Shown here piece by piece: positions 1-64,000 of a stretch of 64,000 bases of DNA. Both the position numbers and the translations under genes were made by a program. Within the stretch, counting starts at the first letter, position 1, and the number at the start of each line of letters is the position of its first letter. This DNA is from Pseudomonadota bacterium (GTDB taxonomy: Bacteria > Verrucomicrobiota > Verrucomicrobiia > Limisphaerales > SXTU01), in the NCBI GenBank assembly GCA_009924135.1, contig RFSE01000003.1, forward strand, positions 1 through 64,000, given 5' to 3'. The notes beneath the pieces are model-generated. The model was not told where the DNA came from, did not search any database, and worked only from the letters and a program-made list of their open reading frames with translations.

Positions 1-210
1 ACCCTGCGGGTGAGGGGTGACCGGGGCAATTTGCATGGGCATCCCCCACTCCACCAGCTACTTGCCGCTGCTGGCAACTTTCCAACTGCTTTTTCTAAGG
101 TGAACAGTTTTGCTGCGGTACAATTTGATTTTGTTGCTTTGCTTTCGCGTGGTTCGAGTAGTTCGCGGTTCATTCTGACTGCGGCAGCTAGGTTGATCCC
201 TGCGTCATGA

Positions 211-242
211 CATTTTGGCAGGGTAATTTGGGGCAAAGGAAT
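211..242. repeat. 32-bp dispersed direct repeat, copy 1
   Basis: Matches 886-917 with two mismatches over 32 bp. The core is TTTGGCAGGGNAATTTG followed by GGCAAAGGAAT. A third, partial copy lies at 15124-15151, where it forms the first codons of a Tat-exported protein gene. Copies 1 and 2 bracket the inverted-repeat pair at 316-841. Confidence 0.8.
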
Positions 243-531
243 CAGGTCCATTATCCTGCCCAAAATTCCCAGCCAACGTCTCCAGTGCTGGGAAAGCCGA
301 CAGTACCGGACGGTGATCAGAAAGATGGGGTCAGAAAGATTCTCCCTGCTTCCTTTTTGGATTCAGCCCGAACTGAGGACTTGTAACCGCTGATTTCGCG
401 GATGCCACGGATGGGAAGAGTTCTCCAGCGCTGCGCGACGGAACCGCTCACGCCCATAGCACGCTCGCGCAACCGGCTTATAATCCGCGCCAACCGCGTC
501 ATCCGCGGTACCTCTTTGGAATTCGGTTCAT

Positions 532-547
532 TGTTCCACGTGGAACA
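532..547. promoter_or_regulatory. parS-type centromere palindrome 1
   Basis: The 16-mer TGTTCCACGTGGAACA is a perfect palindrome, extending to 18 bp (531-548) with flanking T and A. It equals the ParB-binding parS sequence known from many bacteria (the pseudomonad form). A second identical 16-mer lies 500 bp away. parA and parB are not in this window. ParB binding is inferred from sequence identity only. Confidence 0.75.
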
Positions 548-643
548 ATGGCAGGCGGAGAACGGATTGCCTGCCCATGGACTGGAGAGGGTCAGAAAAA
601 TAGGCCAGGGGTTGAGTTGAACCTAAAAGCCGCAATTGAATTT

Positions 644-790
644 GCCGCGAAAGAACGCACTGCACACAAAGAGAAACACTTTCTGCAATGAAGCTATCGC
701 TTATAAGTTCACGCAGTAGGTGAACAGATTTCCAGACCCAATTGGATTGATTTCTGCTTACTCTATGCGCCCTTTGCGCCCTTTCGCGGC
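644..790. repeat. small inverted pair of the GCCGCGAAA family, no gene inside
   Basis: The left arm (644-673) reads GCCGCGAAAG then AACGCAC and TGCACAC units. The right arm (761-790) is its imperfect reverse complement, ending CGCGGC. About 87 bp lies between and I see no gene in it. The arms resemble those flanking the GxxExxY gene at 4849-5329, so this may be an empty or decayed relative. Confidence 0.5.
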
Positions 791-885
791 TCTCCAACAG
801 CGCTTTCCAGGTTGAATTCTTTCTGACCCCATCTTTCTGATGCTGGGACCATTGCATGAACCGGTCTCGGTCGGGGTAGCGCGGG

Positions 886-917
886 CATTTTGGCAGGGGA
901 ATTTGTGGCAAAGGAAT
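886..917. repeat. 32-bp dispersed direct repeat, copy 2
   Basis: Partner of 211-242 (30 of 32 positions identical). It lies just outside the right inverted repeat of the 316-841 element. Confidence 0.8.
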
Positions 918-1035
918 TGGGTTGATACGTCCGTGCCTAAATTTCTACCCGCCTCCATTTCCTAATCTCGACCTCTGACGAACGTGTCGTCATGGTGAGA
1001 TTGGCCGCCGTATCCTCCCGCAGCACACCATTGGT

Positions 1036-1051
1036 TGTTCCACGTGGAACA
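1036..1051. promoter_or_regulatory. parS-type centromere palindrome 2
   Basis: Exact second copy of TGTTCCACGTGGAACA, 504 bp from the first and about 90 bp upstream of the first gene of the metal-efflux operon. It lies outside the 316-841 inverted repeats, so the pair is not explained by that element alone. Confidence 0.75.
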
Positions 1052-1137
1052 CCCTCGCTTGCTTACTGTCCACCATTCCTTGTTAAGTCTTGAACAACCC
1101 TTTGACTCTTGAGTCAAACGCATTACTGTTTCGACAC

Positions 1138-1470
1138 GTGAAGGCCATCGTCACCATCCTCTTCAGCCTCGCACTGGTGCTCTCGCACCTGTCGGCCTTC
1201 GCGTCGCCCGGCCAGGTGGTCTGTCAGGGTAAGAATCTCTGTGGATGTGGTTCGTCCTGCTGCGTGAAGGTGGCGGACACGGCCCCGGCTCCACCCGCTC
1301 CAGTCCCTGTCCAGAATAACTCCCGCGCGCAGCTCCTTGCCGCTTTCGAGACCGTTGCTTCCATCGTGCTGATCTTACCGCAGTCCAGTGCGGTCGTGTT
1401 AGTTGCCCCCGTTTCTCCCGCCCCCGCTGACGTTCCGTTGTTCATACGGAACTGCAGTTACCTCATCTGA
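1138..1470 (+). CDS. small secreted Cys-rich protein heading the metal-efflux operon
   Basis: About 110 residues. The GTG start at 1138 gives MKAIVTILFSLALVL followed by LSHLSAFASP, a clean signal peptide. A TTG at 1090 would add 16 residues and bury it, so 1138 is preferred, although no strong ribosome site is visible for either. After the signal comes a cluster CGCGSSCC that could bind a soft metal such as copper or silver, then an Ala/Pro-rich linker and a hydrophobic stretch (VLILPQSSAVVLVAPV). It lies just upstream of the outer-membrane factor gene of an RND efflux operon. I do not know a named family. A role as periplasmic metal chaperone is inferred from cysteines and context. Confidence 0.6.
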   Translation: MKAIVTILFSLALVLSHLSAFASPGQVVCQGKNLCGCGSSCCVKVADTAPAPPAPVPVQNNSRAQLLAAFETVASIVLILPQSSAVVLVAPVSPAPADVPLFIRNCSYLI

Positions 1471-1558
1471 TTCGCCATCCGTAGGAGTAGTGTGTCCACG
1501 CATCTCGTTGAAGCGTGGCTGTCCCCGCTCGTCATGGATTGGTCAGAACAGATTTGGT

Positions 1559-2917
1559 ATGAACTCAGTCAGTTACATCTCGTTGATGGTGAATGTGTTG
1601 TGGCTTGGATGCACCACACTGGGTGCGGCCTCGGTGGGTGAAGAAGCCAATCCCATTGCACTCTCGCCCACGGTGCTGTTGGCGCTGTTCGCCGAGGCCC
1701 GCACGAACAATTCCGGACTGCAAACGGCGGAGAAACGGGTGACCGTCAGCCACCTCGGACTCGCCACCGTGCGTCAATGGGAGGATCCCAAGTTCAGTTT
1801 CAGCGGTGTGATACCCGGACCCAAGCGCGGCGGACTGGATGCCGAGGGTGACTTGATTTACGGCATAGAACAGAAGCTGCCGCTCTGGAACCGTCCCCGG
1901 CTGAACCGCGACATCATCACAACGGAGACCCAGACGCAGACCGCCGAGTCGGCTTTTCGAGAAGCACAGCTCCGGCGCGGCGTGACCAAAGCCCTGCTCC
2001 GCATCGCCTTGGTGCACCGGACGACGAGTTTCATTACCAACGATCTCGCCTGGCTCGATACCATCATCACCCTGGGTGAGGAGAAATTTCGTGCCGGAAA
2101 CGGTTCACACGTGGACCTCCTGGTGATTCAAAATGAGAAGAGCAAGCGCGCCGATGCGTTCCGTACGGAGCAAAACCGGTTGCGCACCGAGCAGGCGGCG
2201 TTGAACCGGATGCTGGGGCGCGATTTACAGGCCCCCTGGCCTGCAGTCCTGATGCCCCAGTTGGGTCCCCCCGCGGTTTACTCACCTGCCCTGGCCGCTT
2301 ACGCCGCCACGAACGAGCCTCGGCTGAAGGTGTTGCGCCAGGAAAAAGCCCAGGCTGTGGCCGTCACCCGGTTGACGGAGACCATGCGCCGGCCGGATGT
2401 GAGCCTCGGTCTGCAAGGGCGGCAATACAGCGGTGACGGCGGCATCCGCGAAGGGATGATCACCGTGAGTCTGAATCTGCCGTGGTGGAACGCCCCGAAA
2501 TACCGGGCCGACCTCCGGCGTGACGAGGCCAAGGTCCGGGTGGTGGACGCGGAAATAACCGACTACGAACTCAGCGTGCGCGAGGAAGTCCTGCGCCTGA
2601 CACTGCTGACAGACGCGGCGTATCGCGAAGCCGTCCTCTACCGTGACGAAATCATGCAGCGCACCCAGCAGGGAATGGCCTCGTATCTCGCGATGTGGGA
2701 GGGGAACCGGGGATTGCTGCGCGACATCCTCGATGCCCGGCGAAATTTCCTCGACGCCCAGCTCATGCAGGACCGCGCGGTGATCGAGCAGCACCAGTCG
2801 TTCGCCGAGCTGGCCGCGCTGTGCGACCTGCCGGATTACTTTCAGCTTCCGCGCCTGCTGGTCCAGCTCGGCAACGGAGCGCATCATCCAGCGGAGCCGC
2901 GACCGCCGCAAATGTAA
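1559..2917 (+). CDS. cusC: TolC-family outer-membrane efflux protein (CusC-like)
   Basis: About 452 residues, the normal size for CusC/TolC proteins. The ATG at 1559 is chosen because it starts a signal sequence (MNSVSYISLMVNVLWLG, then Ala-rich). The frame stays open upstream but reads non-protein-like. The body shows the two-fold outer-membrane-factor pattern of long amphipathic helices, for example KFRAGNGSHVDLLVIQNEK and LSVREEVLRLTLLTDAAYRE. The protein should form the trimeric outer-membrane and periplasmic tunnel that joins the CusB adaptor and CusA pump encoded downstream. The next gene follows after 39 bp. Substrate is inferred from the operon. Confidence 0.85.
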   Translation: MNSVSYISLMVNVLWLGCTTLGAASVGEEANPIALSPTVLLALFAEARTNNSGLQTAEKRVTVSHLGLATVRQWEDPKFSFSGVIPGPKRGGLDAEGDLIYGIEQKLPLWNRPRLNRDIITTETQTQTAESAFREAQLRRGVTKALLRIALVHRTTSFITNDLAWLDTIITLGEEKFRAGNGSHVDLLVIQNEKSKRADAFRTEQNRLRTEQAALNRMLGRDLQAPWPAVLMPQLGPPAVYSPALAAYAATNEPRLKVLRQEKAQAVAVTRLTETMRRPDVSLGLQGRQYSGDGGIREGMITVSLNLPWWNAPKYRADLRRDEAKVRVVDAEITDYELSVREEVLRLTLLTDAAYREAVLYRDEIMQRTQQGMASYLAMWEGNRGLLRDILDARRNFLDAQLMQDRAVIEQHQSFAELAALCDLPDYFQLPRLLVQLGNGAHHPAEPRPPQM

Positions 2918-2956
2918 GCCGCATACGTATTGTTTACTTCTAAACCTTTTCCGGTT

Positions 2957-4510
2957 ATGAACGCCAAACTTCCCCTCGCCCTGCTCGCCACCGCGCTGAT
3001 CGCGGGCGCGGGCGGCTGGTTCGCCGCCACTCAGTTCGGCGGCGCGCGGTCCGCCGCACCCGCCGCCCCGGCGGATTCGGGCGCCCGCAAAGTACTTTAC
3101 TACCAGAGCCCCATGCATCCGTGGGTAAAGTCGGACAAACCCGGCAAGTGCACGGTATGTGGGATGAATCTCGTGCCCATTTACGAAGGCCAGAAAGGGT
3201 TTGCCGTGGCAGACGGCACGGTGAGCCTCAGCTCGAATGCGATCCAGGTCGTGCAGGTGCAGACCGTCGTGGCGCAGGCGCGGCCGCTGGTGCGCACGTT
3301 GCGCGTGGCCGGAATCATTGATGACAACGACACCCGGCACCGCCGGCTCTCCGCCTACGTGGAAGGGCGCATCGAAAAGTTGTTCGTCAACTACATCGGT
3401 GCGGAAGTGAAGGAGGGCGAACCGTTGGCCACGTTTTACAGCCCGATGCTGCTGAACGCGGAGCGCGAATACACGCTGTTGTTCCGCCAGAGCCAGATGG
3501 CGCACAACTACGCCCTCACCGCGGAACACAAACGATTGCTGAGCGCGGCCGAGCAGCGGCTGATTCGCTACGGGCTCACCACCGCGCAGATTGCCAAACT
3601 GCCGTTCAAGTCAGAAACGAATTACCTCAGCGAGATTGTGGCCCCGATGGGCGGCAGCATTCTCACGCGCGAAGTTTACGAGGGCCAGTTTGTGAAGGAG
3701 GGTGATCGGTTGTTCGAACTGGCTGATTTCTTCATCATGTGGTTTCAGTTCGATCTGTACGAACGCGACTTCGCCTGGGTGCGCGTCGGGCAGGAGGTGG
3801 AAATCACCGTGCCCAGCGTGCCGGGGAAGAAGTTCACCGCCACCATCACGTTCATCGATCCGAACCTGAACGACATGACCCGCAGTGCCAAGGTGCGCGT
3901 GGAGCTGCAAAATCCGTTGCTCACCGTACAGGGCAAGTCGCGGCGCGAGTTGCTGCACCGGACTTATGCCGAGGCCACGGTGAAACTCGACACGCCGGAA
4001 GTCCTCGCCTTGCCGCGCTCGGCCGTGCTGCACACGGGCGAACGCGCGGTGGTCTATGTGGAAACCGGCGGCGGCGCGTACGTGCAACGGCGCGTGAAGC
4101 TCGGTCGCGCGGGCGACGTGGACTGGGAAATCCTTGATGGTGTGAAGGCCGGCGAACGCGTGGTGACCACGGGCAATCTGCTCATCGATGGCCAGGCGCA
4201 GCTCAACTCACAAGCCGGCGACGTGCCTGCGCCCGCAACGGCGACGGCATCACCCGCGCCGCAGCAGACTCAGGCTCTCCCCGCCGGCGTGAAACCGTAT
4301 CCGCTCAACGTGTGCATTGTCGGCGGCGAGAAACTCGGTGGCATGGGCGAGCCGATATCCGTCATTCATCAGGGTCAGCAGTTCAAGCTTTGCTGTGATG
4401 CCTGCCTGCCAAAGTTCAAAGCTGATCCGGCCCAGTACGTCCAAAAACTTTCGGTGCTCATGCAGGGCACCGTTTCACAAACCCAAAACACAAACACACA
4501 AAAACCATGA
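2957..4510 (+). CDS. cusB: RND periplasmic adaptor with two metal-binding domains (CusB-like)
   Basis: About 517 residues from the ATG at 2957, which begins a signal anchor (MNAKLPLALLATALIAG). Residues about 47-78 form a heavy-metal-binding domain: YYQSPMHPWVKSDKPGKC then TVCGMNLVPIYEG, with the Met-His and Cys-x-x-Cys-Gly-Met ligands of Cu/Ag adaptors. The middle is a membrane-fusion-protein body (barrel-sandwich hybrid, hairpin, beta-barrel). The C-terminus adds a second cysteine domain, VCIVGGEKLGGMGEP and FKLCCDACLPKF, resembling YHS/TRASH metal-binding modules. It bridges the inner-membrane pump and the TolC-type channel. Its stop overlaps the next start as ATGA, implying translational coupling. 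Cu(I)/Ag(I) as substrate is inferred from the ligands. Confidence 0.9.
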   Translation: MNAKLPLALLATALIAGAGGWFAATQFGGARSAAPAAPADSGARKVLYYQSPMHPWVKSDKPGKCTVCGMNLVPIYEGQKGFAVADGTVSLSSNAIQVVQVQTVVAQARPLVRTLRVAGIIDDNDTRHRRLSAYVEGRIEKLFVNYIGAEVKEGEPLATFYSPMLLNAEREYTLLFRQSQMAHNYALTAEHKRLLSAAEQRLIRYGLTTAQIAKLPFKSETNYLSEIVAPMGGSILTREVYEGQFVKEGDRLFELADFFIMWFQFDLYERDFAWVRVGQEVEITVPSVPGKKFTATITFIDPNLNDMTRSAKVRVELQNPLLTVQGKSRRELLHRTYAEATVKLDTPEVLALPRSAVLHTGERAVVYVETGGGAYVQRRVKLGRAGDVDWEILDGVKAGERVVTTGNLLIDGQAQLNSQAGDVPAPATATASPAPQQTQALPAGVKPYPLNVCIVGGEKLGGMGEPISVIHQGQQFKLCCDACLPKFKADPAQYVQKLSVLMQGTVSQTQNTNTQKP

Positions 4511-4836
4511 AAGCCACCACCGCAATCCTCCTCACCACGCTGTCCGCTGCCGTGTTCATCGGCTGTGACCAGAAAGACTCGGCGGCGTCCGGCCCGAAGG
4601 CCGACGCGCCGAAGAAAGACGCACCGGCCGCCGGTGCCCCTGCCGCCCCGAAGGTCGCCGCCAAACCCTATCCGCTCGACGTGTGCATCGTCTCCGGCGA
4701 GAAACTCGGCTCGATGGGCGAACCCGTCGTGTACGTCCACGAAGGCCAGGAAGTGAAATTCTGCTGCAAAAACTGCGCACCTGATTTCAAGAAGGAACCG
4801 GCCAAGTACCTCGTGAAGCTGGCCGCGAAAAAGTAA
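4507..4836 (+). CDS. metal-binding YHS/TRASH-like lipoprotein
   Basis: 109 residues. Residues 1-20 form a lipoprotein signal ending FIGC, so the mature protein should be lipidated at Cys. A low-complexity Ala/Pro/Lys linker follows. The C-terminal 55 residues (YPLDVCIVSGEKLGSMGEP then VKFCCKNCAPDF) are nearly the same as the C-terminal domain of the CusB protein encoded just upstream. The domain was therefore duplicated and exists both fused to the adaptor and as a free lipoprotein. The cysteines (C-x-n-CC-x-x-C) suggest metal binding. The likely job is delivering metal to the pump or buffering it in the periplasm. It overlaps cusB by four bases. Confidence 0.75.
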   Translation: MKATTAILLTTLSAAVFIGCDQKDSAASGPKADAPKKDAPAAGAPAAPKVAAKPYPLDVCIVSGEKLGSMGEPVVYVHEGQEVKFCCKNCAPDFKKEPAKYLVKLAAKK

Positions 4837-4848
4837 ATCAGTACTTTT

Positions 4849-5329
4849 GCCGCGAAAAGGCACAGAAGGCACAAAAAAGTGAACTTCATGAATGCACCCC
4901 TTACTGACACGGATGCCATCTTTCGTTTGTGCGACACGATTCGAGAAACCGGCTTCGCGATCCATCGCTTTCATCGTAACGGACACGTCGGGAAAATCTA
5001 CCAGAACGCGCTGCTTCACCGGCTGCGCAAGCAGGGTCTGGCAGTGGAAGCGGAGTTTCCGCTCACGGTCTTGGACGAAGATGGGACGGTGTTGGGTGAC
5101 TTTCGTGCCGACTTGTTCGTGGCTCAATCGTTGGTCGTGGAAGTGAAGGTCGTGAAACGTCTCGATGATGAGCACATCGCCCAACTCCTAGGCTACCTGC
5201 GCGCATCGCGCATCGAACATGGCCTGCTCATCAACTTCGGCGGGGGCAAATATGAAATCCGCAAATTTGTCCTGCAAGATGCCTTGAAAGGCTTTTAACC
5301 CTTTTGTGCATCTTGTGCTTTTTCGCGGC
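4849..5329. mobile_element. GxxExxY-gene cassette with inverted nonamer ends
   Basis: The left end (4849-4879) reads GCCGCGAAA, then units ending GGCAC repeated about every nine bases. The right end (5301-5329) is the imperfect reverse complement and ends CGCGGC. The single gene inside fills the space between. The cassette separates the metal-binding lipoprotein gene from cusA, which are normally adjacent in such operons, so it looks like an insertion. Mobility is inferred from structure. Confidence 0.55.
4879..5298 (+). CDS. GxxExxY-family protein, possible PD-(D/E)XK nuclease fold
   Basis: 139 residues from the GTG at 4879; an ATG at 4888 is an alternative. The protein matches the GxxExxY family layout: an N-terminal helix (RETGFAIHRFHRNG), the name-giving segment (GHVGKIYQNALLHRL), then DFRADLFVAQSLVVEVKVV, whose D-x(n)-E-x-K spacing is that of PD-(D/E)XK nucleases, and a final LLINFG strand. 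In the name-giving motif the usual Glu is Gly here (GHVGKIY), so this copy may be divergent or impaired. Biochemical function of the family is not established to my knowledge. Close inverted repeats on both sides suggest it travels as a cassette. It is co-oriented with, but not obviously part of, the efflux operon. Confidence 0.75.
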   Translation: MNFMNAPLTDTDAIFRLCDTIRETGFAIHRFHRNGHVGKIYQNALLHRLRKQGLAVEAEFPLTVLDEDGTVLGDFRADLFVAQSLVVEVKVVKRLDDEHIAQLLGYLRASRIEHGLLINFGGGKYEIRKFVLQDALKGF

Positions 5330-5346
5330 TCAACACTTCGCCGTAT

Positions 5347-9258
<3,912 letters not shown>

Positions 9259-9385
9259 GGGAAAGGCGCGTCCATCACTGGTAGGGCGAGACTCCCGTCG
9301 AGCCCCATTTGCCGACGGAGTCGGCGCGAGCGCAGCGAGCATCATCAGGCCAATTGTGGCGGCAGGCTCCCTGTCAGCCGAGTAG

Positions 9386-10294
9386 TTAAGCCATTCTATG
9401 AGCCTTCGTCGGTTCCAACTCAGCTCGAATAGCGGCTTCATAAACGCCTGCATCAGGTAGGTTCTTTGGCGAAGTAAAAGCAAGTGCCACTTGGTCAACC
9501 GTTGTTGTCTTCTGACCACCAAAAACCAAAGAACGGCGTTGGCCATTACTGGTTGGGGGAGCCAGATCATACCACCGGAAAGTAAGCGCTCCTGATTGCG
9601 GGTGATAAGTTCGCAAATCACCACCCAGCCGCGTCATGATTCGGTCATGCACTGGCGAGGGGCAAATGAAGTACATTCCCCTAGTGCATAGCGGCTCGTT
9701 TCGAAGCACGTGGCCTTTAAAAATGATTTGCGGGAGAATTCGTTTGGCTACGTTTTCCCAGTTGATGCCAGCTTTGCTTCCAGCAGGCCAAGGAGTGCCG
9801 CTGAGATGGGCTCGAACTTCAGCTTCATAGCTTCCCGTTGTATCCATCGTTTGCAGTTCAACAGCGACGAAACCGGCAAGTTTGGAATCCCTGTTGAGCA
9901 AAGCGAGGACCCAGTCAACAAAGTAGCTGCCACCATTTCCCCGATTTGGCAACCGAAGCTCCTTGCCCCACCGCTTGCCAAAGACCATGACATCCTTGGC
10001 ATCGCCTTGGACCTCTGAAATGTTTCGACAAAGCCTAACGCCAGGCCCGAACGCATCCGAAGCAACATCAAGCAAAACTTGGTAATCGTCCGCGTACATC
10101 CGGTTTGGGCAGCAGATGACAGGGCCAGATGTCACTGGCTTTAGAGCACAAGCTCCAGAAATAAGCCCGCTTTTGAATTTCTTAATGCATGTACCCCCAA
10201 CGAAGGGACATTCTGATTTACTTCGGTATACAGATGCTGCTGCACTTCTATCTTCTGGTGCGTAACCGAACAGCTCAACAATTTTAAGCGACAT
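9386..10294 (-). CDS. NotI-family type II restriction endonuclease
   Basis: 302 residues. The N-terminus has the NotI signature: IVELFGYAPEDRSAAA, then cysteines in CPFVGGTCIKKF, GACALKP and ICCPNRMYADD, consistent with the iron-binding Cys4 site known for NotI. The catalytic PD-(D/E)XK variant is visible as Asp in GGSYFVDWVLAL and E-x-Q in FVAVELQTMDTTGSY. The gene overlaps the end of the upstream cytosine methyltransferase gene by 11 bp, so methylation and cleavage form one transcript with the methylase first. NotI itself cuts an 8-bp GC-only site, but target specificity cannot be read from this sequence. It is shorter than NotI (about 380 aa). Codon and base use look less GC-rich than the neighbours, suggesting horizontal gain. 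Confidence 0.75.
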   Translation of the reverse strand: MSLKIVELFGYAPEDRSAAASVYRSKSECPFVGGTCIKKFKSGLISGACALKPVTSGPVICCPNRMYADDYQVLLDVASDAFGPGVRLCRNISEVQGDAKDVMVFGKRWGKELRLPNRGNGGSYFVDWVLALLNRDSKLAGFVAVELQTMDTTGSYEAEVRAHLSGTPWPAGSKAGINWENVAKRILPQIIFKGHVLRNEPLCTRGMYFICPSPVHDRIMTRLGGDLRTYHPQSGALTFRWYDLAPPTSNGQRRSLVFGGQKTTTVDQVALAFTSPKNLPDAGVYEAAIRAELEPTKAHRMA

Positions 10295-11663
10295 GGCAAT
10301 TTTGAGAAATCGTTTCTTGAGCGTCCAGTGAAAGCCTGAGCTCTCGGGCGATGGCTTCCGCCATCAGAACTGGCACAGCGTTTCCGACTTGTTCATATTG
10401 CGCGACCCGTGGGCCAAGAAATTTGTACGAATCGGGAAACGACTGAATACGCGCGGCCTCGCGGACGGTAAGTGCGCGGTCTTGGTCAGGCAGGAAAACC
10501 GCTCCCCAGTGCGGGTCGCACTTAGTAAGAACCGTTCCTGCAAGACCGTCATTCCGCAACCGTCCGTAACGCTTTGTGTGATCCGATTTCCGTGCCTTCT
10601 GCATACCCTTTGGCAGGAGATAATGTGGGATGTCCCGCCACGATCCTCCCGGCTTTACGAATTTCATTCGTTCAGCGTTTTGAGGTGCCAACATACCTGC
10701 GTGGTGGTTGAACGTGACCGCTGCACCAGCTCTCATCATCCGCGCGTACTCGCTTTCTGCTAACCGGTTGTATGCAACAATTTCGCCGCCCTCACCCATG
10801 CCAAGCCGGGGCAAGTCACCAATCGCTTCACCGACCGTTACGGCAGGTAGCAAGGCCGTCTGTTCAAGCGGCAACAACCGAAAAGTCATGGTTTTGCCGC
10901 CTTTGAAGTTGGCCCGGGCAGTTGCGAAATGTGTTGGGTAGGGGTGGTTGGGAGGTGGTGAAAAGCGAGAACCCAAAATAATCATCCGCCACCGCTCTTG
11001 CGGCACTCCGTAATGGCCCGCAAATAGTATCCGTGCTTGGACATGATACCCATGCGCCCGTAATGCTTGGAGAATCTGCTCGAAAATCACGCCTCCGCCT
11101 AACGATAGCATTCCTGGCACATTTTCGATTAACAGGGTCTTGGGGCGAAACTCATTCAAAAAACGAACGTAGTGCTTGAAAAGACTATTGCGTGGATCTT
11201 CCAAAAACCTTTCTGGCGCGTTGATGGAAAATCCCTGACAGGGCGGCCCGCCAACCAGTACATCAAGTTCCCCGGGCTCCAAATTGAGAGAGCGTCGCAG
11301 TGCAGCTGCATCAACCTTTTCAATCGGGCGATTGTCTGCCGTTGTGTTAGGATGGTTTGCTCGGAAAGTCTCGATCGCCCAAAAATTGATGTCATTCCCG
11401 TACAGACAAGAATACCCGGCCCGGCGGAATCCTTCGGTAATTCCTCCAGCACCGCAGAATAAATCAACCGTTGTGTAAGCGTTCGAATCTACTGGGCGGA
11501 GGTGAACGGCGTACGGCGCAACCAAGTTTTCACGTAACGCGGATGCAGTGCTTTCTGGTAACGAGTGCGCGGCGTGTCCGTTTAGACCAAGTGGCGTCGG
11601 CCTCATCGGCACCTTCTGCCGGTAGAGGGGTTTCGGCTTCTTACGGACGGTTATTTTCTTCAT
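10284..11663 (-). CDS. DNA (cytosine-5) methyltransferase
   Basis: 459 residues with C5-methyltransferase motifs in order: I (VDLFCGAGGITEGF), IV with the catalytic Pro-Cys (GGPPCQGFS), VI (LLIENVPGML), VIII (GVPQERWRMIIL), IX (LTVREAARIQSFPD) and X (YEQVGNAVPVLMAEAIAREL). The target-recognition region lies between VIII and IX. About 70 basic residues precede motif I (MKKITVRKKPKPLYRQK). It protects the host genome against the NotI-family nuclease encoded immediately downstream with an 11-bp overlap. The pair sits between the efflux operon and the sulfate genes and reads as an acquired module. Confidence 0.9.
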   Translation of the reverse strand: MKKITVRKKPKPLYRQKVPMRPTPLGLNGHAAHSLPESTASALRENLVAPYAVHLRPVDSNAYTTVDLFCGAGGITEGFRRAGYSCLYGNDINFWAIETFRANHPNTTADNRPIEKVDAAALRRSLNLEPGELDVLVGGPPCQGFSINAPERFLEDPRNSLFKHYVRFLNEFRPKTLLIENVPGMLSLGGGVIFEQILQALRAHGYHVQARILFAGHYGVPQERWRMIILGSRFSPPPNHPYPTHFATARANFKGGKTMTFRLLPLEQTALLPAVTVGEAIGDLPRLGMGEGGEIVAYNRLAESEYARMMRAGAAVTFNHHAGMLAPQNAERMKFVKPGGSWRDIPHYLLPKGMQKARKSDHTKRYGRLRNDGLAGTVLTKCDPHWGAVFLPDQDRALTVREAARIQSFPDSYKFLGPRVAQYEQVGNAVPVLMAEAIARELRLSLDAQETISQNCHVA

Positions 11664-11741
11664 CTTGAACGGTCTCAGCGCAACGTGTCAGAAATGAACA
11701 AAGTGTCAAGCAACCTGCCGCTGTGAAAAAGGAGCCTACCT

Positions 11742-11884
11742 TGTGGCGGCAGGCGTCCCGCCCGGCGGACAAAACGCCACCCTGGGTGAGACCATGGGAA
11801 CTTCGCACCGCTTCCACCCTTCGTTACGCTCCATCCGGGCGGCAGGATGCCGCCCTCTACGTCAGGCGGGACGCGTGACGCCGC
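11742..11884. repeat. dispersed GCGGCAGGC palindromic repeat, copy A
   Basis: It opens GTGGCGGCAGGCGTCCCGCC and closes with GGGCGGCAGGATGCCGCC and a GACGCCGCGG end. It is a diverged member of the family at 26912-27058 and 32165-32332. It occupies most of the gap between cysN and the methyltransferase gene; nothing else is seen there. Confidence 0.6.
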
Positions 11885-11908
11885 GGGTTGGGCAGTGGTG
11901 GTTCGCGA

Positions 11909-13228
11909 TCAGATCGCGAAGTCGTTGTACTCCGGCTTCACCAGCTCGGTGGGCGGGTAGAGCATGCCGGCGGCGACGGTTGCGTTGGTACCCTGCTCGA
12001 TGAGGATGAACGAGCCGGTGAGACGGTTGTTCCCGTAGCCGTCGAAGACGACGGGCTTGGCGGTGCGCAGACGGATTTCGCCGATGTCGTTCACCGCCAG
12101 TTCTGTCGGACCGGGCTCGGGGTCCAGGGTCTCGATGTTGATGCGCGTGTCGAGGTTCGTGACGATGGCCTGCACGGTCTGGGTGGCGTGTTTGAGGAAG
12201 TACTTGCGACCCGGTTGAAGCGGCCGGAGGTTCATCCAGCAGACGCGCCCGCGCAGTTCGTTGCTCATGCCGGGCAGGTGGTCCAGGCCCACGAGCATGT
12301 CGCCGCGGCTGATGTCGAGGTCGTGCTCAAGCACGAGCGTGACGGACTGCGGGCAGAAGGCTTCCTTGATGGAGCCGTCGAAGGTCCAGATGTCCTTCAC
12401 GGTGCTCTTCATGCCGCTGGGCAGGACCATGATTTTCTGGCCCACCTTGACAATGCCGCTGGCGATCTGGCCGCTGAGGCCGCGGAAGTCGTGGAGTTCC
12501 TTGTCAGTGGGATTGTTCGGCCGGTTCACCCATTGCACGGGGAAGCGCAGGCCGCTGAGGTTCCAGTCGCTGGCGATGTGGACGGTTTCCAAATGGCCGA
12601 GGAGCGTGGGACCGCAGTACCACGGCGTGTGCTGCGAGACGTCCACGACGTTGTCGCCGTTGAGCGCGCTCATGGGGATGAACTTCACGTCCTTGAACGC
12701 GTCGAGCTTGGGCAGGAAGCCCTCGATCTCGTCGCGGATCTCGGTGAAGCGGTCTTCGCTCCAATCCACGAGGTCCATCTTGTTCACCGCGATGACGAGA
12801 TGCGGAATGCCGAGCAATGCGGCGAGGTAGGTGTGGCGACGGGTCTGCTCGATGACGCCCTGGCGCGCGTCCACGAGGACGATGGAGAGGTTCGCGGTGC
12901 TCGCGCCGGTGACCATGTTGCGCGTGTACTGCACATGCCCCGGCGTGTCGGCCACGATGAACTTGCGGCGGGGCGTGGCAAAGTAACGGTAGGCCACGTC
13001 GATCGTGATGCCCTGCTCGCGCTCGGCGCGGAGGCCGTCGGTGAGGTTGGCGAGGTTGATCTGGCCGCCGCCGGTGATGTCGGCGGAGCGTTCGAGCGCC
13101 TCGAGCTGATCCTCCATGATGGACTTGGAGTCGTAGAGGAGCCGGCCGATGAGCGTGGACTTGCCGTCATCCACGGAGCCGCAGGTGTTGAAGCGGAGGA
13201 GTTCGATGGGGTGCTGGGTGTGGGGCAT
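11909..13228 (-). CDS. cysN: sulfate adenylyltransferase subunit 1 (GTPase)
   Basis: 439 residues. It is the GTP-hydrolysing partner of CysD; together they make adenosine 5'-phosphosulfate from ATP and sulfate. G-motifs are clear: P-loop GSVDDGKST near the N-terminus, the switch region with EREQGITIDVAYRYF, DTPGHVQYTRNM and NKMDLVD. EF-Tu-like barrels make up the rest. There is no APS-kinase domain fused at the end, so cysC must be elsewhere. In most genomes cysN follows cysD directly; here about 3.5 kb with a four-helix-bundle cassette and two secreted-protein genes intervene. A degenerate heptamer array lies just upstream of the start. Confidence 0.95.
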   Translation of the reverse strand: MPHTQHPIELLRFNTCGSVDDGKSTLIGRLLYDSKSIMEDQLEALERSADITGGGQINLANLTDGLRAEREQGITIDVAYRYFATPRRKFIVADTPGHVQYTRNMVTGASTANLSIVLVDARQGVIEQTRRHTYLAALLGIPHLVIAVNKMDLVDWSEDRFTEIRDEIEGFLPKLDAFKDVKFIPMSALNGDNVVDVSQHTPWYCGPTLLGHLETVHIASDWNLSGLRFPVQWVNRPNNPTDKELHDFRGLSGQIASGIVKVGQKIMVLPSGMKSTVKDIWTFDGSIKEAFCPQSVTLVLEHDLDISRGDMLVGLDHLPGMSNELRGRVCWMNLRPLQPGRKYFLKHATQTVQAIVTNLDTRINIETLDPEPGPTELAVNDIGEIRLRTAKPVVFDGYGNNRLTGSFILIEQGTNATVAAGMLYPPTELVKPEYNDFAI

Positions 13229-13235
13229 GGTAAAT

Positions 13236-13661
13236 GGAGGGGAGAAAGGAGCCGGCAGATGGGAGTCAGTATGCCGTTCGGGCGCGGGTGGAGCGGAGCA
13301 GGCCGCTGATGAGACGGCCGGTTTGGGAGATGAGGGTCAGGTGCTGCTGGTGTTCGACGGGTGAAAGGAATTCCACATCGAGCATGACGTACGAGAGGGA
13401 GAACACCTCGCCACAGGACGCACGGGCGACATTGTAGAACTGAAGCTTCTCCGCCGGGTGCAAGCGTTCGAAGCCTTCGGCATTGTTCGTCATGGCCGAG
13501 ACCGCGGCCCGCTGCGCTTGGTCCCGCAAGCCAAAATCCCTCGCTGCCGCGCCGCGCCGAAAGGTGTCATAAACAGAACGCACGAGTTCCCGTGCGCTTT
13601 TCCACGCTTCCAACTGCTCAAATGTCTCAATCTTGTCTGCCATCATCCAGCTCCCATCTCC
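13236..13661. mobile_element. heptamer-flanked four-helix-bundle cassette 1
   Basis: The right array 13634-13661 is four 7-bp units (TGTCTGC, CATCATC, CAGCTCC, CATCTCC) and runs through the start codon of the enclosed gene. The left array, about 13236-13270, is more degenerate (AGAAAGG, AGCCGGC, AGATGGG, AGTCAGT) and of opposite sense. The enclosed gene fills the space. Compare cassette 3 at 17713-18151 and the remnant at 16637-16769. Confidence 0.6.
13266..13643 (-). CDS. four-helix-bundle protein (S23/IVP family), copy 1
   Basis: 125 residues from the ATG at 13643; a Met one codon earlier and a longer start at 13673 are possible. The sequence MADKIETFEQLEAWKSAREL, then RDQAQRAAVSAMTNNAEGF and SCGEVFSLSYVMLDVEFLS, is that of the family first found in intervening sequences of 23S rRNA and related to Avd of diversity-generating retroelements. 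Family members form pentameric four-helix bundles and may bind nucleic acid; the exact role is unknown. The first codons lie inside a heptamer array. It is one of three related copies in this sulfur cluster and sits just upstream of cysN. Confidence 0.85.
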   Translation of the reverse strand: MADKIETFEQLEAWKSARELVRSVYDTFRRGAAARDFGLRDQAQRAAVSAMTNNAEGFERLHPAEKLQFYNVARASCGEVFSLSYVMLDVEFLSPVEHQQHLTLISQTGRLISGLLRSTRARTAY

Positions 13662-13839
13662 TAAATTTCCCACGCTTTCATGCGGTCTTCGGGCTGAATG
13701 CGCCGCGCTCGCCCTACTTTTTCCCAGTAGAGCGAATCGGCCAGAGGTTGGAACTCGCTGTTCACGTTACTGAGATAGCACGGCAGCGGAACGGTGGAAA
13801 GGGTGACGGCGCATGGAATTGGGCACCTCGGCGGTAAGC

Positions 13840-15162
13840 CTACCGGCCCGCTGGCAGCCGCCACCAGGCGGCCTCCACCCAGAAGAACTGCGAGTAGTAG
13901 AGTTTTGCGTAGTCGTAGTGGGCGATTACGCGCTCCACGGCGGCGATGCGTTCCTTCAAAATCGCCGCGTCCGGGGCCAGCGTGACGACCCAGGCCGCCG
14001 CCGTGGGTTCGCGCACGAATTCGGTCTCCCGGCCCCGCCGGGGCGCGACCTTGCGGAAGTTGCGCAACTGCACGAGCGCAAGCTCCTGGGCTTCCTGCTC
14101 TGTCTGCTGCGGCTTCCAATCGCTGTTCATCACGCGCCAGTTCATTTCAAAGCGGCTCATGTCGGCGTTATCGAACTTCTCCGCCATCGGCAGGCTCTTG
14201 AAGGCCAGGTCGGCACTGGCCTGGAGGCCCCGGGCGTAGGCGGTGCGGATGGTTCCGTCCTTTTCCAGCTCCCACAGTGCGCGCACGGCCCCGACACAGG
14301 TGCAGGAGGTCCAAGTGTGATACCGCGCGTACTCAAACACCATGCCATGCTCACAGACTTCGAGGCGCGTGCGGTTCTCCTTGCCGCCGCGCTCGGCCAG
14401 AGCCGTGCGGTAGAGCTGATCCCACTTCGCCTCACCCGTGACGGTGTGCAGGAGTTTGCCGACAAAAAGCAGGCGCGGCGCACTGTCGAACGAAAATCCC
14501 GCAAACGAACCGCGTTTGCCGAACGGGGCCTCGGCGGGCATGGCCCACTTCAACCGCACGATCTCCTCGGCGGTTTCGACCAGGTGGTTCGTGATCCGTT
14601 TGCGTTCGTCCGCCGTGGCCAGGCCCGAATCCAGGTAGCGCCACAGACCGAGAAACCACGGCAGGGTCTGATCGTTGGAGCCCATCGGGTAATGGGACTT
14701 CCCGTCGGTGCTTACGCCGCGCCCGACGAAGCCTTTCACCTCACTGATCGAATTGAGCAGGAGCAGGCCCTCCATCAACCGGCGTGCCTTCGCCGCGTCC
14801 GCGTCCGCCCGAGTGTGCCGCCAGCGGTTCACGGCGGCGTCCATGTACAGGCCGTTGAACATCGCGCCGTTCTCGATCGGTGCCCACCAGCCGAGCGCGT
14901 TCGGCTTGCCGGCGCGACACTCTTCCGGCGTCGGCAAACTCACCGCGCCCTCGAGGTCGGTGAAATCGATCATGATGCCGTGCGGGTCGATGAACCGTCG
15001 CCAGATTTCGGCGTGTGCCTGCCCGACGGCAATCGCGACCGTGCGTTCAGCGGCGGACCCCGGGGATAACCAAACGGCGTGGGTGGTTGCCGCCAACGAA
15101 GATACGAGGAACTGGCGCCGGGTTTGGCAGGGGAATTTGGGGCTATGGAATGGAGGCTTCAT
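13840..15162 (-). CDS. Tat-exported protein of unknown function
   Basis: 440 residues. The N-terminus has a twin-arginine signal: TRRQFLVSSLAATTHAVWL after a 13-residue leader whose PKFPCQ codons are spelled by a dispersed repeat (15124-15151). The mature part is rich in aromatic residues and helices (NGAMFNGLYMDAAVNRW, LWRYLDSGLATADERKR, YARYHTWTSCTCVGAVRAL), a pattern seen in alpha/alpha-barrel carbohydrate-active or heme proteins, but I do not recognise the family. It is oriented with, and placed inside, the sulfate-assimilation cluster next to a glycoside-hydrolase-like gene, so the two may form a pair. Export as a folded protein is inferred from the Tat motif. Confidence 0.75.
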   Translation of the reverse strand: MKPPFHSPKFPCQTRRQFLVSSLAATTHAVWLSPGSAAERTVAIAVGQAHAEIWRRFIDPHGIMIDFTDLEGAVSLPTPEECRAGKPNALGWWAPIENGAMFNGLYMDAAVNRWRHTRADADAAKARRLMEGLLLLNSISEVKGFVGRGVSTDGKSHYPMGSNDQTLPWFLGLWRYLDSGLATADERKRITNHLVETAEEIVRLKWAMPAEAPFGKRGSFAGFSFDSAPRLLFVGKLLHTVTGEAKWDQLYRTALAERGGKENRTRLEVCEHGMVFEYARYHTWTSCTCVGAVRALWELEKDGTIRTAYARGLQASADLAFKSLPMAEKFDNADMSRFEMNWRVMNSDWKPQQTEQEAQELALVQLRNFRKVAPRRGRETEFVREPTAAAWVVTLAPDAAILKERIAAVERVIAHYDYAKLYYSQFFWVEAAWWRLPAGR

Positions 15163-15236
15163 TTTATGGCCTTAATTCCTGTGCCAGCTTGGCGAAGCGT
15201 GGGTTGGCGGTGTCGGCGGACTTTCACATGTTTCCC

Positions 15237-16493
15237 TCAAGGTTTGAGCGCAGGCGGTTGCTCCGTGACGGGCAGCTCGCCGCGCAGCAGCCGGCCGCCG
15301 GCACCGGTGAGCCGCAGAAAGAAGTCGCTGGGCAGTCCATCAAAGGTGACAAACTTCGTGTCACCCGTGCTGGGCGCGTCATTCGTGCACTTGAAGATGG
15401 CCGTGCCTTCGTCCACTTCGTCGAACATCGCCACGTAGAGCATGCGCGCGTCAGCCCGTTTTGCGGCGACGAACTGCGACCAGAGGAACTCGCCCTTGCG
15501 ACGTGGAATGGCATCGAGCGCACCGCCGTGCATGTTGCGCCAACTGAAGCCGGGATAAACCACGGGGAGGTAATCAAGCTTGGCCGCCTTGCACCAGGCC
15601 ACATCCGGCTGGAGCCCTTTCTCGCCGTGGCGCGCGGCCTCCGCCGGGTCACGGTAACGGCCCACGGTCCACGGGCTGACGACATCGGCGAGCTTGAGGA
15701 GGTCATGCAACGCCGGGTCCTTGAGCGCATCGTTCTTCAATTCGCGCCAGTAGGTCGGGACGCCGAGCATCACCGAGCAGCCGTCACGTTTGAGAAACTC
15801 CACAAGCTGCCGGCACTCGGCGAGCGTGTACTTGCGGCCGTCGTTGAAGCCCACGCCCCACACGGCGACGAGCGGCTGGCCGCGATGCCGGAGGTAAGCA
15901 GTGCTGTCCGTCACGCGCAGGTTCTGGCGCAGCGCGCGCCAGTCATCCATCACCTGCTGGATGCGATTGGTGCCGAGGCCGCTGAGGTCATACATCACGG
16001 CAAAGGCGCGGCCGGACCGCTCCGCGCCGGCGCGGCAGTGGCCGAGCACGGTGTTGTTGTGCCGGAGCACCCGGGGATCACGCAGGTCCGCGACGAACCG
16101 CTGCACGAACGCCCCGTCGATCCCGTAATCGCTCATCCACTGGAAATGCCGCAAGACCGTGGCTTCCTTGAAGGAGCTGAACACCTCGGCGGTGCGGCCA
16201 TCGGCGTGCTTGAAGCCGGTGGCGAAACGTTCGTCCGCGCCGAGTTCGGAAACATCCGGCCAGACATCAATCTTCGCGTTGGCGGGGGCCAGTGCGCCCC
16301 GGCCCTTGGTCCAGTGCACCCAGCCGCGCTCGGCGCCGTCGGCCTCGCAGTTGAACCAGCCTTGATAGCCGCACATGACCTTGCCCGTGAGGGTGGAGGT
16401 GTCCACGCGCGAAGTGGCGGCGACCGATGCGAGCGGAGATATCAAACTCAACAGCGCGGCGATCAGGCTAAGGGGGGTGGCAATTTGCCCCAC
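15237..16493 (-). CDS. secreted glycoside hydrolase family 71/99-like protein
   Basis: About 418 residues from a GTG at 16493 that begins a hydrophobic leader (GQIATPLSLIAALLSLIS); no ATG lies near, and a Met at 16634 is another option, so the start is uncertain. The body begins VMCGYQGWFNCEADGAERGW, then VWPDVSELG, FVQRFVADLRD, AFAVMYDLSGLG and MLYVAMFDEVDEGTAIFK, which fits the GH71/GH99-like family (endo-mannanase or xylosidase-like barrels). Substrate cannot be told. Upstream lies the remnant of a four-helix-bundle cassette; downstream is the Tat-exported unknown. Both appear to have entered between cysD and cysN. Confidence 0.75.
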   Translation of the reverse strand: MGQIATPLSLIAALLSLISPLASVAATSRVDTSTLTGKVMCGYQGWFNCEADGAERGWVHWTKGRGALAPANAKIDVWPDVSELGADERFATGFKHADGRTAEVFSSFKEATVLRHFQWMSDYGIDGAFVQRFVADLRDPRVLRHNNTVLGHCRAGAERSGRAFAVMYDLSGLGTNRIQQVMDDWRALRQNLRVTDSTAYLRHRGQPLVAVWGVGFNDGRKYTLAECRQLVEFLKRDGCSVMLGVPTYWRELKNDALKDPALHDLLKLADVVSPWTVGRYRDPAEAARHGEKGLQPDVAWCKAAKLDYLPVVYPGFSWRNMHGGALDAIPRRKGEFLWSQFVAAKRADARMLYVAMFDEVDEGTAIFKCTNDAPSTGDTKFVTFDGLPSDFFLRLTGAGGRLLRGELPVTEQPPALKP

Positions 16494-16636
16494 CCCTTTG
16501 AGCCCGAACTCCGAAATGCAAATCAGTGAAGCAGCGGCTGGTGATGCGCCAGGAGCGCTGCGTTTACGCCGCAGAAAGCCTGGCTGGAAAAGGGCTGATC
16601 GAATGTCTCTCAACGACGAACGATTCTGCGGCATGA

Positions 16637-16751
16637 ATGCCGCGCTCCGCTCCGCCGGTCCGCGTCGGAACGCATCAGAAGCGAAGCTCACCAGTTCCCT
16701 GGCGCTCTTCCGTGCTGCCAACGGCTCGGCCGGCTCAATCCTGTCTCCCAT
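16637..16751 (-). pseudogene. four-helix-bundle (S23/IVP) gene remnant, copy 2
   Basis: The frame from 16751 reads MGDRIEPAEPLAARKSAREL then VSFASDAFRRG, clearly matching the first 37 residues of copy 1 (MADKIETFEQLEAWKSAREL). Similarity then ends and the reading frame passes into repeat-like sequence and on toward the glycoside-hydrolase gene. The four upstream heptamers (16742-16769) are preserved; the downstream array is lost. This is a decayed cassette. Confidence 0.75.
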
Positions 16752-16769
16752 CTTCCAGCTCCCATCTCC
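16742..16769. repeat. heptamer array of the decayed cassette
   Basis: Units TGTCTCC, CATCTTC, CAGCTCC, CATCTCC. The last three are nearly the same as those at 13641-13661 of cassette 1, so cassettes 1 and 2 are copies of one element. It abuts the cysD stop region. Confidence 0.85.
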
Positions 16770-17708
16770 TCAGAAATACCCCGCCTTCTTCCGGTCTTCC
16801 ATCGCGGCTTCGCTGGCCTTGTCATCGGCGCGGGTGCCGCGCTCGGTGACGCGCGCGGCGGCGACTTCGCGGATGATGTCGCTCACGGTGTCCGCCGGGC
16901 TCTCGATCATGCCGGTGCTGATCATGTCCGCGATGGTGCGCACGCGGCAGACCATGGACTTGATGGGTTCCTTCGCCGATGGACGGGCACCGGCATAGGG
17001 ATCGGGCTTCGTCGTGTCCGTGTGCGGGGGCGGGACGGGCAGCCACTGGCCGCCGCGCCGGAAGCACTCGCGCGTGTGGCTGAAGTAGATGTTCGGTACC
17101 TCGAGCTTCTCGCGCTGGATGTATTCCCACACGTCCATCTCGGTCCAGTTCGAGAGCGGGAAGACGCGCATGTTTTCGCCCTGGTTCAGGCGCGCGTTGT
17201 AGAGGTTCCAGATTTCGGGGCGCTGGTTCTTCGGGTCCCACTGGCCAAAAGCGTCGCGGAAGCTGAAGAAGCGTTCCTTGGCCCGGGCCTTTTCCTCGTC
17301 GCGCCGCGCGCCGCCGATGCAGCAGTCGAACCGGAACTCCTCGATCGCGCCGAGGAGCACGGGGATCTGGAGCTGGTTGCGGCTGATCTGGCCGGGCGTG
17401 GGCGTGGCGAGGCCCTTGGCGAAGGCCTCGTCCACGGTGCGAACGATGAGCTTCGCACCGAGCTGTTTGGCACGGCGGTCGCGGAACTCGATCAGCTCGG
17501 GAAACTCGTGCCCGGTCTCGACGTTCAGGAAGGGCATGGGAATTTCCGCCGGGCGGAAGGCCTTCTCGGCGAGGCGCAGGATGCAGATGGAATCCTTGCC
17601 GCCGGAGAAGAGGATCGCCGGCCGCTCAAACTCGGCCGCGACCTCGCGCATGATGTGAATCGCTTCGGTTTCCAAATACTGCAAATGGTCCAGATGATAG
17701 GATGACAT
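16770..17708 (-). CDS. cysD: sulfate adenylyltransferase subunit 2
   Basis: 312 residues, close to the usual 302. The start MSSYHLDHLQYLETEAIHI at 17708 matches known CysD N-termini; the frame continues upstream only through repeat-encoded residues. The PP-loop SGGKDSICILRLAEKAF binds ATP. The R-rich segment RDEEKARAKERFFSFRD and the ending KAGYF are family hallmarks. With CysN it activates sulfate to APS. The ATG directly follows a heptamer array (17713-17740) with no good Shine-Dalgarno sequence, so insertion of the four-helix-bundle cassette has replaced the native leader. Confidence 0.95.
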   Translation of the reverse strand: MSSYHLDHLQYLETEAIHIMREVAAEFERPAILFSGGKDSICILRLAEKAFRPAEIPMPFLNVETGHEFPELIEFRDRRAKQLGAKLIVRTVDEAFAKGLATPTPGQISRNQLQIPVLLGAIEEFRFDCCIGGARRDEEKARAKERFFSFRDAFGQWDPKNQRPEIWNLYNARLNQGENMRVFPLSNWTEMDVWEYIQREKLEVPNIYFSHTRECFRRGGQWLPVPPPHTDTTKPDPYAGARPSAKEPIKSMVCRVRTIADMISTGMIESPADTVSDIIREVAAARVTERGTRADDKASEAAMEDRKKAGYF

Positions 17709-17712
17709 GGGA

Positions 17713-18151
17713 GGGAATGGGGAATGGGGAATAGGGAATGGGGCTTCGGTTAGCGCCGGTCTATGGAATGGATGAGGCCGGTGATGAGTTTGCCGGTTTG
17801 TTTGCAATGAGTGAGCAGATCGGGTTGTTCGCTTGCGGTGATGAATTGATTGTCGAGCATCACGTAGGTCATGGAGCGGACTTCGCCGCAGGATCGGCGG
17901 GCGTAGTTGTAGGCTTGTTTCTTTTCAGCGAGATGGATGGTTTCCCAACCTTCGGCCAGGTTGTTCATCACCGAAACGGCAGCACGGCGTAACTGGTCAC
18001 ACAGGCCAAAGTCGCGTGAAAGCGGCTCGCGGCGGCAAAGGGCGTAAACCCTCTGCGTCAGCACGCGGGCACCCTTCCAAGCTTCCGTGTCTTCAAATGT
18101 CTGTGGCGTGACCATCAACACCCTATTTCCCATTCCCCATCACCTATTACC
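17713..18151. mobile_element. heptamer-flanked four-helix-bundle cassette 3
   Basis: The left array 17713-17740 is GGGAATG, GGGAATG, GGGAATA, GGGAATG. The right array 18117-18151 is AACACCC, TATTTCC, CATTCCC, CATCACC, TATTACC, i.e. the reverse-complement type. Between them lies one four-helix-bundle gene. The cassette sits exactly between cysH and cysD, and its right array spells the last codons and stop of cysH. The best-preserved full cassette in the window. Confidence 0.65.
17750..18115 (-). CDS. four-helix-bundle protein (S23/IVP family), copy 3
   Basis: 121 residues from the ATG at 18115; an ATG at 18133 would add six repeat-encoded residues. Family motifs: TFEDTEAWKGARVLTQRVY, DQLRRAAVSVMNNLAEGW, YARRSCGEVRSMTYVMLDNQ. 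Only about half the residues match copy 1, so this is an independent lineage rather than a recent local duplicate. It is enclosed by inverted heptamer arrays and lies between cysH and cysD, whose products have no known link to it. Role unknown; nucleic-acid binding is inferred from the family. Confidence 0.85.
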   Translation of the reverse strand: MVTPQTFEDTEAWKGARVLTQRVYALCRREPLSRDFGLCDQLRRAAVSVMNNLAEGWETIHLAEKKQAYNYARRSCGEVRSMTYVMLDNQFITASEQPDLLTHCKQTGKLITGLIHSIDRR

Positions 18152-18808
18152 TTCAACGGCCTTCCCGCCCCACGCCGCGTGCAGGCCGCATTCGCGTTTT
18201 TCGTCGGCTTTCGCGGGGTCGAAGTAATCCCACTCGTTCGGGAGGTTGTGCTGCTGGAGGTAGGCTTCCATCTCGGCGTCGGACCAGTGGAAGACGGGGC
18301 TGACCTTGAGGGAGTTGAAGTTGCCGTCGGGCGAAACGATGTCCAGACCGGCGCGGTTGGGGTTTTGGACCTTGCGCAAGGCGGTGAGCCAGACGGTGGG
18401 GGCGAGCTCCTTCATGCCGCGCTGGAAGGGCTCGAGCTTCATCACGGTGCTGAAGGCCTTGATGCGCTCCTCGTTCTCCGGCGTCGGCTCGGGCATGCCG
18501 CCGTGGACGGCGTCGTAATGCGCGGCGGTGAGCTTGGGGAGGTAGGCCTTGAGGTTCAGTTTGAGCTGGGCTTTGAGCGCCTCGGCATGGAGGTAGGTGG
18601 CGGGGCGGTTGTAGCCGTGGTCCACCCAGAGCACCGGGATGTCCGGCTGCACCTGCGTGACGAGATGCAGGATGACGGCTTCGTAGGGCCGGTAGTTCGT
18701 AGAGACGATGGCCCGGCCCCCGGCCTGCGCGATGGCCCAACGCACGACTTCGAGGGCGGACTTGCCGCGCAGGTCGGCGTTGATATGAGCGATTTGTTCA
18801 GCGGTCAT
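18140..18808 (-). CDS. cysH: phosphoadenylyl-sulfate reductase
   Basis: 222 residues. It reduces activated sulfate to sulfite with thioredoxin. Visible motifs: STNYRPYEAVILHLVTQ (PP-loop region), LWVDHGYNRPATYLHAEAL, and the catalytic C-terminal KRECGLHAAW with the nucleophile Cys. The paired cysteines that ligate a 4Fe-4S cluster in APS reductases are absent, so PAPS is the likely substrate, which requires an APS kinase not present in this window. The final codons and stop lie in the heptamer array of cassette 3. It heads the reductive part of the sulfate cluster. Confidence 0.9.
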   Translation of the reverse strand: MTAEQIAHINADLRGKSALEVVRWAIAQAGGRAIVSTNYRPYEAVILHLVTQVQPDIPVLWVDHGYNRPATYLHAEALKAQLKLNLKAYLPKLTAAHYDAVHGGMPEPTPENEERIKAFSTVMKLEPFQRGMKELAPTVWLTALRKVQNPNRAGLDIVSPDGNFNSLKVSPVFHWSDAEMEAYLQQHNLPNEWDYFDPAKADEKRECGLHAAWGGKAVEGNR

Positions 18809-18978
18809 GATGCAGCTTCAATTCTGGGGTGGCCAAGTCAGGTAATGACCACCGATGGGGACGGATGTTAGGTGCCTGTTTGAAGATTTGGAAGGGTACT
18901 GTTTTCGCGCGGGGAGCGGCGGACGTATCTCAATGCTTGCCAGTGCCCCGACGTGGGCCGCTGGACCATCGCGGAGCG

Positions 18979-19168
18979 ATGCCAGCGATTAGCCGGGGGT
19001 AAGGAGCCCGGCGACGCCAACCCCGGTATCCGGACGCACCACGAACCGACCCCGGCGGGGTCGCAGCCGGCGCTTTGACACCGGGCTGGCACCCTTTCAG
19101 GGTGCGCGTTTGTTTACCTCGGCTACCGGGGGTATCGCTTCGCTCAACCCCCGGCTAATGGCTGGCAG
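18979..19168. repeat. 190-bp dispersed palindromic repeat
   Basis: The left end 18979-19000 (ATGCCAGCGATTAGCCGGGG) and right end 19147-19168 are inverted copies of one another. They bound an internal segment with further short hairpins (GCACCCTTTCAGGGTGC). This fills most of the 380-bp gap between cysA and cysH; I see no gene or riboswitch in it. Confidence 0.75.
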
Positions 19169-19188
19169 CCCGCTGGGCTGCAAGAACC

Positions 19189-20292
19189 CTAAATTCCCTC
19201 GCCCGGGCTGAGGGCGAGGCTGTGGGTGACGGACACCTCGGGGGGCAGGGATTCGCCTTCGCGGGCCAGCACGCGGTACTGCCGGATTTGCATGGAAACT
19301 TCGCGGCCTTCGGACAGGTTCAGCCGCGCGTACTCTTCCTTCGACATCCGGGCGCGAATGATCAGGCCGCTCGGCAGCTCCAGCTCCAACCGCAGCAGGA
19401 CGCCGAGGAAGTAGGTGTGCCGCAACAGCGCGCGATGGCGATACGCCGTGAGTTCGTTGGAGACCTGGACGGCGTAGGGACGGAAACCCACCCGGAGCCG
19501 CTGGCCATCCGCGACCCCGTGAGTGGGAAATTCCAGCTCACCGAACCGGGCCATGCCGTCCCGCACTTCGCAATCAAGCACGTTCATGACGCCGACGAAA
19601 CGGGCGACGAATTCGCTGGCCGGTTCCTCGTAGACCTCGCGCGGCGTGCCGATCTGCGCGAGCCGGCCCTTGTCGAAGATGACGATGCGGTTGCTTACTT
19701 CCATCGCTTCTTCCTGATCGTGGGTGACGAAGATGGTGGTGACCTTGAGTTCGTGGTGGAGGTTCACCAGCATCTCGCGCAGGTCCTGGCGGATCTTGGC
19801 GTCCACGGCGGCGAACGGTTCATCGAGCAGCAGCACATCGGGCTTGGGCGCAAGCGCGCGGGCCAGGGCGACGCGCTGGCGCTGGCCGCCAGAGAGCTGA
19901 TGCGGGTAACGCCGCTCCAAATCCTTGAGCCCGAGCAGCGTGATCAGCTCGGCCACCCGCGCGTCGCGGTCGGCCTTGGGCCAGCGTTTGATCTTGAGGC
20001 CGAAGGCGATGTTGTCCGCCACGCTCATGCTCTTGAAGAGGGCGTAGCCTTGGAACACGAAGCCGATGTTGCGTTTCTGCACGGGCACGTCGTTGACGCG
20101 CTTGCCCCGCACGAAGATGTCACCGCCAGTCGGGGTTTCCAGGCCGGAGATCATGCGCAACACGGTGGTCTTGCCGCAGCCGGACGGGCCGAGCAGCGCG
20201 ACGAGCTGGCCATCGCCGACACCGAAGGTCACGTCGTTGACCGCCGGGACGGAGCCAAACTGTTTGGTGACGTTTTTTAACTCAATGCTCAT
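19189..20292 (-). CDS. cysA: sulfate/thiosulfate ABC transporter ATP-binding protein
   Basis: 367 residues. Walker A GPSGCGKTT, signature LSGGQRQRVALARALA, Walker B VLLLDEPFAAVD and switch His in IFVTHDQEEAMEVSNR are all intact. A C-terminal TOBE-type regulatory domain follows (RLRVGFRPYAVQVSNEL). The start MSIELKNVTKQFGSVPAV is standard. It energises the CysT/CysW permease encoded just upstream. A heptamer element (20301-20388) separates it from cysW. No periplasmic sulfate-binding protein gene is present next to the set. Confidence 0.93.
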   Translation of the reverse strand: MSIELKNVTKQFGSVPAVNDVTFGVGDGQLVALLGPSGCGKTTVLRMISGLETPTGGDIFVRGKRVNDVPVQKRNIGFVFQGYALFKSMSVADNIAFGLKIKRWPKADRDARVAELITLLGLKDLERRYPHQLSGGQRQRVALARALAPKPDVLLLDEPFAAVDAKIRQDLREMLVNLHHELKVTTIFVTHDQEEAMEVSNRIVIFDKGRLAQIGTPREVYEEPASEFVARFVGVMNVLDCEVRDGMARFGELEFPTHGVADGQRLRVGFRPYAVQVSNELTAYRHRALLRHTYFLGVLLRLELELPSGLIIRARMSKEEYARLNLSEGREVSMQIRQYRVLAREGESLPPEVSVTHSLALSPGEGI

Positions 20293-20300
20293 GGGGGAGA

Positions 20301-20388
20301 AGCTGTTAGCTATTAGCTTTTAGCCATCAGCCGTCAGCTACGTTGCTTTCGGCGCCTGAAAGCTGATGGCTATCGGCTGACGGCTGAT
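20301..20388. repeat. inverted heptamer element between cysW and cysA
   Basis: Left arm 20301-20342: AGCTGTT, AGCTATT, AGCTTTT, AGCCATC, AGCCGTC, AGCTACG. Right arm 20361-20388: AGCTGAT, GGCTATC, GGCTGAC, GGCTGAT, the reverse-complement type. The core is only 18 bp. The cysW frame runs through it, giving the tail QPSADSHQLSGAESNVADG, and stops inside the left arm. Confidence 0.9.
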
Positions 20389-21259
20389 GGCCCTCTTCCA
20401 TCTTTGCCTCGCGCCATTCCAGCCACGTCTTCAAGCCCAGTGTCAGGAGCGCGCCCATGGCCAGGATGCTGGCGACGGCGAAGGCCGCCGCGCCGTGGTA
20501 TTCGTTGTAGAGCTTCTCGACGTGCAGCGGGATCGTGTCCGTCTGGCCGGTGATGTGGCCGCTGACGACGCTCACCGCGCCAAACTCGCCCACGCAGCGT
20601 GCAATGCACAGGATGGTGCCGTAGAGCAGGCCCATCTTCACGCTTGGCAGCGTGACGTACCAGAAGGTCTGCCAGCCGTTCGCGCCCAGCGTGAGCGCGG
20701 ATTGCTCCTGGTCCGAGCCGGCGGCCTGCATGATGGGAATGAGTTCCCGCGCCACGAACGGGAAGGTCACGAACAACGTGGCCAGCACGATGCCGGGCAC
20801 CGCGAAAATAATTTTCACATCGTTACGGTCCAGCCAGTCGCCGAAGTACCCTTGCAGGCCGAAGAGCACCACAAACATCAATCCGGCCACCACGGGCGAG
20901 ACGGAGAACGGCAGGTCAATCAGCGTGATGAGGAGGGACTTGCCCCGGAAATCGAACTTCGTGATGGCCCACGCGGCGGCCAGACCGAACAGGACGTTGA
21001 TGGGCACGCAGATCACCGTGACCAGCAGGGTGAGCCGGATCGCGGACACCGTGTCCGGGTGATGCAAGGCCTCCCAATATACGGTGAACCCCTTCGCGAA
21101 GGCCTGGGCAAACACGTTGACCAGCGGGAGCAGCAGGAAGACCAGCGAGAAGAGCAGCGCCACCGCGATGAGCGTCCACTTGACGAACGGGGACTCCTCC
21201 GTGCCGCGCTGGGATTTGCGCTGGCCGGCGGCGAACTTGCGTTGGGGAATGGCAGCCAT
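20327..21259 (-). CDS. cysW: sulfate ABC transporter permease CysW
   Basis: 310 residues from the ATG at 21259 (MAAIPQRKFAAGQRKSQRG). About six membrane helices, e.g. WTLIAVALLFSLVFLLLPLV, with the permease EAA-type loop SALTLGANGWQTFWYVTLP that contacts CysA, and the sulfate-permease segments DLPFSVSPVVAGLMFV and GEFGAVSVVSGHI. It starts one base after cysT stops. The last 19 or so residues are encoded by a heptamer element, not by family-conserved sequence, so the C-terminus has been replaced or extended by the repeat. Confidence 0.93.
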   Translation of the reverse strand: MAAIPQRKFAAGQRKSQRGTEESPFVKWTLIAVALLFSLVFLLLPLVNVFAQAFAKGFTVYWEALHHPDTVSAIRLTLLVTVICVPINVLFGLAAAWAITKFDFRGKSLLITLIDLPFSVSPVVAGLMFVVLFGLQGYFGDWLDRNDVKIIFAVPGIVLATLFVTFPFVARELIPIMQAAGSDQEQSALTLGANGWQTFWYVTLPSVKMGLLYGTILCIARCVGEFGAVSVVSGHITGQTDTIPLHVEKLYNEYHGAAAFAVASILAMGALLTLGLKTWLEWREAKMEEGHQPSADSHQLSGAESNVADG

Positions 21260-21260
21260 G

Positions 21261-22085
21261 TTAACGCGAGAACCGGTTGGCCCACTGTTCCAATACATTG
21301 ATCGCCACCAGCAACGCGAACGAAATGACGAGCAACACGACGGCCAGGGCCATCGCGCCGAGGTAATCATATTCCTCCAGCCGGATGACGATGAGATAGG
21401 GCGCGATCTCGGTCTTCTTGGGGATGTTGCCGGAGATGAAAACGACGGACCCGTATTCGCCAATGGCCCGCGCGAACGCGAGCGCGAAGCCCGTCATCAC
21501 CGGCGGCAGCAGGGTCGGGGCAATGACGCTCACGAAGGTGCGCAACCGGCCCGCGCCCAGGGTCGCGGCGGCCTCCTCCATGTCGCGGTCCAGATGCTCC
21601 AGCACGGGCTGCAAGGTGCGGACGACGAAGGGCATCCCGACAAACGTGAGCGCGATCACCACGCCCAGCGGCGTGAACGCGCCTTTGATCCCGAGCGGCA
21701 CGAGGAACTGGCCGAGCCAGCCATTGGCCGCGAAGAGGTTCGCCAGCGTGAGGCCCGCCACCGCCGTGGGCAGGGCGAACGGAAAATCCACCAGCGCATC
21801 GATCAGCCGGCGGCCGGGGAACTCATAACGCACCAGCACCCACGCCAGCAGCGTGCCGAAAATCGCATTGATGAAGGCGGCGACGAGGGACGCGCCGAAG
21901 GTAAGCTGATACGCGGCCAGCGCGCGGTCGGTCGTCGCCAGCTTCCAGAACTCGGGCCAGGAAAGCTGGAACACCCGGAGAAACAGGCCGGCGATGGGCA
22001 CGAGCACCAGCACGCTCAGGTAAAAGAGCGTGAAGCCCATCGTCAGCCCGAATCCAGGCAGGACACGTTGTGTTTTAGCAGCCAT
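21261..22085 (-). CDS. cysT: sulfate ABC transporter permease CysT
   Basis: 274 residues from the ATG at 22085 (MAAKTQRVLPGFGLTMGFTL), chosen because family members start here and the upstream codons are unlike protein. Six membrane helices; conserved FPFALPTAVAGLTLANLF, EEAAATLGAGRLRTFVSVIAP (EAA loop) and IGEYGSVVFISGNIP. Partner of CysW in the inner-membrane sulfate channel. It is the first gene of the minus-strand transport unit; the region upstream has no recognisable sulfate-binding-protein gene. Confidence 0.93.
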   Translation of the reverse strand: MAAKTQRVLPGFGLTMGFTLFYLSVLVLVPIAGLFLRVFQLSWPEFWKLATTDRALAAYQLTFGASLVAAFINAIFGTLLAWVLVRYEFPGRRLIDALVDFPFALPTAVAGLTLANLFAANGWLGQFLVPLGIKGAFTPLGVVIALTFVGMPFVVRTLQPVLEHLDRDMEEAAATLGAGRLRTFVSVIAPTLLPPVMTGFALAFARAIGEYGSVVFISGNIPKKTEIAPYLIVIRLEEYDYLGAMALAVVLLVISFALLVAINVLEQWANRFSR

Positions 22086-22983
22086 TCGCCTTGCCGACCA
22101 TAAGCCAGGCGAATTTGTTGGTCCATCGTCAAAAGCAGGGAGAACAAAGTCGCGCAAGCGTCCTCGCCGGTACTCATGCTAAGTTCCACCGCGAATCGGT
22201 ACGAGGCGTTCGTTGATAGGGCACCGCCTTCCCTTCTCAATGCGCAGTTTTCGGATCGTGGTGGCTCCCCAGGAACCGGACGAACGCCGGGTCAGGGGAC
22301 CCGGCTTGAGCCGGCGGAACGCTGCCCGTTGCAGGTGCTGCGCGCGGAGCGCCTGAAAAATTGATCGCCTCACCGGCTGCAGCCGTGACTCCATGCGGCG
22401 AGCCGTGCGGTTCAGGGGTTCAAGGCGCGAACTGCGGCTTGGGAGAATTCTCACCCGGTGGAGCGGGCCGGAAAGGCCTGATGTCCGACGGCGTCAGGGA
22501 ATGCGACAACCCCTCAACGCACGCCCCTCCATGGCCGCCGCCTTCGCGTTGGGCGCTCCTCGTCTGTCGGGCGTTTGCCCTACAGCGTTGTCGGGCATTT
22601 TACGGGTTGTGCCGGTGCCGGAATTGGGCATTGAATCAGTTGTGTCTTTGGATTGGTCAACTGAGTGCGGCCAAGTGCTTCCTTCCCTGATGGGAGGCGG
22701 GAAACGTGGTCGGCTGTCTGGCTCCTTGGCAATGGCGGGCTCCCGACGTTGCGACGTTCGTCCGGCTCGAACCGGCGGCAGGCAGGCAAGTGCGCACAGT
22801 GCAGATGAATTGTCCGGGCTTATCCATCCGTCTAATCCAGAGCATTACACACAGATTGCCATCTCTTTGGCAGGCATGGTTGACCCCGTGTGCAACCGCT
22901 CTGTGCCAGAGCACCAGCAAGACCGGTCGGTTCTACGGTTGCCGCGCATTGTCCTCTGCAAAACTGAGACGCTGCTCATTTCC
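22086..22983. other. 900-bp stretch without a convincing gene
   Basis: It lies between the divergent cysT and the XRE regulator gene. A frame is open across part of it in phase with the regulator, but the residues are low-complexity and Arg-rich and look like translated dispersed repeats. Probably it holds promoters for both directions and decayed repeats; no riboswitch, tRNA or clear hairpin was recognised. Confidence 0.5.
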
Positions 22984-23295
22984 ATGGCTCGGAAAGCAAA
23001 TAACAAGAAGAAGGCCCAGGCCGCCAAGGAACCCGACCGCATTTGGATCAACGTCAAAGGCACGAATCCCATCGGGCCGTCCATCCGCAAGCAGCGGTTG
23101 CGGCAGCGCCTGACCCAAGACCAGCTCGCCGCGCAGTGCCAGGTGCGCGGCTTGAATCTCACGCGGGGCACGCTTGCCAAGATCGAGGCCCAGATCCGTC
23201 ATCTCAAGGCCTGTGAACTGTACATCATCGCCAAGGTGATGGGCGTCTCCATGGAGCAGTTTTATCCCCCTGAATTCGGAGCGCTCCTCGCCTGA
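22984..23295 (+). CDS. XRE-family helix-turn-helix regulator
   Basis: 103 residues from the ATG at 22984. A Lys-rich head (MARKANNKKKAQAAKEPD) is followed by a Cro/C1-type HTH: IRKQRLRQRLTQDQLAAQCQ, RGTLAKIEAQIRHLKACELY, with the family's final FYPPEF. It probably binds DNA. It stops 19 bp before the start of a giant PAS histidine kinase gene, which has a good ribosome site (AGGAG at 23301), so the two likely form an operon. A second XRE domain appears at 27121, fused to a receiver. Confidence 0.85.
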   Translation: MARKANNKKKAQAAKEPDRIWINVKGTNPIGPSIRKQRLRQRLTQDQLAAQCQVRGLNLTRGTLAKIEAQIRHLKACELYIIAKVMGVSMEQFYPPEFGALLA

Positions 23296-23314
23296 CGGGC
23301 AGGAGCACCAACCT

Positions 23315-26300
23315 ATGCCCAGCTCGCCCCGCCAAAAAAACCTAGCGAGCCACCTGGTGTACCTACGGGTCCGGCTGCGGGCCTGTGGCAGAAGGATGCA
23401 CTGACCAGTTACACCTATCTCACGCCCGCGATCAAAGCCCAGCTCGGCTACGCGATGGACGAGGTGGCAGGTGATTTCATCGAGTTTCAAAACCGCCTGC
23501 ACCCGGAAGAAAGGGACGGCGTCATCCATGTCCTGCACACGCAACTGGCAAAGGGTCATTTCGCACTGCCCGCCGGCTTCCGCCTGCGTCATCGCGATGG
23601 CTCGTACCGCTGGATTCACCCGGCGGGTGAAACCGCAGACCCGGGCCCGGACCAGCCCCAGATTAAGGTGACCGTCAGTGCCCTGCGGCAAAAAGCGGAG
23701 ACCCACCTCCAGGCAAAGCCCGCGACCCTCCCGGCAGTTACCGTGACCGACCCGCGGCGCCTCCAGCACGAACTCGAAGTCCACCAGATCGAACTGGAGA
23801 TGCAGAACAAAGAGCTGCGCGCGGCCCAGGTCCGGAGCACCGAGCATCTGGAGCGCTACACGGACCTCTACGACTTCGCACCGGTGGGCTACTTTACCTT
23901 CACCACCGATGGGACCGTCCGTGCGGTAAACCTACTCGGGGCCACGCTCGCGGGGCTGGAGCGCGGCCGGCTGGTGGGCCGGCGCTTCGGGCTGTTCGTG
24001 AACGAGGCCGACCGGGGCAAATTCAGCGACTTCCTAAAATGCGTTTTGACCAGCGAGGGGAAACAAAGTTGCGAAGTGCGGCTGGCACATGAAGGCACGG
24101 TGCCCCGGGACGTGAAAATTGATGGGTTGCGCTCAGTGGACGGGCAGGAATGCCACGCCGTGCTGATGGACGTCACCGAGCGAAACCAGCAGCAGGAGCT
24201 GCTGCTCACGGCCACGCGTTTCGCGCAGGCGACCATCGACGCCCTGGCGGCACACGTTTGCGTACTCGCCCAGGACGGCCTGATCCTCGCCACCAACGCC
24301 GCCTGGCGACGCTTTGCGGCGGCCAACCCTCCGGCCACGCTTGCGGTCCAGGTCGGGGCAAACTATCTCACCGTCTGCGCGCGGGCCGTGAGCGACGGGG
24401 ACGAAGACGTTCAGAAGTTCCTGACCGGCCTGCAGGCGGTCCTGACCGGTGAAAGCGAGCAGTACACCTACGAATACGCCTGCCACTCGCCTACGGAGCA
24501 ACGGTGGTTCATGGCGAATGTTACGCGGTTTCCCACCGGCGGTCCCGTACGCGTGGTGGTGGCGCACGAGAACATAACAGCGCGCAAACAGGCCGAAGCC
24601 GCGCTGGCCGAACAGGCGCGTTTCAGCCAGGCCGTGGTCGAATCCTCGCCGCTCGCCATCATCACTTACAAAGCTTCCGGAGCGGCGGTGTCGGTCAACC
24701 CGGCGAGCGAAGCCATCATCGGTGCGACCCATGCACAGTTGCTGGCGCAGGATTACCGGCAGCTTGCAAGCTGGCAACGTACTGGCTTGCTGGCGGCGGC
24801 GGAGCAGGTGCTGGCCACCGGCGTTCCCCAGGAACTGGAGATGCACACCGCCAGTTCGTTCGGCCGGGAGATGTGGCTGCATTGCCGGCTGGCGCGTTTT
24901 CTCCATGGAGATGAGCCGCACCTCCTGGGCTGCTTCACGGATATCTCCGCCCGCAAGCAAGCCGAAACAGCGCTCACCGAATCCCATGAGACGGTCAAGG
25001 CGATCTTTGAAGCAGCCGCCGACGGCTTCCTGCTCGCAGACATCGCGTCCAAAACGTTTGTCATGGCGAATACCGCCATGTGCCAGATGCTGGGTTACAG
25101 CCTGGAAGAAATGCTCAAACTGGGCGTGGCAGACATTCACCCCGCTGACGCGGTGTCCCAGAACCTGAAGGAATTTGAACTCCTGGCCCGGGGCAAGAGG
25201 AGCGTCGTGACCGATGTGCCCGTGAAGCGAAAGGATGGCACGGTTTTCTTCGTGGACATCAATGCGGCAGTCGTGATGACCGGGGGTCAAGCGTGTCTGC
25301 TGGGAATCTTCCGCGACATCACCGAACGCAAACGGGCTGAAACCAACGTGCGCCTGCAAGCCGCCGCCCTGCAAGCTGCCGCCAATGAGGTCATCATCAC
25401 CGACCGTCACGGGCTCATCGAGTGGGTCAACCCGGCGTTCACCAAGACCACCGGCTACACCCTCGCCGAAGTGGTGGGCCAGAACCCGCGCGTGCTCAAA
25501 TCCGGCCGGCATGACCTGGCCTTCTACAAAAACCTCTGGGCTACCGTCCTGCGTGGCGAGGTGTGGCGCGGTGAACTCATCAACCGGCGGAAAGACCAGA
25601 GTGAGTTCACCGAGGAAGCCATCATTACGCCGGTGAAGGATGAGCACGGGCAGATCACGCACTTCATCGCCATCAAGCAGGACATCACCGAGCGGAAACT
25701 GCTGGAGGCGAAGTTCCTCCGCGCGCAGCGGCTGGAAGGGCTGGGAGCGCTGGCGGGCGGCGTGGCCCATGACTTGAACAACGTGCTCGCCCCCATCCTC
25801 ATGGCGGCGGAGTTCTTGAAGATGCAGGCCACGAACCCCAAAGCGCGGGAACTGCTGACCATGATCGAGGACAACTCGCAGCGTGGCGCGGGCATGGTCC
25901 GGCAGATTCTGGCTTATGCCCGCGGCTCCGCCAGCGAACGCATCGTGCTGCACCTGCAACATCTGGTGAAGGAACTCGGCAAGCTGTTGAAGGAGACCTT
26001 CCCGCCCGCCATCCAGATCGAGCAGGAAATCGCCCGGGACTTGCAGCCCGTGCTGGGCGATGTCACGGGCCTCTATCAGGTCCTGCTCAATCTGTGCGTC
26101 AACGCCCGCGACGCCATGCCCCAGGGCGGCACGCTCACGCTCTCCGCCGCGAACCTCGACCTGGACGAAACCTACGCCCGCCAGAACCCAGACGTGTCTC
26201 CGGGTCCCTACGTGATGCTCACCGTGGCCGACACCGGCACGGGCATTGCTCCTGCGGTGCTAGAGAAAATGTTCGAACCGTTCTTTACCACCAAGGAAGC

Positions 26301-26847
26301 AGGCAAAGGGACCGGTCTCGGCCTGGTCACGGTGAAAGACATCGTGAAAGGCCACGATGGGTTCCTCCATGTGTACAGCGAGGTCGGCGTCGGCACGCAG
26401 TTCAAGATCTACCTCCCGGCAGTCAAGGACGACGGCAAGAAACCCGACACGACGCCCCTGGCGCTCCCGGCCGGCCACGGTGAAATGGTGCTGGTGGTGG
26501 ACGACGAAGCCGCCGTGCGCGAAATCGTCAAGGCCACGCTGGAAAGCTACGGCTACCGCGTCGTGACGGCGGATGATGGCACGCAGGCCGTGGCACGGTT
26601 TGTGGAAAACATGAAAGACGTGCAGGTGCTCCTGACCGACATGCAGATGCCGCACATGGACGGCATGGCGACGATCCGCGCATTACGCAACATCCAGCCC
26701 AGCCTGCGGGTCATCGCGGCCTCCGGCCTCGCCACGCACCAGGCCGCGCTCAAGGCCGCCGGCCTTGAGGTGCAGGGCTTTGTCGGCAAGCCCTTCACCG
26801 CTGCCTCCTTGCTGCTGGCGCTGGAGGCCACGCTGCATCCGAAATGA
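23315..26847 (+). CDS. multi-PAS hybrid histidine kinase, start separated by a frameshift
   Basis: The uninterrupted frame begins at 23455 (1130 aa) but in the middle of a PAS domain. In-frame residues before it (SYTYLTPAIKAQLGYAMDEV) complete that PAS fold yet have no start. An ATG at 23315 with AGGAG upstream joins by a -1 shift at the A-run 23334-23340. Order: six PAS domains (with the linker HELEVHQIELEMQNKELRAA after the first), H-box GGVAHDLNN with the phospho-His near residue 772 of the longer frame, HATPase (NARDAMPQGG, ADTGTGIAP, GTGLGLVTVKDI), and a C-terminal receiver with Asp in VLLTDMQMP and Lys in VGKPF. No membrane segment, so a cytoplasmic sensor. Signal unknown. The shift may be programmed, a mutation or a sequencing error. 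Confidence 0.8.
23334..23341 (+). other. A7 slippery run, A-AAA-AAC in the upstream frame
   Basis: Seven A's followed by C. In the frame of the ATG at 23315 the codons are CAA AAA AAC, giving the classic -1 heptamer A AAA AAC. A -1 shift leads exactly into the kinase frame. No downstream pseudoknot was worked out. Confidence 0.5.
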
Positions 26848-26911
26848 ATTTCGCTCGGTCAACGACGGCAAATCGTCGGCGCGAGGCGGCGGGAGTGCGC
26901 CGCGCCGTGCG

Positions 26912-27058
26912 CCGTAGCGGCAGGCATCCTGCCTGCCGTAGAGCCGGGGCTTCCAGCCCGGCGGACCAAGCCATCCCTGCATTTGAACGCTTCCTTTCAA
27001 CACCACACCGTAAGACCCCACCCGCCAATCCGGGCGGCAAGATGCCTGCCGCCACAAT
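26912..27058. repeat. dispersed GCGGCAGGC palindromic repeat, copy B
   Basis: It starts GCGGCAGGCATCCTGCCTGC, continues GTAGAGCCGGGGCTTCC and AGCCCGGCGG, and ends with GATGCCTGCCGCCAC, the inverse of the start. The first 50 bp are nearly identical to copy C at 32165. It fills the gap between two kinase-cluster genes. Confidence 0.85.
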
Positions 27059-27120
27059 AAGATGACGACCCGCCAACATGAAGGATTGGTCACTCAGAGT
27101 CTGTTGTCGCGAAAGGACAT

Positions 27121-27858
27121 ATGAGAAAGAATGCCAAGGTGCCTGCTGAAACTAAACAAGGTCAGGAAGCGCGCGCTTCTTTCGCGGTTGCCGTCAGAGA
27201 ACGGCGCCATCGGCTGGGCCTCTCACAGGAGGAACTTGCCTGGCGCGCCGGCTTGCACCGCACGTACGTCACGGACATCGAGCGCGGTGCCCGCAACCTT
27301 TCGCTGAAGAGCATCGAACGTCTGGCCACCGCCTTGCAGGCTCCCATCGCGGAATTGTTTTCCCCGTCGTCACCGGCCAAACCCACGCGCGCCGCCCCGG
27401 CCGTGGACCCCATGAAGTGGCCCTGCGTGGACATCCTGCTCGTCGAGGACAACCCCGACGACGTCGAGCTGTCCTTGCAAGCCTTTCAGAAGGTCCGGAT
27501 GCAAAACCGCATCCACACGTTGAAGGATGGCGAAGCCGCCCTGGATTTCTTGTTCCGGAAAAGTCTCCAGTCCCGCGACTGGCAGCCGGACCAGCCGCTG
27601 GTCGTGCTGTTGGATTTAAATCTGCCCAAACTGAGCGGCCTCGAAGTTCTGCGCCGGTTGCGCGGCGATTCCCGCACGATGCACCTCCCGGTGGTGGTGC
27701 TCACGGCATCCGACCGCAGCCGGGACGTTACCGAATGCCGCCAGCTGGGGTGCAGTTTTTACATCATCAAACCCCTTAACTGGGACAATTTCAGCAAGCT
27801 CACCCCCAATCTTCACTTGGACTGGTCGCTGGTGGGCCAGCCGGTTGCCAACCGCTAG
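27121..27858 (+). CDS. XRE helix-turn-helix fused to an Rcp-type receiver
   Basis: 245 residues. Residues about 18-80 are an XRE domain ([40 protein letters not shown]). An Ala/Pro linker follows, then a receiver from about residue 100: [17 protein letters not shown], phospho-Asp in [24 protein letters not shown] and Lys in [12 protein letters not shown]. Rcp1-like receivers are normally stand-alone and lack an output domain; here the output is a Cro-type DNA-binding domain placed in front. Phosphorylation by one of the neighbouring kinases could therefore control DNA binding directly. It has a start ATG at 27121 and lies 23 bp before the next kinase gene. Confidence 0.9.
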
Positions 27859-27881
27859 CATCCCGCCGCCTGCTTCGCTCT

Positions 27882-29738
27882 ATGACTCACTCCGGGGACC
27901 AGGAGAAGGCGGAGGACCGGGTGGCCGCTGAACTGGGCCAGATGTTTCTGGACGAGGCCCCGGACGCCATGATGGCCACGACGCTCGGGGGCAAGATCAT
28001 CCTCTGGAACCGGGGTGCCGAAACCCTGTTTGGCTGCTCCAGTGCCGAGGCCGTGGGCCGGCAACTCAGCGAGGTCACCGTGCCGCCTGACCGGGCCGGG
28101 GAGGAGGAACGGCTCAGGCTGGAGACCCAATCCAAAGGGCTGATCACGTACGAAACCATCCGCCGCCGCCAGGACGGTTCCCTGGTTTATGTCAGCGTTT
28201 CCAGCAAGCTCGTGGCGGCCCCGGATGGCCTGACTCAATACCTTCTCCTGACCGAAAAGGACGTGACCCAGCTCAAGGTGCTGCAGGATGCCAAGCTGAT
28301 TGAAGCCCGCTACCGCGACCTGCTCGAATCCGTGCCGGATGCCATTGTGATGGCCAACGTGACCGGACGCATCGTGCTGGCCAACGGCCAGGCGGAAACC
28401 CTGTTTGGCTACGGCCCCAAGGAACTGCTGGGCCAGCCGGTGGAAGTGCTGCTGCCCGGCCGGTTTCGCCGCACCCATGTCGGCCACCGCGGCGGGTACA
28501 TGGCGCAACCCCGCACGCGCGCCATGGGTGCCGGTCTGGACTTGTACGGCGTCCGCAAGGACGGCTCGGAGTTCCCGGTCGAGATCAGCCTCAGCCCGCT
28601 GAAGATGGACACCGGCGTGCTCGTGATGAGCGCCATCCGCGACATTTCCGAGCGACGCAAGGCCGACCAGAAATTCCGCGCCCTCCTTGAATCCGCGCCC
28701 GACTCCATTGTCATCGTCAACCGCGCCGGGGTCATCGTCCTGGTCAATTCCCAGACCGAAAAAATCTTCGGCCACGGGCGCGATGAATTGCTGGGCCGGC
28801 CGATTGAAGTGCTCGTGCCCGAGCGGTTTCGCGGGAAGCATCCCGGCCACCATGCCGGGTTTTTCTCCACCCCGCGCACCCGCGCCATGGGCGCGGGGCT
28901 GGAGCTGTACGGCCTGCGCAAGGACGGCACGGAGTTTCCCGTCGAGATCAGTCTCAGCCCGTTGGAAACCGAGGAAGGCACGCTGGCCATGAGCGCCATC
29001 CGCGACATCACGGACCGGAAACAGGCCGAAAACGCCGTGCGCAAACTCAACGCCGAGCTGGAAGTCGCCAACCAGGAACTCGAGTCCTTCTCCTACTCCG
29101 TCTCGCACGATCTGCGCGCCCCGCTGCGGGGCATTGACGGGTTCAGCCGCACGCTGGCGGATGAATACGCCGACAAACTGGATGACCGGGGCCAGCACTA
29201 CCTCCGCCGCATCCGCGCGGCCACGCAGCGCATGGGCCAGTTGATTGACGACCTGCTCGAACTGGCCCGGTTGACCCGCAGCGAGATGAAACGTGAAGTC
29301 GTGGATGTCAGCGCGCTGGCCCGCTCCCTTTTAGACGAACTGCGCCAGGGCCAGCCCGAACGCCAACTGGAATGCGTCATCGCCCCCGGGTTGACCGTCA
29401 GCGCCGATCCCACCCTCCTGCGCGTGCTGCTGCTGAACCTGCTGGGCAACGCGTGGAAATTCACCAGCCGCCAGTCCCGGCCGGTCATCGAAGTGGGTGC
29501 CGCGCCCCAGCACGGCTCGTCAGCTTTGTTCGTGCGCGACAACGGGGCGGGGTTTGACATGGCCTACGCCGACAAACTCTTCAGTCCCTTTCAACGGCTG
29601 CACCGGCAGCAGGAGTTCGAGGGCACCGGCATCGGGCTGGCCACCGTGCAACGGATCATCCACCGTCATGGCGGCCGGGTCTGGGCCGAGAGCCAGCCGG
29701 ATCACGGTGCCACTTTTTATTTCACCCTGCCGGGCTAG
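27882..29738 (+). CDS. triple-PAS histidine kinase, phytochrome-kinase-like
   Basis: 618 residues, soluble. Three PAS domains; the second and third are near duplicates ([19 protein letters not shown] and [19 protein letters not shown]), showing internal duplication. A coiled linker ([18 protein letters not shown]) leads to the H-box [16 protein letters not shown] (His near residue 409), then HATPase with [32 protein letters not shown] and [13 protein letters not shown]. This arrangement matches Cph1-type kinases that pair with Rcp1 receivers, and exactly such a receiver gene follows after 9 bp. It should phosphorylate that receiver, and perhaps the XRE-receiver upstream. Confidence 0.9.
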
Positions 29739-29747
29739 GCACACCGC

Positions 29748-30187
29748 ATGAACGAACGCCTGATTCTGCTGGTGGAGGACAACCCCGATGACGAGGAGCT
29801 GACCTGGATCGCGTTCCGCAAGTCGGGAATCGGCCATAACCTGGTCGTGGCCCGCGACGGAGCCGAGGCGCTCGAATACCTGCTCGGCTCGCGCCTGCTG
29901 ACTGGCGAGACGCTGCCGGCCGTCATCCTTCTGGACCTAAAGCTGCCCAAAGTGGACGGCCTGGAAGTGCTGCGCCGGCTCCGGGCCGATGAGCGGACGC
30001 GCACCCTGCCCGTGGTCGTGTTAAGCACCTCCCGCGAGGAACAGGACATGGTCCGCAGTTATTCGCTGGGCGCCAGCAGTTACATCCGCAAACCCGTGGA
30101 CTTCGACCGCTTCATCGAAGTCATGCAGCAGATTGCCCTTTACTGGCTGGGCATCAACGAACGGCCCGTTCTCCTGAATCGACCCGC

Positions 30188-30191
<4 letters not shown>
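29748..30191 (+). CDS. Rcp1-family single-domain response regulator
   Basis: 147 residues, all receiver: [18 protein letters not shown], phospho-Asp in AVILLDLKLPKVDGLEVLRR, VVVLSTSREEQD and Lys in SSYIRKPVDFDRF. There is no output domain, as is usual for this family, so it acts through protein contact or phosphotransfer. The gene is wedged between a PAS kinase (9 bp upstream) and a hybrid kinase that overlaps its end by four bases (ATGA), so all three are co-translated. Confidence 0.93.
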
Positions 30192-32134
<1,943 letters not shown>

Positions 32135-32164
32135 AGTGCAGCCCGGCGGGTTACGCCGCGCGCG

Positions 32165-32332
32165 GGTGGCGGCAGGCATCCTGCCTGCCGTAGAGCCGGG
32201 GCTTCCAGCCCGGCGGGATTGAACGTCCCTCCTGCCGAGCACTTCCCTTCAACCCCGCGTCTCAAAACTCCGCACGTCGTTCCGGGCGGCAAGATGCGCG
32301 CCCTTTACGGCAGGCAGGATGCCTGCCGCCAC
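32165..32332. repeat. dispersed GCGGCAGGC palindromic repeat, copy C
   Basis: It opens GTGGCGGCAGGCATCCTGCC and closes with CAGGATGCCTGCCGCCAC, an exact inverse, with GTAGAGCCGGGGCTTCC inside as in copy B. It lies between convergent genes (kinase and phosphofructokinase) and could also act as a bidirectional terminator-like hairpin. Confidence 0.88.
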
Positions 32333-32335
32333 GGA

Positions 32336-33607
32336 CTACGCGCGGGCCGCGAGCTTCTTCTCCACCGGCACGCGGTCCAGGACCACGTACTTCGGCAGGC
32401 CGCCTTCACTGGGCGGATGCGCATCACCCTCGATCAACGGGCGGGCGTACTCGATGAACTTCTCGTTCGGCAGGAAACCGTCCTCGGTGATCCAGTCGCG
32501 CGGGAGGAAATGTTCCACGTTCGCAATGTCGTCGAGCGGCTGGATGTCCGTGGTCCACGTGTAAGGATGCGTGCCGGTGCGGACGATCTTCACCATGTAG
32601 CCGCTCTTGCCGCCCACGGCGGTGCGTACGGCCGTCTCGCCGCAGGCCACGGCCTCGGCCACGTCGGTGGCGCTGGCGTAATGGGCGGCCGCGCGCTGTG
32701 CGTAGCCGAGCTTCACGGTGCGGGTCTTGAGGTTGAGCTTGCCCTGCACGAGTTCCGCCAGCCGGTCGGCGGCTCCGCCGAGCACGGCGTGGCCGAAGGC
32801 GTCCACGCGGGACTTGTCCACGCCAATCTCTTCCCCGGCGGCGTTCTTCAAGCCCTCGCCCACCACGACGATGCAATACTTGAGGCTGCCCACGGTTTCC
32901 TTCAGGCGCGCGAGGAACTTCTCCTCTTCAAACGCAATTTCCGGCAGGAGGATGATGTGCGGGGCGTCCGTGGCCGAGCGCTTGGCCAGCACGGTGCCGG
33001 CGGCGATCCAGCCGGCGGCGCGGCCCATCACCTCGATGATGCAGCAGGAGCCGTCATCGGTGGCCATGGAGCCGACGTCGCACGCGACTTCCATGACGGT
33101 GGCCGCGTTGTACTTGATGACGGAGCCGTAGCCGTTGCAGTGGTCGGTGTGGGGCAGGTCGTTGTCGATCGTCTTGGGCACGCCGATGCACCGCATGTCC
33201 CAGCCGCGTTTCACGGCTTCCTGATGGATCTTGTTCGTCGTGTCCTGCGAATCGTTGCCGCCCGCGTAGAAGAAGTAACGGATGTTGTGCGCCTGGAAAA
33301 CCTCGAACAGGCGGTCCATGTCCTTGGCGGCCTTCTCGGGCTTCTTCTTGAAATCGATCTTGTAACGGCACGTGCCCAGTGCGGCGGCGGGCGTGTGCTT
33401 GAGGCCCTCGATGGCCTTGGCCTTCTCCTCGTTCAGGTCGATGAGCGTCTCGTTGAGGATGCCCAGGATGCCGTTGAGGCCGCCGTAGATTTCCTCGATG
33501 CACTCGTGCCGGCCCGCCTCCTGAATGACGCCCGCAACGCTGGCGTTGATGACGGCGGTGGGGCCGCCGGACTGGGCGACGAGCAGATTGCCTGTGAGTT
33601 CAGCCAT
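32336..33607 (-). CDS. pfp: pyrophosphate-dependent 6-phosphofructokinase
   Basis: 423 residues from the ATG at 33607 (MAELTGNLLVAQSGGPTAVI), which matches the family start; the longer upstream frame is not protein-like. Hallmarks: FFYAGGNDSQDTTNKIH, GVPKTIDNDLPHTDHCNGYG and the substrate loop VMGRAAGWIA. The PKTIDND motif with GGNDS rather than GGDGS indicates PPi rather than ATP as phosphoryl donor. It interconverts fructose 6-phosphate and fructose 1,6-bisphosphate, reversibly, in glycolysis. It stands alone on the minus strand downstream of dnaN. Confidence 0.92.
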   Translation of the reverse strand: MAELTGNLLVAQSGGPTAVINASVAGVIQEAGRHECIEEIYGGLNGILGILNETLIDLNEEKAKAIEGLKHTPAAALGTCRYKIDFKKKPEKAAKDMDRLFEVFQAHNIRYFFYAGGNDSQDTTNKIHQEAVKRGWDMRCIGVPKTIDNDLPHTDHCNGYGSVIKYNAATVMEVACDVGSMATDDGSCCIIEVMGRAAGWIAAGTVLAKRSATDAPHIILLPEIAFEEEKFLARLKETVGSLKYCIVVVGEGLKNAAGEEIGVDKSRVDAFGHAVLGGAADRLAELVQGKLNLKTRTVKLGYAQRAAAHYASATDVAEAVACGETAVRTAVGGKSGYMVKIVRTGTHPYTWTTDIQPLDDIANVEHFLPRDWITEDGFLPNEKFIEYARPLIEGDAHPPSEGGLPKYVVLDRVPVEKKLAARA

Positions 33608-33929
33608 AAAACAAATGCACGCCGGGTCTGGTTCTGCCTGGGAATTCAGGAAGCGAAAGCCACCCGGCGCGAGCGGCGTGCACCCTGCCAATCCAAGCCG
33701 GTGGTGTCAAAGCGGAATTGGCCGATGCGGAGGTGGGCACCGCAGAGGCGGGAAGCGCGCAGAGGTAAAAGGAGGCGTTGGCAGGGACGGATTCCACTCC
33801 GTCCCTACCCGCGTGATGGATTGCGTGTTGAGAGAGAAGTGGCGTTTCCGTGGATAGTACGCGGCAACGCGGCGCTCATAGAGCGCCGCTACAGGGCTAC
33901 AGACGTGGGCGTCCACGCTCCGGCGCACC
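33608..33929. other. 320-bp gap with two strong hairpins
   Basis: No gene seen. Two perfect hairpins: 33783-33806 (9-bp stem AGGGACGGA) and 33869-33889 (9-bp stem GCGGCGCTC, 3-nt loop). Neither is followed by a T-run. They lie downstream of dnaN on its strand and may help end its transcript, or may be dispersed repeats; the motif GACGTGGGCGTCCACGCTCC at 33903 recurs in similar form near 56143. Confidence 0.6.
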
Positions 33930-35039
33930 TCAGCTCATCCGCATCGGCATCAACACGTAGTGGAACGGCGTGTTGACCTTCACGGAGCCGGGGCTCAGTT
34001 CGTCGGAGAGTTCGAGGAAAACCTCGTCGGTCTCGACGACCTTGAGCGGGTCCATCAGGTAGCCGGGATTGAAGGCGATGCTGATGTCCTTGCCCTTGTA
34101 GTTGATCGCCAGGGACTCACGCGCTTCACCGACATCGGCCGTGTTGGCCGTGATCGTGAGGTTGTTCTTCGTGAAGGCCAGCTTGACGGAATTGGACTTG
34201 TCGTTGGTCATCAGCTCCGCACGACGCAGGGCGCTGAGGAACTCCTCGCGCATGAGCGGGATGCGTTCCTTGGCTTCCTTGGGAATGACCTGTTGGTAAT
34301 TTGGATAATTGCCTTCGACGAGCTTCGAGATGAGCAACACGGAGAACGCGCTCTCGTCCTTGAGGCGGAAGGAGACCTGGTTGTCGGTGAAGCGGATTTC
34401 CACTTCGCCCTTCGCCTGCAGAAGGCGGTTCAATTCGTTCACGGCCTTCGTGGGCACGATGATGTCGCCCTGGGCGGTCGAGCCGGCGGGTAGATCTTCT
34501 TCGGTCAAGGCCAGGCGGCGTCCATCGGTGGAAACCATCACGAGCTTCTCCGGCGTGAACTTCATGAACACGCCGTTGAGCACGTAGCGGGATTCATCGG
34601 TGGAGATGGCGATCGATGTCTTGCGGAGCATCGCCTTGAGCTTCTCCTGCGGCAGCGTGACGACGCCGGTTTCCTTGAACTTGGGCAGGGGCGGGAATTC
34701 GTCCGCCGCGAGACCATGCAGCTTGTAGAACGAAGCCCCGGCGCTGAGCTTGGTGATGTTCTTGTCGTCGGTATCGAGCTCGACCTCGCCCATGGGGAGT
34801 TCGCGCACGATGCTGAAGAGGCGCTTCACCGGGATGGTCGTGGCGCCGGCGTTCGTCACCTGGGCTTCCACGCCACAGGCGACGGTCACGTCCAGATCCG
34901 TGGCCGTGAGGAAGAGGCGGTTTTCTTCAGCGCGCACGTGCACGTTGGAAAGGATGGGAAGCGTGGTGCGGGAACCCACGACGTTCTGCACGGATTGCAG
35001 GCCAGCGATGAGCTGGTCTTTGGCGATGCTGAGTTTCAT
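33930..35039 (-). CDS. dnaN: DNA polymerase III beta subunit (sliding clamp)
   Basis: 369 residues from the ATG at 35039 (MKLSIAKDQLIAGLQSVQNV), the normal family start and size (E. coli 366). Three clamp folds are present; conserved segments include RTTLPILSNVHVRA, YVLNGVFMKF, MVSTDGRRLALTE and the C-terminal HYVLMPMRMS that helps form the protein-binding pocket. As a ring-shaped dimer it tethers polymerase to DNA. dnaN is usually near the origin with dnaA and recF; neither is adjacent here (a sialidase-like gene is upstream and a phosphofructokinase gene downstream). Two possible DnaA boxes lie in its upstream region. Confidence 0.95.
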   Translation of the reverse strand: MKLSIAKDQLIAGLQSVQNVVGSRTTLPILSNVHVRAEENRLFLTATDLDVTVACGVEAQVTNAGATTIPVKRLFSIVRELPMGEVELDTDDKNITKLSAGASFYKLHGLAADEFPPLPKFKETGVVTLPQEKLKAMLRKTSIAISTDESRYVLNGVFMKFTPEKLVMVSTDGRRLALTEEDLPAGSTAQGDIIVPTKAVNELNRLLQAKGEVEIRFTDNQVSFRLKDESAFSVLLISKLVEGNYPNYQQVIPKEAKERIPLMREEFLSALRRAELMTNDKSNSVKLAFTKNNLTITANTADVGEARESLAINYKGKDISIAFNPGYLMDPLKVVETDEVFLELSDELSPGSVKVNTPFHYVLMPMRMS

Positions 35040-35087
35040 GCTTATAGACTGTAGAGTAATTAAGGAATCACTCACAGTATTAAGGGG

Positions 35088-35228
35088 TGTGAATAAGGAA
35101 AACAAGTCGCCGTGTCAAGGTAACATCAAGCACTTGGGTGATGTTTGTGGCAGGCCACAACCCATCGCGTACCGGCCGATAAGTCGGCTTACCCCGAGTT
35201 GTTGGGTCTTACCGGCCCACTATTCACA
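35088..35228. promoter_or_regulatory. two DnaA-box-like sites in the dnaN upstream region
   Basis: TGTGAATAA at 35088-35096 is the reverse complement of TTATTCACA, fitting the box consensus TTWTNCACA. CTATTCACA at 35220-35228 matches 8 of 9. They face each other over 130 bp, and the stretch 35042-35097 is AT-rich for this genome. This may be autoregulation of dnaN or part of an origin; two sites are too few to claim an origin. Confidence 0.35.
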
Positions 35229-35322
35229 CCTTGCTGGTCGCTCGTTGGGTGGGTTACTCAGAAACCGAAGCGCGATTTTGGGTTTGGTTGGGCTTGTCCG
35301 CGCCAGCGGGTTGCCGCACTCT

Positions 35323-36381
35323 ATGGGCATGCGTTTCCCGTTGTTTTTGGTCCTCGTGCTGGTCTGCAGGTTTCTCCCCGGCCGGGGTGTCACTGCGGCT
35401 CCTGGCGTCATGACTGAGGAGTTTATTTTCGAAAAGGCCCCGTTTCCCCAGTGCCATGCGGGGACGGTGGTCGAGACCAAGGCCGGGCTGGTCGCGGCCT
35501 GGTTTGGGGGTACGCGGGAACAAAATCCGGACGTGGGCATCTGGTCGGCCCGGCTGGAAGGTGGGAAATGGACCGCTCCGGTCGAGGTGGCCAACGGCAT
35601 TCAGGACGACCGCAAACGTTATCCCTGTTGGAATCCGGTGCTGTTTCAGCCCGCGAGCGGTCCTTTGTTGCTGTTTTACAAGGTCGGCCCCAGCCCGGAT
35701 GCTTGGTGGGGCATGCTGCGCACCTCCACGGACGAAGGCAAAACCTGGAGCGAGGCGCGCCGGCTGCCTCCCGGCGTGCTCGGACCGATCAAAAACAAGC
35801 CGGTCCAGCTTGCCAACGGCGACATCCTCAGCCCGACCAGCAGCGAACACGCCGGCTGGCGGGTGCATTTCGAACGTTCCCGTGATCTGGGCCAGACGTG
35901 GGAAATCTCCGGCGCGGTGAACGATGGCAAGGAGTTCAGCGCCATCCAACCGAGCGTGCTGTTCCACACCCCGGACCGCCTACAGGCGGTCGGCCGCACC
36001 CGCAACGGCCGGATCTTCCAGGTGTGGTCCGAAGACGCCGGCCGGACCTGGGGCAAGATGAGTGCGACGACCCTGCCCAATCCCAACGCCGGCACCGACG
36101 CGGTCACCCTCCGCGACGGTCGGCAGCTGCTGGTTTACAACCACACGACCAAGGGCCGCAGCCCGTTGAACGTGGCGGTGTCGAAGGACGGTCAGGATTG
36201 GCAGGCCGCGCTCGTGCTGGAGAGCGAACCGGGCGAGTACAGCTACCCCGCTGTCATCCAGACCCGCGACGGGCTGGTCCACCTGGCCTACACGTGGAAG
36301 CGGCAGCGGATGAAGCACGTGATCCTGGACCCCGCGAAGCTGGAGCTGCGGCCGATGGCTGGGGGCTCGTGGCCGAAGTGA
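35323..36381 (+). CDS. secreted sialidase-like (BNR-repeat) protein
   Basis: About 350 residues. Starts at 35323 or 35329 both give a signal peptide (MRFPLFLVLVLVCRFLPGRG). The frame is open further upstream through the dnaN promoter but is not protein-like there. Four Asp-box-type motifs typical of sialidase beta-propellers are visible: STDEGKTWSEAR, SRDLGQTWEIS, SEDAGRTWGKM and SKDGQDWQAA, plus an N-terminal FGGTREQNPDVGIW. The family includes exo-sialidases and related hydrolases of unknown substrate. Probably exported; the fold assignment is firm, the substrate is not. Confidence 0.85.
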   Translation: MGMRFPLFLVLVLVCRFLPGRGVTAAPGVMTEEFIFEKAPFPQCHAGTVVETKAGLVAAWFGGTREQNPDVGIWSARLEGGKWTAPVEVANGIQDDRKRYPCWNPVLFQPASGPLLLFYKVGPSPDAWWGMLRTSTDEGKTWSEARRLPPGVLGPIKNKPVQLANGDILSPTSSEHAGWRVHFERSRDLGQTWEISGAVNDGKEFSAIQPSVLFHTPDRLQAVGRTRNGRIFQVWSEDAGRTWGKMSATTLPNPNAGTDAVTLRDGRQLLVYNHTTKGRSPLNVAVSKDGQDWQAALVLESEPGEYSYPAVIQTRDGLVHLAYTWKRQRMKHVILDPAKLELRPMAGGSWPK

Positions 36382-36431
36382 AGGTAGCGGTGGCTTGTGC
36401 TGGGGGTGGCACGCGCAGCTTGCCACTGCCC

Positions 36432-36566
36432 CCGGAGCGCGGCTGTGTCCCGCTCGGCGCGGGATCAGCCGCAGCAACGTTGGATTACCGAGGGGGTGGA
36501 ATGCGTCAACGCCTCCGGCCAGGCGCAGCCGCTGCGGCTGGTCTCTGCGACACAGCCGCGTTCCGG
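36432..36566. repeat. 135-bp dispersed palindromic repeat
   Basis: The left end 36432-36449 (CCGGAGCGCGGCTGTGTC) and right end 36549-36566 (GACACAGCCGCGTTCCGG) are inverse copies with one mismatch. An inner hairpin (GCGCAGCCGCTGCGGCTG) lies near the right end. It occupies the gap between the sialidase-like gene and the next methyltransferase. Confidence 0.85.
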
Positions 36567-36672
36567 AAGTTTTAGTCCTTCGGGGGCAGTGTCGAGATGC
36601 GCCCCTTCGTCTTCAGCTCTGTAAGTGAGGGTTGCCCGTTGCATTTGAAAATGCATAGGCTGGCGGCAGCGC

Positions 36673-37317
36673 ATGAACATCCACGAGATCTACGGTCGCA
36701 TCTCACCTTGGTTCCGGCGGCGTCGGCTGGCGCGCTTTCAGGCGATCCTCCAGCCCACCGAGCAGACGAGGATTCTGGACGTGGGTGGTTTACCCGCCTG
36801 CTGGCCGGAACCCGAGTGTCCGGCGCATGTTACCTGCATCAACCTTGATCGCGTCACTGGCTTTGTGGAGACGCCCCGCCGCCGGATGCTGCACGGGGAT
36901 GGCTGCGCCCTGGCGTTTGGCGACCGGACTTTTGACATCGCGTTCTCAAACTCCGTCATCGAGCATCTGGGGACCTGGGAGAACCAGCAGAAATTTGCGG
37001 CGGAAGTTCGGCGTGTGGGCGGTCAGCTCTGGGTGCAGACCCCGGCCCGCTGGTTCTTCATTGAGCCGCATCTCATTGCCCCCTTCATCCACTATCTGCC
37101 CAAGTCCTGCCAGCGTCCCCTGCTGCGTTGGTTCACCGTCTGGGGCTGGCTCACCAAGCCCACACCGGCCCAGGTGGACGCCTTCCTGGCGGAAGTGCGG
37201 CTGCTAACCTTCACAGAAATGCAAAGGCTGTTTCCCGACTGCCGCATCGAACGCGAACGCTTCCTGTTCTGCTTCACGAAGTCCTATATAGCCGTGCGCG
37301 CGACGGGGCCGTCCTGA
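36673..37317 (+). CDS. class I SAM-dependent methyltransferase
   Basis: 214 residues. The SAM site is a variant of motif I (TRILDVGGLPACWPEP), then LHGDGCALAFGDRTFDIAFS, NSVIEHLGTW and a strand WVQTPARWFFIEPH. Similar proteins sit in exopolysaccharide clusters and often modify sugars or lipids. It is the only plus-strand gene of the surface-polysaccharide region that follows, and convergent to it. Substrate unknown. Confidence 0.8.
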   Translation: MNIHEIYGRISPWFRRRRLARFQAILQPTEQTRILDVGGLPACWPEPECPAHVTCINLDRVTGFVETPRRRMLHGDGCALAFGDRTFDIAFSNSVIEHLGTWENQQKFAAEVRRVGGQLWVQTPARWFFIEPHLIAPFIHYLPKSCQRPLLRWFTVWGWLTKPTPAQVDAFLAEVRLLTFTEMQRLFPDCRIERERFLFCFTKSYIAVRATGPS

Positions 37318-37376
37318 CCGTGCGCAGCCGCACAGCGGGAACGAGAATTCAGCCGCCGGGTCTGGATAGTCGGGGT

Positions 37377-38612
37377 TCAATCCTTCAGGAGCAGCAATTC
37401 CTGCTTGATGCGGGAGAAACAGGTTTCAGCCGTGTAATTTTGGAGAAAATGGGTTCGCAGGGTTTCAGGTGGATTCTGGGTCAACTGGCGGCGCACGACT
37501 TCCGCAATGGCCGGGGGTGACTTGGGCGGCACCAGCCCGTCAAAGCCGGAAGGGAAAAAGGCGGGCAGTGTTCGCCAACGCGTCGTGACCACGTGCAGGC
37601 CTGCGGCCATGGCTTCCAGCAGCACGACCGGGAACCCTTCGGCGGCGTAGTATGTAGGAAAGCACAAGCCGTCGCTGGCCCGGAGCAAGGCGGTCTTGGC
37701 GTCGCCTTCGACGAAGCCCACGTAGCGGGCCATCGGCCCGGACATCAGGTCGGTCAGGTCCGGGGCTTTCAGTCGTTCCATCACCTCCGCCTGCTCGGCG
37801 TGGTTGGGAAAGCTGCCCGCAATCGTGAGGCGCACGCGCAGGGCGAGCCGGTCCGCAACCAGTTGCCGGTTGAGGATCGCCACGGCTTCCAGGGCATCAA
37901 AGAGCCCTTTTTCGCGGGTGCACAAGCTGAGGAAAAGCAGTTCAAAGACCGCCACTGACGGGGCTCCGGCGAGGGCCGGAGCTGATGGTGCGGAGCCCTG
38001 CGCCCGGCGGTCGATGGCGCGAGCGCGGCGAAGTGGCAGCAGGCTGGTGGTGAAGTCCGGGCACGGGTCGGGAATGCCGTTGGGGATCACGACAATGCGC
38101 CGGGAGGCGAGCCCCTCGGCATCGCGTCGGCCCCAGTCGCTTAAGACGAGGCTGAGGGCGGGCTCCCCCAGCAGCTGGTGGGTCAACCATCGTTGCCAGC
38201 GGGGAGCGTTACCCGACAGCCATTCGCCCAGCCCCGCCGCCTGCCACCAGTAAATCCGGTGCGCAAAGAATGGCCGGCACAAAATCATGACGAGCCAGTC
38301 CCGCACGATGGCGGAAAATTTGGCCGGGGCCGGGACGTAAATCAGGCAGGAGGCCCCCGTTCGCCAGTGCAGCCGGATGGCTTCGGCGCAGTAACCCAGC
38401 AGCCGCCCGAGCTTACCCCAGCGTGGCCGGCCGATGTCTGCCGCGTCCCGGGAGAGCCGGGCGTTGACGTGGTAGCACGAAAAATCCCCCCCCTTGACCG
38501 GAGCCGGTCCCTTCAGCCGCGCGTCGCCGCCCAGTTCAGCGAGGAGCTGTTGGACCATGTAGCTCTGACCGTGGTGGGGTGGCGGAATGTGGGCGAAAAG
38601 CAGGACCTTCAT
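37377..38612 (-). CDS. glycosyltransferase (GT4-like)
   Basis: 411 residues with a GT-B layout: N-terminal MKVLLFAHIPPPHHGQSYMV, acceptor-domain LSLVLSDWGRRDAEGL and IVVIPNGIPDPCPD, donor-domain LCTREKGLFDALEAVA, GFVEGDAKTALLRASDGLCF and the family Glu region YAAEGFPVVLLEAMAAGLHVV. It likely transfers a sugar from a nucleotide donor during polysaccharide assembly. Between the two domains a stretch of about 25 residues (LRRARAIDRRAQGSAPSAPA) is encoded by palindromic DNA (37961-37998) and may be an inserted repeat. Last gene of the minus-strand cluster. Confidence 0.85.
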   Translation of the reverse strand: MKVLLFAHIPPPHHGQSYMVQQLLAELGGDARLKGPAPVKGGDFSCYHVNARLSRDAADIGRPRWGKLGRLLGYCAEAIRLHWRTGASCLIYVPAPAKFSAIVRDWLVMILCRPFFAHRIYWWQAAGLGEWLSGNAPRWQRWLTHQLLGEPALSLVLSDWGRRDAEGLASRRIVVIPNGIPDPCPDFTTSLLPLRRARAIDRRAQGSAPSAPALAGAPSVAVFELLFLSLCTREKGLFDALEAVAILNRQLVADRLALRVRLTIAGSFPNHAEQAEVMERLKAPDLTDLMSGPMARYVGFVEGDAKTALLRASDGLCFPTYYAAEGFPVVLLEAMAAGLHVVTTRWRTLPAFFPSGFDGLVPPKSPPAIAEVVRRQLTQNPPETLRTHFLQNYTAETCFSRIKQELLLLKD

Positions 38613-39683
38613 TCAGTGCACACCCAGTACGGACCGATAGACCTTCACCGTTTCCGTTGCGCAGGTGGTCCACGAAAACTTCCGCGCCTGCGCCGGCCCG
38701 GCCCGGACGAAAGCCTCGCGCGTCGTGCCGTTGCGGGCACACTCCCGCAGGGCGGCGAGATAGCTGGGGGCGTCCAGGTCGCACCACCAGGCGGCCTCGC
38801 CGCCCACTTCCGGCAGGCTGGCGACGCGGGAACAAATGACGGGGCAGCCGCGGCCCATCGCTTCCAGCACGGGCAGACCGAACCCCTCGTATTTGCTTGG
38901 GAACACCAGCGCCAGTGCCTGCCGGTACAATTGCGCCAGTTCGGCGTCCGGCACATGGCCGAGGAAGTGCCAGTCCGCCGGAGGCGGGCCTTCGTCCGGC
39001 ACGCCAGCCCAGCGGGTGCCGGCGATGAGCAGCGGGGGCAGCGGCTGGCCGGCCGCGGCCGCGTTGTTCCAGACCACCCGCAGCAGGGCGAGGTTCTTGC
39101 CGGGTTCGAGCGAGCCCACAAACAGGAAGAATTCGCCCGGCACCGGAGCCGTGACCGGGGCCGGTCCGGTCCCTTCCTCCACGCCGTCCCAGCCGAGCAG
39201 GACCGGCGTCAGACGGGAGGCGGGGAGTCCCAGCAGGGCCATCGCCTCGTCCGCTGAGAACTGGCTGATGGTGAGGATGTGATCGGCTGCATGAAGCTGG
39301 CGGAGCTGGCGCAGCGCGGAATGGCGTTGCCACCGGCGGAACCGCTCCGGGTGACGCACCATGGCGAGGTCGTAAAGAGTGACCAGGTTTTTGATGCCCC
39401 GGGGAGCGTTTAAGGTGAAAACCGATGTCACGTGCAGCAAGTCCGCCTCCGCTCGCCGCAACGCCTGCGGGGCGACCCACCGGGCCCATACCAGTTCGCG
39501 GTAGGCCGTTTTCAGCGCGCGTTGTGGCTGCGCGTAGGATCGGTTTTCAACTTCCCACGCCAGGGGGTGCCAGTGGCAATCCCCCGGCTTGGTCTCCTGC
39601 AGGCCGCGCACCAAGCCGCGAACATATCGCGCCACTCCCGCCTGGGCGACGTAGAGGGGATTGGTGTCGAGAGCTACGCGCAT
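38613..39683 (-). CDS. glycosyltransferase family 4 protein
   Basis: 356 residues, GT-B fold. MRVALDTNPLYVAQAGVARY at the start is typical of mannosyl/rhamnosyl-type GT4 enzymes. Donor-site motifs: FLFVGSLEPGKNLALLRVV, FLGHVPDAELAQLYRQAL, and SKYEGFGLPVLEAMGRGCPV with the catalytic E-x7-E. It follows the membrane polymerase gene after two bases and directly abuts the next glycosyltransferase gene, so they are one operon. Probable role: adding a sugar to a lipid-linked repeat unit. Confidence 0.88.
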   Translation of the reverse strand: MRVALDTNPLYVAQAGVARYVRGLVRGLQETKPGDCHWHPLAWEVENRSYAQPQRALKTAYRELVWARWVAPQALRRAEADLLHVTSVFTLNAPRGIKNLVTLYDLAMVRHPERFRRWQRHSALRQLRQLHAADHILTISQFSADEAMALLGLPASRLTPVLLGWDGVEEGTGPAPVTAPVPGEFFLFVGSLEPGKNLALLRVVWNNAAAAGQPLPPLLIAGTRWAGVPDEGPPPADWHFLGHVPDAELAQLYRQALALVFPSKYEGFGLPVLEAMGRGCPVICSRVASLPEVGGEAAWWCDLDAPSYLAALRECARNGTTREAFVRAGPAQARKFSWTTCATETVKVYRSVLGVH

Positions 39684-39685
39684 GG

Positions 39686-41194
39686 TTATTTCGCGGGGGC
39701 CGGCAGGGCGGGGCGCAGCGGCACCGGGCGTACGGTCGGGGGCGCGTGAATGCCGCCGTTGAGGGAGAGGCTCAAACCCACCACGCCGGTGAACACCATC
39801 AGGTCGAGGTCGAACTGGCCGTAGAATACCAGGTAAAACACCAGCCGGGCCGTGAAGTAGGCGATCAGGAAGGTGTTCACGCGCTGCATCGACGCGGGGC
39901 CGTACAGGTAGTTGCGTCGCAGCACGCGCCAGCCGGCGATGATGAAGGCGGTGAAGGCCAGCGTGCCCGGCAGGCCGAAGGGAACGAGCAAGGTCAGCAG
40001 GCCGTTGTGATAATTGCCGCTGACCAGGGTGTCTTCATAGGCCGTGAACAACCCCTTGCGGATCGCTTCCTGCATGAGGCTGTATTCCGTGCCGCTGAAC
40101 GTGTAGCCCTTGCCCACCCAGAGATACTGGGGGATTTCCGGCACGACCACCCGCCACATTTGCAGCCGCCAGTCCAGCGTGCCCGCCGCATCCTGCTGGG
40201 CCGCCGGATGCACGTTGGTCGGGAGAAAACTCAGACTGCGTTGCACTGACAGCGGCAGCCGTTCCGCAAAACCCACCAAAAAGGCCCCCATTATGAGGCC
40301 ACCCAGGGCCACCACGAAAAACCAGCGCGTCCGGAACAGGCGCTCAAACCAGAACTGCGTCACAAACAGGATGCCGAACAAGATGATGGAGGACCGGAAA
40401 CCGCCCAGCAGGCCCACCATGAAGAGCGAGAGGAACAGGATCAACCGCCATAGCCGGCGCGGGTCCAGCATCCCGCGGATGCCGTAACGCAGCAACATGA
40501 ACCAGTAGCCGGCCTGGGCCATCCACGCCATGCCCGTGAACCGCCGCAGCGTGTCCGCCGACATGGCTTGGTTAAACGCCAGGTCGGTCGGGAAGAACAG
40601 GAACAACCAGTAGAACGCCCGCCCGCCTGCGAACGCCAGGTCGCTGAAAATCGCCGTCATGCCGGAAAGGAAAAACAGGCCGGCAAACCACGTTGCCTGC
40701 CGGGGTGGCACCGCGCGCGCCGTCAGGGCGAAGTAGCCGATGATTGCGCCGAACAGGGACAAATAGCGTTTCGCGCCCCACATTTCCGACCCCAACGCCC
40801 GGGACCCGACCCCGCGTGTGATCGCCGTCCCCACCACCACTGCTGCCAGCAGCAGGAGCGGGATGGCCACCCCCCGCACCCAGATGAAGTCCGACTGGTG
40901 ACGCATGGTCCGGCTCGTGATGGCAATGCCCAGGCTTAAACCGGCCAGCAAAATCCAGGCGGACGGCTGGCCGGGCAGGAAGGGGATCACCACGACCGCG
41001 TTCCAAAAACCGATCACCAACGCATGATGCCAGCGCAACAGCAGCGGCACGCACAAGGTAAACACCACCAACCCCACCCCGATGAGGCTGGTGGGTGACA
41101 TGGGCGTCGCCAGCATCAGCCCCAGCCAGATGCTCAACGGCGCGATCAGCGCATAAACGAGCAGGCGGCCTAAATTATTGGCACTGGCATCCAT
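39686..41194 (-). CDS. O-antigen ligase/polymerase family membrane protein
   Basis: 502 residues with about 11-12 membrane helices, e.g. LLVYALIAPLSIWLGLML, FWNAVVVIPFLPG, FFVVALGGLIMGAFLVGFA. A large periplasmic loop near residues 335-400 (TLDWRLQMWRVVVPEIPQYL, then GKGYTFSGTEYSL) with Arg and His residues is the hallmark of WaaL/Wzy-like enzymes. It probably polymerises or ligates the polysaccharide made by the neighbouring enzymes. Exact class (ligase or polymerase) cannot be settled from sequence alone. Confidence 0.8.
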   Translation of the reverse strand: MDASANNLGRLLVYALIAPLSIWLGLMLATPMSPTSLIGVGLVVFTLCVPLLLRWHHALVIGFWNAVVVIPFLPGQPSAWILLAGLSLGIAITSRTMRHQSDFIWVRGVAIPLLLLAAVVVGTAITRGVGSRALGSEMWGAKRYLSLFGAIIGYFALTARAVPPRQATWFAGLFFLSGMTAIFSDLAFAGGRAFYWLFLFFPTDLAFNQAMSADTLRRFTGMAWMAQAGYWFMLLRYGIRGMLDPRRLWRLILFLSLFMVGLLGGFRSSIILFGILFVTQFWFERLFRTRWFFVVALGGLIMGAFLVGFAERLPLSVQRSLSFLPTNVHPAAQQDAAGTLDWRLQMWRVVVPEIPQYLWVGKGYTFSGTEYSLMQEAIRKGLFTAYEDTLVSGNYHNGLLTLLVPFGLPGTLAFTAFIIAGWRVLRRNYLYGPASMQRVNTFLIAYFTARLVFYLVFYGQFDLDLMVFTGVVGLSLSLNGGIHAPPTVRPVPLRPALPAPAK

Positions 41195-41334
41195 CGCGCA
41201 CTACAGCAGAAGGGATGGTCGGGCGGGCTGCAAACATATTTTCCAGCCCCGGCGGCGGACTTCATCCACCGGAAAGGCTGGCGGGGGCCGGCCCGAACTT
41301 TTGGTCCGCAGAGCGGATGAGGATAAATCAAACA

Positions 41335-42477
41335 TCATGTCCTCCTCGTGGCGGCCCGGAGAATTTCCTGATAAACGGTCACCGTCTGCCGGGCGACGGC
41401 GGCCGGTTCGAAGGTTGCCCGGGCGTGGATCTGGGCGGCCCGGGCGGTTTCCCAAGCTGGTACGCCCAGGGATTTCAACTGCGCGGCCAGGGCCGTCGCA
41501 TCATCGCCGGGGAAAAGTCCGCCCCACTGGCCAGCGGCCAGCAGGCGCGGAATCCCCGCCGCGTTTGCGCCCAGCACCCGGCGTCCGGCGGCCATGCCTT
41601 GGATGAGCGAGAGCGGGGCGGTTTCCTCCCGGGAGGGCAGGACCACCACGTTGGCCCACGTGTAATGATCGAGCAGCTCCGCGCGGCTTACCAGCCCCGT
41701 CAGCCGGACCCGGTCGTTGAGGCCATCGGTGGCGATGACGTGGTTCAGTTGCTCCGCTACGCCAGGGGCTGGCTGGCCCACGAGACGGCATTCAAAAGGA
41801 ACCTCCGCCGTCGCCAACTGGGCGCACGCGCGCACGAGCAGGGCCTGGTTTTTCCGCGCCGAAACCGTTCCCACACACAAGATGCGCAGCCCCGTACGTT
41901 CCGCCGGCGGGAGCGTGAAAAACTCCGGGTCAATCGGGTTCGGCACCGGCCAGAGCCGTGCCTGGGTCCAGCCGGCGAGCCAGTCATCCACGTACGGCGA
42001 GATCGAAATGATGTTGGTCGCACGCGCGGCCGCGCGCCGGTGCAGCCGGTCGCGGATGATGCCAGCGAACGTCTCCGGGTGCAGGCGCGCGAGGCCTTTG
42101 GTCTCCCGCGCCACCAAGCCATGCAGTGTGATCACATGCGCCCGCCGGCCCGCGGTCGCCGCCAGCAGATATTCGGAGCTGGGCTGGCCGTGGACCACGT
42201 CCGGCCGCAACCGCTCCACCATGGCCCGCAAGCGGCGCACTTCGTTCCAGTAGAGCGTGGCGGTCTTGCCGTGCGGTTTACAGGGCAGGTAATGGCGCGT
42301 CACCGCGCCGCGTTGCTCCGTTTGGGCGTGCTTCAGACCGTCCACCAGCGTCACCGCGTCCACTTGCAGGTCCGGCAGCGGTTCGTAGGCCCGCAGCAGG
42401 GTTTCCGAGACCTTGGGCACGCCGGAGGAGGCCGGCTGGCCCGGCGGTGGCAGCAGGCTGAGATACGCGATCTTCAA
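41335..42477 (-). CDS. glycosyltransferase family 4 protein with TTG start
   Basis: 380 residues. The start is taken as TTG at 42477 because it yields LKIAYLSLLPPPGQPASSGV, a classic GT4 N-terminus, and because the upstream methyltransferase stop overlaps it (TTGA); upstream residues in this frame belong to the other gene's shadow. Donor-domain motifs: LRILCVGTVSARKNQALLV, LTGLVSRAELLDHYTWANVV and SREETAPLSLIQGMAAGRRV. It probably elongates the repeat unit. A 140-bp gap without features separates it from the polymerase gene. Confidence 0.83.
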   Translation of the reverse strand: MKIAYLSLLPPPGQPASSGVPKVSETLLRAYEPLPDLQVDAVTLVDGLKHAQTEQRGAVTRHYLPCKPHGKTATLYWNEVRRLRAMVERLRPDVVHGQPSSEYLLAATAGRRAHVITLHGLVARETKGLARLHPETFAGIIRDRLHRRAAARATNIISISPYVDDWLAGWTQARLWPVPNPIDPEFFTLPPAERTGLRILCVGTVSARKNQALLVRACAQLATAEVPFECRLVGQPAPGVAEQLNHVIATDGLNDRVRLTGLVSRAELLDHYTWANVVVLPSREETAPLSLIQGMAAGRRVLGANAAGIPRLLAAGQWGGLFPGDDATALAAQLKSLGVPAWETARAAQIHARATFEPAAVARQTVTVYQEILRAATRRT

Positions 42478-43346
42478 GCGCCGGCCTTTCGCGCATGGAC
42501 AAAGACGCATGCCCCCGCCCTGGGCGGCGTGGCGGCGAGTGAATCGGAAACGGTGCCAGCCAGGCGACGCATTTGGGCCTCCCGCCAGGCGACGGAACGG
42601 CGGCGCTCCATAAATTGAAACGCCGGCGACACGAGCCACCGGTATTGCGCGGTGAACGAGTCCGGCTGATAGCTGAGCTGCTGCTCGATGATGAAACCCG
42701 CCGCCTGGACATGTTGCAACAACTCCGGCTCGGTTGGCTCCTGCCGGTGGCCAAAGCGGTCGAGCCAGCTGCGGGCATCGGCCGCGCCGGTCAGCGACCG
42801 CAAATGCGTGCTAAACGAGCCGAGCGTCATCGTGAACACCAGCCGCCCGCCGGGCTGCAACACGCGGTGCATCTCCCGCAGCCACGCGTCCAGATCGGGC
42901 AGATGTTCGCCCACGGAGTTCGAGACGCACGTGGCGTAAGCCTCGGCGGGCAGGGGCAACTGCCCGGCATCGGCCCGCACATTCACCGCCGCAGGACAGA
43001 CCCGCGCCCGCACGCGCAAAGATTCCTCGTCGAAGTCCACCCCGGTGGCGTCCGCCGGCCAGCCCGCCAGCAGGCCGAAACAGCCATCTCCGCAGCCCAG
43101 ATCCAGCACCGGTCGTCGCACCAGTCCCGCGTGCCGGCGGAACAAGGTGACTTCCTGGGCTCGCCAGAAGGAATGGGCGAGCGTGGTAAACTCCGGCCAC
43201 CAAACATCACCGAACTGGCGCAGGGGAACCGCCGTCTCCGCCTGCACGCCTGCACCGGCCGTGACGGCACGTCGGGCTCCCCGGCGTCGTTCCCGCAGCC
43301 GGAGCCAGAGCGCGTCAACCTGCGCCAGCACGCGGAGGGGCATCAT
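42474..43346 (-). CDS. class I SAM-dependent methyltransferase
   Basis: 290 residues. Motif I VLDLGCGDGCFGLLAG, acidic loop ATGVDFDEESLRVRARV, VNVRADAGQLPLP and NSVGEHLPDLDAWLREMHRV follow the UbiE/Methyltransf_11 pattern. It overlaps the epimerase gene upstream by four bases and the glycosyltransferase downstream by four, so it is tightly coupled to polysaccharide assembly. A sugar or glycan end is the likely acceptor, by context. Confidence 0.85.
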   Translation of the reverse strand: MMPLRVLAQVDALWLRLRERRRGARRAVTAGAGVQAETAVPLRQFGDVWWPEFTTLAHSFWRAQEVTLFRRHAGLVRRPVLDLGCGDGCFGLLAGWPADATGVDFDEESLRVRARVCPAAVNVRADAGQLPLPAEAYATCVSNSVGEHLPDLDAWLREMHRVLQPGGRLVFTMTLGSFSTHLRSLTGAADARSWLDRFGHRQEPTEPELLQHVQAAGFIIEQQLSYQPDSFTAQYRWLVSPAFQFMERRRSVAWREAQMRRLAGTVSDSLAATPPRAGACVFVHARKAGA

Positions 43347-44260
43347 GCGAGCAGGCCTTCGAAGCGCAGCAGGTCGGCGAGCCCTTCGCGGAGCTGCACC
43401 TGGGGTTGCCAGCCGGTGAGCTGCCTCAGCCGTGCGATGTCGGCCCGCTGCACCAGCTTGTCCACGGGGCGCACCCGGGCGGGATCATGGGTCACGCGCA
43501 GCGACCGGCCCAGCAGTTCGCCCAGCAGCACCACCAGTTCGTCCACCGACGCATCCACTCCCGTGCCGATGTTCACGGTGCGTTCGCGTTCCGGGGGCAG
43601 GTCGGATAGCCGGATCAGGGCCTCGGCCGTGTCGCGGGTGTGGATGTAATCGCGGCGCGTGTTCGTGGTGCCCAGGCGCAGTTCGTTGCCCCGGCGGAGC
43701 TGGTCGAGAATCTCCGGGATGATGTGGCGGTTGGTTTCGCGCGGGCCGTAATTGTTGAAGAAGCGGCAGACCGTCACCCGCGGGCCGGGGCGGGTCGCGC
43801 GCCACCGGGCAAGCTCCTCGGCGAAGACCTTGCTCCAGCCATAGATGTCCACCGGCGCCACGCGGGCCGATTCAGCCAGCGCATCCGGCGCGTCCGCGTA
43901 GATCGCGCCCGTCGAGGCGGTCAGGAAATGATGCGTGCCGGCGGCAATGGCCGCATCCAGTACGTTCTGGGTGGCCTCGACGTTCACGCGCAGGGCCAGC
44001 GCGGGGTCGGCGTTGCACTCGGGGATGTAATGAATCGCCGCAAGGTGAAATACGTTTTGCGGCCGCAGCCCGGCGAAGGCCCGGCGGGTGGCGGCGGAGT
44101 CGGTCAGGTCCGCTTCGATCACGCGCACCGCGGCGAGGTCCGCCAGGCGCGGTGCGACCCGGCGACGGCTGTCAACGATCACGACTTCGCGCCCGCGGGC
44201 GCTCAGTTGCCGCACGAGTTCGTTGCCGATGAAACCGAGTCCGCCGGTAATAAGATCCAT
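43343..44260 (-). CDS. NAD-dependent sugar-nucleotide epimerase/dehydratase
   Basis: 305 residues, extended SDR. The NAD motif is TGGLGFIGNELVRQL, followed by FHLAAIHYIPECNADP, the Ser/Thr of LTASTGAIYADAP, the catalytic YGWSK and RFFNNYGPRETNRHIIPEIL. Members act on UDP- or GDP-sugars. Its product would feed the glycosyltransferases of the cluster. The start at 44260 lies one base from the stop of the HAD-type gene; four-base overlap with the next gene. Confidence 0.9.
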   Translation of the reverse strand: MDLITGGLGFIGNELVRQLSARGREVVIVDSRRRVAPRLADLAAVRVIEADLTDSAATRRAFAGLRPQNVFHLAAIHYIPECNADPALALRVNVEATQNVLDAAIAAGTHHFLTASTGAIYADAPDALAESARVAPVDIYGWSKVFAEELARWRATRPGPRVTVCRFFNNYGPRETNRHIIPEILDQLRRGNELRLGTTNTRRDYIHTRDTAEALIRLSDLPPERERTVNIGTGVDASVDELVVLLGELLGRSLRVTHDPARVRPVDKLVQRADIARLRQLTGWQPQVQLREGLADLLRFEGLLA

Positions 44261-44261
44261 G

Positions 44262-45974
44262 TCAGCCGGAGATGCCGCGTTTTAGGTCGCGCAATGCTAG
44301 GAAAACCCGCAGCGGCCAGCAAGCCTGTTGCGCCAGCGCCCCTTCCGGCCACCAATAGAGCGGCCGCCTGGCCGGCCTGATGGCCCGCCACAACGGCCCC
44401 GCAATGCGTGGCGTGAGACAGTGGAAATCCTTTTCCACCTGCCCATCCGAGAAGGGAATGCCGCCCCACGTCACGGCTTCGGAGCGGGTGGGGTGGCGGT
44501 AGAATTCGAGGTAAACCGTCCGGACAACCGCCAGCCACTCGCCGGGTGCGCCGGGTGGCCGGGGCATGACTTCCAGGCAGCATTCCGCGAATTTCAGTAC
44601 AGCGGCTTGCAGGGTGGCGACGCCCCACGTCAGGGCACGTTCGTTGCGCGCTTCGCGCAGCTCGGGCACCCAGCGGCCTGACTCTTCGCGGTAGCCCATC
44701 ACGGAGCCGTGATCGGCGGAGAGGAAGATTTCCCAGAGTGCGTGGTTCAACTGGCGCACGCCGTGGCCTTGCCCGGGCCGCTGGTTCCAGTAACCCAGCA
44801 TCGAACCGTCGGAGTCCGGCACGTCGGGCACGAGGCCGAAGTAAAAGCCCTGAAGTGGTGCTTGGTGCCCGCCGGCGGCGAGCACCCGCGCGAGGCTGCG
44901 TTGCAGGTTGCCATGCCAGCCGATGTCCACCATCGCCCACGGGATGCCGTCAAACAGGCCTTGCTGCCGCAGATAGGCAATGGCCCGATCGCGCACCGCG
45001 CCTGCGTCTACCGCCGCCGCCGGGTGCCACGCCTGCCGCGAGCCGTACAGGTAGCGGCAGTCAATGCTGAAGCCCCACGTCGAAGCGAGCCGTTCCACCA
45101 CCCGCAGCGGCAACTGGCCGTCACGCGCCACGAAATAGAGCCGCCGCAAACCCCGCGCCTGCGCCTCGGTCAGGCACCAATGCACGAACCCGAGGACCAA
45201 CGGCCCGACAATGTCGCAGCCCGTGTCCCAGATCATGCGCTGGGCCGGGTCCGAGTTGGGATTTGCGAGCCGGGCCCGGCGCATCGCCCCGGCCAGGAGC
45301 GAACGCCAGTTTTCCGCTGCCGGCGGCCCGCTGGCGAGCCGCTCATAACGGTTCAGCGTCGCGTCGTGGAATCGTTCGGTGCGGATGCCGTGCGTGCGGG
45401 GCATGCGTTCATCGGCGTGCTCATGGTCGCCGATGTGCAGCCAGCTCGTGATGGGGTTGGCCGCCTGCGCGCGGGCGTGGGTGAACAAATCGCCCCGGTG
45501 CTTCGAGGCCCGGCATTCGCCAGAGACAAAAATCCGGTCGCCGTCGTGGAAGCAGCCTTCGCGCCGCAGCACCTCCTCAATAAACGCGCCCGGCAGGTAC
45601 ATGTCAGAAAGAAACCAGATGGCGTCCGCTTCCGTCCGGGCGGCGGTCACCCGGGCCCCCATGGCGGGTACGGCCTTGAGCGAGCGGGATTCGAGCGCCA
45701 GTTCGCGTTGCGATGCCTCGGTACGGGTGGCGTCATCCCAGCCCAGTGCGGGGGCGAGGGCGGCATAGATTTCAGCGAGGGTCACTTCGCCCCCGGGGAT
45801 TAGCTGGCGGGCGGCGAGTTCCGCTTCTTCACGCCGCCGGGCGAACACCTCCGGCGTGACGGACGACAGCTGATGGGCGGCCAGCTCCGTACCGAGCTGG
45901 AAAAACACGTCGCGCGGACGCGCCTGCACGCGCACGAGCAGGGTGTCGAACACGTCGAAGGAAACGACGCGCAT
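44262..45974 (-). CDS. HAD-superfamily protein of polysaccharide clusters (COG5610-like)
   Basis: 570 residues from the ATG at 45974, chosen for MRVVSFDVFDTLLVRVQARP, which carries the HAD nucleophile motif D-x-D (DVFDT). Further HAD motifs: AIWFLSDMYLP (Ser) and KHRGDLFTHARA (Lys) with HIGDHEHADERM (acidic). The remaining 350 residues are a second domain with aromatic, helix-rich sequence (LRRLYFVARDGQLPLRVVERL, WAMVDIGWHGNLQRSL) repeating a D-G-type motif. Such two-domain proteins accompany glycosyltransferases; activity is unproven. Its start overlaps the preceding stop (TGATG). Confidence 0.75.
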   Translation of the reverse strand: MRVVSFDVFDTLLVRVQARPRDVFFQLGTELAAHQLSSVTPEVFARRREEAELAARQLIPGGEVTLAEIYAALAPALGWDDATRTEASQRELALESRSLKAVPAMGARVTAARTEADAIWFLSDMYLPGAFIEEVLRREGCFHDGDRIFVSGECRASKHRGDLFTHARAQAANPITSWLHIGDHEHADERMPRTHGIRTERFHDATLNRYERLASGPPAAENWRSLLAGAMRRARLANPNSDPAQRMIWDTGCDIVGPLVLGFVHWCLTEAQARGLRRLYFVARDGQLPLRVVERLASTWGFSIDCRYLYGSRQAWHPAAAVDAGAVRDRAIAYLRQQGLFDGIPWAMVDIGWHGNLQRSLARVLAAGGHQAPLQGFYFGLVPDVPDSDGSMLGYWNQRPGQGHGVRQLNHALWEIFLSADHGSVMGYREESGRWVPELREARNERALTWGVATLQAAVLKFAECCLEVMPRPPGAPGEWLAVVRTVYLEFYRHPTRSEAVTWGGIPFSDGQVEKDFHCLTPRIAGPLWRAIRPARRPLYWWPEGALAQQACWPLRVFLALRDLKRGISG

Positions 45975-46708
45975 CAGGCGGGCGTGCGGGCGACGCCCAG
46001 CAGGTTGAGCGAGAGCGGCACGGCGCGGCCCTGCTGCGGGCCCAGTTCCGCCATCACTTCCAGCCGCCGCCACAGGCGGAAGAAGCGGAAGGCCCACCAG
46101 TGCCGCGCGCCGCCGGACAGCGGCAGCCACCAGTTCGCCGGGCGCGTGTGAAACTCGGTTTCGCCGACGCGGATGTCGGTGAAACCGGCATGGTGCAGCA
46201 GGAAATCGAGGCTGCATGCAGTGAAGCTGGCGTGGTGCGTCCAGTCGTTGTGCCGCCAGTGGGAGGCGAGGGCGGCGCTGGCGTTGGGGACGGTGCAGAC
46301 CAGGGTGCCACCCGGCGCGAGCGCGCCGGCCAGGGCAGCGGTGAAGGGCAGTTGCACGTCGTGGGGGACGTGTTCAATCACGTCGAGACAGAGCAGCAGT
46401 TGAAATTGCCCGGCCCGTCGCTCCAAAAACGCGATCGTGTCCCCGGCCAGTTCGACGGACAGTCCTTTCTTCGTACAGGACCCGGCCTGGCCCGCATCGC
46501 TTTCCACGCCAGAGCAGCGGGTGAAACCGAGTTCCTTCAATGCCGCCAGGGCATAACCACCGCCGCAGCCGACGTCGAGGATGGCGGCGGCCTTGTCCCC
46601 GGGCAGATGCGGTCCGAGCAGGCGGCGGTAAAACGCGCTCATCTCCGCCTGATGCTCCGGGGTCTCGGGATGCCAGCGGCGGTAGTAGTGGGCGTAGTCA
46701 AGCTTCAC
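45974..46708 (-). CDS. class I SAM-dependent methyltransferase
   Basis: 244 residues from a GTG at 46708 (VKLDYAHYYRRWHPETPEHQ); the longer frame upstream is the shadow of the flippase gene. Motif I AAILDVGCGGGYALAALKEL, the following CSGVESDAGQAGSC, then LLLCLDVIEHVPHD and the strand GGTLVCTVPNASA. Similar enzymes methylate terminal sugars to stop chain growth. It overlaps the flippase gene by 11 bp and the HAD gene by one base. Confidence 0.85.
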   Translation of the reverse strand: MKLDYAHYYRRWHPETPEHQAEMSAFYRRLLGPHLPGDKAAAILDVGCGGGYALAALKELGFTRCSGVESDAGQAGSCTKKGLSVELAGDTIAFLERRAGQFQLLLCLDVIEHVPHDVQLPFTAALAGALAPGGTLVCTVPNASAALASHWRHNDWTHHASFTACSLDFLLHHAGFTDIRVGETEFHTRPANWWLPLSGGARHWWAFRFFRLWRRLEVMAELGPQQGRAVPLSLNLLGVARTPA

Positions 46709-48017
46709 GGATGCGCTGCCAGAGTTCACGGATGCGGCGTGGGGCGAAGGGTAGGAGCAGGGCTCGTAATTGCAAGCGCGCGCACGGCCGCAGGGGCGCG
46801 AAGAGCCACGAGGTGGCCACGGCGCTGCCCACGTAGCCAATGAGCGCGCTGGCCGCCGCCCCCACCGGACCGAAACGGGGCAACGCCCAGAGGCCGAGCG
46901 TGATGTTGATGGCGATGCCGAGCAGGGCCGAGGGCACGTGGTAGCGGGTTTGCTTCTCCAACAGCATCCACTGCGCCCGGGCCGCCCCGTTGAAGGTGAC
47001 CGGCGCGGTCAACGCGAGGACGAGCAACACCGGCACGGCAGCGCGGTATTTTTCCCCGAACAGCAGGGGAATAAACCACGGCCCGCCCACGACCGCCCCC
47101 AGTGCGATCAACCAGCCCAGCCCGGTCAGGGCGTCGAAGAGCCGTTGCATCCGCTCTGCATGGGCGGAACCTTCCGCCTGGCCGCGCACCAGCAGCGGAT
47201 AGAGCGCGGTCACGATCAGTCCCGGCAGCACCAGCCACTGTTCGGCCAGCCGCGCTGCGGCGAAGTAAACCCCGGCGGCCCCGTCGCCGAGGAGGGCGCG
47301 CACCATCACCTGTTCCACCCGCAGGTAAGCCGCGACCAGCAGGGCGGCACCGAGCAACGGGGCGGATTCCCGCACCAGCGCGCGCGCCGTGCGGGGACAG
47401 AACCGCCACGCGAGCAGGTGGCCGCCGGTGAGCTGATACGTGATGGCCAGCGCCAGCGCGGCGAAGGCCAGATCCAGGCCGAGCGCGGCGGCGAACCAGG
47501 GCAACGGTGCATTAATCTGTACCAGCCAGAGTTTTATGGCGGCGCCGATCACGGCGGCCCCGCCCCGCGCGCGGGCCGACAGTGCGGCGCGCGTTTCCTT
47601 CTGAAACCAGAGGTCGGTGGCTTCCAGCGCCTGTGGCACGAAGCCCAGTGCGATCAGCAGCGCCAGTTCCGCCAGCGCCGGACCATCCCGCTGGCCCAGC
47701 GTCGCCAGGCCGACCGCCAGCAGCGCCAGCAGGCTGCCGCCCAGCCGCAGCCCGGCGGCGGTACCCAGCAAGAGGTCCGCATCCTGCGACCGGCGTACGA
47801 GTTCACGGACCACGATGCCTTCGAGGCCCAGCGTGGCGAACGCGGTGAACAGCGCGGCCAGGCTCGCCGCATAGTTCAGCCGGCCGAAGGCTTCCACCCC
47901 GAGGTGGCGCGCGACGATGCCGAGCACCACGAAGGAGAGCACCAGCCGCCATACCCGGTCGGCAAACAGCCACGCCAGGTTCGTGCGGACGGTGGGTGTG
48001 GGACTGGCGGTGCTCAT
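46698..48017 (-). CDS. polysaccharide flippase (Wzx-like)
   Basis: 439 residues from the ATG at 48017 (MSTASPTPTVRTNLAWLFAD). About 12 membrane helices; the N-terminal ADRVWRLVLSFVVLGIVARH and HLGVEAFGRLNYAASLAALF match the MATE-like/MVF flippase family used for lipid-linked repeat units. Together with the O-antigen ligase/polymerase-like protein this indicates a Wzx/Wzy-type pathway. The longer frame before the start is not hydrophobic or conserved in character. Confidence 0.85.
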   Translation of the reverse strand: MSTASPTPTVRTNLAWLFADRVWRLVLSFVVLGIVARHLGVEAFGRLNYAASLAALFTAFATLGLEGIVVRELVRRSQDADLLLGTAAGLRLGGSLLALLAVGLATLGQRDGPALAELALLIALGFVPQALEATDLWFQKETRAALSARARGGAAVIGAAIKLWLVQINAPLPWFAAALGLDLAFAALALAITYQLTGGHLLAWRFCPRTARALVRESAPLLGAALLVAAYLRVEQVMVRALLGDGAAGVYFAAARLAEQWLVLPGLIVTALYPLLVRGQAEGSAHAERMQRLFDALTGLGWLIALGAVVGGPWFIPLLFGEKYRAAVPVLLVLALTAPVTFNGAARAQWMLLEKQTRYHVPSALLGIAINITLGLWALPRFGPVGAAASALIGYVGSAVATSWLFAPLRPCARLQLRALLLPFAPRRIRELWQRIREA

Positions 48018-48033
48018 GTGGCGCGCGGGGAAT

Positions 48034-49128
48034 TCACAGCGCGGCCGCCAGTTGGGGCAGGCGTGCGGCCCAGGTGTGGGCGGCCAGCACGCGTTGCCGG
48101 CCGGCGGCTCCGACCTGTGCGGCGCGGGCGGGTTGATGTTGCAGTTCACGCAGCAGCAGCGCGGCTTCCTCGAGCGAGTGATAAGTCAGCACTTCGCGAC
48201 CGATGTCGAGTGCGGCGGCCACATCGGCGTTGTGCTCCGTCAGGTAACAGCAGCCGTGGCCGGGAAATTCGAGGTCACGGAGCTTGAGGTAACTTAGATG
48301 CCGGCCGTGCGCGTCCAGGGCCTGGTTCAATCCCAGTACAACCTGACAGCCCCGCAGATACGCCGGCAGTTCTTCATCGGGCAGCGGGCCTTGGGCGTGC
48401 GCGTGGACCAGCGGCCAGTGCGGCTGCCGGCGCAGATGATCACCCAGTCCGTGAAAGCGCATCGCCTGACGCGCGGCCTCCCCGGCCGGTTCCGCGTCCC
48501 AGCCGGGACCGCGAAGTTCCAGCGGTACGCCGGCGGCCAGCAGTTGGCCGAGCTGCGCCACGCGCGGGCCGGTCGGCATGCCGATGAAGGCGACCGGGCG
48601 TGACACTGGTCCGCCGTGACAATCGGGCAGATGGACCGGATTGAAGGCGTAGGGCAGGCAAGCGTAGGGCACGCCCAGCCCGCGATAGTCGGGAATGGCC
48701 GCGTGCTCAACAAACCAGTTGAGCGAAACGACGCGGGCCAGCGGCGCCACCTCATCAAAACGATACGTGCTGTCGCAGAAGAAATTGACCCAGGGCACGC
48801 CCGCCGCGACGACGCGGCGCACGACGTCCGGGTCGAGGTCCCGCGCGAAGCAGTAGGAGATGACCGCGTCCAGGCCGTGCGTAGCGCGGGTGCGCAGGAT
48901 TTGTTCGGCCAGCTGCTCGCTGGTACGGGCGCAGGCATCGGCGCGATCCGCCGCCGGGTCGGAAGCCGGGCGTCGGGCCCAGGTCCAGTCCAGCCCGACC
49001 GGCGTGGTCAGCCGGTCCACCACCGCGCGCAAACCGTCGTAGAAATGACGTTGCCACAGCGACCGGTAATGGCCCGAAGGCGCGTGACAGTACGCCACGA
49101 CACAGAACACATGGCGGAGAGGCGTCAT
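48034..49128 (-). CDS. CgeB-type glycosyltransferase
   Basis: 364 residues. The C-terminal half shows the CgeB/GT1 pattern: GCQVVLGLNQALDAHGRHLS, YLKLRDLEFPGHGCCYLTEH, LDIGREVLTYHSLEEAALLL. The N-terminus begins MTPLRHVFCVVAYCHAPSGH. It starts the minus-strand polysaccharide operon and is followed after 16 bp by the flippase. Donor and acceptor are unknown. Confidence 0.8.
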   Translation of the reverse strand: MTPLRHVFCVVAYCHAPSGHYRSLWQRHFYDGLRAVVDRLTTPVGLDWTWARRPASDPAADRADACARTSEQLAEQILRTRATHGLDAVISYCFARDLDPDVVRRVVAAGVPWVNFFCDSTYRFDEVAPLARVVSLNWFVEHAAIPDYRGLGVPYACLPYAFNPVHLPDCHGGPVSRPVAFIGMPTGPRVAQLGQLLAAGVPLELRGPGWDAEPAGEAARQAMRFHGLGDHLRRQPHWPLVHAHAQGPLPDEELPAYLRGCQVVLGLNQALDAHGRHLSYLKLRDLEFPGHGCCYLTEHNADVAAALDIGREVLTYHSLEEAALLLRELQHQPARAAQVGAAGRQRVLAAHTWAARLPQLAAAL

Positions 49129-49250
49129 GCTGCGAAGAGGTAAACGAGTGGGCAGGCGATGGGCTTGACGCCGGAAAACCCGGGGGAAGACCAGCTAGAA
49201 CAATGGTGGCAAATGTCTGGCGGCAAGCAGCGTACCGGAATTCGTTGGCG

Positions 49251-49390
49251 TTCTCCCTCACCCCGGCCCTCTCCCGCTGGGAGAGGGAGAAACTTCGGCC
49301 GCCTTCGTCCAGTCGTTGCCTGTTGCCAACCGAGCCGGGCGAGGTGGCTCCCTCTCCCAGCGGGAGAGGGCCGGGGTGAGGGAGAGAGCG
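49251..49390. repeat. 140-bp palindromic element, intergenic copy
   Basis: The left end is TTCTCCCTCACCCCGGCCCT plus the hairpin CTCCCGCTGGGAG. The right end is the inverse, with GGGAGAGGGCCGGGGTGAGG. It has the same architecture as 7423-7566 inside cusA. The rest of the 360-bp gap between the glycosyltransferase and the cytochrome-domain gene holds nothing I can name. Confidence 0.88.
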
Positions 49391-49489
49391 ACCATTGGTT
49401 CGTTGTGAGGAAGCAACCAGAACCTTGCCGCCATCGGCCTAAAACTGACGGCTGCGTCACGACGAGAGCGTTGGAAACGGCCATGCGCT

Positions 49490-52400
49490 TCAATCCACAA
49501 ACGCTGCCTCGTTCGAGACGAGCAGGATGTGCGCGAGCTTTTCCCACGGCGTCAGATTCTTCAGGGACTCGTTGCTCTGGCGGGTGAAGTCCGCCTTGGC
49601 GTCCCACGCGGTTTCGTAGCCGGGCGGGAGCTGCTTGGAGCGCTTCACTCCGTCGGTGAGCTTGAGCTTGGGGGCCCAGTTGAAGCTGTCGCTGTTGTCA
49701 TCCGCGCGGCACTCGACGACGAAGTCCAGCGTGTCGCCGGCTTGCACCGCAAGGTCGGCGGCCTTGAGTTCCGCCGAACCGCTTTTCGCCGTCGCCTCGC
49801 CCACGAGCCCGGTGCGGCTGCTGACGATGCGCGCCAGCACGCCGTCGCCTTCCTTGGCCGGATGCGTGACTGTGCCCGATACCGACACGGTACCATCGCG
49901 CGGGGCGACCCAGCGGCGGATGGCCGCATGCGCGACGTCCCGTCCCGGATGACCGCCTTCCGCGCGGATCAGGACATGGCCCAACTGCTTGTCCGGGAAA
50001 TCACGACCCACCTGCCACTGGCCGCCGGTGAAGAAGGCAAACGGCGTAAAACTCTTCACGCGCTTCGTGGCGGGGTCGAACTCGCCGTAGCCATAATGCC
50101 AGCCGCTGTTCGGCGCGGACTCGTCCAGGCCCTCGCTGGGCGCGGCGAGAAAGGCCTTCGCCATCGTGACTTCGTCCGCTGCGGGACGCCGTTGGTAAAT
50201 CGTCTCGTAGAGGAAGCGGATGCGGGCTTCGTCGTTGGTGAACTTCTTAAAGTCATCGCGCCCAGCAAGCGCCTGCGCCTGCTGGAGGACGAACGGCGCG
50301 TTCAACATGAAGAGCGCCTGCTGCGGCACGGTGGTGAGGAAGCGCTGCGACGCGCTCACATCGGGACTTGCGAAGTCAAACGTGCGGAACATCGCCGGGA
50401 GGTTTTGCCGGTCGATGTAACCATACACCGTGCGCCGACCGCTGAACGGCTGCGCCGTGAGTTCCACGGGCAGGCCGCCGGTGGCGAGGTCGAGCTTGCC
50501 GGACGCGAGCAACAGTGAATCACGGAACTGCTCGAAGTCGAAGCGTTGGCGGTTGAACTTCCAGAGCTGCGTGTTCGCCGGGTCCGCCTTCACGCACTCG
50601 GCGCGGTCATCGCTCGCCTGCTGGTAGGTGGCGGAAAGCATGATCAGCCGATGAAGGGTCTTGATACTCCAGGGTTTGACGGAAGACGGCTCCCCCCTGG
50701 ACGCCAGACCCAAGACCCCATCCCCGCGCACGAAGTGCGCCGCCAGCCAGTCGAGCAGCTCGGGGTGCGTGGGTGGGTCGGTGCGGACGCCGAAGTCGCT
50801 CGGAGTACGGACGAGGCCCGCGCCGAAGTGCCAGGCCCAGACACGGTTCACGATCACGCGGGCGGTGAGCGGGTTGTCCTTGTTCGCGATGGCCCGGGCC
50901 ATTTCGAGCCGGCCGCTGGACTTCGCCGGGAACGGTTCGGTCTTGGTGAGCGAGGCGACCTGCAGGAACGCGCGGTCCACCTCGGGGCCGTGATTGGCGG
51001 GGTTGCCGCGCAGAAACACATACGGGCGCGTGGGCGCATCGCGGTCCACCAGGGCCATCGCGCGGGGCGGCGCGCCGGGATGCGTGGCGTCCACTTCATC
51101 CACTTTGGCTTTGAGCTGGCGCAGGCGCGGGCGGGCGTCCTCGAGCAACGTGTCGTTCTCGGGCGCAGGCAGGTTCGGCGCGGCGTCCGGAGCGCGCAGG
51201 GCGAGGCGCAGGACCTCCTTCTCCTTGTCCGCGTGCGGCGTGGCGGCGTCGGCGTCAGTGAGCAGCTTGCCGTAACGCTCCGCGACTTCCTTGATGGTCT
51301 TGGGCGGCGTCTTGAACGCGGCGGCCACGGCGGGGTGGGTGCCGGCTGGGACAGATACTTTCACCGCTTCGTCGGCGAACTTGTCGTCCGGCAACTTCGC
51401 GTACGTGTTCCAGAGCGACCAGACCGGGTCAGGCGTGGCGGACTTGGTAGTCTTGCTGAGATAGTCCTGCCAACGGCTCACCACCGCCGGGACGAGCTTG
51501 CGCTCTTGGAAATACTTGTCCCGGTTCTGCCGCGTCGCCGTGGCGGAGGCGCGGGCCACCTTCGGGTCCACTTCGTCGGCGGCGAGCAGGTAATCGGCGG
51601 TGCGCTTGCGCAGGATGGCGAACTGCTTGTCGAGCTGTTCGACGCGGTGCTGCTCCAGTTCGGCCTCGCGCTTCTTTTTCTCCACGAGATAGGCCGCGTG
51701 CTGCACCGCATCAGGTTGCAGACCGAGCAAGGGCTTCTCCGCCGGCTCCTGGCTGGAGGCGAAGACGCCGTAGAGCCCGTAATACTCGCGGGTAGAGACC
51801 GGGTCGTATTTGTGGTCGTGGCAGCGGGCGCACTGGGCCGTCAGCCCCATCGTGCCGCGCGTCACCACGTCGATGCGGTCGTCGATGATGTCGGCGGTGT
51901 TGTTTAGGAAGCGGCGGCCAAGTGTGAGAAAACCGAGGGCGGCGAGGGAGTCCTGATGAGGTTCAAGGGTGGAGGTTTCAGGTTTCAAGCTGGCCTGGCC
52001 GGTTGCACTCGAACCACCGGCACCAACTTTGAACTTTGAACTTTGAACTTTGGACTCTTCCAAAACCCGGTCCGCTGCAATTTGTTCGATAAGGAACCGG
52101 TCGTACGGCGTGTCGTGGTTGAAGCTGTTGATGACGTAGTCGCGGTAGGTGTAGCTGAAGGCGAAGCGCCGTTGCTCGTCGCCGGCGAGGTAGCCCTTCG
52201 TGTCGGCGTAACGCGCGACATCGAGCCAGTGCCGGCCCCAGCGTTCACCGTAACGCGGCGAGGCGAGCAGGCGGTCAACGAGACTGGCGGTGGCCGTTTG
52301 GCGATTGCCGGTCTGGCACGCCCGCTCGAACGCCTCGACCTCGGCCATCGACGGCGGGAGGCCGTGGAGGTCGAGTGTCATGCGGCGGATGAGCGTACGT

Positions 52401-53044
52401 GGATCAGCGGGCGGGGAGAGGGTCCAGCCTTTGGGGGCGAGCTTGGCTAAAACGAACGCGTCGATGGGAGAGTATTCAGTTTTCAGTGCGTCAGTATTCA
52501 GTGGCTTCGCCTTGCCGGGAGCGCTCTTGGCTGAGGACTGATTGCTGAACACTGAATACTGAATACTTGGAACTTTGGGCTCCTTCACCGGCTGAAACGC
52601 CCAGTGGTTCTTCACCACGGTCGGATCGGAGAGCGGCGGGCCGGAGGGCTTGCCGGTGCGGGGGTCGGGCGCGCCCATGCGGACCCATTCTTCGAAGAGG
52701 GCGATCTGGGCGGCGGAGAGTTTCTTCCCCTTGGGCGGCATCTCCAGGTCCTTCTCCGTATAACGGATGGACCGGATGAGCAGGGACTTGTCGGGGTCGC
52801 CGGGGACGATGGCGGGGCCGTGCTCGCCGCCCTTGCTCCAGCCGTCGCGGGTGTTGAGTGCAAGGCCGCCCTTGGGTTTGTCCGGCGCACTGCCGTCGTG
52901 GCACTTGAGGCACTGCTCGATGAGCAGCGGGCGGATCTTGTTCTCGAAGAAGTCGTGGCCGGCCGCGGCATCGGCCGCGTGCGCCCGGAGGGCAAACACG
53001 CCGGCGAGCAGGGCGAGACGAAGGGGGGAAGTCGGGTGGTTCAT
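49490..53044 (-). CDS. PSCyt1-DUF1549-DUF1553 (PSD1) protein with in-frame repeat insertions
   Basis: 1184 residues, secreted (MNHPTSPLRLALLAGVFALR). The N-terminal Planctomycete-type cytochrome has the haem motif CLKCHDG and distal Met region DLEMPPKGKKLSAAQ. DUF1549 follows (ERWGRHWLDVARYADTKGY; TAQCARCHDHKYDP gives a second CxxCH). DUF1553 (NPLTARVIVNRVWAWHFGAG, FGVRTDPPTHPELLDWLAAH, RRTVYGYIDRQNLPAMFRTF) and a C-terminal jelly-roll-like part complete it. Such proteins are abundant in Planctomycetes and Verrucomicrobia and are thought to act in polymer breakdown. Two segments, SIQYSVFSNQSS ... LNTDALKTEYS and SKVQSSKFKV ... LKPETSTLEP, are spelled by heptamer elements. The usual DUF1501 partner gene is absent. 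Confidence 0.9.
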   Translation of the reverse strand: MNHPTSPLRLALLAGVFALRAHAADAAAGHDFFENKIRPLLIEQCLKCHDGSAPDKPKGGLALNTRDGWSKGGEHGPAIVPGDPDKSLLIRSIRYTEKDLEMPPKGKKLSAAQIALFEEWVRMGAPDPRTGKPSGPPLSDPTVVKNHWAFQPVKEPKVPSIQYSVFSNQSSAKSAPGKAKPLNTDALKTEYSPIDAFVLAKLAPKGWTLSPPADPRTLIRRMTLDLHGLPPSMAEVEAFERACQTGNRQTATASLVDRLLASPRYGERWGRHWLDVARYADTKGYLAGDEQRRFAFSYTYRDYVINSFNHDTPYDRFLIEQIAADRVLEESKVQSSKFKVGAGGSSATGQASLKPETSTLEPHQDSLAALGFLTLGRRFLNNTADIIDDRIDVVTRGTMGLTAQCARCHDHKYDPVSTREYYGLYGVFASSQEPAEKPLLGLQPDAVQHAAYLVEKKKREAELEQHRVEQLDKQFAILRKRTADYLLAADEVDPKVARASATATRQNRDKYFQERKLVPAVVSRWQDYLSKTTKSATPDPVWSLWNTYAKLPDDKFADEAVKVSVPAGTHPAVAAAFKTPPKTIKEVAERYGKLLTDADAATPHADKEKEVLRLALRAPDAAPNLPAPENDTLLEDARPRLRQLKAKVDEVDATHPGAPPRAMALVDRDAPTRPYVFLRGNPANHGPEVDRAFLQVASLTKTEPFPAKSSGRLEMARAIANKDNPLTARVIVNRVWAWHFGAGLVRTPSDFGVRTDPPTHPELLDWLAAHFVRGDGVLGLASRGEPSSVKPWSIKTLHRLIMLSATYQQASDDRAECVKADPANTQLWKFNRQRFDFEQFRDSLLLASGKLDLATGGLPVELTAQPFSGRRTVYGYIDRQNLPAMFRTFDFASPDVSASQRFLTTVPQQALFMLNAPFVLQQAQALAGRDDFKKFTNDEARIRFLYETIYQRRPAADEVTMAKAFLAAPSEGLDESAPNSGWHYGYGEFDPATKRVKSFTPFAFFTGGQWQVGRDFPDKQLGHVLIRAEGGHPGRDVAHAAIRRWVAPRDGTVSVSGTVTHPAKEGDGVLARIVSSRTGLVGEATAKSGSAELKAADLAVQAGDTLDFVVECRADDNSDSFNWAPKLKLTDGVKRSKQLPPGYETAWDAKADFTRQSNESLKNLTPWEKLAHILLVSNEAAFVD
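51960..52052. repeat. inverted heptamer element inside the PSD1 gene, AACTTTG type
   Basis: Left arm 51960-51987: GGTTCAA, GGGTGGA, GGTTTCA, GGTTTCA. Right arm 52025-52052: four perfect AACTTTG units. The core is 37 bp. In the gene frame it encodes SKVQSSKFKVGAGG and SLKPETSTLEP between IEQIAADRVLEE and DSLAALGFLTLG, where the family has a short variable loop. Confidence 0.88.
52471..52564. repeat. inverted heptamer element inside the PSD1 gene, AGTATTC type
   Basis: Left arm 52471-52499: AGTATTC, AGTTTTC, octamer AGTGCGTC, AGTATTC. Right arm 52537-52564: ACTGATT, GCTGAAC, ACTGAAT, ACTGAAT. The core is 37 bp. In gene orientation the arms encode QYSVFSNQSS and LNTDALKTEYS, matching the element at 6686-6892 in cusA in sequence, frame and octamer position. 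Confidence 0.9.
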
Positions 53045-53064
53045 GGCCTGGAGGGCGGCGGATT

Positions 53065-53161
53065 AGTAATCAGTGTTCAGTATTCAGTGTTCAGTGATGG
53101 GTGGTCGGGTTGATCAGGGCCGGTCAGCGACAAACTGAACACTGAATACTGAATACTGAAC
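53065..53161. repeat. inverted heptamer element between PSD1 and rsmI
   Basis: Left arm 53065-53092: AGTAATC, AGTGTTC, AGTATTC, AGTGTTC. Right arm 53134-53161: ACTGAAC, ACTGAAT, ACTGAAT, ACTGAAC. The core is 41 bp. An intergenic, near-perfect inverted copy of the same family as the in-gene elements, without the octamer. Confidence 0.92.
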
Positions 53162-53168
53162 ACTTCAG

Positions 53169-53939
53169 CTATTCGGTTTCTTTCATTTCCACCCCATCTT
53201 CTGTCCTGCTCTCCGAGCCACTCACCAGCACCACAAACTCCCCTTTCAGCGAGCGTTTGGCCACGAGCGTGATCAGCTCCGCCGGGGTGCCGCGCAGGAA
53301 TTCCTCGAACTTCTTCGTCAGTTCGCGGGCCAGCACGAGGGTGCGACCGGGGAAGACTTCGTTCAGCTCGCCCAGCAGTTTCTCGATGCGATAGGGCGAC
53401 TCGTACAGGGCGAGCGTGCCGGCGAAGGTCTTCAAGGCTTCGAGCGCCTTGCGCCGCTGGCCGGACTTGTGCGGCAGGAAGCCGATGAAATGAAACTCGT
53501 CCGTCGGCAGGCCGCTGGCCGTCAACGCCGCGACGAGCGCGCACGCGCCGGGCACGGACTCCACGCGCCGGCCGGCCGCCACCGCCGCCCGCACGACGCG
53601 TTCGCCGGGGTCGCTGACGCCCGGCGTGCCGGCATCCGTGACGAGCGCGACCTTCTCGCCGCGCTTGAGCCGTTCGAGGATTTCCTCGGACCGCTTCGCC
53701 TCGTTGAACTGGAAGTAGCTCAACATCGGTTTGGAAATCTCGAAGTGTTTGAGCAACTGCCCCGTGCGCCGCGTATCTTCGGCGGCGATCACGTCGCACT
53801 CGCGCAGCGTGCGCAACGCGCGGAGCGTGATGTCCTCCAGATTGCCGATCGGCGTGGCAACGAGATACAGCGTGCCGGGTGTGAGCGGCGGGAGCACCCG
53901 CGCGGGCCCGGACGCAACCGTGGGGACGTCCGCGCTCAC
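53169..53939 (-). CDS. rsmI: 16S rRNA (cytidine1402-2'-O)-methyltransferase
   Basis: 256 residues from a GTG at 53939 that overlaps the ribBA stop (GTGA). The frame stays open upstream but is then a shadow of ribBA. Motifs: [76 protein letters not shown] and [13 protein letters not shown], the tetrapyrrole-methylase fold of RsmI. It methylates the decoding centre of the small ribosomal subunit with SAM. Coupled translation with ribBA is evident from the overlap. Confidence 0.93.
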
Positions 53940-55135
53940 AGGAGGTGGCCGAGCTTTTCGCGCTTCGTTTTCAGGTAGCGCTCGTTGTGCGGGTTGGGCT
54001 TCACGCGGATGGGCAATTGCTCGACAACTTGCAGGCCGTAGCCTTCGAGGCCGACGATCTTCTTCGGGTTGTTCGTGAGCAGGCGGATGGTCTTGAGGCC
54101 GAGGTCGCAGAGGATTTGCGCGCCCAGGCCGTATTCGCGGAGGTCCATGCCGAAGCCAAGCTTCTGGTTCGCCTCGACGGTATCCAGGCCCTTCTCCTGG
54201 AGCTTGTAGGCCTGAATCTTCGGCCCCAGCCCGATGCCCCGGCCTTCCTGCCGCATGTAGAGGATCACGCCGCGTCCGGCATCGCTGACCTGTTTCATGG
54301 CCTGCTGGAGCTGCGGCCCGCAATCGCACCGGCGCGAGCCGAAGACATCGCCGGTGAGGCATTCGCTATGGACGCGCACGAGGACGTTCTTGTGGCCGGC
54401 CACATCGCCCTTCACGAGCGCGACGTGGTGCTGGCCGTCCGTGTGCGAGCGGTAAAGGTGCAGGTCGAAGTCGCCGTAGTCGGTCGGCATCTTCACGACT
54501 TCAATGCGCTCGACGAGTTTTTCGCGGGAACGCCGGTAGCAGATGAGGTCGGCAATCGAGCAGATCTTCAGCTTGTGCTTGCGCGCAAACTTACGCAGCG
54601 CCGGCAGCCGCGCCATGGTGCCGTCGTCGGACATGATTTCGCAGATCACGCCGATGGGCCGGGTGCCGGCGAGCCGCACGAGGTCCACGGCCGCCTCCGT
54701 GTGGCCGGCGCGCTGGAGCACGCCGCCGGGCTTGGCGCGGAGCGGGAAGACGTGGCCGGGTTGCACGAGGTCATCGGGCATGGCCGTGGGGGCGGCCATG
54801 AGCTGGATGGTCCGGGCACGGTCGGCGGCGCTGATGCCGGTGGTGATGCCGCTGGCGGCATCGACACTGACCTGGAAGTCGGTTTTGAAGGTCTCGCGGT
54901 TCTGCGTGACCATGCGTTCGATGCCGAGCTGCTTGAGCCGTTCGCCGGTCGTGGGCACGCAGATGAGGCCGCGCCCGAAGCGCGCCATGAAGTTCACGGC
55001 CGCCGGGGTGGCGTGTTCGGCCGCCATCACGAGGTCGCCCTCGTTTTCGCGGTCCGCGTCGTCCACGACAATGACCATGCGTCCGCGCCGCAAATCGGCC
55101 AGCGCGGCCTCGATGGTATCAAACTCCGCTTTCAT
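53936..55135 (-). CDS. ribBA: bifunctional DHBP synthase / GTP cyclohydrolase II
   Basis: 399 residues from the ATG at 55135 ([20 protein letters not shown]). The N-terminal RibB half has the acidic active-site loop [20 protein letters not shown], and [15 protein letters not shown]. The C-terminal RibA half has the zinc site [20 protein letters not shown], then [20 protein letters not shown] and [16 protein letters not shown]. It supplies both entry precursors of riboflavin. No FMN riboswitch was recognised upstream; a 13-bp-stem palindrome lies there instead. rsmI follows with a four-base overlap. Confidence 0.95.
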
Positions 55136-55196
55136 CGTCCGGCGAATGTATGCGGGGGCGGGCGGCTTGCAAATGCGTAATCCGGGGGAAGGCATC

Positions 55197-55224
55197 GTAG
55201 CGCGGGCAGCTCTGCCCGCGCTAC
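55197..55224. repeat. 28-bp perfect palindrome in the ribBA/HEAT divergent region
   Basis: A 13-bp stem (GTAGCGCGGGCAG) with a 2-nt spacer and its exact inverse. It sits between divergent genes, so it is not a terminator for either. It is more likely a dispersed CGGGCAG palindrome or an operator. Confidence 0.7.
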
Positions 55225-55298
55225 GCCGGTTCGCTTTGTTCGCGGGCCACCTCATTCCCCGACTATTCCACCCGGCTGCTGCGTCAGGGACTTCACCG

Positions 55299-56087
55299 AT
55301 GAAGACAATTTTTGCCGCGCTGGGAATCCTGGCGCTTGCCTCCCTGCCGCTGGCCGGCGCGACGCCCACGCCCAAACCCGGTGCGCCCGAACGGCTCGCC
55401 GTCATTCTCCAGGAGATGAAATCGCCCGACCGCGAGGTGCGGCTCAAGGCCGTCGGGCGGCTCGTGCATTTCGAGGGCGGCCAGGAGCAGGCTTTGCCGG
55501 CCTTCAATGCCTTGCGTGACGCCATGCGCGATTCCGAGGCGGACATCCGGGCCGTGGTTTGCACGGCGATGGGCAACTTCCACGAAAAAGCCAAGCCCGC
55601 CATCCCCGACCTCACACGACTGCTGCGCGACCCCGACAAGGAAGTGCGGCAATGCGCCGTGCGGGCGTTGGGCCGCGTGGGTCGGGATGCCATGGTCGCT
55701 TTTCCCGAGATGGCCCACAGCACGCAAGACCTCGACCCCGTGGTGCGCGTGGTGGCCCACGCTGCGATGATCCGGGTCGGCGCGCCGGTGAAGGAACACC
55801 TGCCGGCGATCCTCAAGGGCCTCGACGACGCCTCGCCGCTGGTGCGCTACAAGTCCGCCCACTGCCTAGAACCCCTCGGCGAAGTGGCCGCGCCAGGCGT
55901 CGCGAAGCTCGGCACCCTGCTGACTGACCCGGACGAGAAGGTCCGTCACTACAGCGCCCGTGCGCTCGTGAATCTCGGCGAGACGGCCCGGCCCGCGCTG
56001 GCCGCCCTCAAGGCCGCGCGCGAACTGGAGAAGGAACCCGGCAACCGCGGTCTCATGGACGCTGCAATCCGCAAGCTGACCCCGTGA
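55299..56087 (+). CDS. secreted HEAT-repeat protein
   Basis: 262 residues from the ATG at 55299, which gives a signal peptide ([20 protein letters not shown]). At least five HEAT-like helical pairs with regular D-x-x-V-R patterns are visible: [70 protein letters not shown] and [18 protein letters not shown]. Such repeats make a curved protein-binding scaffold in the periplasm. Specific partner unknown. The longer upstream frame is the ribBA shadow. Confidence 0.85.
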
Positions 56088-56229
56088 GGCGCAGAGCGGG
56101 GTACCGCAGGCAAGCACGCCTGCGATACCACCACAGCAGCCGGATGCGGACGTGGGAGTCCGCGCTCCTTGACACTGCGGAGCCGGACTAACACTTGTCC
56201 CGCCCGCCCTCTCTGCTACCGTCACGCCA

Positions 56230-57294
56230 ATGTTACGCCGGTTTCTCATCTTGTCGGTCGTGGTCGTGTCCGTTGTCGTCGCGCACGGAGCGGAGCGGGT
56301 CTTTGATTTTGCGCAGATGCCCGAAGGCAAGCCGCCGGAAGGTTTCTTTAACGTGCTGACGGGCATTGCCAAGCCGGGCGACTGGAAGGTGGTGCCGGGG
56401 GACGCGCCGACGGCCTTCAAACCGCTGGTACCTGGTGCTCCCGCCACCAGCAAGGTCAACGTGCTCGCCCAGCTCTCGACCGACGCCACGGACGAACGTT
56501 TTCCCACGCTGATCTTCGACGGGGATGTGTACGACAATTTCACCTTCACCACGAAGATCAAATGTGTGGCCGGCAAAGCCGAACAGATGGCGGGCGTGGT
56601 CTTCCGCTATCAGGATCCCAAGAACTACTACTACGTCCGCGCCAGCGCCTTGGGAAACAACGTGCGTTTCTTCAAGGTCGTCAACGGCCTGCGCGGCGAT
56701 CCGATTGGCACGGAATTGCCCGTGCCGGCCGGGGTCTGGCACGAACTGACCGTCGAGTGCAAGGGCAACCAGATCCACTTCCTCTTCAATGGCAAGGAAG
56801 TGGTCCCGACCCTGACCGACAACTCGTTTGCCTTCGGCAAGATCGGGTTTTGGACCAAGTCGGACTCGGTCAGTCAATTCACCGATGCCAAGATCATCTA
56901 CATTCCCCGCGAGACGCTGGCCAAGGCGATGGTCCGGGAAATCTTTGAGCAGCGTTCCAGCATCGTTGAGGTGGTCATTTTCATGAAGGACCGCACCAGT
57001 TCCGAGGTCCGGGTGGTGGCTTGTCACGGCGACAAGTTCGTCGGCCAGGCAGGCGGCCAGGTGGAAAAGGACGTCATCGCCAAGGACGTCATCTACTCCG
57101 GCCAGGACCCGTCCACCGGAGTGATGCTGGTGACGATGCCGCTGCACGACCGCAACGGCGAGCCGGTGGCCGCCGTGCGGGTGGAGTTGAAGGCCTTCAA
57201 GGGCCAGACAGACAAGAACGCCATCCTGCGCGCCACCCCGCTTGTGAAACAAATGGAACAGCGCTTCAAGGAGGCCAAGGACCTCGTCGAATGA
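56230..57294 (+). CDS. secreted LamG/DUF1080-like protein
   Basis: 354 residues with a signal peptide (MLRRFLILSVVVVSVVVAHG). Residues about 80-225 form a concanavalin-like beta sandwich: VYDNFTFTTKIKCVAGKAEQ, GVVFRYQDPKNYYYVRASAL, GVWHELTVECKGNQIHFLFN, GKIGFWTKSDSVSQFTDAKI. The C-terminal 120 residues (VEVVIFMKDRTSSEVRVVAC ... LVTMPLHDRNGEPVAAVRV) resemble a small sensor-type alpha/beta domain. Carbohydrate binding is inferred from the fold. Its stop overlaps the start of a small gene (ATGA). Confidence 0.78.
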   Translation: MLRRFLILSVVVVSVVVAHGAERVFDFAQMPEGKPPEGFFNVLTGIAKPGDWKVVPGDAPTAFKPLVPGAPATSKVNVLAQLSTDATDERFPTLIFDGDVYDNFTFTTKIKCVAGKAEQMAGVVFRYQDPKNYYYVRASALGNNVRFFKVVNGLRGDPIGTELPVPAGVWHELTVECKGNQIHFLFNGKEVVPTLTDNSFAFGKIGFWTKSDSVSQFTDAKIIYIPRETLAKAMVREIFEQRSSIVEVVIFMKDRTSSEVRVVACHGDKFVGQAGGQVEKDVIAKDVIYSGQDPSTGVMLVTMPLHDRNGEPVAAVRVELKAFKGQTDKNAILRATPLVKQMEQRFKEAKDLVE

Positions 57295-57602
57295 GCACGC
57301 CGGCGACCTTCACCGGCAGCAGTCCGGACGAGGTGACCGCGTTTCTCGCCGACCAGCGCCAGCGCCTCAAGCCGTTCCGCCGGGTCCTGGTCGCTGCCGA
57401 CCGCACGCGCGTGCTGGATGTGAACCGGAACGAGGTGGTGTTCCCCGGAGTGACCTTTGGCCATCCTTTGCTGGAGGCCGTCCTGCGGGCGGCGGGTGCG
57501 TCCTTCGACCCGGCGAACTTCCACACGCCTCCCACTGGACAGTCAACGCGTGAGTTCGGCTGTACGGCGCGTTATCCGTGGGCGCACGACCGGATTCTCT
57601 GA
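57291..57602 (+). CDS. small unknown protein translationally coupled to the LamG-like gene
   Basis: 103 residues. The ATG overlaps the preceding stop as ATGA, the best evidence that it is real. The sequence (EVTAFLADQRQRLKPFRRVL, VAADRTRVLDVNRNEVVFPG, FGHPLLEAVLRAAGASFDPA) has a balanced composition with no signal peptide or membrane segment and no motif I recognise. The last 25 residues look less protein-like, so it may be truncated. No function assigned. Confidence 0.5.
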   Translation: MSTPATFTGSSPDEVTAFLADQRQRLKPFRRVLVAADRTRVLDVNRNEVVFPGVTFGHPLLEAVLRAAGASFDPANFHTPPTGQSTREFGCTARYPWAHDRIL

Positions 57603-57695
57603 TCTGCGCCATCGTTGTTGGTGCGGACGGTCACGGCGTTCGGGCTCAAGACGTGCCCACTGGCAAGCAGTTCAAGCCCTTGCCGGACCGCCGTT

Positions 57696-59582
57696 TCACT
57701 TCACCTCTACCACCAAGTCAGGCCGCGCTTGCTTTAACCTCTCGACGCCCGCCGGAGTGACTTTTTTCAGGGCGCTGAGGTGGAGCCGCTTGAGGGACTT
57801 GGCGGCGGCGAGGGCTTGCAGGCCTTCGTCGTCCACCTGGGCACTGCCGAGCTTGAACTCCTCGAGCAGTGGCAATTGCGCGACCAGCTTCAGCGCGTCG
57901 TTGCCCACGGTGGGGGCGTAGGAGACGTCCAGCTTGCGGAGCGTGGCGATCTTCGCGGCGTGGGCGAGGCCGGCGGACGTGGCCTGGTTGTCGAGCAGGG
58001 TGAGGTCTTCGAGCGGGAGTTTCGTCAACGCGGCGACGGCCTCGCCGGAACTGGCCTTGTCCGCACTGCCCATGCCGCAACGCTTGAGCCGGGTTTGTTT
58101 CGCAAGGCTGGCGGCCCCGGCGTCGGTGAACCGGCTGTGGGCAAACCAGAGGCGGTCGGAAATGGGCACCTCCGCAATCGCCTGCAGCCCGGCGTCGTTC
58201 AACGGGGTGAAGTGGAAGTTCACGTTCTCCAGCTTGTGCAGGGCCTTGAGATGCGCAAAGCCGGTGCCGGTGCACTGGGTGGAGGCCAGCCCCAGAAACC
58301 GCAGTTCGGTCAGGCCGGCGAGGTGTTTCAGGGCGTCGTCCTTGACGGGGGTGAGCGTGAGATTGAGTTCCCGCAGGCCGGTCAGCTTCGCGAGGTGCTG
58401 CAAGCCGTCGCCTTGGATGGCGCAGTTCGCGAGGTCAATCTTGCGCAGGGTGGTGACGCCGGCGAGGCGTTTCAACCAGTCGTCCGTCACGCGCTCGTTG
58501 CGGCCGCCTTTGCCTTTCAGTGGATTGTTGCCGTTGTAGAGGTCGATCGCGGTGGGCACCTCAAAAATTTCCATGCCGGTGTCGCCAGTAGCGAGGTAGA
58601 GCCACTGCGGCGCGCTGGGCGTGCAGACGAGCTGGCCGCCGAGTTCCTTGATTTCCGCTTCCAGTGCGAGCGTCTGCGGCCGGGCTTGGGCGGCCCGCTC
58701 GATTTCGGGCAGGAAGGCCGTGAGCCGGCGTTGCAAGTTCGGGTCTGACACCTTGGCGATCAGCGCGGAGCGGTTCACGGCTTCGCCGGGTGAAAGGATT
58801 TGCTTCAGCAAGGCCTTGTCCGCCGGAGCGGTTTTCAACTGGGCCAGTACGCCATCGAGATACTGTTTCATCGCGGGCTCGATTTTCTCGAAGCCTACGG
58901 CGGACGGCGGCTGGCCGAGCGCGAGCCGCATCGCGTTGTGCATCAGGTATTTTCCGCTCTCGGGCTTGAGGTGGATCTCGTCGCGATACAGGTCCACGAC
59001 TTTCTGGACCGGGGCCTTACCGGCGGCGATGTCCTCGGCGATTTGGGCGAGGAGGTTCTGTGCGAGCGTCTGCCGCAGCTCGCGTCCGGGATGCTGGCGG
59101 CGCAGTTCGGCGAGCAGGGCGCGGAAGTAGGCGGGACTGTGCTCCATCGCGTTCGGGGCGGTGTAGCTGGCGAATTCGTCCGCGCGTAGTACCTCCTTGG
59201 CCCAGCCGGAGTGAATGACGAACACCGCCCGGGGCTGCAGTTTCATCCAGGCACCGATGGTCTCGACATCCTGCGCCAGCGTGGAGCCGTAATGGGGCTG
59301 CACGGAGATGACGTCGTATTGTTTGTCGCGCAGGGCGGTGGGCCAGAGCGTGGAGTTCGTGACGCAGGGCTTGCCCGGGTGTTCGTAAACGTGGCGCAGA
59401 TGCGTGCCACAATCCACATGCCACTGCACGTCACCCGACAACCGGGACGGCACGGTGTCCCACGTCAGCGAGTTGCCAATCAGGTAGAAGCTGGCCTTGG
59501 GTGGTTCCTGCGTTAGCCCGTCGGCGGGGGTGGTGATCGCGAGCAGCGTGAGCAGCAGCCAGGTCTTGATGAAGTGCGTCAT
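57696..59582 (-). CDS. secreted SGNH-like hydrolase fused to leucine-rich repeats
   Basis: 628 residues with a signal peptide (MTHFIKTWLLLTLLAITTPA). Residues about 30-220 look like an SGNH/GDSL hydrolase: block I FYLIGNSLTWDT, later VIHSGWAKEVLRADEFA, and the D-x-x-H pair in YRDEIHLKPESGKYLMHNAM. The C-terminal 250 residues are leucine-rich repeats of the planctomycete/verrucomicrobial kind (LTGLRELNLTLTPVKDDALK, HLAGLTELRFLGLASTQ, LPLLEEFKLGSAQVDDEGLQ). The repeats probably bind a protein or glycan partner, while the N-terminal part could be an esterase. A middle segment of about 130 residues is unassigned. Confidence 0.8.
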   Translation of the reverse strand: MTHFIKTWLLLTLLAITTPADGLTQEPPKASFYLIGNSLTWDTVPSRLSGDVQWHVDCGTHLRHVYEHPGKPCVTNSTLWPTALRDKQYDVISVQPHYGSTLAQDVETIGAWMKLQPRAVFVIHSGWAKEVLRADEFASYTAPNAMEHSPAYFRALLAELRRQHPGRELRQTLAQNLLAQIAEDIAAGKAPVQKVVDLYRDEIHLKPESGKYLMHNAMRLALGQPPSAVGFEKIEPAMKQYLDGVLAQLKTAPADKALLKQILSPGEAVNRSALIAKVSDPNLQRRLTAFLPEIERAAQARPQTLALEAEIKELGGQLVCTPSAPQWLYLATGDTGMEIFEVPTAIDLYNGNNPLKGKGGRNERVTDDWLKRLAGVTTLRKIDLANCAIQGDGLQHLAKLTGLRELNLTLTPVKDDALKHLAGLTELRFLGLASTQCTGTGFAHLKALHKLENVNFHFTPLNDAGLQAIAEVPISDRLWFAHSRFTDAGAASLAKQTRLKRCGMGSADKASSGEAVAALTKLPLEDLTLLDNQATSAGLAHAAKIATLRKLDVSYAPTVGNDALKLVAQLPLLEEFKLGSAQVDDEGLQALAAAKSLKRLHLSALKKVTPAGVERLKQARPDLVVEVK

Positions 59583-59673
59583 GTGATGTCCCGGCTACTT
59601 TCGGCAAGGGAGTTCCGAAGTCGAATTGATTTTTCAGACAACATCCTTCTCCCACAGGTGATGCCCCCACGTC

Positions 59674-59743
59674 CCGTAGTCGCAGGCTTCAGCCTGCGCA
59701 TCAGCCATGCCAGACCGCGGCAACCTGAAGGTTGCGGCTACGG
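59674..59743. repeat. dispersed CGTAGYCGCAGG palindromic repeat
   Basis: The left part 59674-59698 is a hairpin (CGCAGGCTTCAGCCTGCG). The right part 59715-59743 is a second hairpin (GCAACCTGAAGGTTGC) that ends GGCTACGG, inverse to the opening CCGTAGTC. Lies between two minus-strand genes and could limit read-through. Confidence 0.75.
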
Positions 59744-59798
59744 AGGCGCGCACTGCACCCGATCCCATACTATGCGGAATGCAACCGCGATCCCCTGC

Positions 59799-61706
59799 TC
59801 AAAGGGATTTCAGGAACTTCACGAGGGCCGCGCGGTCGGCGGCGGACAGCGCGCGGAAGGCCTCCTTGGATCTCTCACCTTCGCCACCGTGCCAGAGGAT
59901 GGCTTCTTCCAAGGTGCGGGCGCGACCGTCGTGCAGATAGGCCTCACCACCGCTGACGCCCGCCGTGAGGCCGATGCTCCACAGCGGTGGTGTGCGCCAC
60001 TCGGCCCCCGAGGCACGGTGCTCGCCCAGGTTGTCCGCCAGCGCGGGCCCCAGATCGTGCAGGAGCAGATCGGTGTAGGGGTGGATGGTCTGGTTGCGCA
60101 GCTCGGCGAAGGGATGGTAGGCGCTGGTGGTGAGCGTGGCGGTGTGGCAGGCGGTGCAGTTCGCCTGCGCGAAGAGCTGTTCACCGCGCAGTGCTTCCGC
60201 GTTGGTCAAATCGCGGCGGGCGCTGACGCCCAGGGTGCTGATGTAGCGCGTGAGGTTCGCCAAATCGGTGGGTGACAGCTCGGGCTTTTCAGGTTGGGCC
60301 GCCCCATCGGGCTTGGGGAACACGTCCGAGGTCACGCCCATGTCGCTGTTGAACGCGCCGGCAATCTGATGCCGCACGGTGGCCTGCCCGGCCTTGTAAC
60401 CGAAGCGGCCGAGGCGCGGCTGGCCGGTCTCGGGATCGCGGATGATTTGCGTGCGGCCCCGGATGCCGTCCTTGTTCGCGTCGTCAGGATCGGCGAGGGC
60501 AAGGATGGTTTCCTCGCTGACAGCTTCCAGCAATCCCAGGCCGACGAGCTGGGGCGTAAGGCGGACGGAGAAGAATTCAGGCGTTGCACCCTTGAATACG
60601 TAGGCGGGCTTGCGCAGCGTATAGGGCGTACCGTCGGCATACTTCCCCTCGACGGAGGTCCAGTTCGCGAGCGCGACGCGGGCCTCGGGTTCGCCGCGGG
60701 TGGACTGCGGTTGCAGCGCGCCGCCGAGCTGCGGATGTGGCGTGCCGTTCCCGTCCGCACCGAGTTTCACGACGGTCTGGTACATCGGAGCGCCCACCTC
60801 CGGCGGCAGGGCGCGTCCGTTGTGGGCGTGGCACGCGATGCAACTGCGTGCGACGAAGCCCGGCCCGAGCTTGCCGGCGTGTTCGGCAAAGGCCGGGTTG
60901 CCGCCCTCGGAATGTTTTCCGTCGCCAAAGTCTGTGTGATGTAGCCGGCGGCCCAGCATGAAGGGCTGCACGCTGAGGGGCGCGATGTTTCCGGCCAACT
61001 GCTTGAAGCGCTCCTTCGGCTCGTTGGAATATTGATACGGCAGGGTTGTCCCGCCGCCGAGCCACGCGGTCTCCGGCAGCGGGAAGGAATCCAGCAACTC
61101 GCCCCGGCCTTCCCACGGCACGAGGCCGCGCCCGACGACGTAGAGCACCGTGGTGCCGTAGTAGTTCTTGCGCCCGTTCTTCGGCGCTTTGAGGAACTGG
61201 CTGATCTCCATCTCGATGCGGTCTCCCGGCTTCAAGGGCCGGCGCTCGGCGGCGTTGGCCGTGATCCGGGCGGAATAGAGATTCGAACCGATGAGCGGCG
61301 CGGAGTGGTTGAAGTGATATTCGGCGACGGTGTTGATGCCCCGGAAGAACGCCCGGAACTCCGGTGCGCCCAGCGCCGTCTGCGTGGCGAAGTTCACCGT
61401 CACGTCCTTCCCGCCCTTCGCCACATGGTCCAGAACTTCGACGGTGATCGTGCGCTCCTCCCAGTAGAAGCTCAGGTAGTGATCATAGGAGTGAAACTTC
61501 GCCTCGCGCGCGTGGCGGTCCCGCGCCCGGTCGGCGAAGCGCGTGATGAGCGCATCTGGCGTGTCCTCGGTGGTGGCAGGCTCTAGCTTCGTGGTGGCGT
61601 CGAAGAGCGGGACGATTTCCGGTCGCGTGCCTTTGGCGGGCGGTGGCCCGGCCACGGCGGTAAACGACAGGGAGCACGCGAGGAGCAGGAGGAGTCTGGT
61701 GGTCAT
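59799..61706 (-). CDS. di-haem oxidoreductase family protein (DUF1111)
   Basis: 635 residues from the ATG at 61706, which gives the signal peptide MTTRLLLLLACSLSFTAVAG. Two c-type haem sites: ARSCIACHAHNG near the middle and QANCTACHTATL in the C-terminal third. Conserved DHOR-family segments: PAYVFKGATPEFFSVRLTPQ, GLGLLEAVSEETILALADPD, GRFGYKAGQATVRHQIAGAF, HDLGPALADNLGEHRASGAEW, WRTPPLWSIGLTAGVSGGEA and YLHDGRARTLEEAILWHGGE. The N-terminal 250 residues are a separate unassigned domain. A periplasmic peroxidase- or thiol-oxidase-like electron-transfer role is inferred from the family. Confidence 0.88.
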   Translation of the reverse strand: MTTRLLLLLACSLSFTAVAGPPPAKGTRPEIVPLFDATTKLEPATTEDTPDALITRFADRARDRHAREAKFHSYDHYLSFYWEERTITVEVLDHVAKGGKDVTVNFATQTALGAPEFRAFFRGINTVAEYHFNHSAPLIGSNLYSARITANAAERRPLKPGDRIEMEISQFLKAPKNGRKNYYGTTVLYVVGRGLVPWEGRGELLDSFPLPETAWLGGGTTLPYQYSNEPKERFKQLAGNIAPLSVQPFMLGRRLHHTDFGDGKHSEGGNPAFAEHAGKLGPGFVARSCIACHAHNGRALPPEVGAPMYQTVVKLGADGNGTPHPQLGGALQPQSTRGEPEARVALANWTSVEGKYADGTPYTLRKPAYVFKGATPEFFSVRLTPQLVGLGLLEAVSEETILALADPDDANKDGIRGRTQIIRDPETGQPRLGRFGYKAGQATVRHQIAGAFNSDMGVTSDVFPKPDGAAQPEKPELSPTDLANLTRYISTLGVSARRDLTNAEALRGEQLFAQANCTACHTATLTTSAYHPFAELRNQTIHPYTDLLLHDLGPALADNLGEHRASGAEWRTPPLWSIGLTAGVSGGEAYLHDGRARTLEEAILWHGGEGERSKEAFRALSAADRAALVKFLKSL

Positions 61707-61751
61707 GGAGAAAATTGACTTTCGGCGTTGTGGACATGAAATGTCCCCACG

Positions 61752-61898
61752 ATGAAAACAGCCACAGTGCACGATTTGCGGAACAAGTTTCCCATGCTCG
61801 AAGCGTGGCTGCGGGACGGCGAGGATGTGTGCATCGAAGCTCGCCGAGGCCGAGGGATTGAAAGTCGTGGCGTGAAACGGCGTGCATGGAGGTGGTGA
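61752..61898 (+). pseudogene. decayed Phd-type antitoxin, possibly joined to a toxin end
   Basis: 48 codons. MKTATVHDLRNKFPMLEAWL then RDGEDVCIEARRGRG matches the N-terminus of Phd/YefM antitoxins, but the rest is missing and the frame ends early. In the next frame the same DNA reads KLAEAEGLKVVA then stop, which resembles the C-terminus of a PIN-type toxin. A deletion may have fused the start of an antitoxin gene to the end of its toxin. It lies between divergent-looking minus-strand genes. The toxin part is tentative. Confidence 0.45.
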
Positions 61899-61904
61899 GC
61901 TGGA

Positions 61905-63461
61905 TCACGGTTTGCCCTGCTCGTAGAACTCGCGGATTTCTTCCGGGCTCATCGCGCGTCCCAGCACGGCGAATTCATCCATGCTGGCCGCCAGGTTGCG
62001 CAGCGTCGGGCCACGCCCGTTGCCCAGGTCCGCTGAATCGATGTGCAAAGCGGGCGGGCGGAACGACGCCCCGCTGCCGATGAGCCGGCCGTTGCCGTAG
62101 TGTCGGATGGTCGAACCGTCGAAGGTCGTCGCGAGCAGGAGCCACTGGTGAAAGCGCTCCGGCACGACGAACGGATCGCTGTTCACCGCTTCCCAGTCCA
62201 GGCGGGTGCGCCCCAGGTCACGCGCAATTTCCAGGCGCAACTGCCCGGAGGAAGTCACCAGCCATTGCACCGCGCCGATTTGTTCCACGTCGGCCGCCAG
62301 CAACGCGTTGAGGCCATGGTGTAACGACTCCACCCGCACCCAGGCGAGCAACGTCACCTCGGACAGCGGCACGGCCAGCGTGAGCCGCACCCGGTCACCT
62401 TCGCCGCGATAATCCAGCGCGCTTTTGCCCGGCCAGCGGCCGGTGCCCCACGTCGCACCGACGATGCTGCCGTGCGATTCGGTGGACACACCGACCACGT
62501 AATTGGTGAGCGTCCGTTCCGCCGGGGACCGGGTTTCAAACCGATAGTGCGCCAGCACCGAACGGTCCGGGATGACTGCCCGGTCGCCCACGAGCGTTTC
62601 GCCCGACCAACGCCGGCTGGCTTCGCGCCACGCGGCTAGGCGTGCCTCGGCTTCGTTCACGCTTCGTTGGGTCAGCTCGGGTTCACCGAGAAACGCCTGG
62701 CGGTCCGCTGGCAAGGCCCGCCCCACGCCACCGGCCAGTTGCCATGCCTCACCAATGGTCAATACGCGCGCCGTCGGACCTGATCCCCGCACCTCCACCT
62801 TGCCGTTGAAGACGTGGACTTCGGTGGCTGCGCCCGCAACCTTCAGCCCGAAATCCGTCCCCAAATCCACCACCTGCAAGGCGGTTGAACCCACGGTGAA
62901 ACCATGTGCCTGCGGGGGCACATGCGCGCTGATTTTACCGGCAACGAGAAAGGCCTCCTTCGCCGAAACGAGCCGCAACTCCGCCGGGCCTTCCACCACC
63001 ACGCGCGCACCGTGGTAGAACTCCACGAGGGCGGCTCCGGCTTTCAACCGCAGCGTCCCCGGTGGGAGCGCGGCTCCTACCGTCCGCTCGTCCGTGGCGT
63101 TCGCCCATTGCGCACCCACGGTGCGCGACAGGACGGCGATGCCGCCGTGGCCTGGTTCGCCAGACTGATTACCCCGCCAGACCACAGCCAGCAGCACGAA
63201 CGCGGCCGCCGCCGCCAGCGGTACCGCCCAGCGCCACCACGTGACCGGGACAACCTTGGGCTCCGGTGCTGGCGCGGCCTGGCCCAGCCATTCCAAATGG
63301 GCGGCCTCCGGCAGCAGCCCGTGCACGGCCGTTTGTTCCCAAAATTGCTGGCGCGCCGCAGCATCGCTGGCCAGTGCCGCGCTCAACGCGTCGGCTTCGG
63401 TGGCGGAGAGGCGGCCTTCGAGATGGGCGTCAATGAGGCGGGCGAGTTCCCTCGGGTTCAT
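61905..63461 (-). CDS. FecR-domain anti-sigma-like protein with LamG domain
   Basis: 518 residues from the ATG at 63461 (MNPRELARLIDAHLEGRLSA), an anti-sigma-type N-terminal helix region. One membrane helix at about residues 77-95 (AVPLAAAAAFVLLAVVW), then a periplasmic FecR domain (LKAGAALVEFYHGARVVVEG, LQVVDLGTDFGLKVAGAATE, VEVRGSGPTARVLTIGEAW) and a C-terminal LamG sandwich (EVTLLAWVRVESLHHGL, ASMDEFAVLGRAMSPEEIRE). It overlaps the sigma-factor gene (TGATG), so it probably senses a periplasmic glycan and controls that sigma factor. Typical of Planctomycetes and Verrucomicrobia. Confidence 0.88.
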   Translation of the reverse strand: MNPRELARLIDAHLEGRLSATEADALSAALASDAAARQQFWEQTAVHGLLPEAAHLEWLGQAAPAPEPKVVPVTWWRWAVPLAAAAAFVLLAVVWRGNQSGEPGHGGIAVLSRTVGAQWANATDERTVGAALPPGTLRLKAGAALVEFYHGARVVVEGPAELRLVSAKEAFLVAGKISAHVPPQAHGFTVGSTALQVVDLGTDFGLKVAGAATEVHVFNGKVEVRGSGPTARVLTIGEAWQLAGGVGRALPADRQAFLGEPELTQRSVNEAEARLAAWREASRRWSGETLVGDRAVIPDRSVLAHYRFETRSPAERTLTNYVVGVSTESHGSIVGATWGTGRWPGKSALDYRGEGDRVRLTLAVPLSEVTLLAWVRVESLHHGLNALLAADVEQIGAVQWLVTSSGQLRLEIARDLGRTRLDWEAVNSDPFVVPERFHQWLLLATTFDGSTIRHYGNGRLIGSGASFRPPALHIDSADLGNGRGPTLRNLAASMDEFAVLGRAMSPEEIREFYEQGKP

Positions 63462-64000
63462 GCTCCGCCTTTCGCCAGTTGTGCCTGCACACACTCGCGC
63501 AGGACCACCCGGGCCTTGGCCAGCGCGACGCGCACGGCGGGCTCCTTCCAGGCCAGACGGATGGCGATCTCCTGCGACGCCAACTCGCCGTGGTAACGCA
63601 GCCAGACCAGCTCCTTCGCACGCGGGGCGAGCTTGCCCAGACACGCGCGCAACGCCCCGAGCCGGGCTTGGAAGTAGGTGTCATCGGGAGCGTCCTCGCA
63701 CAAGGCCGCCAACGCCGCCTCGCTCAAGCCGGGGGACGCCGCCTTGCGCCTCGCCTCGAAGAGTTTCAGCCGCGCGATGGAACACGCCCACGCGACGAAG
63801 TTGGTACCTTCACGAAAGTCCGCCGCGCGTCGCGTGATGACCAGGAAGGTTTCCTGCAACACATCGTCTGCATCCGCGAAGCCCGGCTGCAGCGAGAGGA
63901 TGAACGCCTTGACGATGCCCTGATGCCTCACGAACAACTGCTGCACCCGCAGGGTGCTGTCGTTGTCGGCGGGGCCATCGCCCGCTGAACTGGGTCGGTC
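63458..64000 (-). CDS. ECF-type sigma-70 factor (partial at window edge)
   Basis: The frame stays open to the window end (64000), and residues GDGPADNDSTLRVQQLFVRH run into the conserved core, so the true start is outside; a GTG at 63946 would truncate region 2. Region 2: FADADDVLQETFLVITRRAA and FVAWACSIARLKLFEARRKA. Region 4: LGKLAPRAKELVWLRYHGEL and LAWKEPAVRVALAKARVVLR. It fits the Rhodopirellula/Verrucomicrobium sigma family. It directs RNA polymerase to a small regulon and is paired with the FecR/LamG gene through overlapping codons. Confidence 0.9.
   Translation of the reverse strand, partial: DRPSSAGDGPADNDSTLRVQQLFVRHQGIVKAFILSLQPGFADADDVLQETFLVITRRAADFREGTNFVAWACSIARLKLFEARRKAASPGLSEAALAALCEDAPDDTYFQARLGALRACLGKLAPRAKELVWLRYHGELASQEIAIRLAWKEPAVRVALAKARVVLRECVQAQLAKGGA

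Follow-up and report, generated by a model that had tools for sequence, protein, structure and literature searches.

The S23 protein is described as a homopentamer (PMC4990558), and S23 genes have long been known only as passengers in some ribosomal RNA genes. In the 23S rRNA intervening sequences (IVS) of Leptospira and Coxiella, a gene for this four-helix-bundle protein lies within the loop closed by a stem of inverted repeats, about 28-33 bp long. An IVS takes the place of a helix loop in a 23S or 16S rRNA gene, and RNase III cuts it out with no rejoining of the rRNA ends. The Coxiella IVS has a 28-bp terminal stem, with tandem heptamers (GACAGAT) in the 5' arm before the S23 start codon (PMC4990558). 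Heptamer arrays have been reported from cyanobacteria and Xanthomonas, with about four units preferred and many inverted pairs (STRR; GGGNATC, Rehm et al. 2015; TAACTGA, MacGregor 2015). Such repeats have been described without explanation since at least 2007, and were earlier found without a gene partner and ascribed to quadruplexes or regulation. Two other systems are similar in part: REP/BIME sequences with RAYT (TnpA-REP), in which one small gene lies between inverted palindromic ends and many palindromes are gene-less, and Rickettsial palindromic elements and MITEs, which are gene-less hairpins located in frame in coding regions or between genes.

The S23 cassettes described here share with the IVS the complementary terminal sequences that form a stem, and are similar in length (median 484 bp as compared to 444 nt). 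Unlike the IVS, they are located in mRNA operons, plasmids and CRISPR, sulfate and conjugation loci instead of rRNA helices, their arms are heptamer arrays of a modal size with many alternative units, and they have empty sites with 5-bp target duplications. None of the fetched loci had a 23S signature, and a 23S rRNA context was rejected. In contrast to RAYT, S23 is not a Y1 tyrosine transposase, the ends are tandem heptamers, and the gene-less copies do not match the resident S23 gene. The arrays differ from the earlier heptamer repeats in being tied to S23, and from the Rickettsial elements and MITEs in having heptamer-built arms that are swapped in place between species.

S23 genes in the sulfate-assimilation operon

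The analysed stretch of 64,000 nucleotides (the window) carries the following cassette features in its sulfate-assimilation operon; the arms of cassette 3 are named 5' and 3' in gene sense.

13241..13271, minus strand: degenerate 3' arm of cassette 1 (plus strand GGAGAAA GGAGCCG GCAGATG GGAGTCA GTA), overlapping the S23 stop codon
13266..13643, minus strand: S23/IVP gene of cassette 1 (PF05635, TIGR02436)
13638..13663, minus strand: degenerate 5' arm of cassette 1 (GGAGATG GGAGCTG GATGATG GC)
16637..16751, minus strand: 5' remnant of the S23 gene of cassette 2, within a segmental duplication in which the cysD 3' end is repeated as well
16744..16769 (approximate), minus strand: heptamer array of cassette 2, directly 3' of the cysD stop codon
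17713..17743, minus strand: 3' arm of cassette 3, GGGAATGGGGAATGGGGAATAGGGAATGGGG, a 31-nt array with the plus-strand reading GGG-AATG-GGG-AATG-GGG-AATA-GGG-AATG-GGG
17750..18115, minus strand: S23/IVP gene of cassette 3 (PF05635 and TIGR02436), the open frame running to 18133
18121..18151, minus strand: 5' arm of cassette 3, 31 nt, GGT-AATA-GGT-GATG-GGG-AATG-GGA-AATA-GGG

The original prediction recognized two intact S23/IVP genes, and both were assigned to PF05635 (E 9e-23 and 1e-26) and TIGR02436, above the curated cut-off. Their proteins were 52% identical, and the third cassette's protein is thus not as distant as had been claimed. The intact genes were also said to lie between inverted arrays, which held for cassette 3: its 31-nt arms were complementary at 24 of 31 positions, a value equalled at 1 of 63,000 window positions with the same spacing. 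The 5' arm contains the cysH stop codon, and the 3' arm stops a few bases short of the cysD start codon (17706-17708). The arms of cassette 1 are degenerate, and with a score of 10.5, while 6% of control genes reached 12, they were not significant alone.

Cassettes 1 and 2 had been regarded as copies among three cassettes. They do share sequence (13445-13690 and 16560-16799, 67% identity), but the alignment continues into the cysD 3' end, indicating a segmental duplication instead of two independently packaged cassettes. Cassette 2 is a fragment of this duplication, and the two count as one cassette plus a fragment. An intact relative was found directly after cysD in genome G002 (L112/L130). 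Nearly all other PF05635 genes of the window's own genome had inverted arms, each with its own repeat unit.

Inverted arms and insertion of the whole unit

Inverted arms with a score of at least 15 were detected at 74% of the 103 S23 (PF05635) genes in the window's order, the corresponding values being 1.3% for control genes and 1.75% for swapped arm partners. Across phyla, arms were found in 69% of 80 S23 loci and in 2% of shifted controls; this set covers one S23 subfamily, as a narrower alignment was used, the broad one being too diverse for the contig scan. The enrichment of flanking arrays proposed from the window alone was thus borne out, and the pattern reaches far beyond it, to a dozen or more phyla. 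The arms were co-inherited with the protein across phyla (Mantel p.001). The match at lag 7 was.456 versus.239, specific for period 7, and 38 heptamer arrays were found versus 0 in shuffled DNA. About half of the arrays (55 of 120) had the modal length of 30-33 nt, and identity by phase within arrays was.96-1.0 for the core trimers and.69-.88 for the spacers. The unit measured about 415-485 bp (median 484) and consisted of an array of about 4.4 heptamers, the S23 gene and the inverse-complement array, with a median of 7 nt between arm and start codon. The stop and start of the flanking genes were a few bp from the arms, leaving no space for an own promoter.

Comparison of filled and empty sites on cyanobacterial plasmids with about 97% flank identity showed that the whole unit, arms and gene, had been inserted. 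Among plasmids of rep_cluster_1671, two were filled (L330/L342) and four empty (L338/L339/L340/L347), with 423 bp between two copies of GTAAT, and Nostoc pNsp_a (L333) differed from pNsp_c (L352) by 413 bp between two copies of TTCTA. The 5-bp target duplication was exact for GTAAT and imperfect for TTCTA, in which one base is missing on the right. Duplications were resolved at these two sites only, both on cyanobacterial plasmids and not in the window's lineage; in five other filled/empty comparisons (sites 2, 3, 4, 6 and 7) the flanks were too diverged or altered for exact duplications. More empty sites were found at cas10/cmr3 and elsewhere. As near-identical empty sites carry neither arm, the gene and its arms arrived together, and one unit had moved with its arms to unrelated flanks (L004 vs L081). 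Conjugative plasmids carried cassettes, and the phyla with cassettes numbered at least a dozen. No recombinase or transposase was linked to S23 inside the unit, S23 being the sole gene between the arms. Based on whole-unit insertion with target duplications, the S23 cassette is a transposable element ending at its arms. The mobility suggested by the original prediction was thereby verified; overall, its observation was partly confirmed and its reading partly supported. Phages were rejected as vectors, with 0 S23 matches among 50,697 phage records. That S23 genes can appear to be CRISPR-associated would have a simple reason in the location of the cassette between cas10 and cmr3 or between cas6 and cas4.

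Alternative readings of the arms

A function at the RNA level is a serious possibility, though not the one that we favour. Here the arms would form a stem in the operon transcript that is cut by RNase III, freeing the S23 mRNA and making the insertion harmless as in the 23S rRNA IVS, and binding of S23 to the stem may also provide autoregulation. RNase III is known to cut IVS stems (PMC4990558). Insertions inside operons were codirectional with their neighbours (43 vs 4, p 3e-9), the unit order was mirrored between the two arms (p 5e-9 and 6e-5), and 81-98% of loci had a 5' arm rich in purines on the gene strand, all of which agree with a transcript stem. However, selection for an RNA stem should give an excess of G-U mismatches, and on the sense strand G-U did not exceed A-C (125 vs 130, p.8); such selection was rejected by this asymmetry test. 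Solo arrays without a partner arm are also common, and an RNA module alone leaves the empty sites with target duplications unexplained. The RNA reading is compatible with the transposable element, as a second function.

The window also contains repeats without an S23 gene and a GxxExxY gene with arms of its own; no strand is assigned to the repeats.

4879..5298, plus strand: GxxExxY gene (PF13366/TIGR04256) between inverted short-repeat arms, arm score 18
5824..5854: solo array of 31 bp with the unit AACTCTC, located in frame in an AcrB/CusA-type gene (5347-9258)
6688..6904: CAGTNTT hairpin slot in the same AcrB/CusA-type gene
52025..52056: solo array of AACTTTG heptamers
52471..52567: hairpin of AGTNTTC heptamers without a gene, located in frame within a PSCyt1/PSCyt2/PSD1 protein gene (49490-53044)
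53062..53164: intergenic hairpin, also gene-less and of AGTNTTC heptamers

The last two hairpins substantiate the empty elements that had been predicted elsewhere in the window. These positions varied in the genus. Related species had other units in place of the array at 5824-5854, three hairpin types occupied the slot at 6688-6904 among ten species, with both arms changing together, and in other species the slot at 52471-52567 held either a solo array of 31-32 bp or a hairpin built from other units. S23 genes are far outnumbered by gene-less hairpins and solo arrays, the genome-wide counts being drawn from a sample of 427 kb and a single pattern search. The proposal that the S23 protein spreads these copies was not upheld: gene-less arrays were no closer to the arms of resident S23 genes than to those of other genomes (0.408 vs 0.420 +/- 0.039), and trans-mobilisation by resident S23 genes was rejected. 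This mismatch counts against the element reading as well.

The abundance of gene-less repeats and their mismatch to resident S23 genes would suit a reading in which S23 genes are passengers, inserted in the loops of pre-existing heptamer hairpins that form an independent host repeat class, and so would the use of the cysH-cysD site by a GxxExxY element. This reading is already disfavoured and seems improbable to us, as near-identical empty sites carry neither arm, the arms follow protein relatedness across phyla, and the target duplications are located at the outer arm ends.

Equally improbable is that S23 has been domesticated as an operon regulator, kept by the host, which binds its arm and acts on the translation or the stability of the flanking operon. 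The S23 copy between cysH and cysD was under purifying selection (dN/dS about.12) and, like the copy at L003/L037/L042/L066/L049, keeps its position throughout a genus. Several species of the genus also have the element between conserved flanks at a second site, and the arms adjoin the start codons of neighbours, which would fit such a role. Against it, presence or absence of the cassette at one site differs between close species, the GxxExxY element replaces it at cysH-cysD in G002 and G017, and the genes on either side have unrelated functions (sulfate, CRISPR, conjugation).

The dS of S23 at the cys site was only about twice that of cysD, so that vertical inheritance probably prevails there while the arms change; replacement by unrelated elements was rejected on the same ground. 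Purifying selection and persistence at cysH-cysD are not required of a purely selfish element. Plain transposition also fails to account for the arms that were remodelled, or exchanged at an unchanged site, from species to species. Further points against the element reading are that the repeat spacing in Bacteroidetes was 8-10 and not 7, that only about half of the arrays have the modal length, and that some arrays were much longer, with 20 or more units (L051).

Chance microsatellites or G-quadruplex repeats beside S23 genes, suggested by the abundant heptamer repeats that in some bacteria are ascribed to four-tract G-quadruplexes (PMC4692102), are refuted by the 1-2% in controls and swapped partners, by the mirroring of unit order between arms, and by the modal 30-33 nt also found in 78 of 157 arrays unable to form quadruplexes, which led us to reject G-quadruplexes as the cause of the fixed array size.

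Proposed mechanism of the S23 element

We consider it likely that each cassette is a copy of a compact transposable element in which an S23 pentamer recognises the arms and a trans-acting enzyme performs breakage and joining. In the AF2 model the S23 protein of cassette 3 forms a bundle of four helices that matches 2gsc and Avd of diversity-generating retroelements. The fold matches were 2gsc, 2rld and Avd (4dwl/8ub7), the latter with a TM-score of 0.83-0.86 at 6-8% sequence identity; the 2gsc and 2rld entries contain five chains each. Avd belongs to a nucleic-acid-binding pentamer family with the S23 fold, but the reverse transcriptase, template and variable repeat of those retroelements were not seen in the annotated plasmid neighbourhoods. 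S23 would be a toroidal homopentamer related to Avd. It may read the array as a strand of nucleic acid, with each subunit contacting a single trimer core, and keep the hairpin or its ends in place for transposition. Five trimers at intervals of 7 nt would occupy 31 nt per pentamer, with which the modal array length is consistent; five repeats per pentamer is a sharp structural prediction. Strand breakage and joining would have to be supplied in trans because S23 has no recognised catalytic site, and a Pfam search of the window S23 genes gave PF05635 only, without a REP/RAYT-type Y1 HUH transposase. Expression of S23 would ride on the host operon, which would account for the orientation bias.

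The equivalence of heptamer arms and IVS stem, already suggested in the original prediction, agrees with the Coxiella stem and its heptamers. The 23S rRNA IVS would then be the same element, landed in a transcribed rRNA helix, and one landing site of a cross-phylum mobile element instead of an rRNA curiosity. Solo arrays and gene-less hairpins may be deletion or non-autonomous derivatives. If true, this would provide a partner gene and a mobility mechanism for the heptamer repeats of cyanobacteria, Xanthomonas, Beggiatoaceae and others.

GxxExxY is a second protein family with the architecture of the S23 cassette, built on other repeats. More tentatively, and with considerable doubt, the heptamer repeats scattered through many phyla might be landing marks of one element superclass that lacks a recognised transposase and in which ring proteins count the ends. 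Every S23 pentamer would wrap one 31-nt strand, the nuclease-like GxxExxY (about three repeats, 9-11 nt apart) would have convergent ends, host or trans machinery and 5-bp duplications would be shared, and the 23S rRNA IVS would be a special case.

Cassettes in the sulfate-assimilation cluster

The sulfate-assimilation cluster was located on the minus strand at 11.9-18.8 kb of the window, and the gene names cysN, cysD and cysH are our reading of the profile matches. Both intact small genes in it were found to belong to the S23/IVP four-helix-bundle family (PF05635, TIGR02436), with 52% mutual identity.

11909-13228, minus strand: GTP_EFTU-type (CysN-like) gene, profile match
13266-13643, minus strand: S23 gene of cassette 1, with degenerate arms
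16770-17708, minus strand: PAPS_reduct gene, CysD-like, profile match
17713-17743: 3' arm of cassette 3, 31 nt, plus-strand reading GGGAATGGGGAATGGGGAATAGGGAATGGGG
18121-18151: 5' arm of cassette 3, 31 nt, gene-strand reading GGTAATAGGTGATGGGGAATGGGAAATAGGG
18140-18808, minus strand: PAPS_reduct gene, CysH-like, profile match

Cassette 3 lies between cysH and cysD, and each of its arms consists of five GGN trimers and four 4-nt spacers. The two arms are complementary at 24/31 positions, which was equalled by only 1 in 63,000 window positions at the same spacing. The cysH stop codon is within the 5' arm, and the 3' arm ends a few bases short of the cysD start codon. Cassette 2 is an array with a 5' fragment of an S23 gene. 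Cassettes 1 and 2 had been proposed to be copies of each other; they are related, but their match runs on into the 3' end of cysD, and the pair is therefore a segmental duplication that flanks a 3-kb insert.

Among S23 genes with co-oriented neighbours, 43 were oriented along and 4 against them (p = 3e-9). Between the arms and the stop and start codons of the neighbouring genes there are a few bases, and the median distance from arm to S23 start codon is 7 nt. This leaves no room for a promoter, and we infer that the cassettes are expressed through read-through from the operon. At the cysH-cysD site the S23 gene had a dN/dS near.12 and a dS about twice that of cysD; the protein is thus under constraint at this site, with its arms being remodelled.

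In two related genomes (G002 and G017) the cysH-cysD site was occupied by a gene of a second family, GxxExxY, in place of an S23 cassette. The window also holds such a gene:

4879-5298, plus strand: GxxExxY gene (PF13366, PD-(D/E)XK superfamily)

This gene and the GxxExxY loci L180-L209 had an inverted-arm architecture like that of S23 (arms at 26/30), in most cases with about three repeats similar to CACGGAT at intervals of 9-11 nt. Arrays resembling these arms, such as TTCGTGTCCATTCGTGTCCATTCGTGG with a period of about 10 nt, were seen at this same junction upstream of cysD in G002, G006, G019 and G027 (L130, L134, L138, L140), in some genomes without the gene.

Inverted arms at S23 genes within and beyond the lineage

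A profile search gave 16 PF05635 matches in the source genome, nearly all with inverted arms and each locus with its own repeat unit (e.g. GTCCAAA, GGTTTCA, GTTGATA, TGAAAAG, ATTTACG, CCGATTG). S23 genes were present in 32 of the 40 related genomes searched. For scoring the arms, the 260 bp downstream of each gene were reverse-complemented and aligned with the 260 bp upstream, and the best alignment was taken. A score of at least 15 was reached by 74% of 103 S23 genes as compared to 1.3% of 233 control genes, so that the predicted enrichment of flanking arrays was confirmed; one of the three control hits was itself an S23 gene and another a GxxExxY gene. Swapped partners reached this score in only 1.75%, and the arm pairing is therefore locus-specific. 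The lag-7 match was.456, echoed at lags 14 and 21, in comparison to.239 for control DNA, and 38 period-7 arrays were found in 427 kb of the genome versus 0 in shuffled DNA, other periods from 5 to 13 giving 0-6 arrays each. Period 7 is thus specific.

Inverted arms were also detected at 69% of 80 further S23 loci, a set sampling one S23 subfamily from cyanobacteria, Nitrospirae, Acidobacteria, Planctomycetes, Bacteroidetes, Chloroflexi, Deltaproteobacteria, Armatimonadetes, Gracilibacteria and others, as compared to 2% of shifted controls. In this subfamily the AG-rich strand (AGGAGTC, AGAAGTC, GGAGTTA) is nearly always the 5' arm. Arm similarity correlated with S23 protein identity on the same strand and not on the opposite strand (Mantel p.001), and the order of variant units was mirrored between the two arms beyond the shared consensus (p = 5e-9 and 6e-5). 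The proteins were 60-75% identical between phyla, which suggests horizontal transfer. Three loci in other phyla (L221, L238, L260) had in-frame stop codons or frame breaks and are probably decayed copies.

Array size and a possible match to an S23 pentamer

Among 120 distinct arrays the length was 30-33 nt in 55, near 24 in 15 and near 38 in 8. The modal length is that of five trimers at 7-nt intervals (5x3 + 4x4 = 31), and in the 31-mers identity was.96-1.0 at internal trimer phases and.69-.88 at spacer phases. One S23 locus (L051) was exceptional in its very long arms, with arrays of 113, 222 and 240 bp. A four-unit preference of heptamer repeats has been ascribed to quadruplexes (PMC4692102), but the modal size was kept among 157 arrays unable to form G-quadruplexes, and this explanation is thus not general.

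In Xanthomonas, the S23 protein forms a toroidal homopentamer (PMC4990558). Structures 2gsc and 2rld have five chains each, and the AlphaFold model of the window S23 protein (pLDDT 89.7) matches both of them and Avd. TRAP binds triplets around its ring. Given the 31-nt size, the pentamers and the fold match, a TRAP-like model in which each S23 subunit would bind one array trimer is attractive.

Mobility, gene-less arrays and relation to 23S intervening sequences

On rep_cluster_1671 plasmids a cassette was present between two genes upstream of trbI/virB10 in Trichormus (L330) and Scytonema (L342), and absent from the same site in Aulosira, Nostoc linckia, Microchaete and N. carneum, at about 97% identity. 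The empty site reads AAAGTTAAAAAGTAATTAACAAATAAATAT; the filled site reads AAAGTTAAAAAGTAAT, then 423 bp running from AAATCAGAATTCAG to GAGTTCTTCTTT, and next GTAATTAAC. The unit that moved is therefore exactly arm-gene-arm, with GTAAT duplicated. Target duplications are based on two sites, the other being Nostoc pNsp_a versus pNsp_c, with a 413 bp insertion and a TTCTA duplication imperfect by one base on the right. At the rep_cluster_1671 site Brasilonema had a gene-less hairpin with arms of the same type, and Nostoc C052 a decayed copy. A seventh site showed filled, decayed and empty states, and among further filled and empty pairs was that of Picosynechococcus 7003 (filled, cas10-S23-cmr3) and 7002 (empty). 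The verrucomicrobial loci L004 and L081 have the gene and its arms in common but lie in different flanks, and homology stops at the arms.

Cassettes were seen inside CRISPR operons at L332 and L335 (cas10-S23-cmr3; cas6-S23-cas4). The 23S rRNA IVP has been listed among CRISPR-linked proteins by FLSHclust (PMC10910872), and insertion of cassettes between cas genes is a likely source of this association.

The Coxiella 23S intervening sequence (IVS) has 444 nt, a 28-bp terminal stem and an S23 ORF, is cut by RNase III, and carries tandem GACAGAT heptamers just upstream of the S23 start codon (PMC4990558). This is the anatomy of the S23 cassettes described here. The window cassettes do not have the rRNA location that defines a 23S IVS, and are thus the same design at other sites and not IVS in the strict sense. 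A wobble test of the arm mismatches gave no sense-strand excess of G-U over A-C (125 versus 130); since the alignment register is blurred by the tandem repeats, this is weak evidence against selection for an RNA stem. In a search of non-subscription literature we found no paper on a genome-wide link of heptamer arrays to S23 genes, and the novelty of this link is provisional.

Among gene-less arrays, the CAGTNTT pattern had 158 hits versus 4 for its reverse, and CAGTNTT hairpins had the same polarity in 11/11, with unrelated loops. Gene-less arrays showed no special similarity to the arms that resident S23 genes carry. In two of the window's coding genes, slots for arrays or hairpins keep their position in those species of the genus that could be aligned, with entirely different heptamers as units.

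5824-5854: array/hairpin slot in a coding gene
6688-6904: array/hairpin slot in a coding gene
52470-52567: array/hairpin slot in a coding gene

One slot held three hairpin types among ten species, both arms being switched together and in frame, and in another there were two hairpin types as well as solo arrays of four units. The window's AcrB/CusA-type gene contains two more interspersed repeats (7421-7574 and 6772-6828), of which one is palindromic and about 150 bp long and the other about 50 bp; both recur many times in genomes of this genus. At L027, two GTCGAGA heptamer hairpins (6595-6670 and about 7000-7070) lie in frame in one coding gene, which from our reading of the translation looks like a U32 peptidase, and are reminiscent of Rickettsia palindromic elements.
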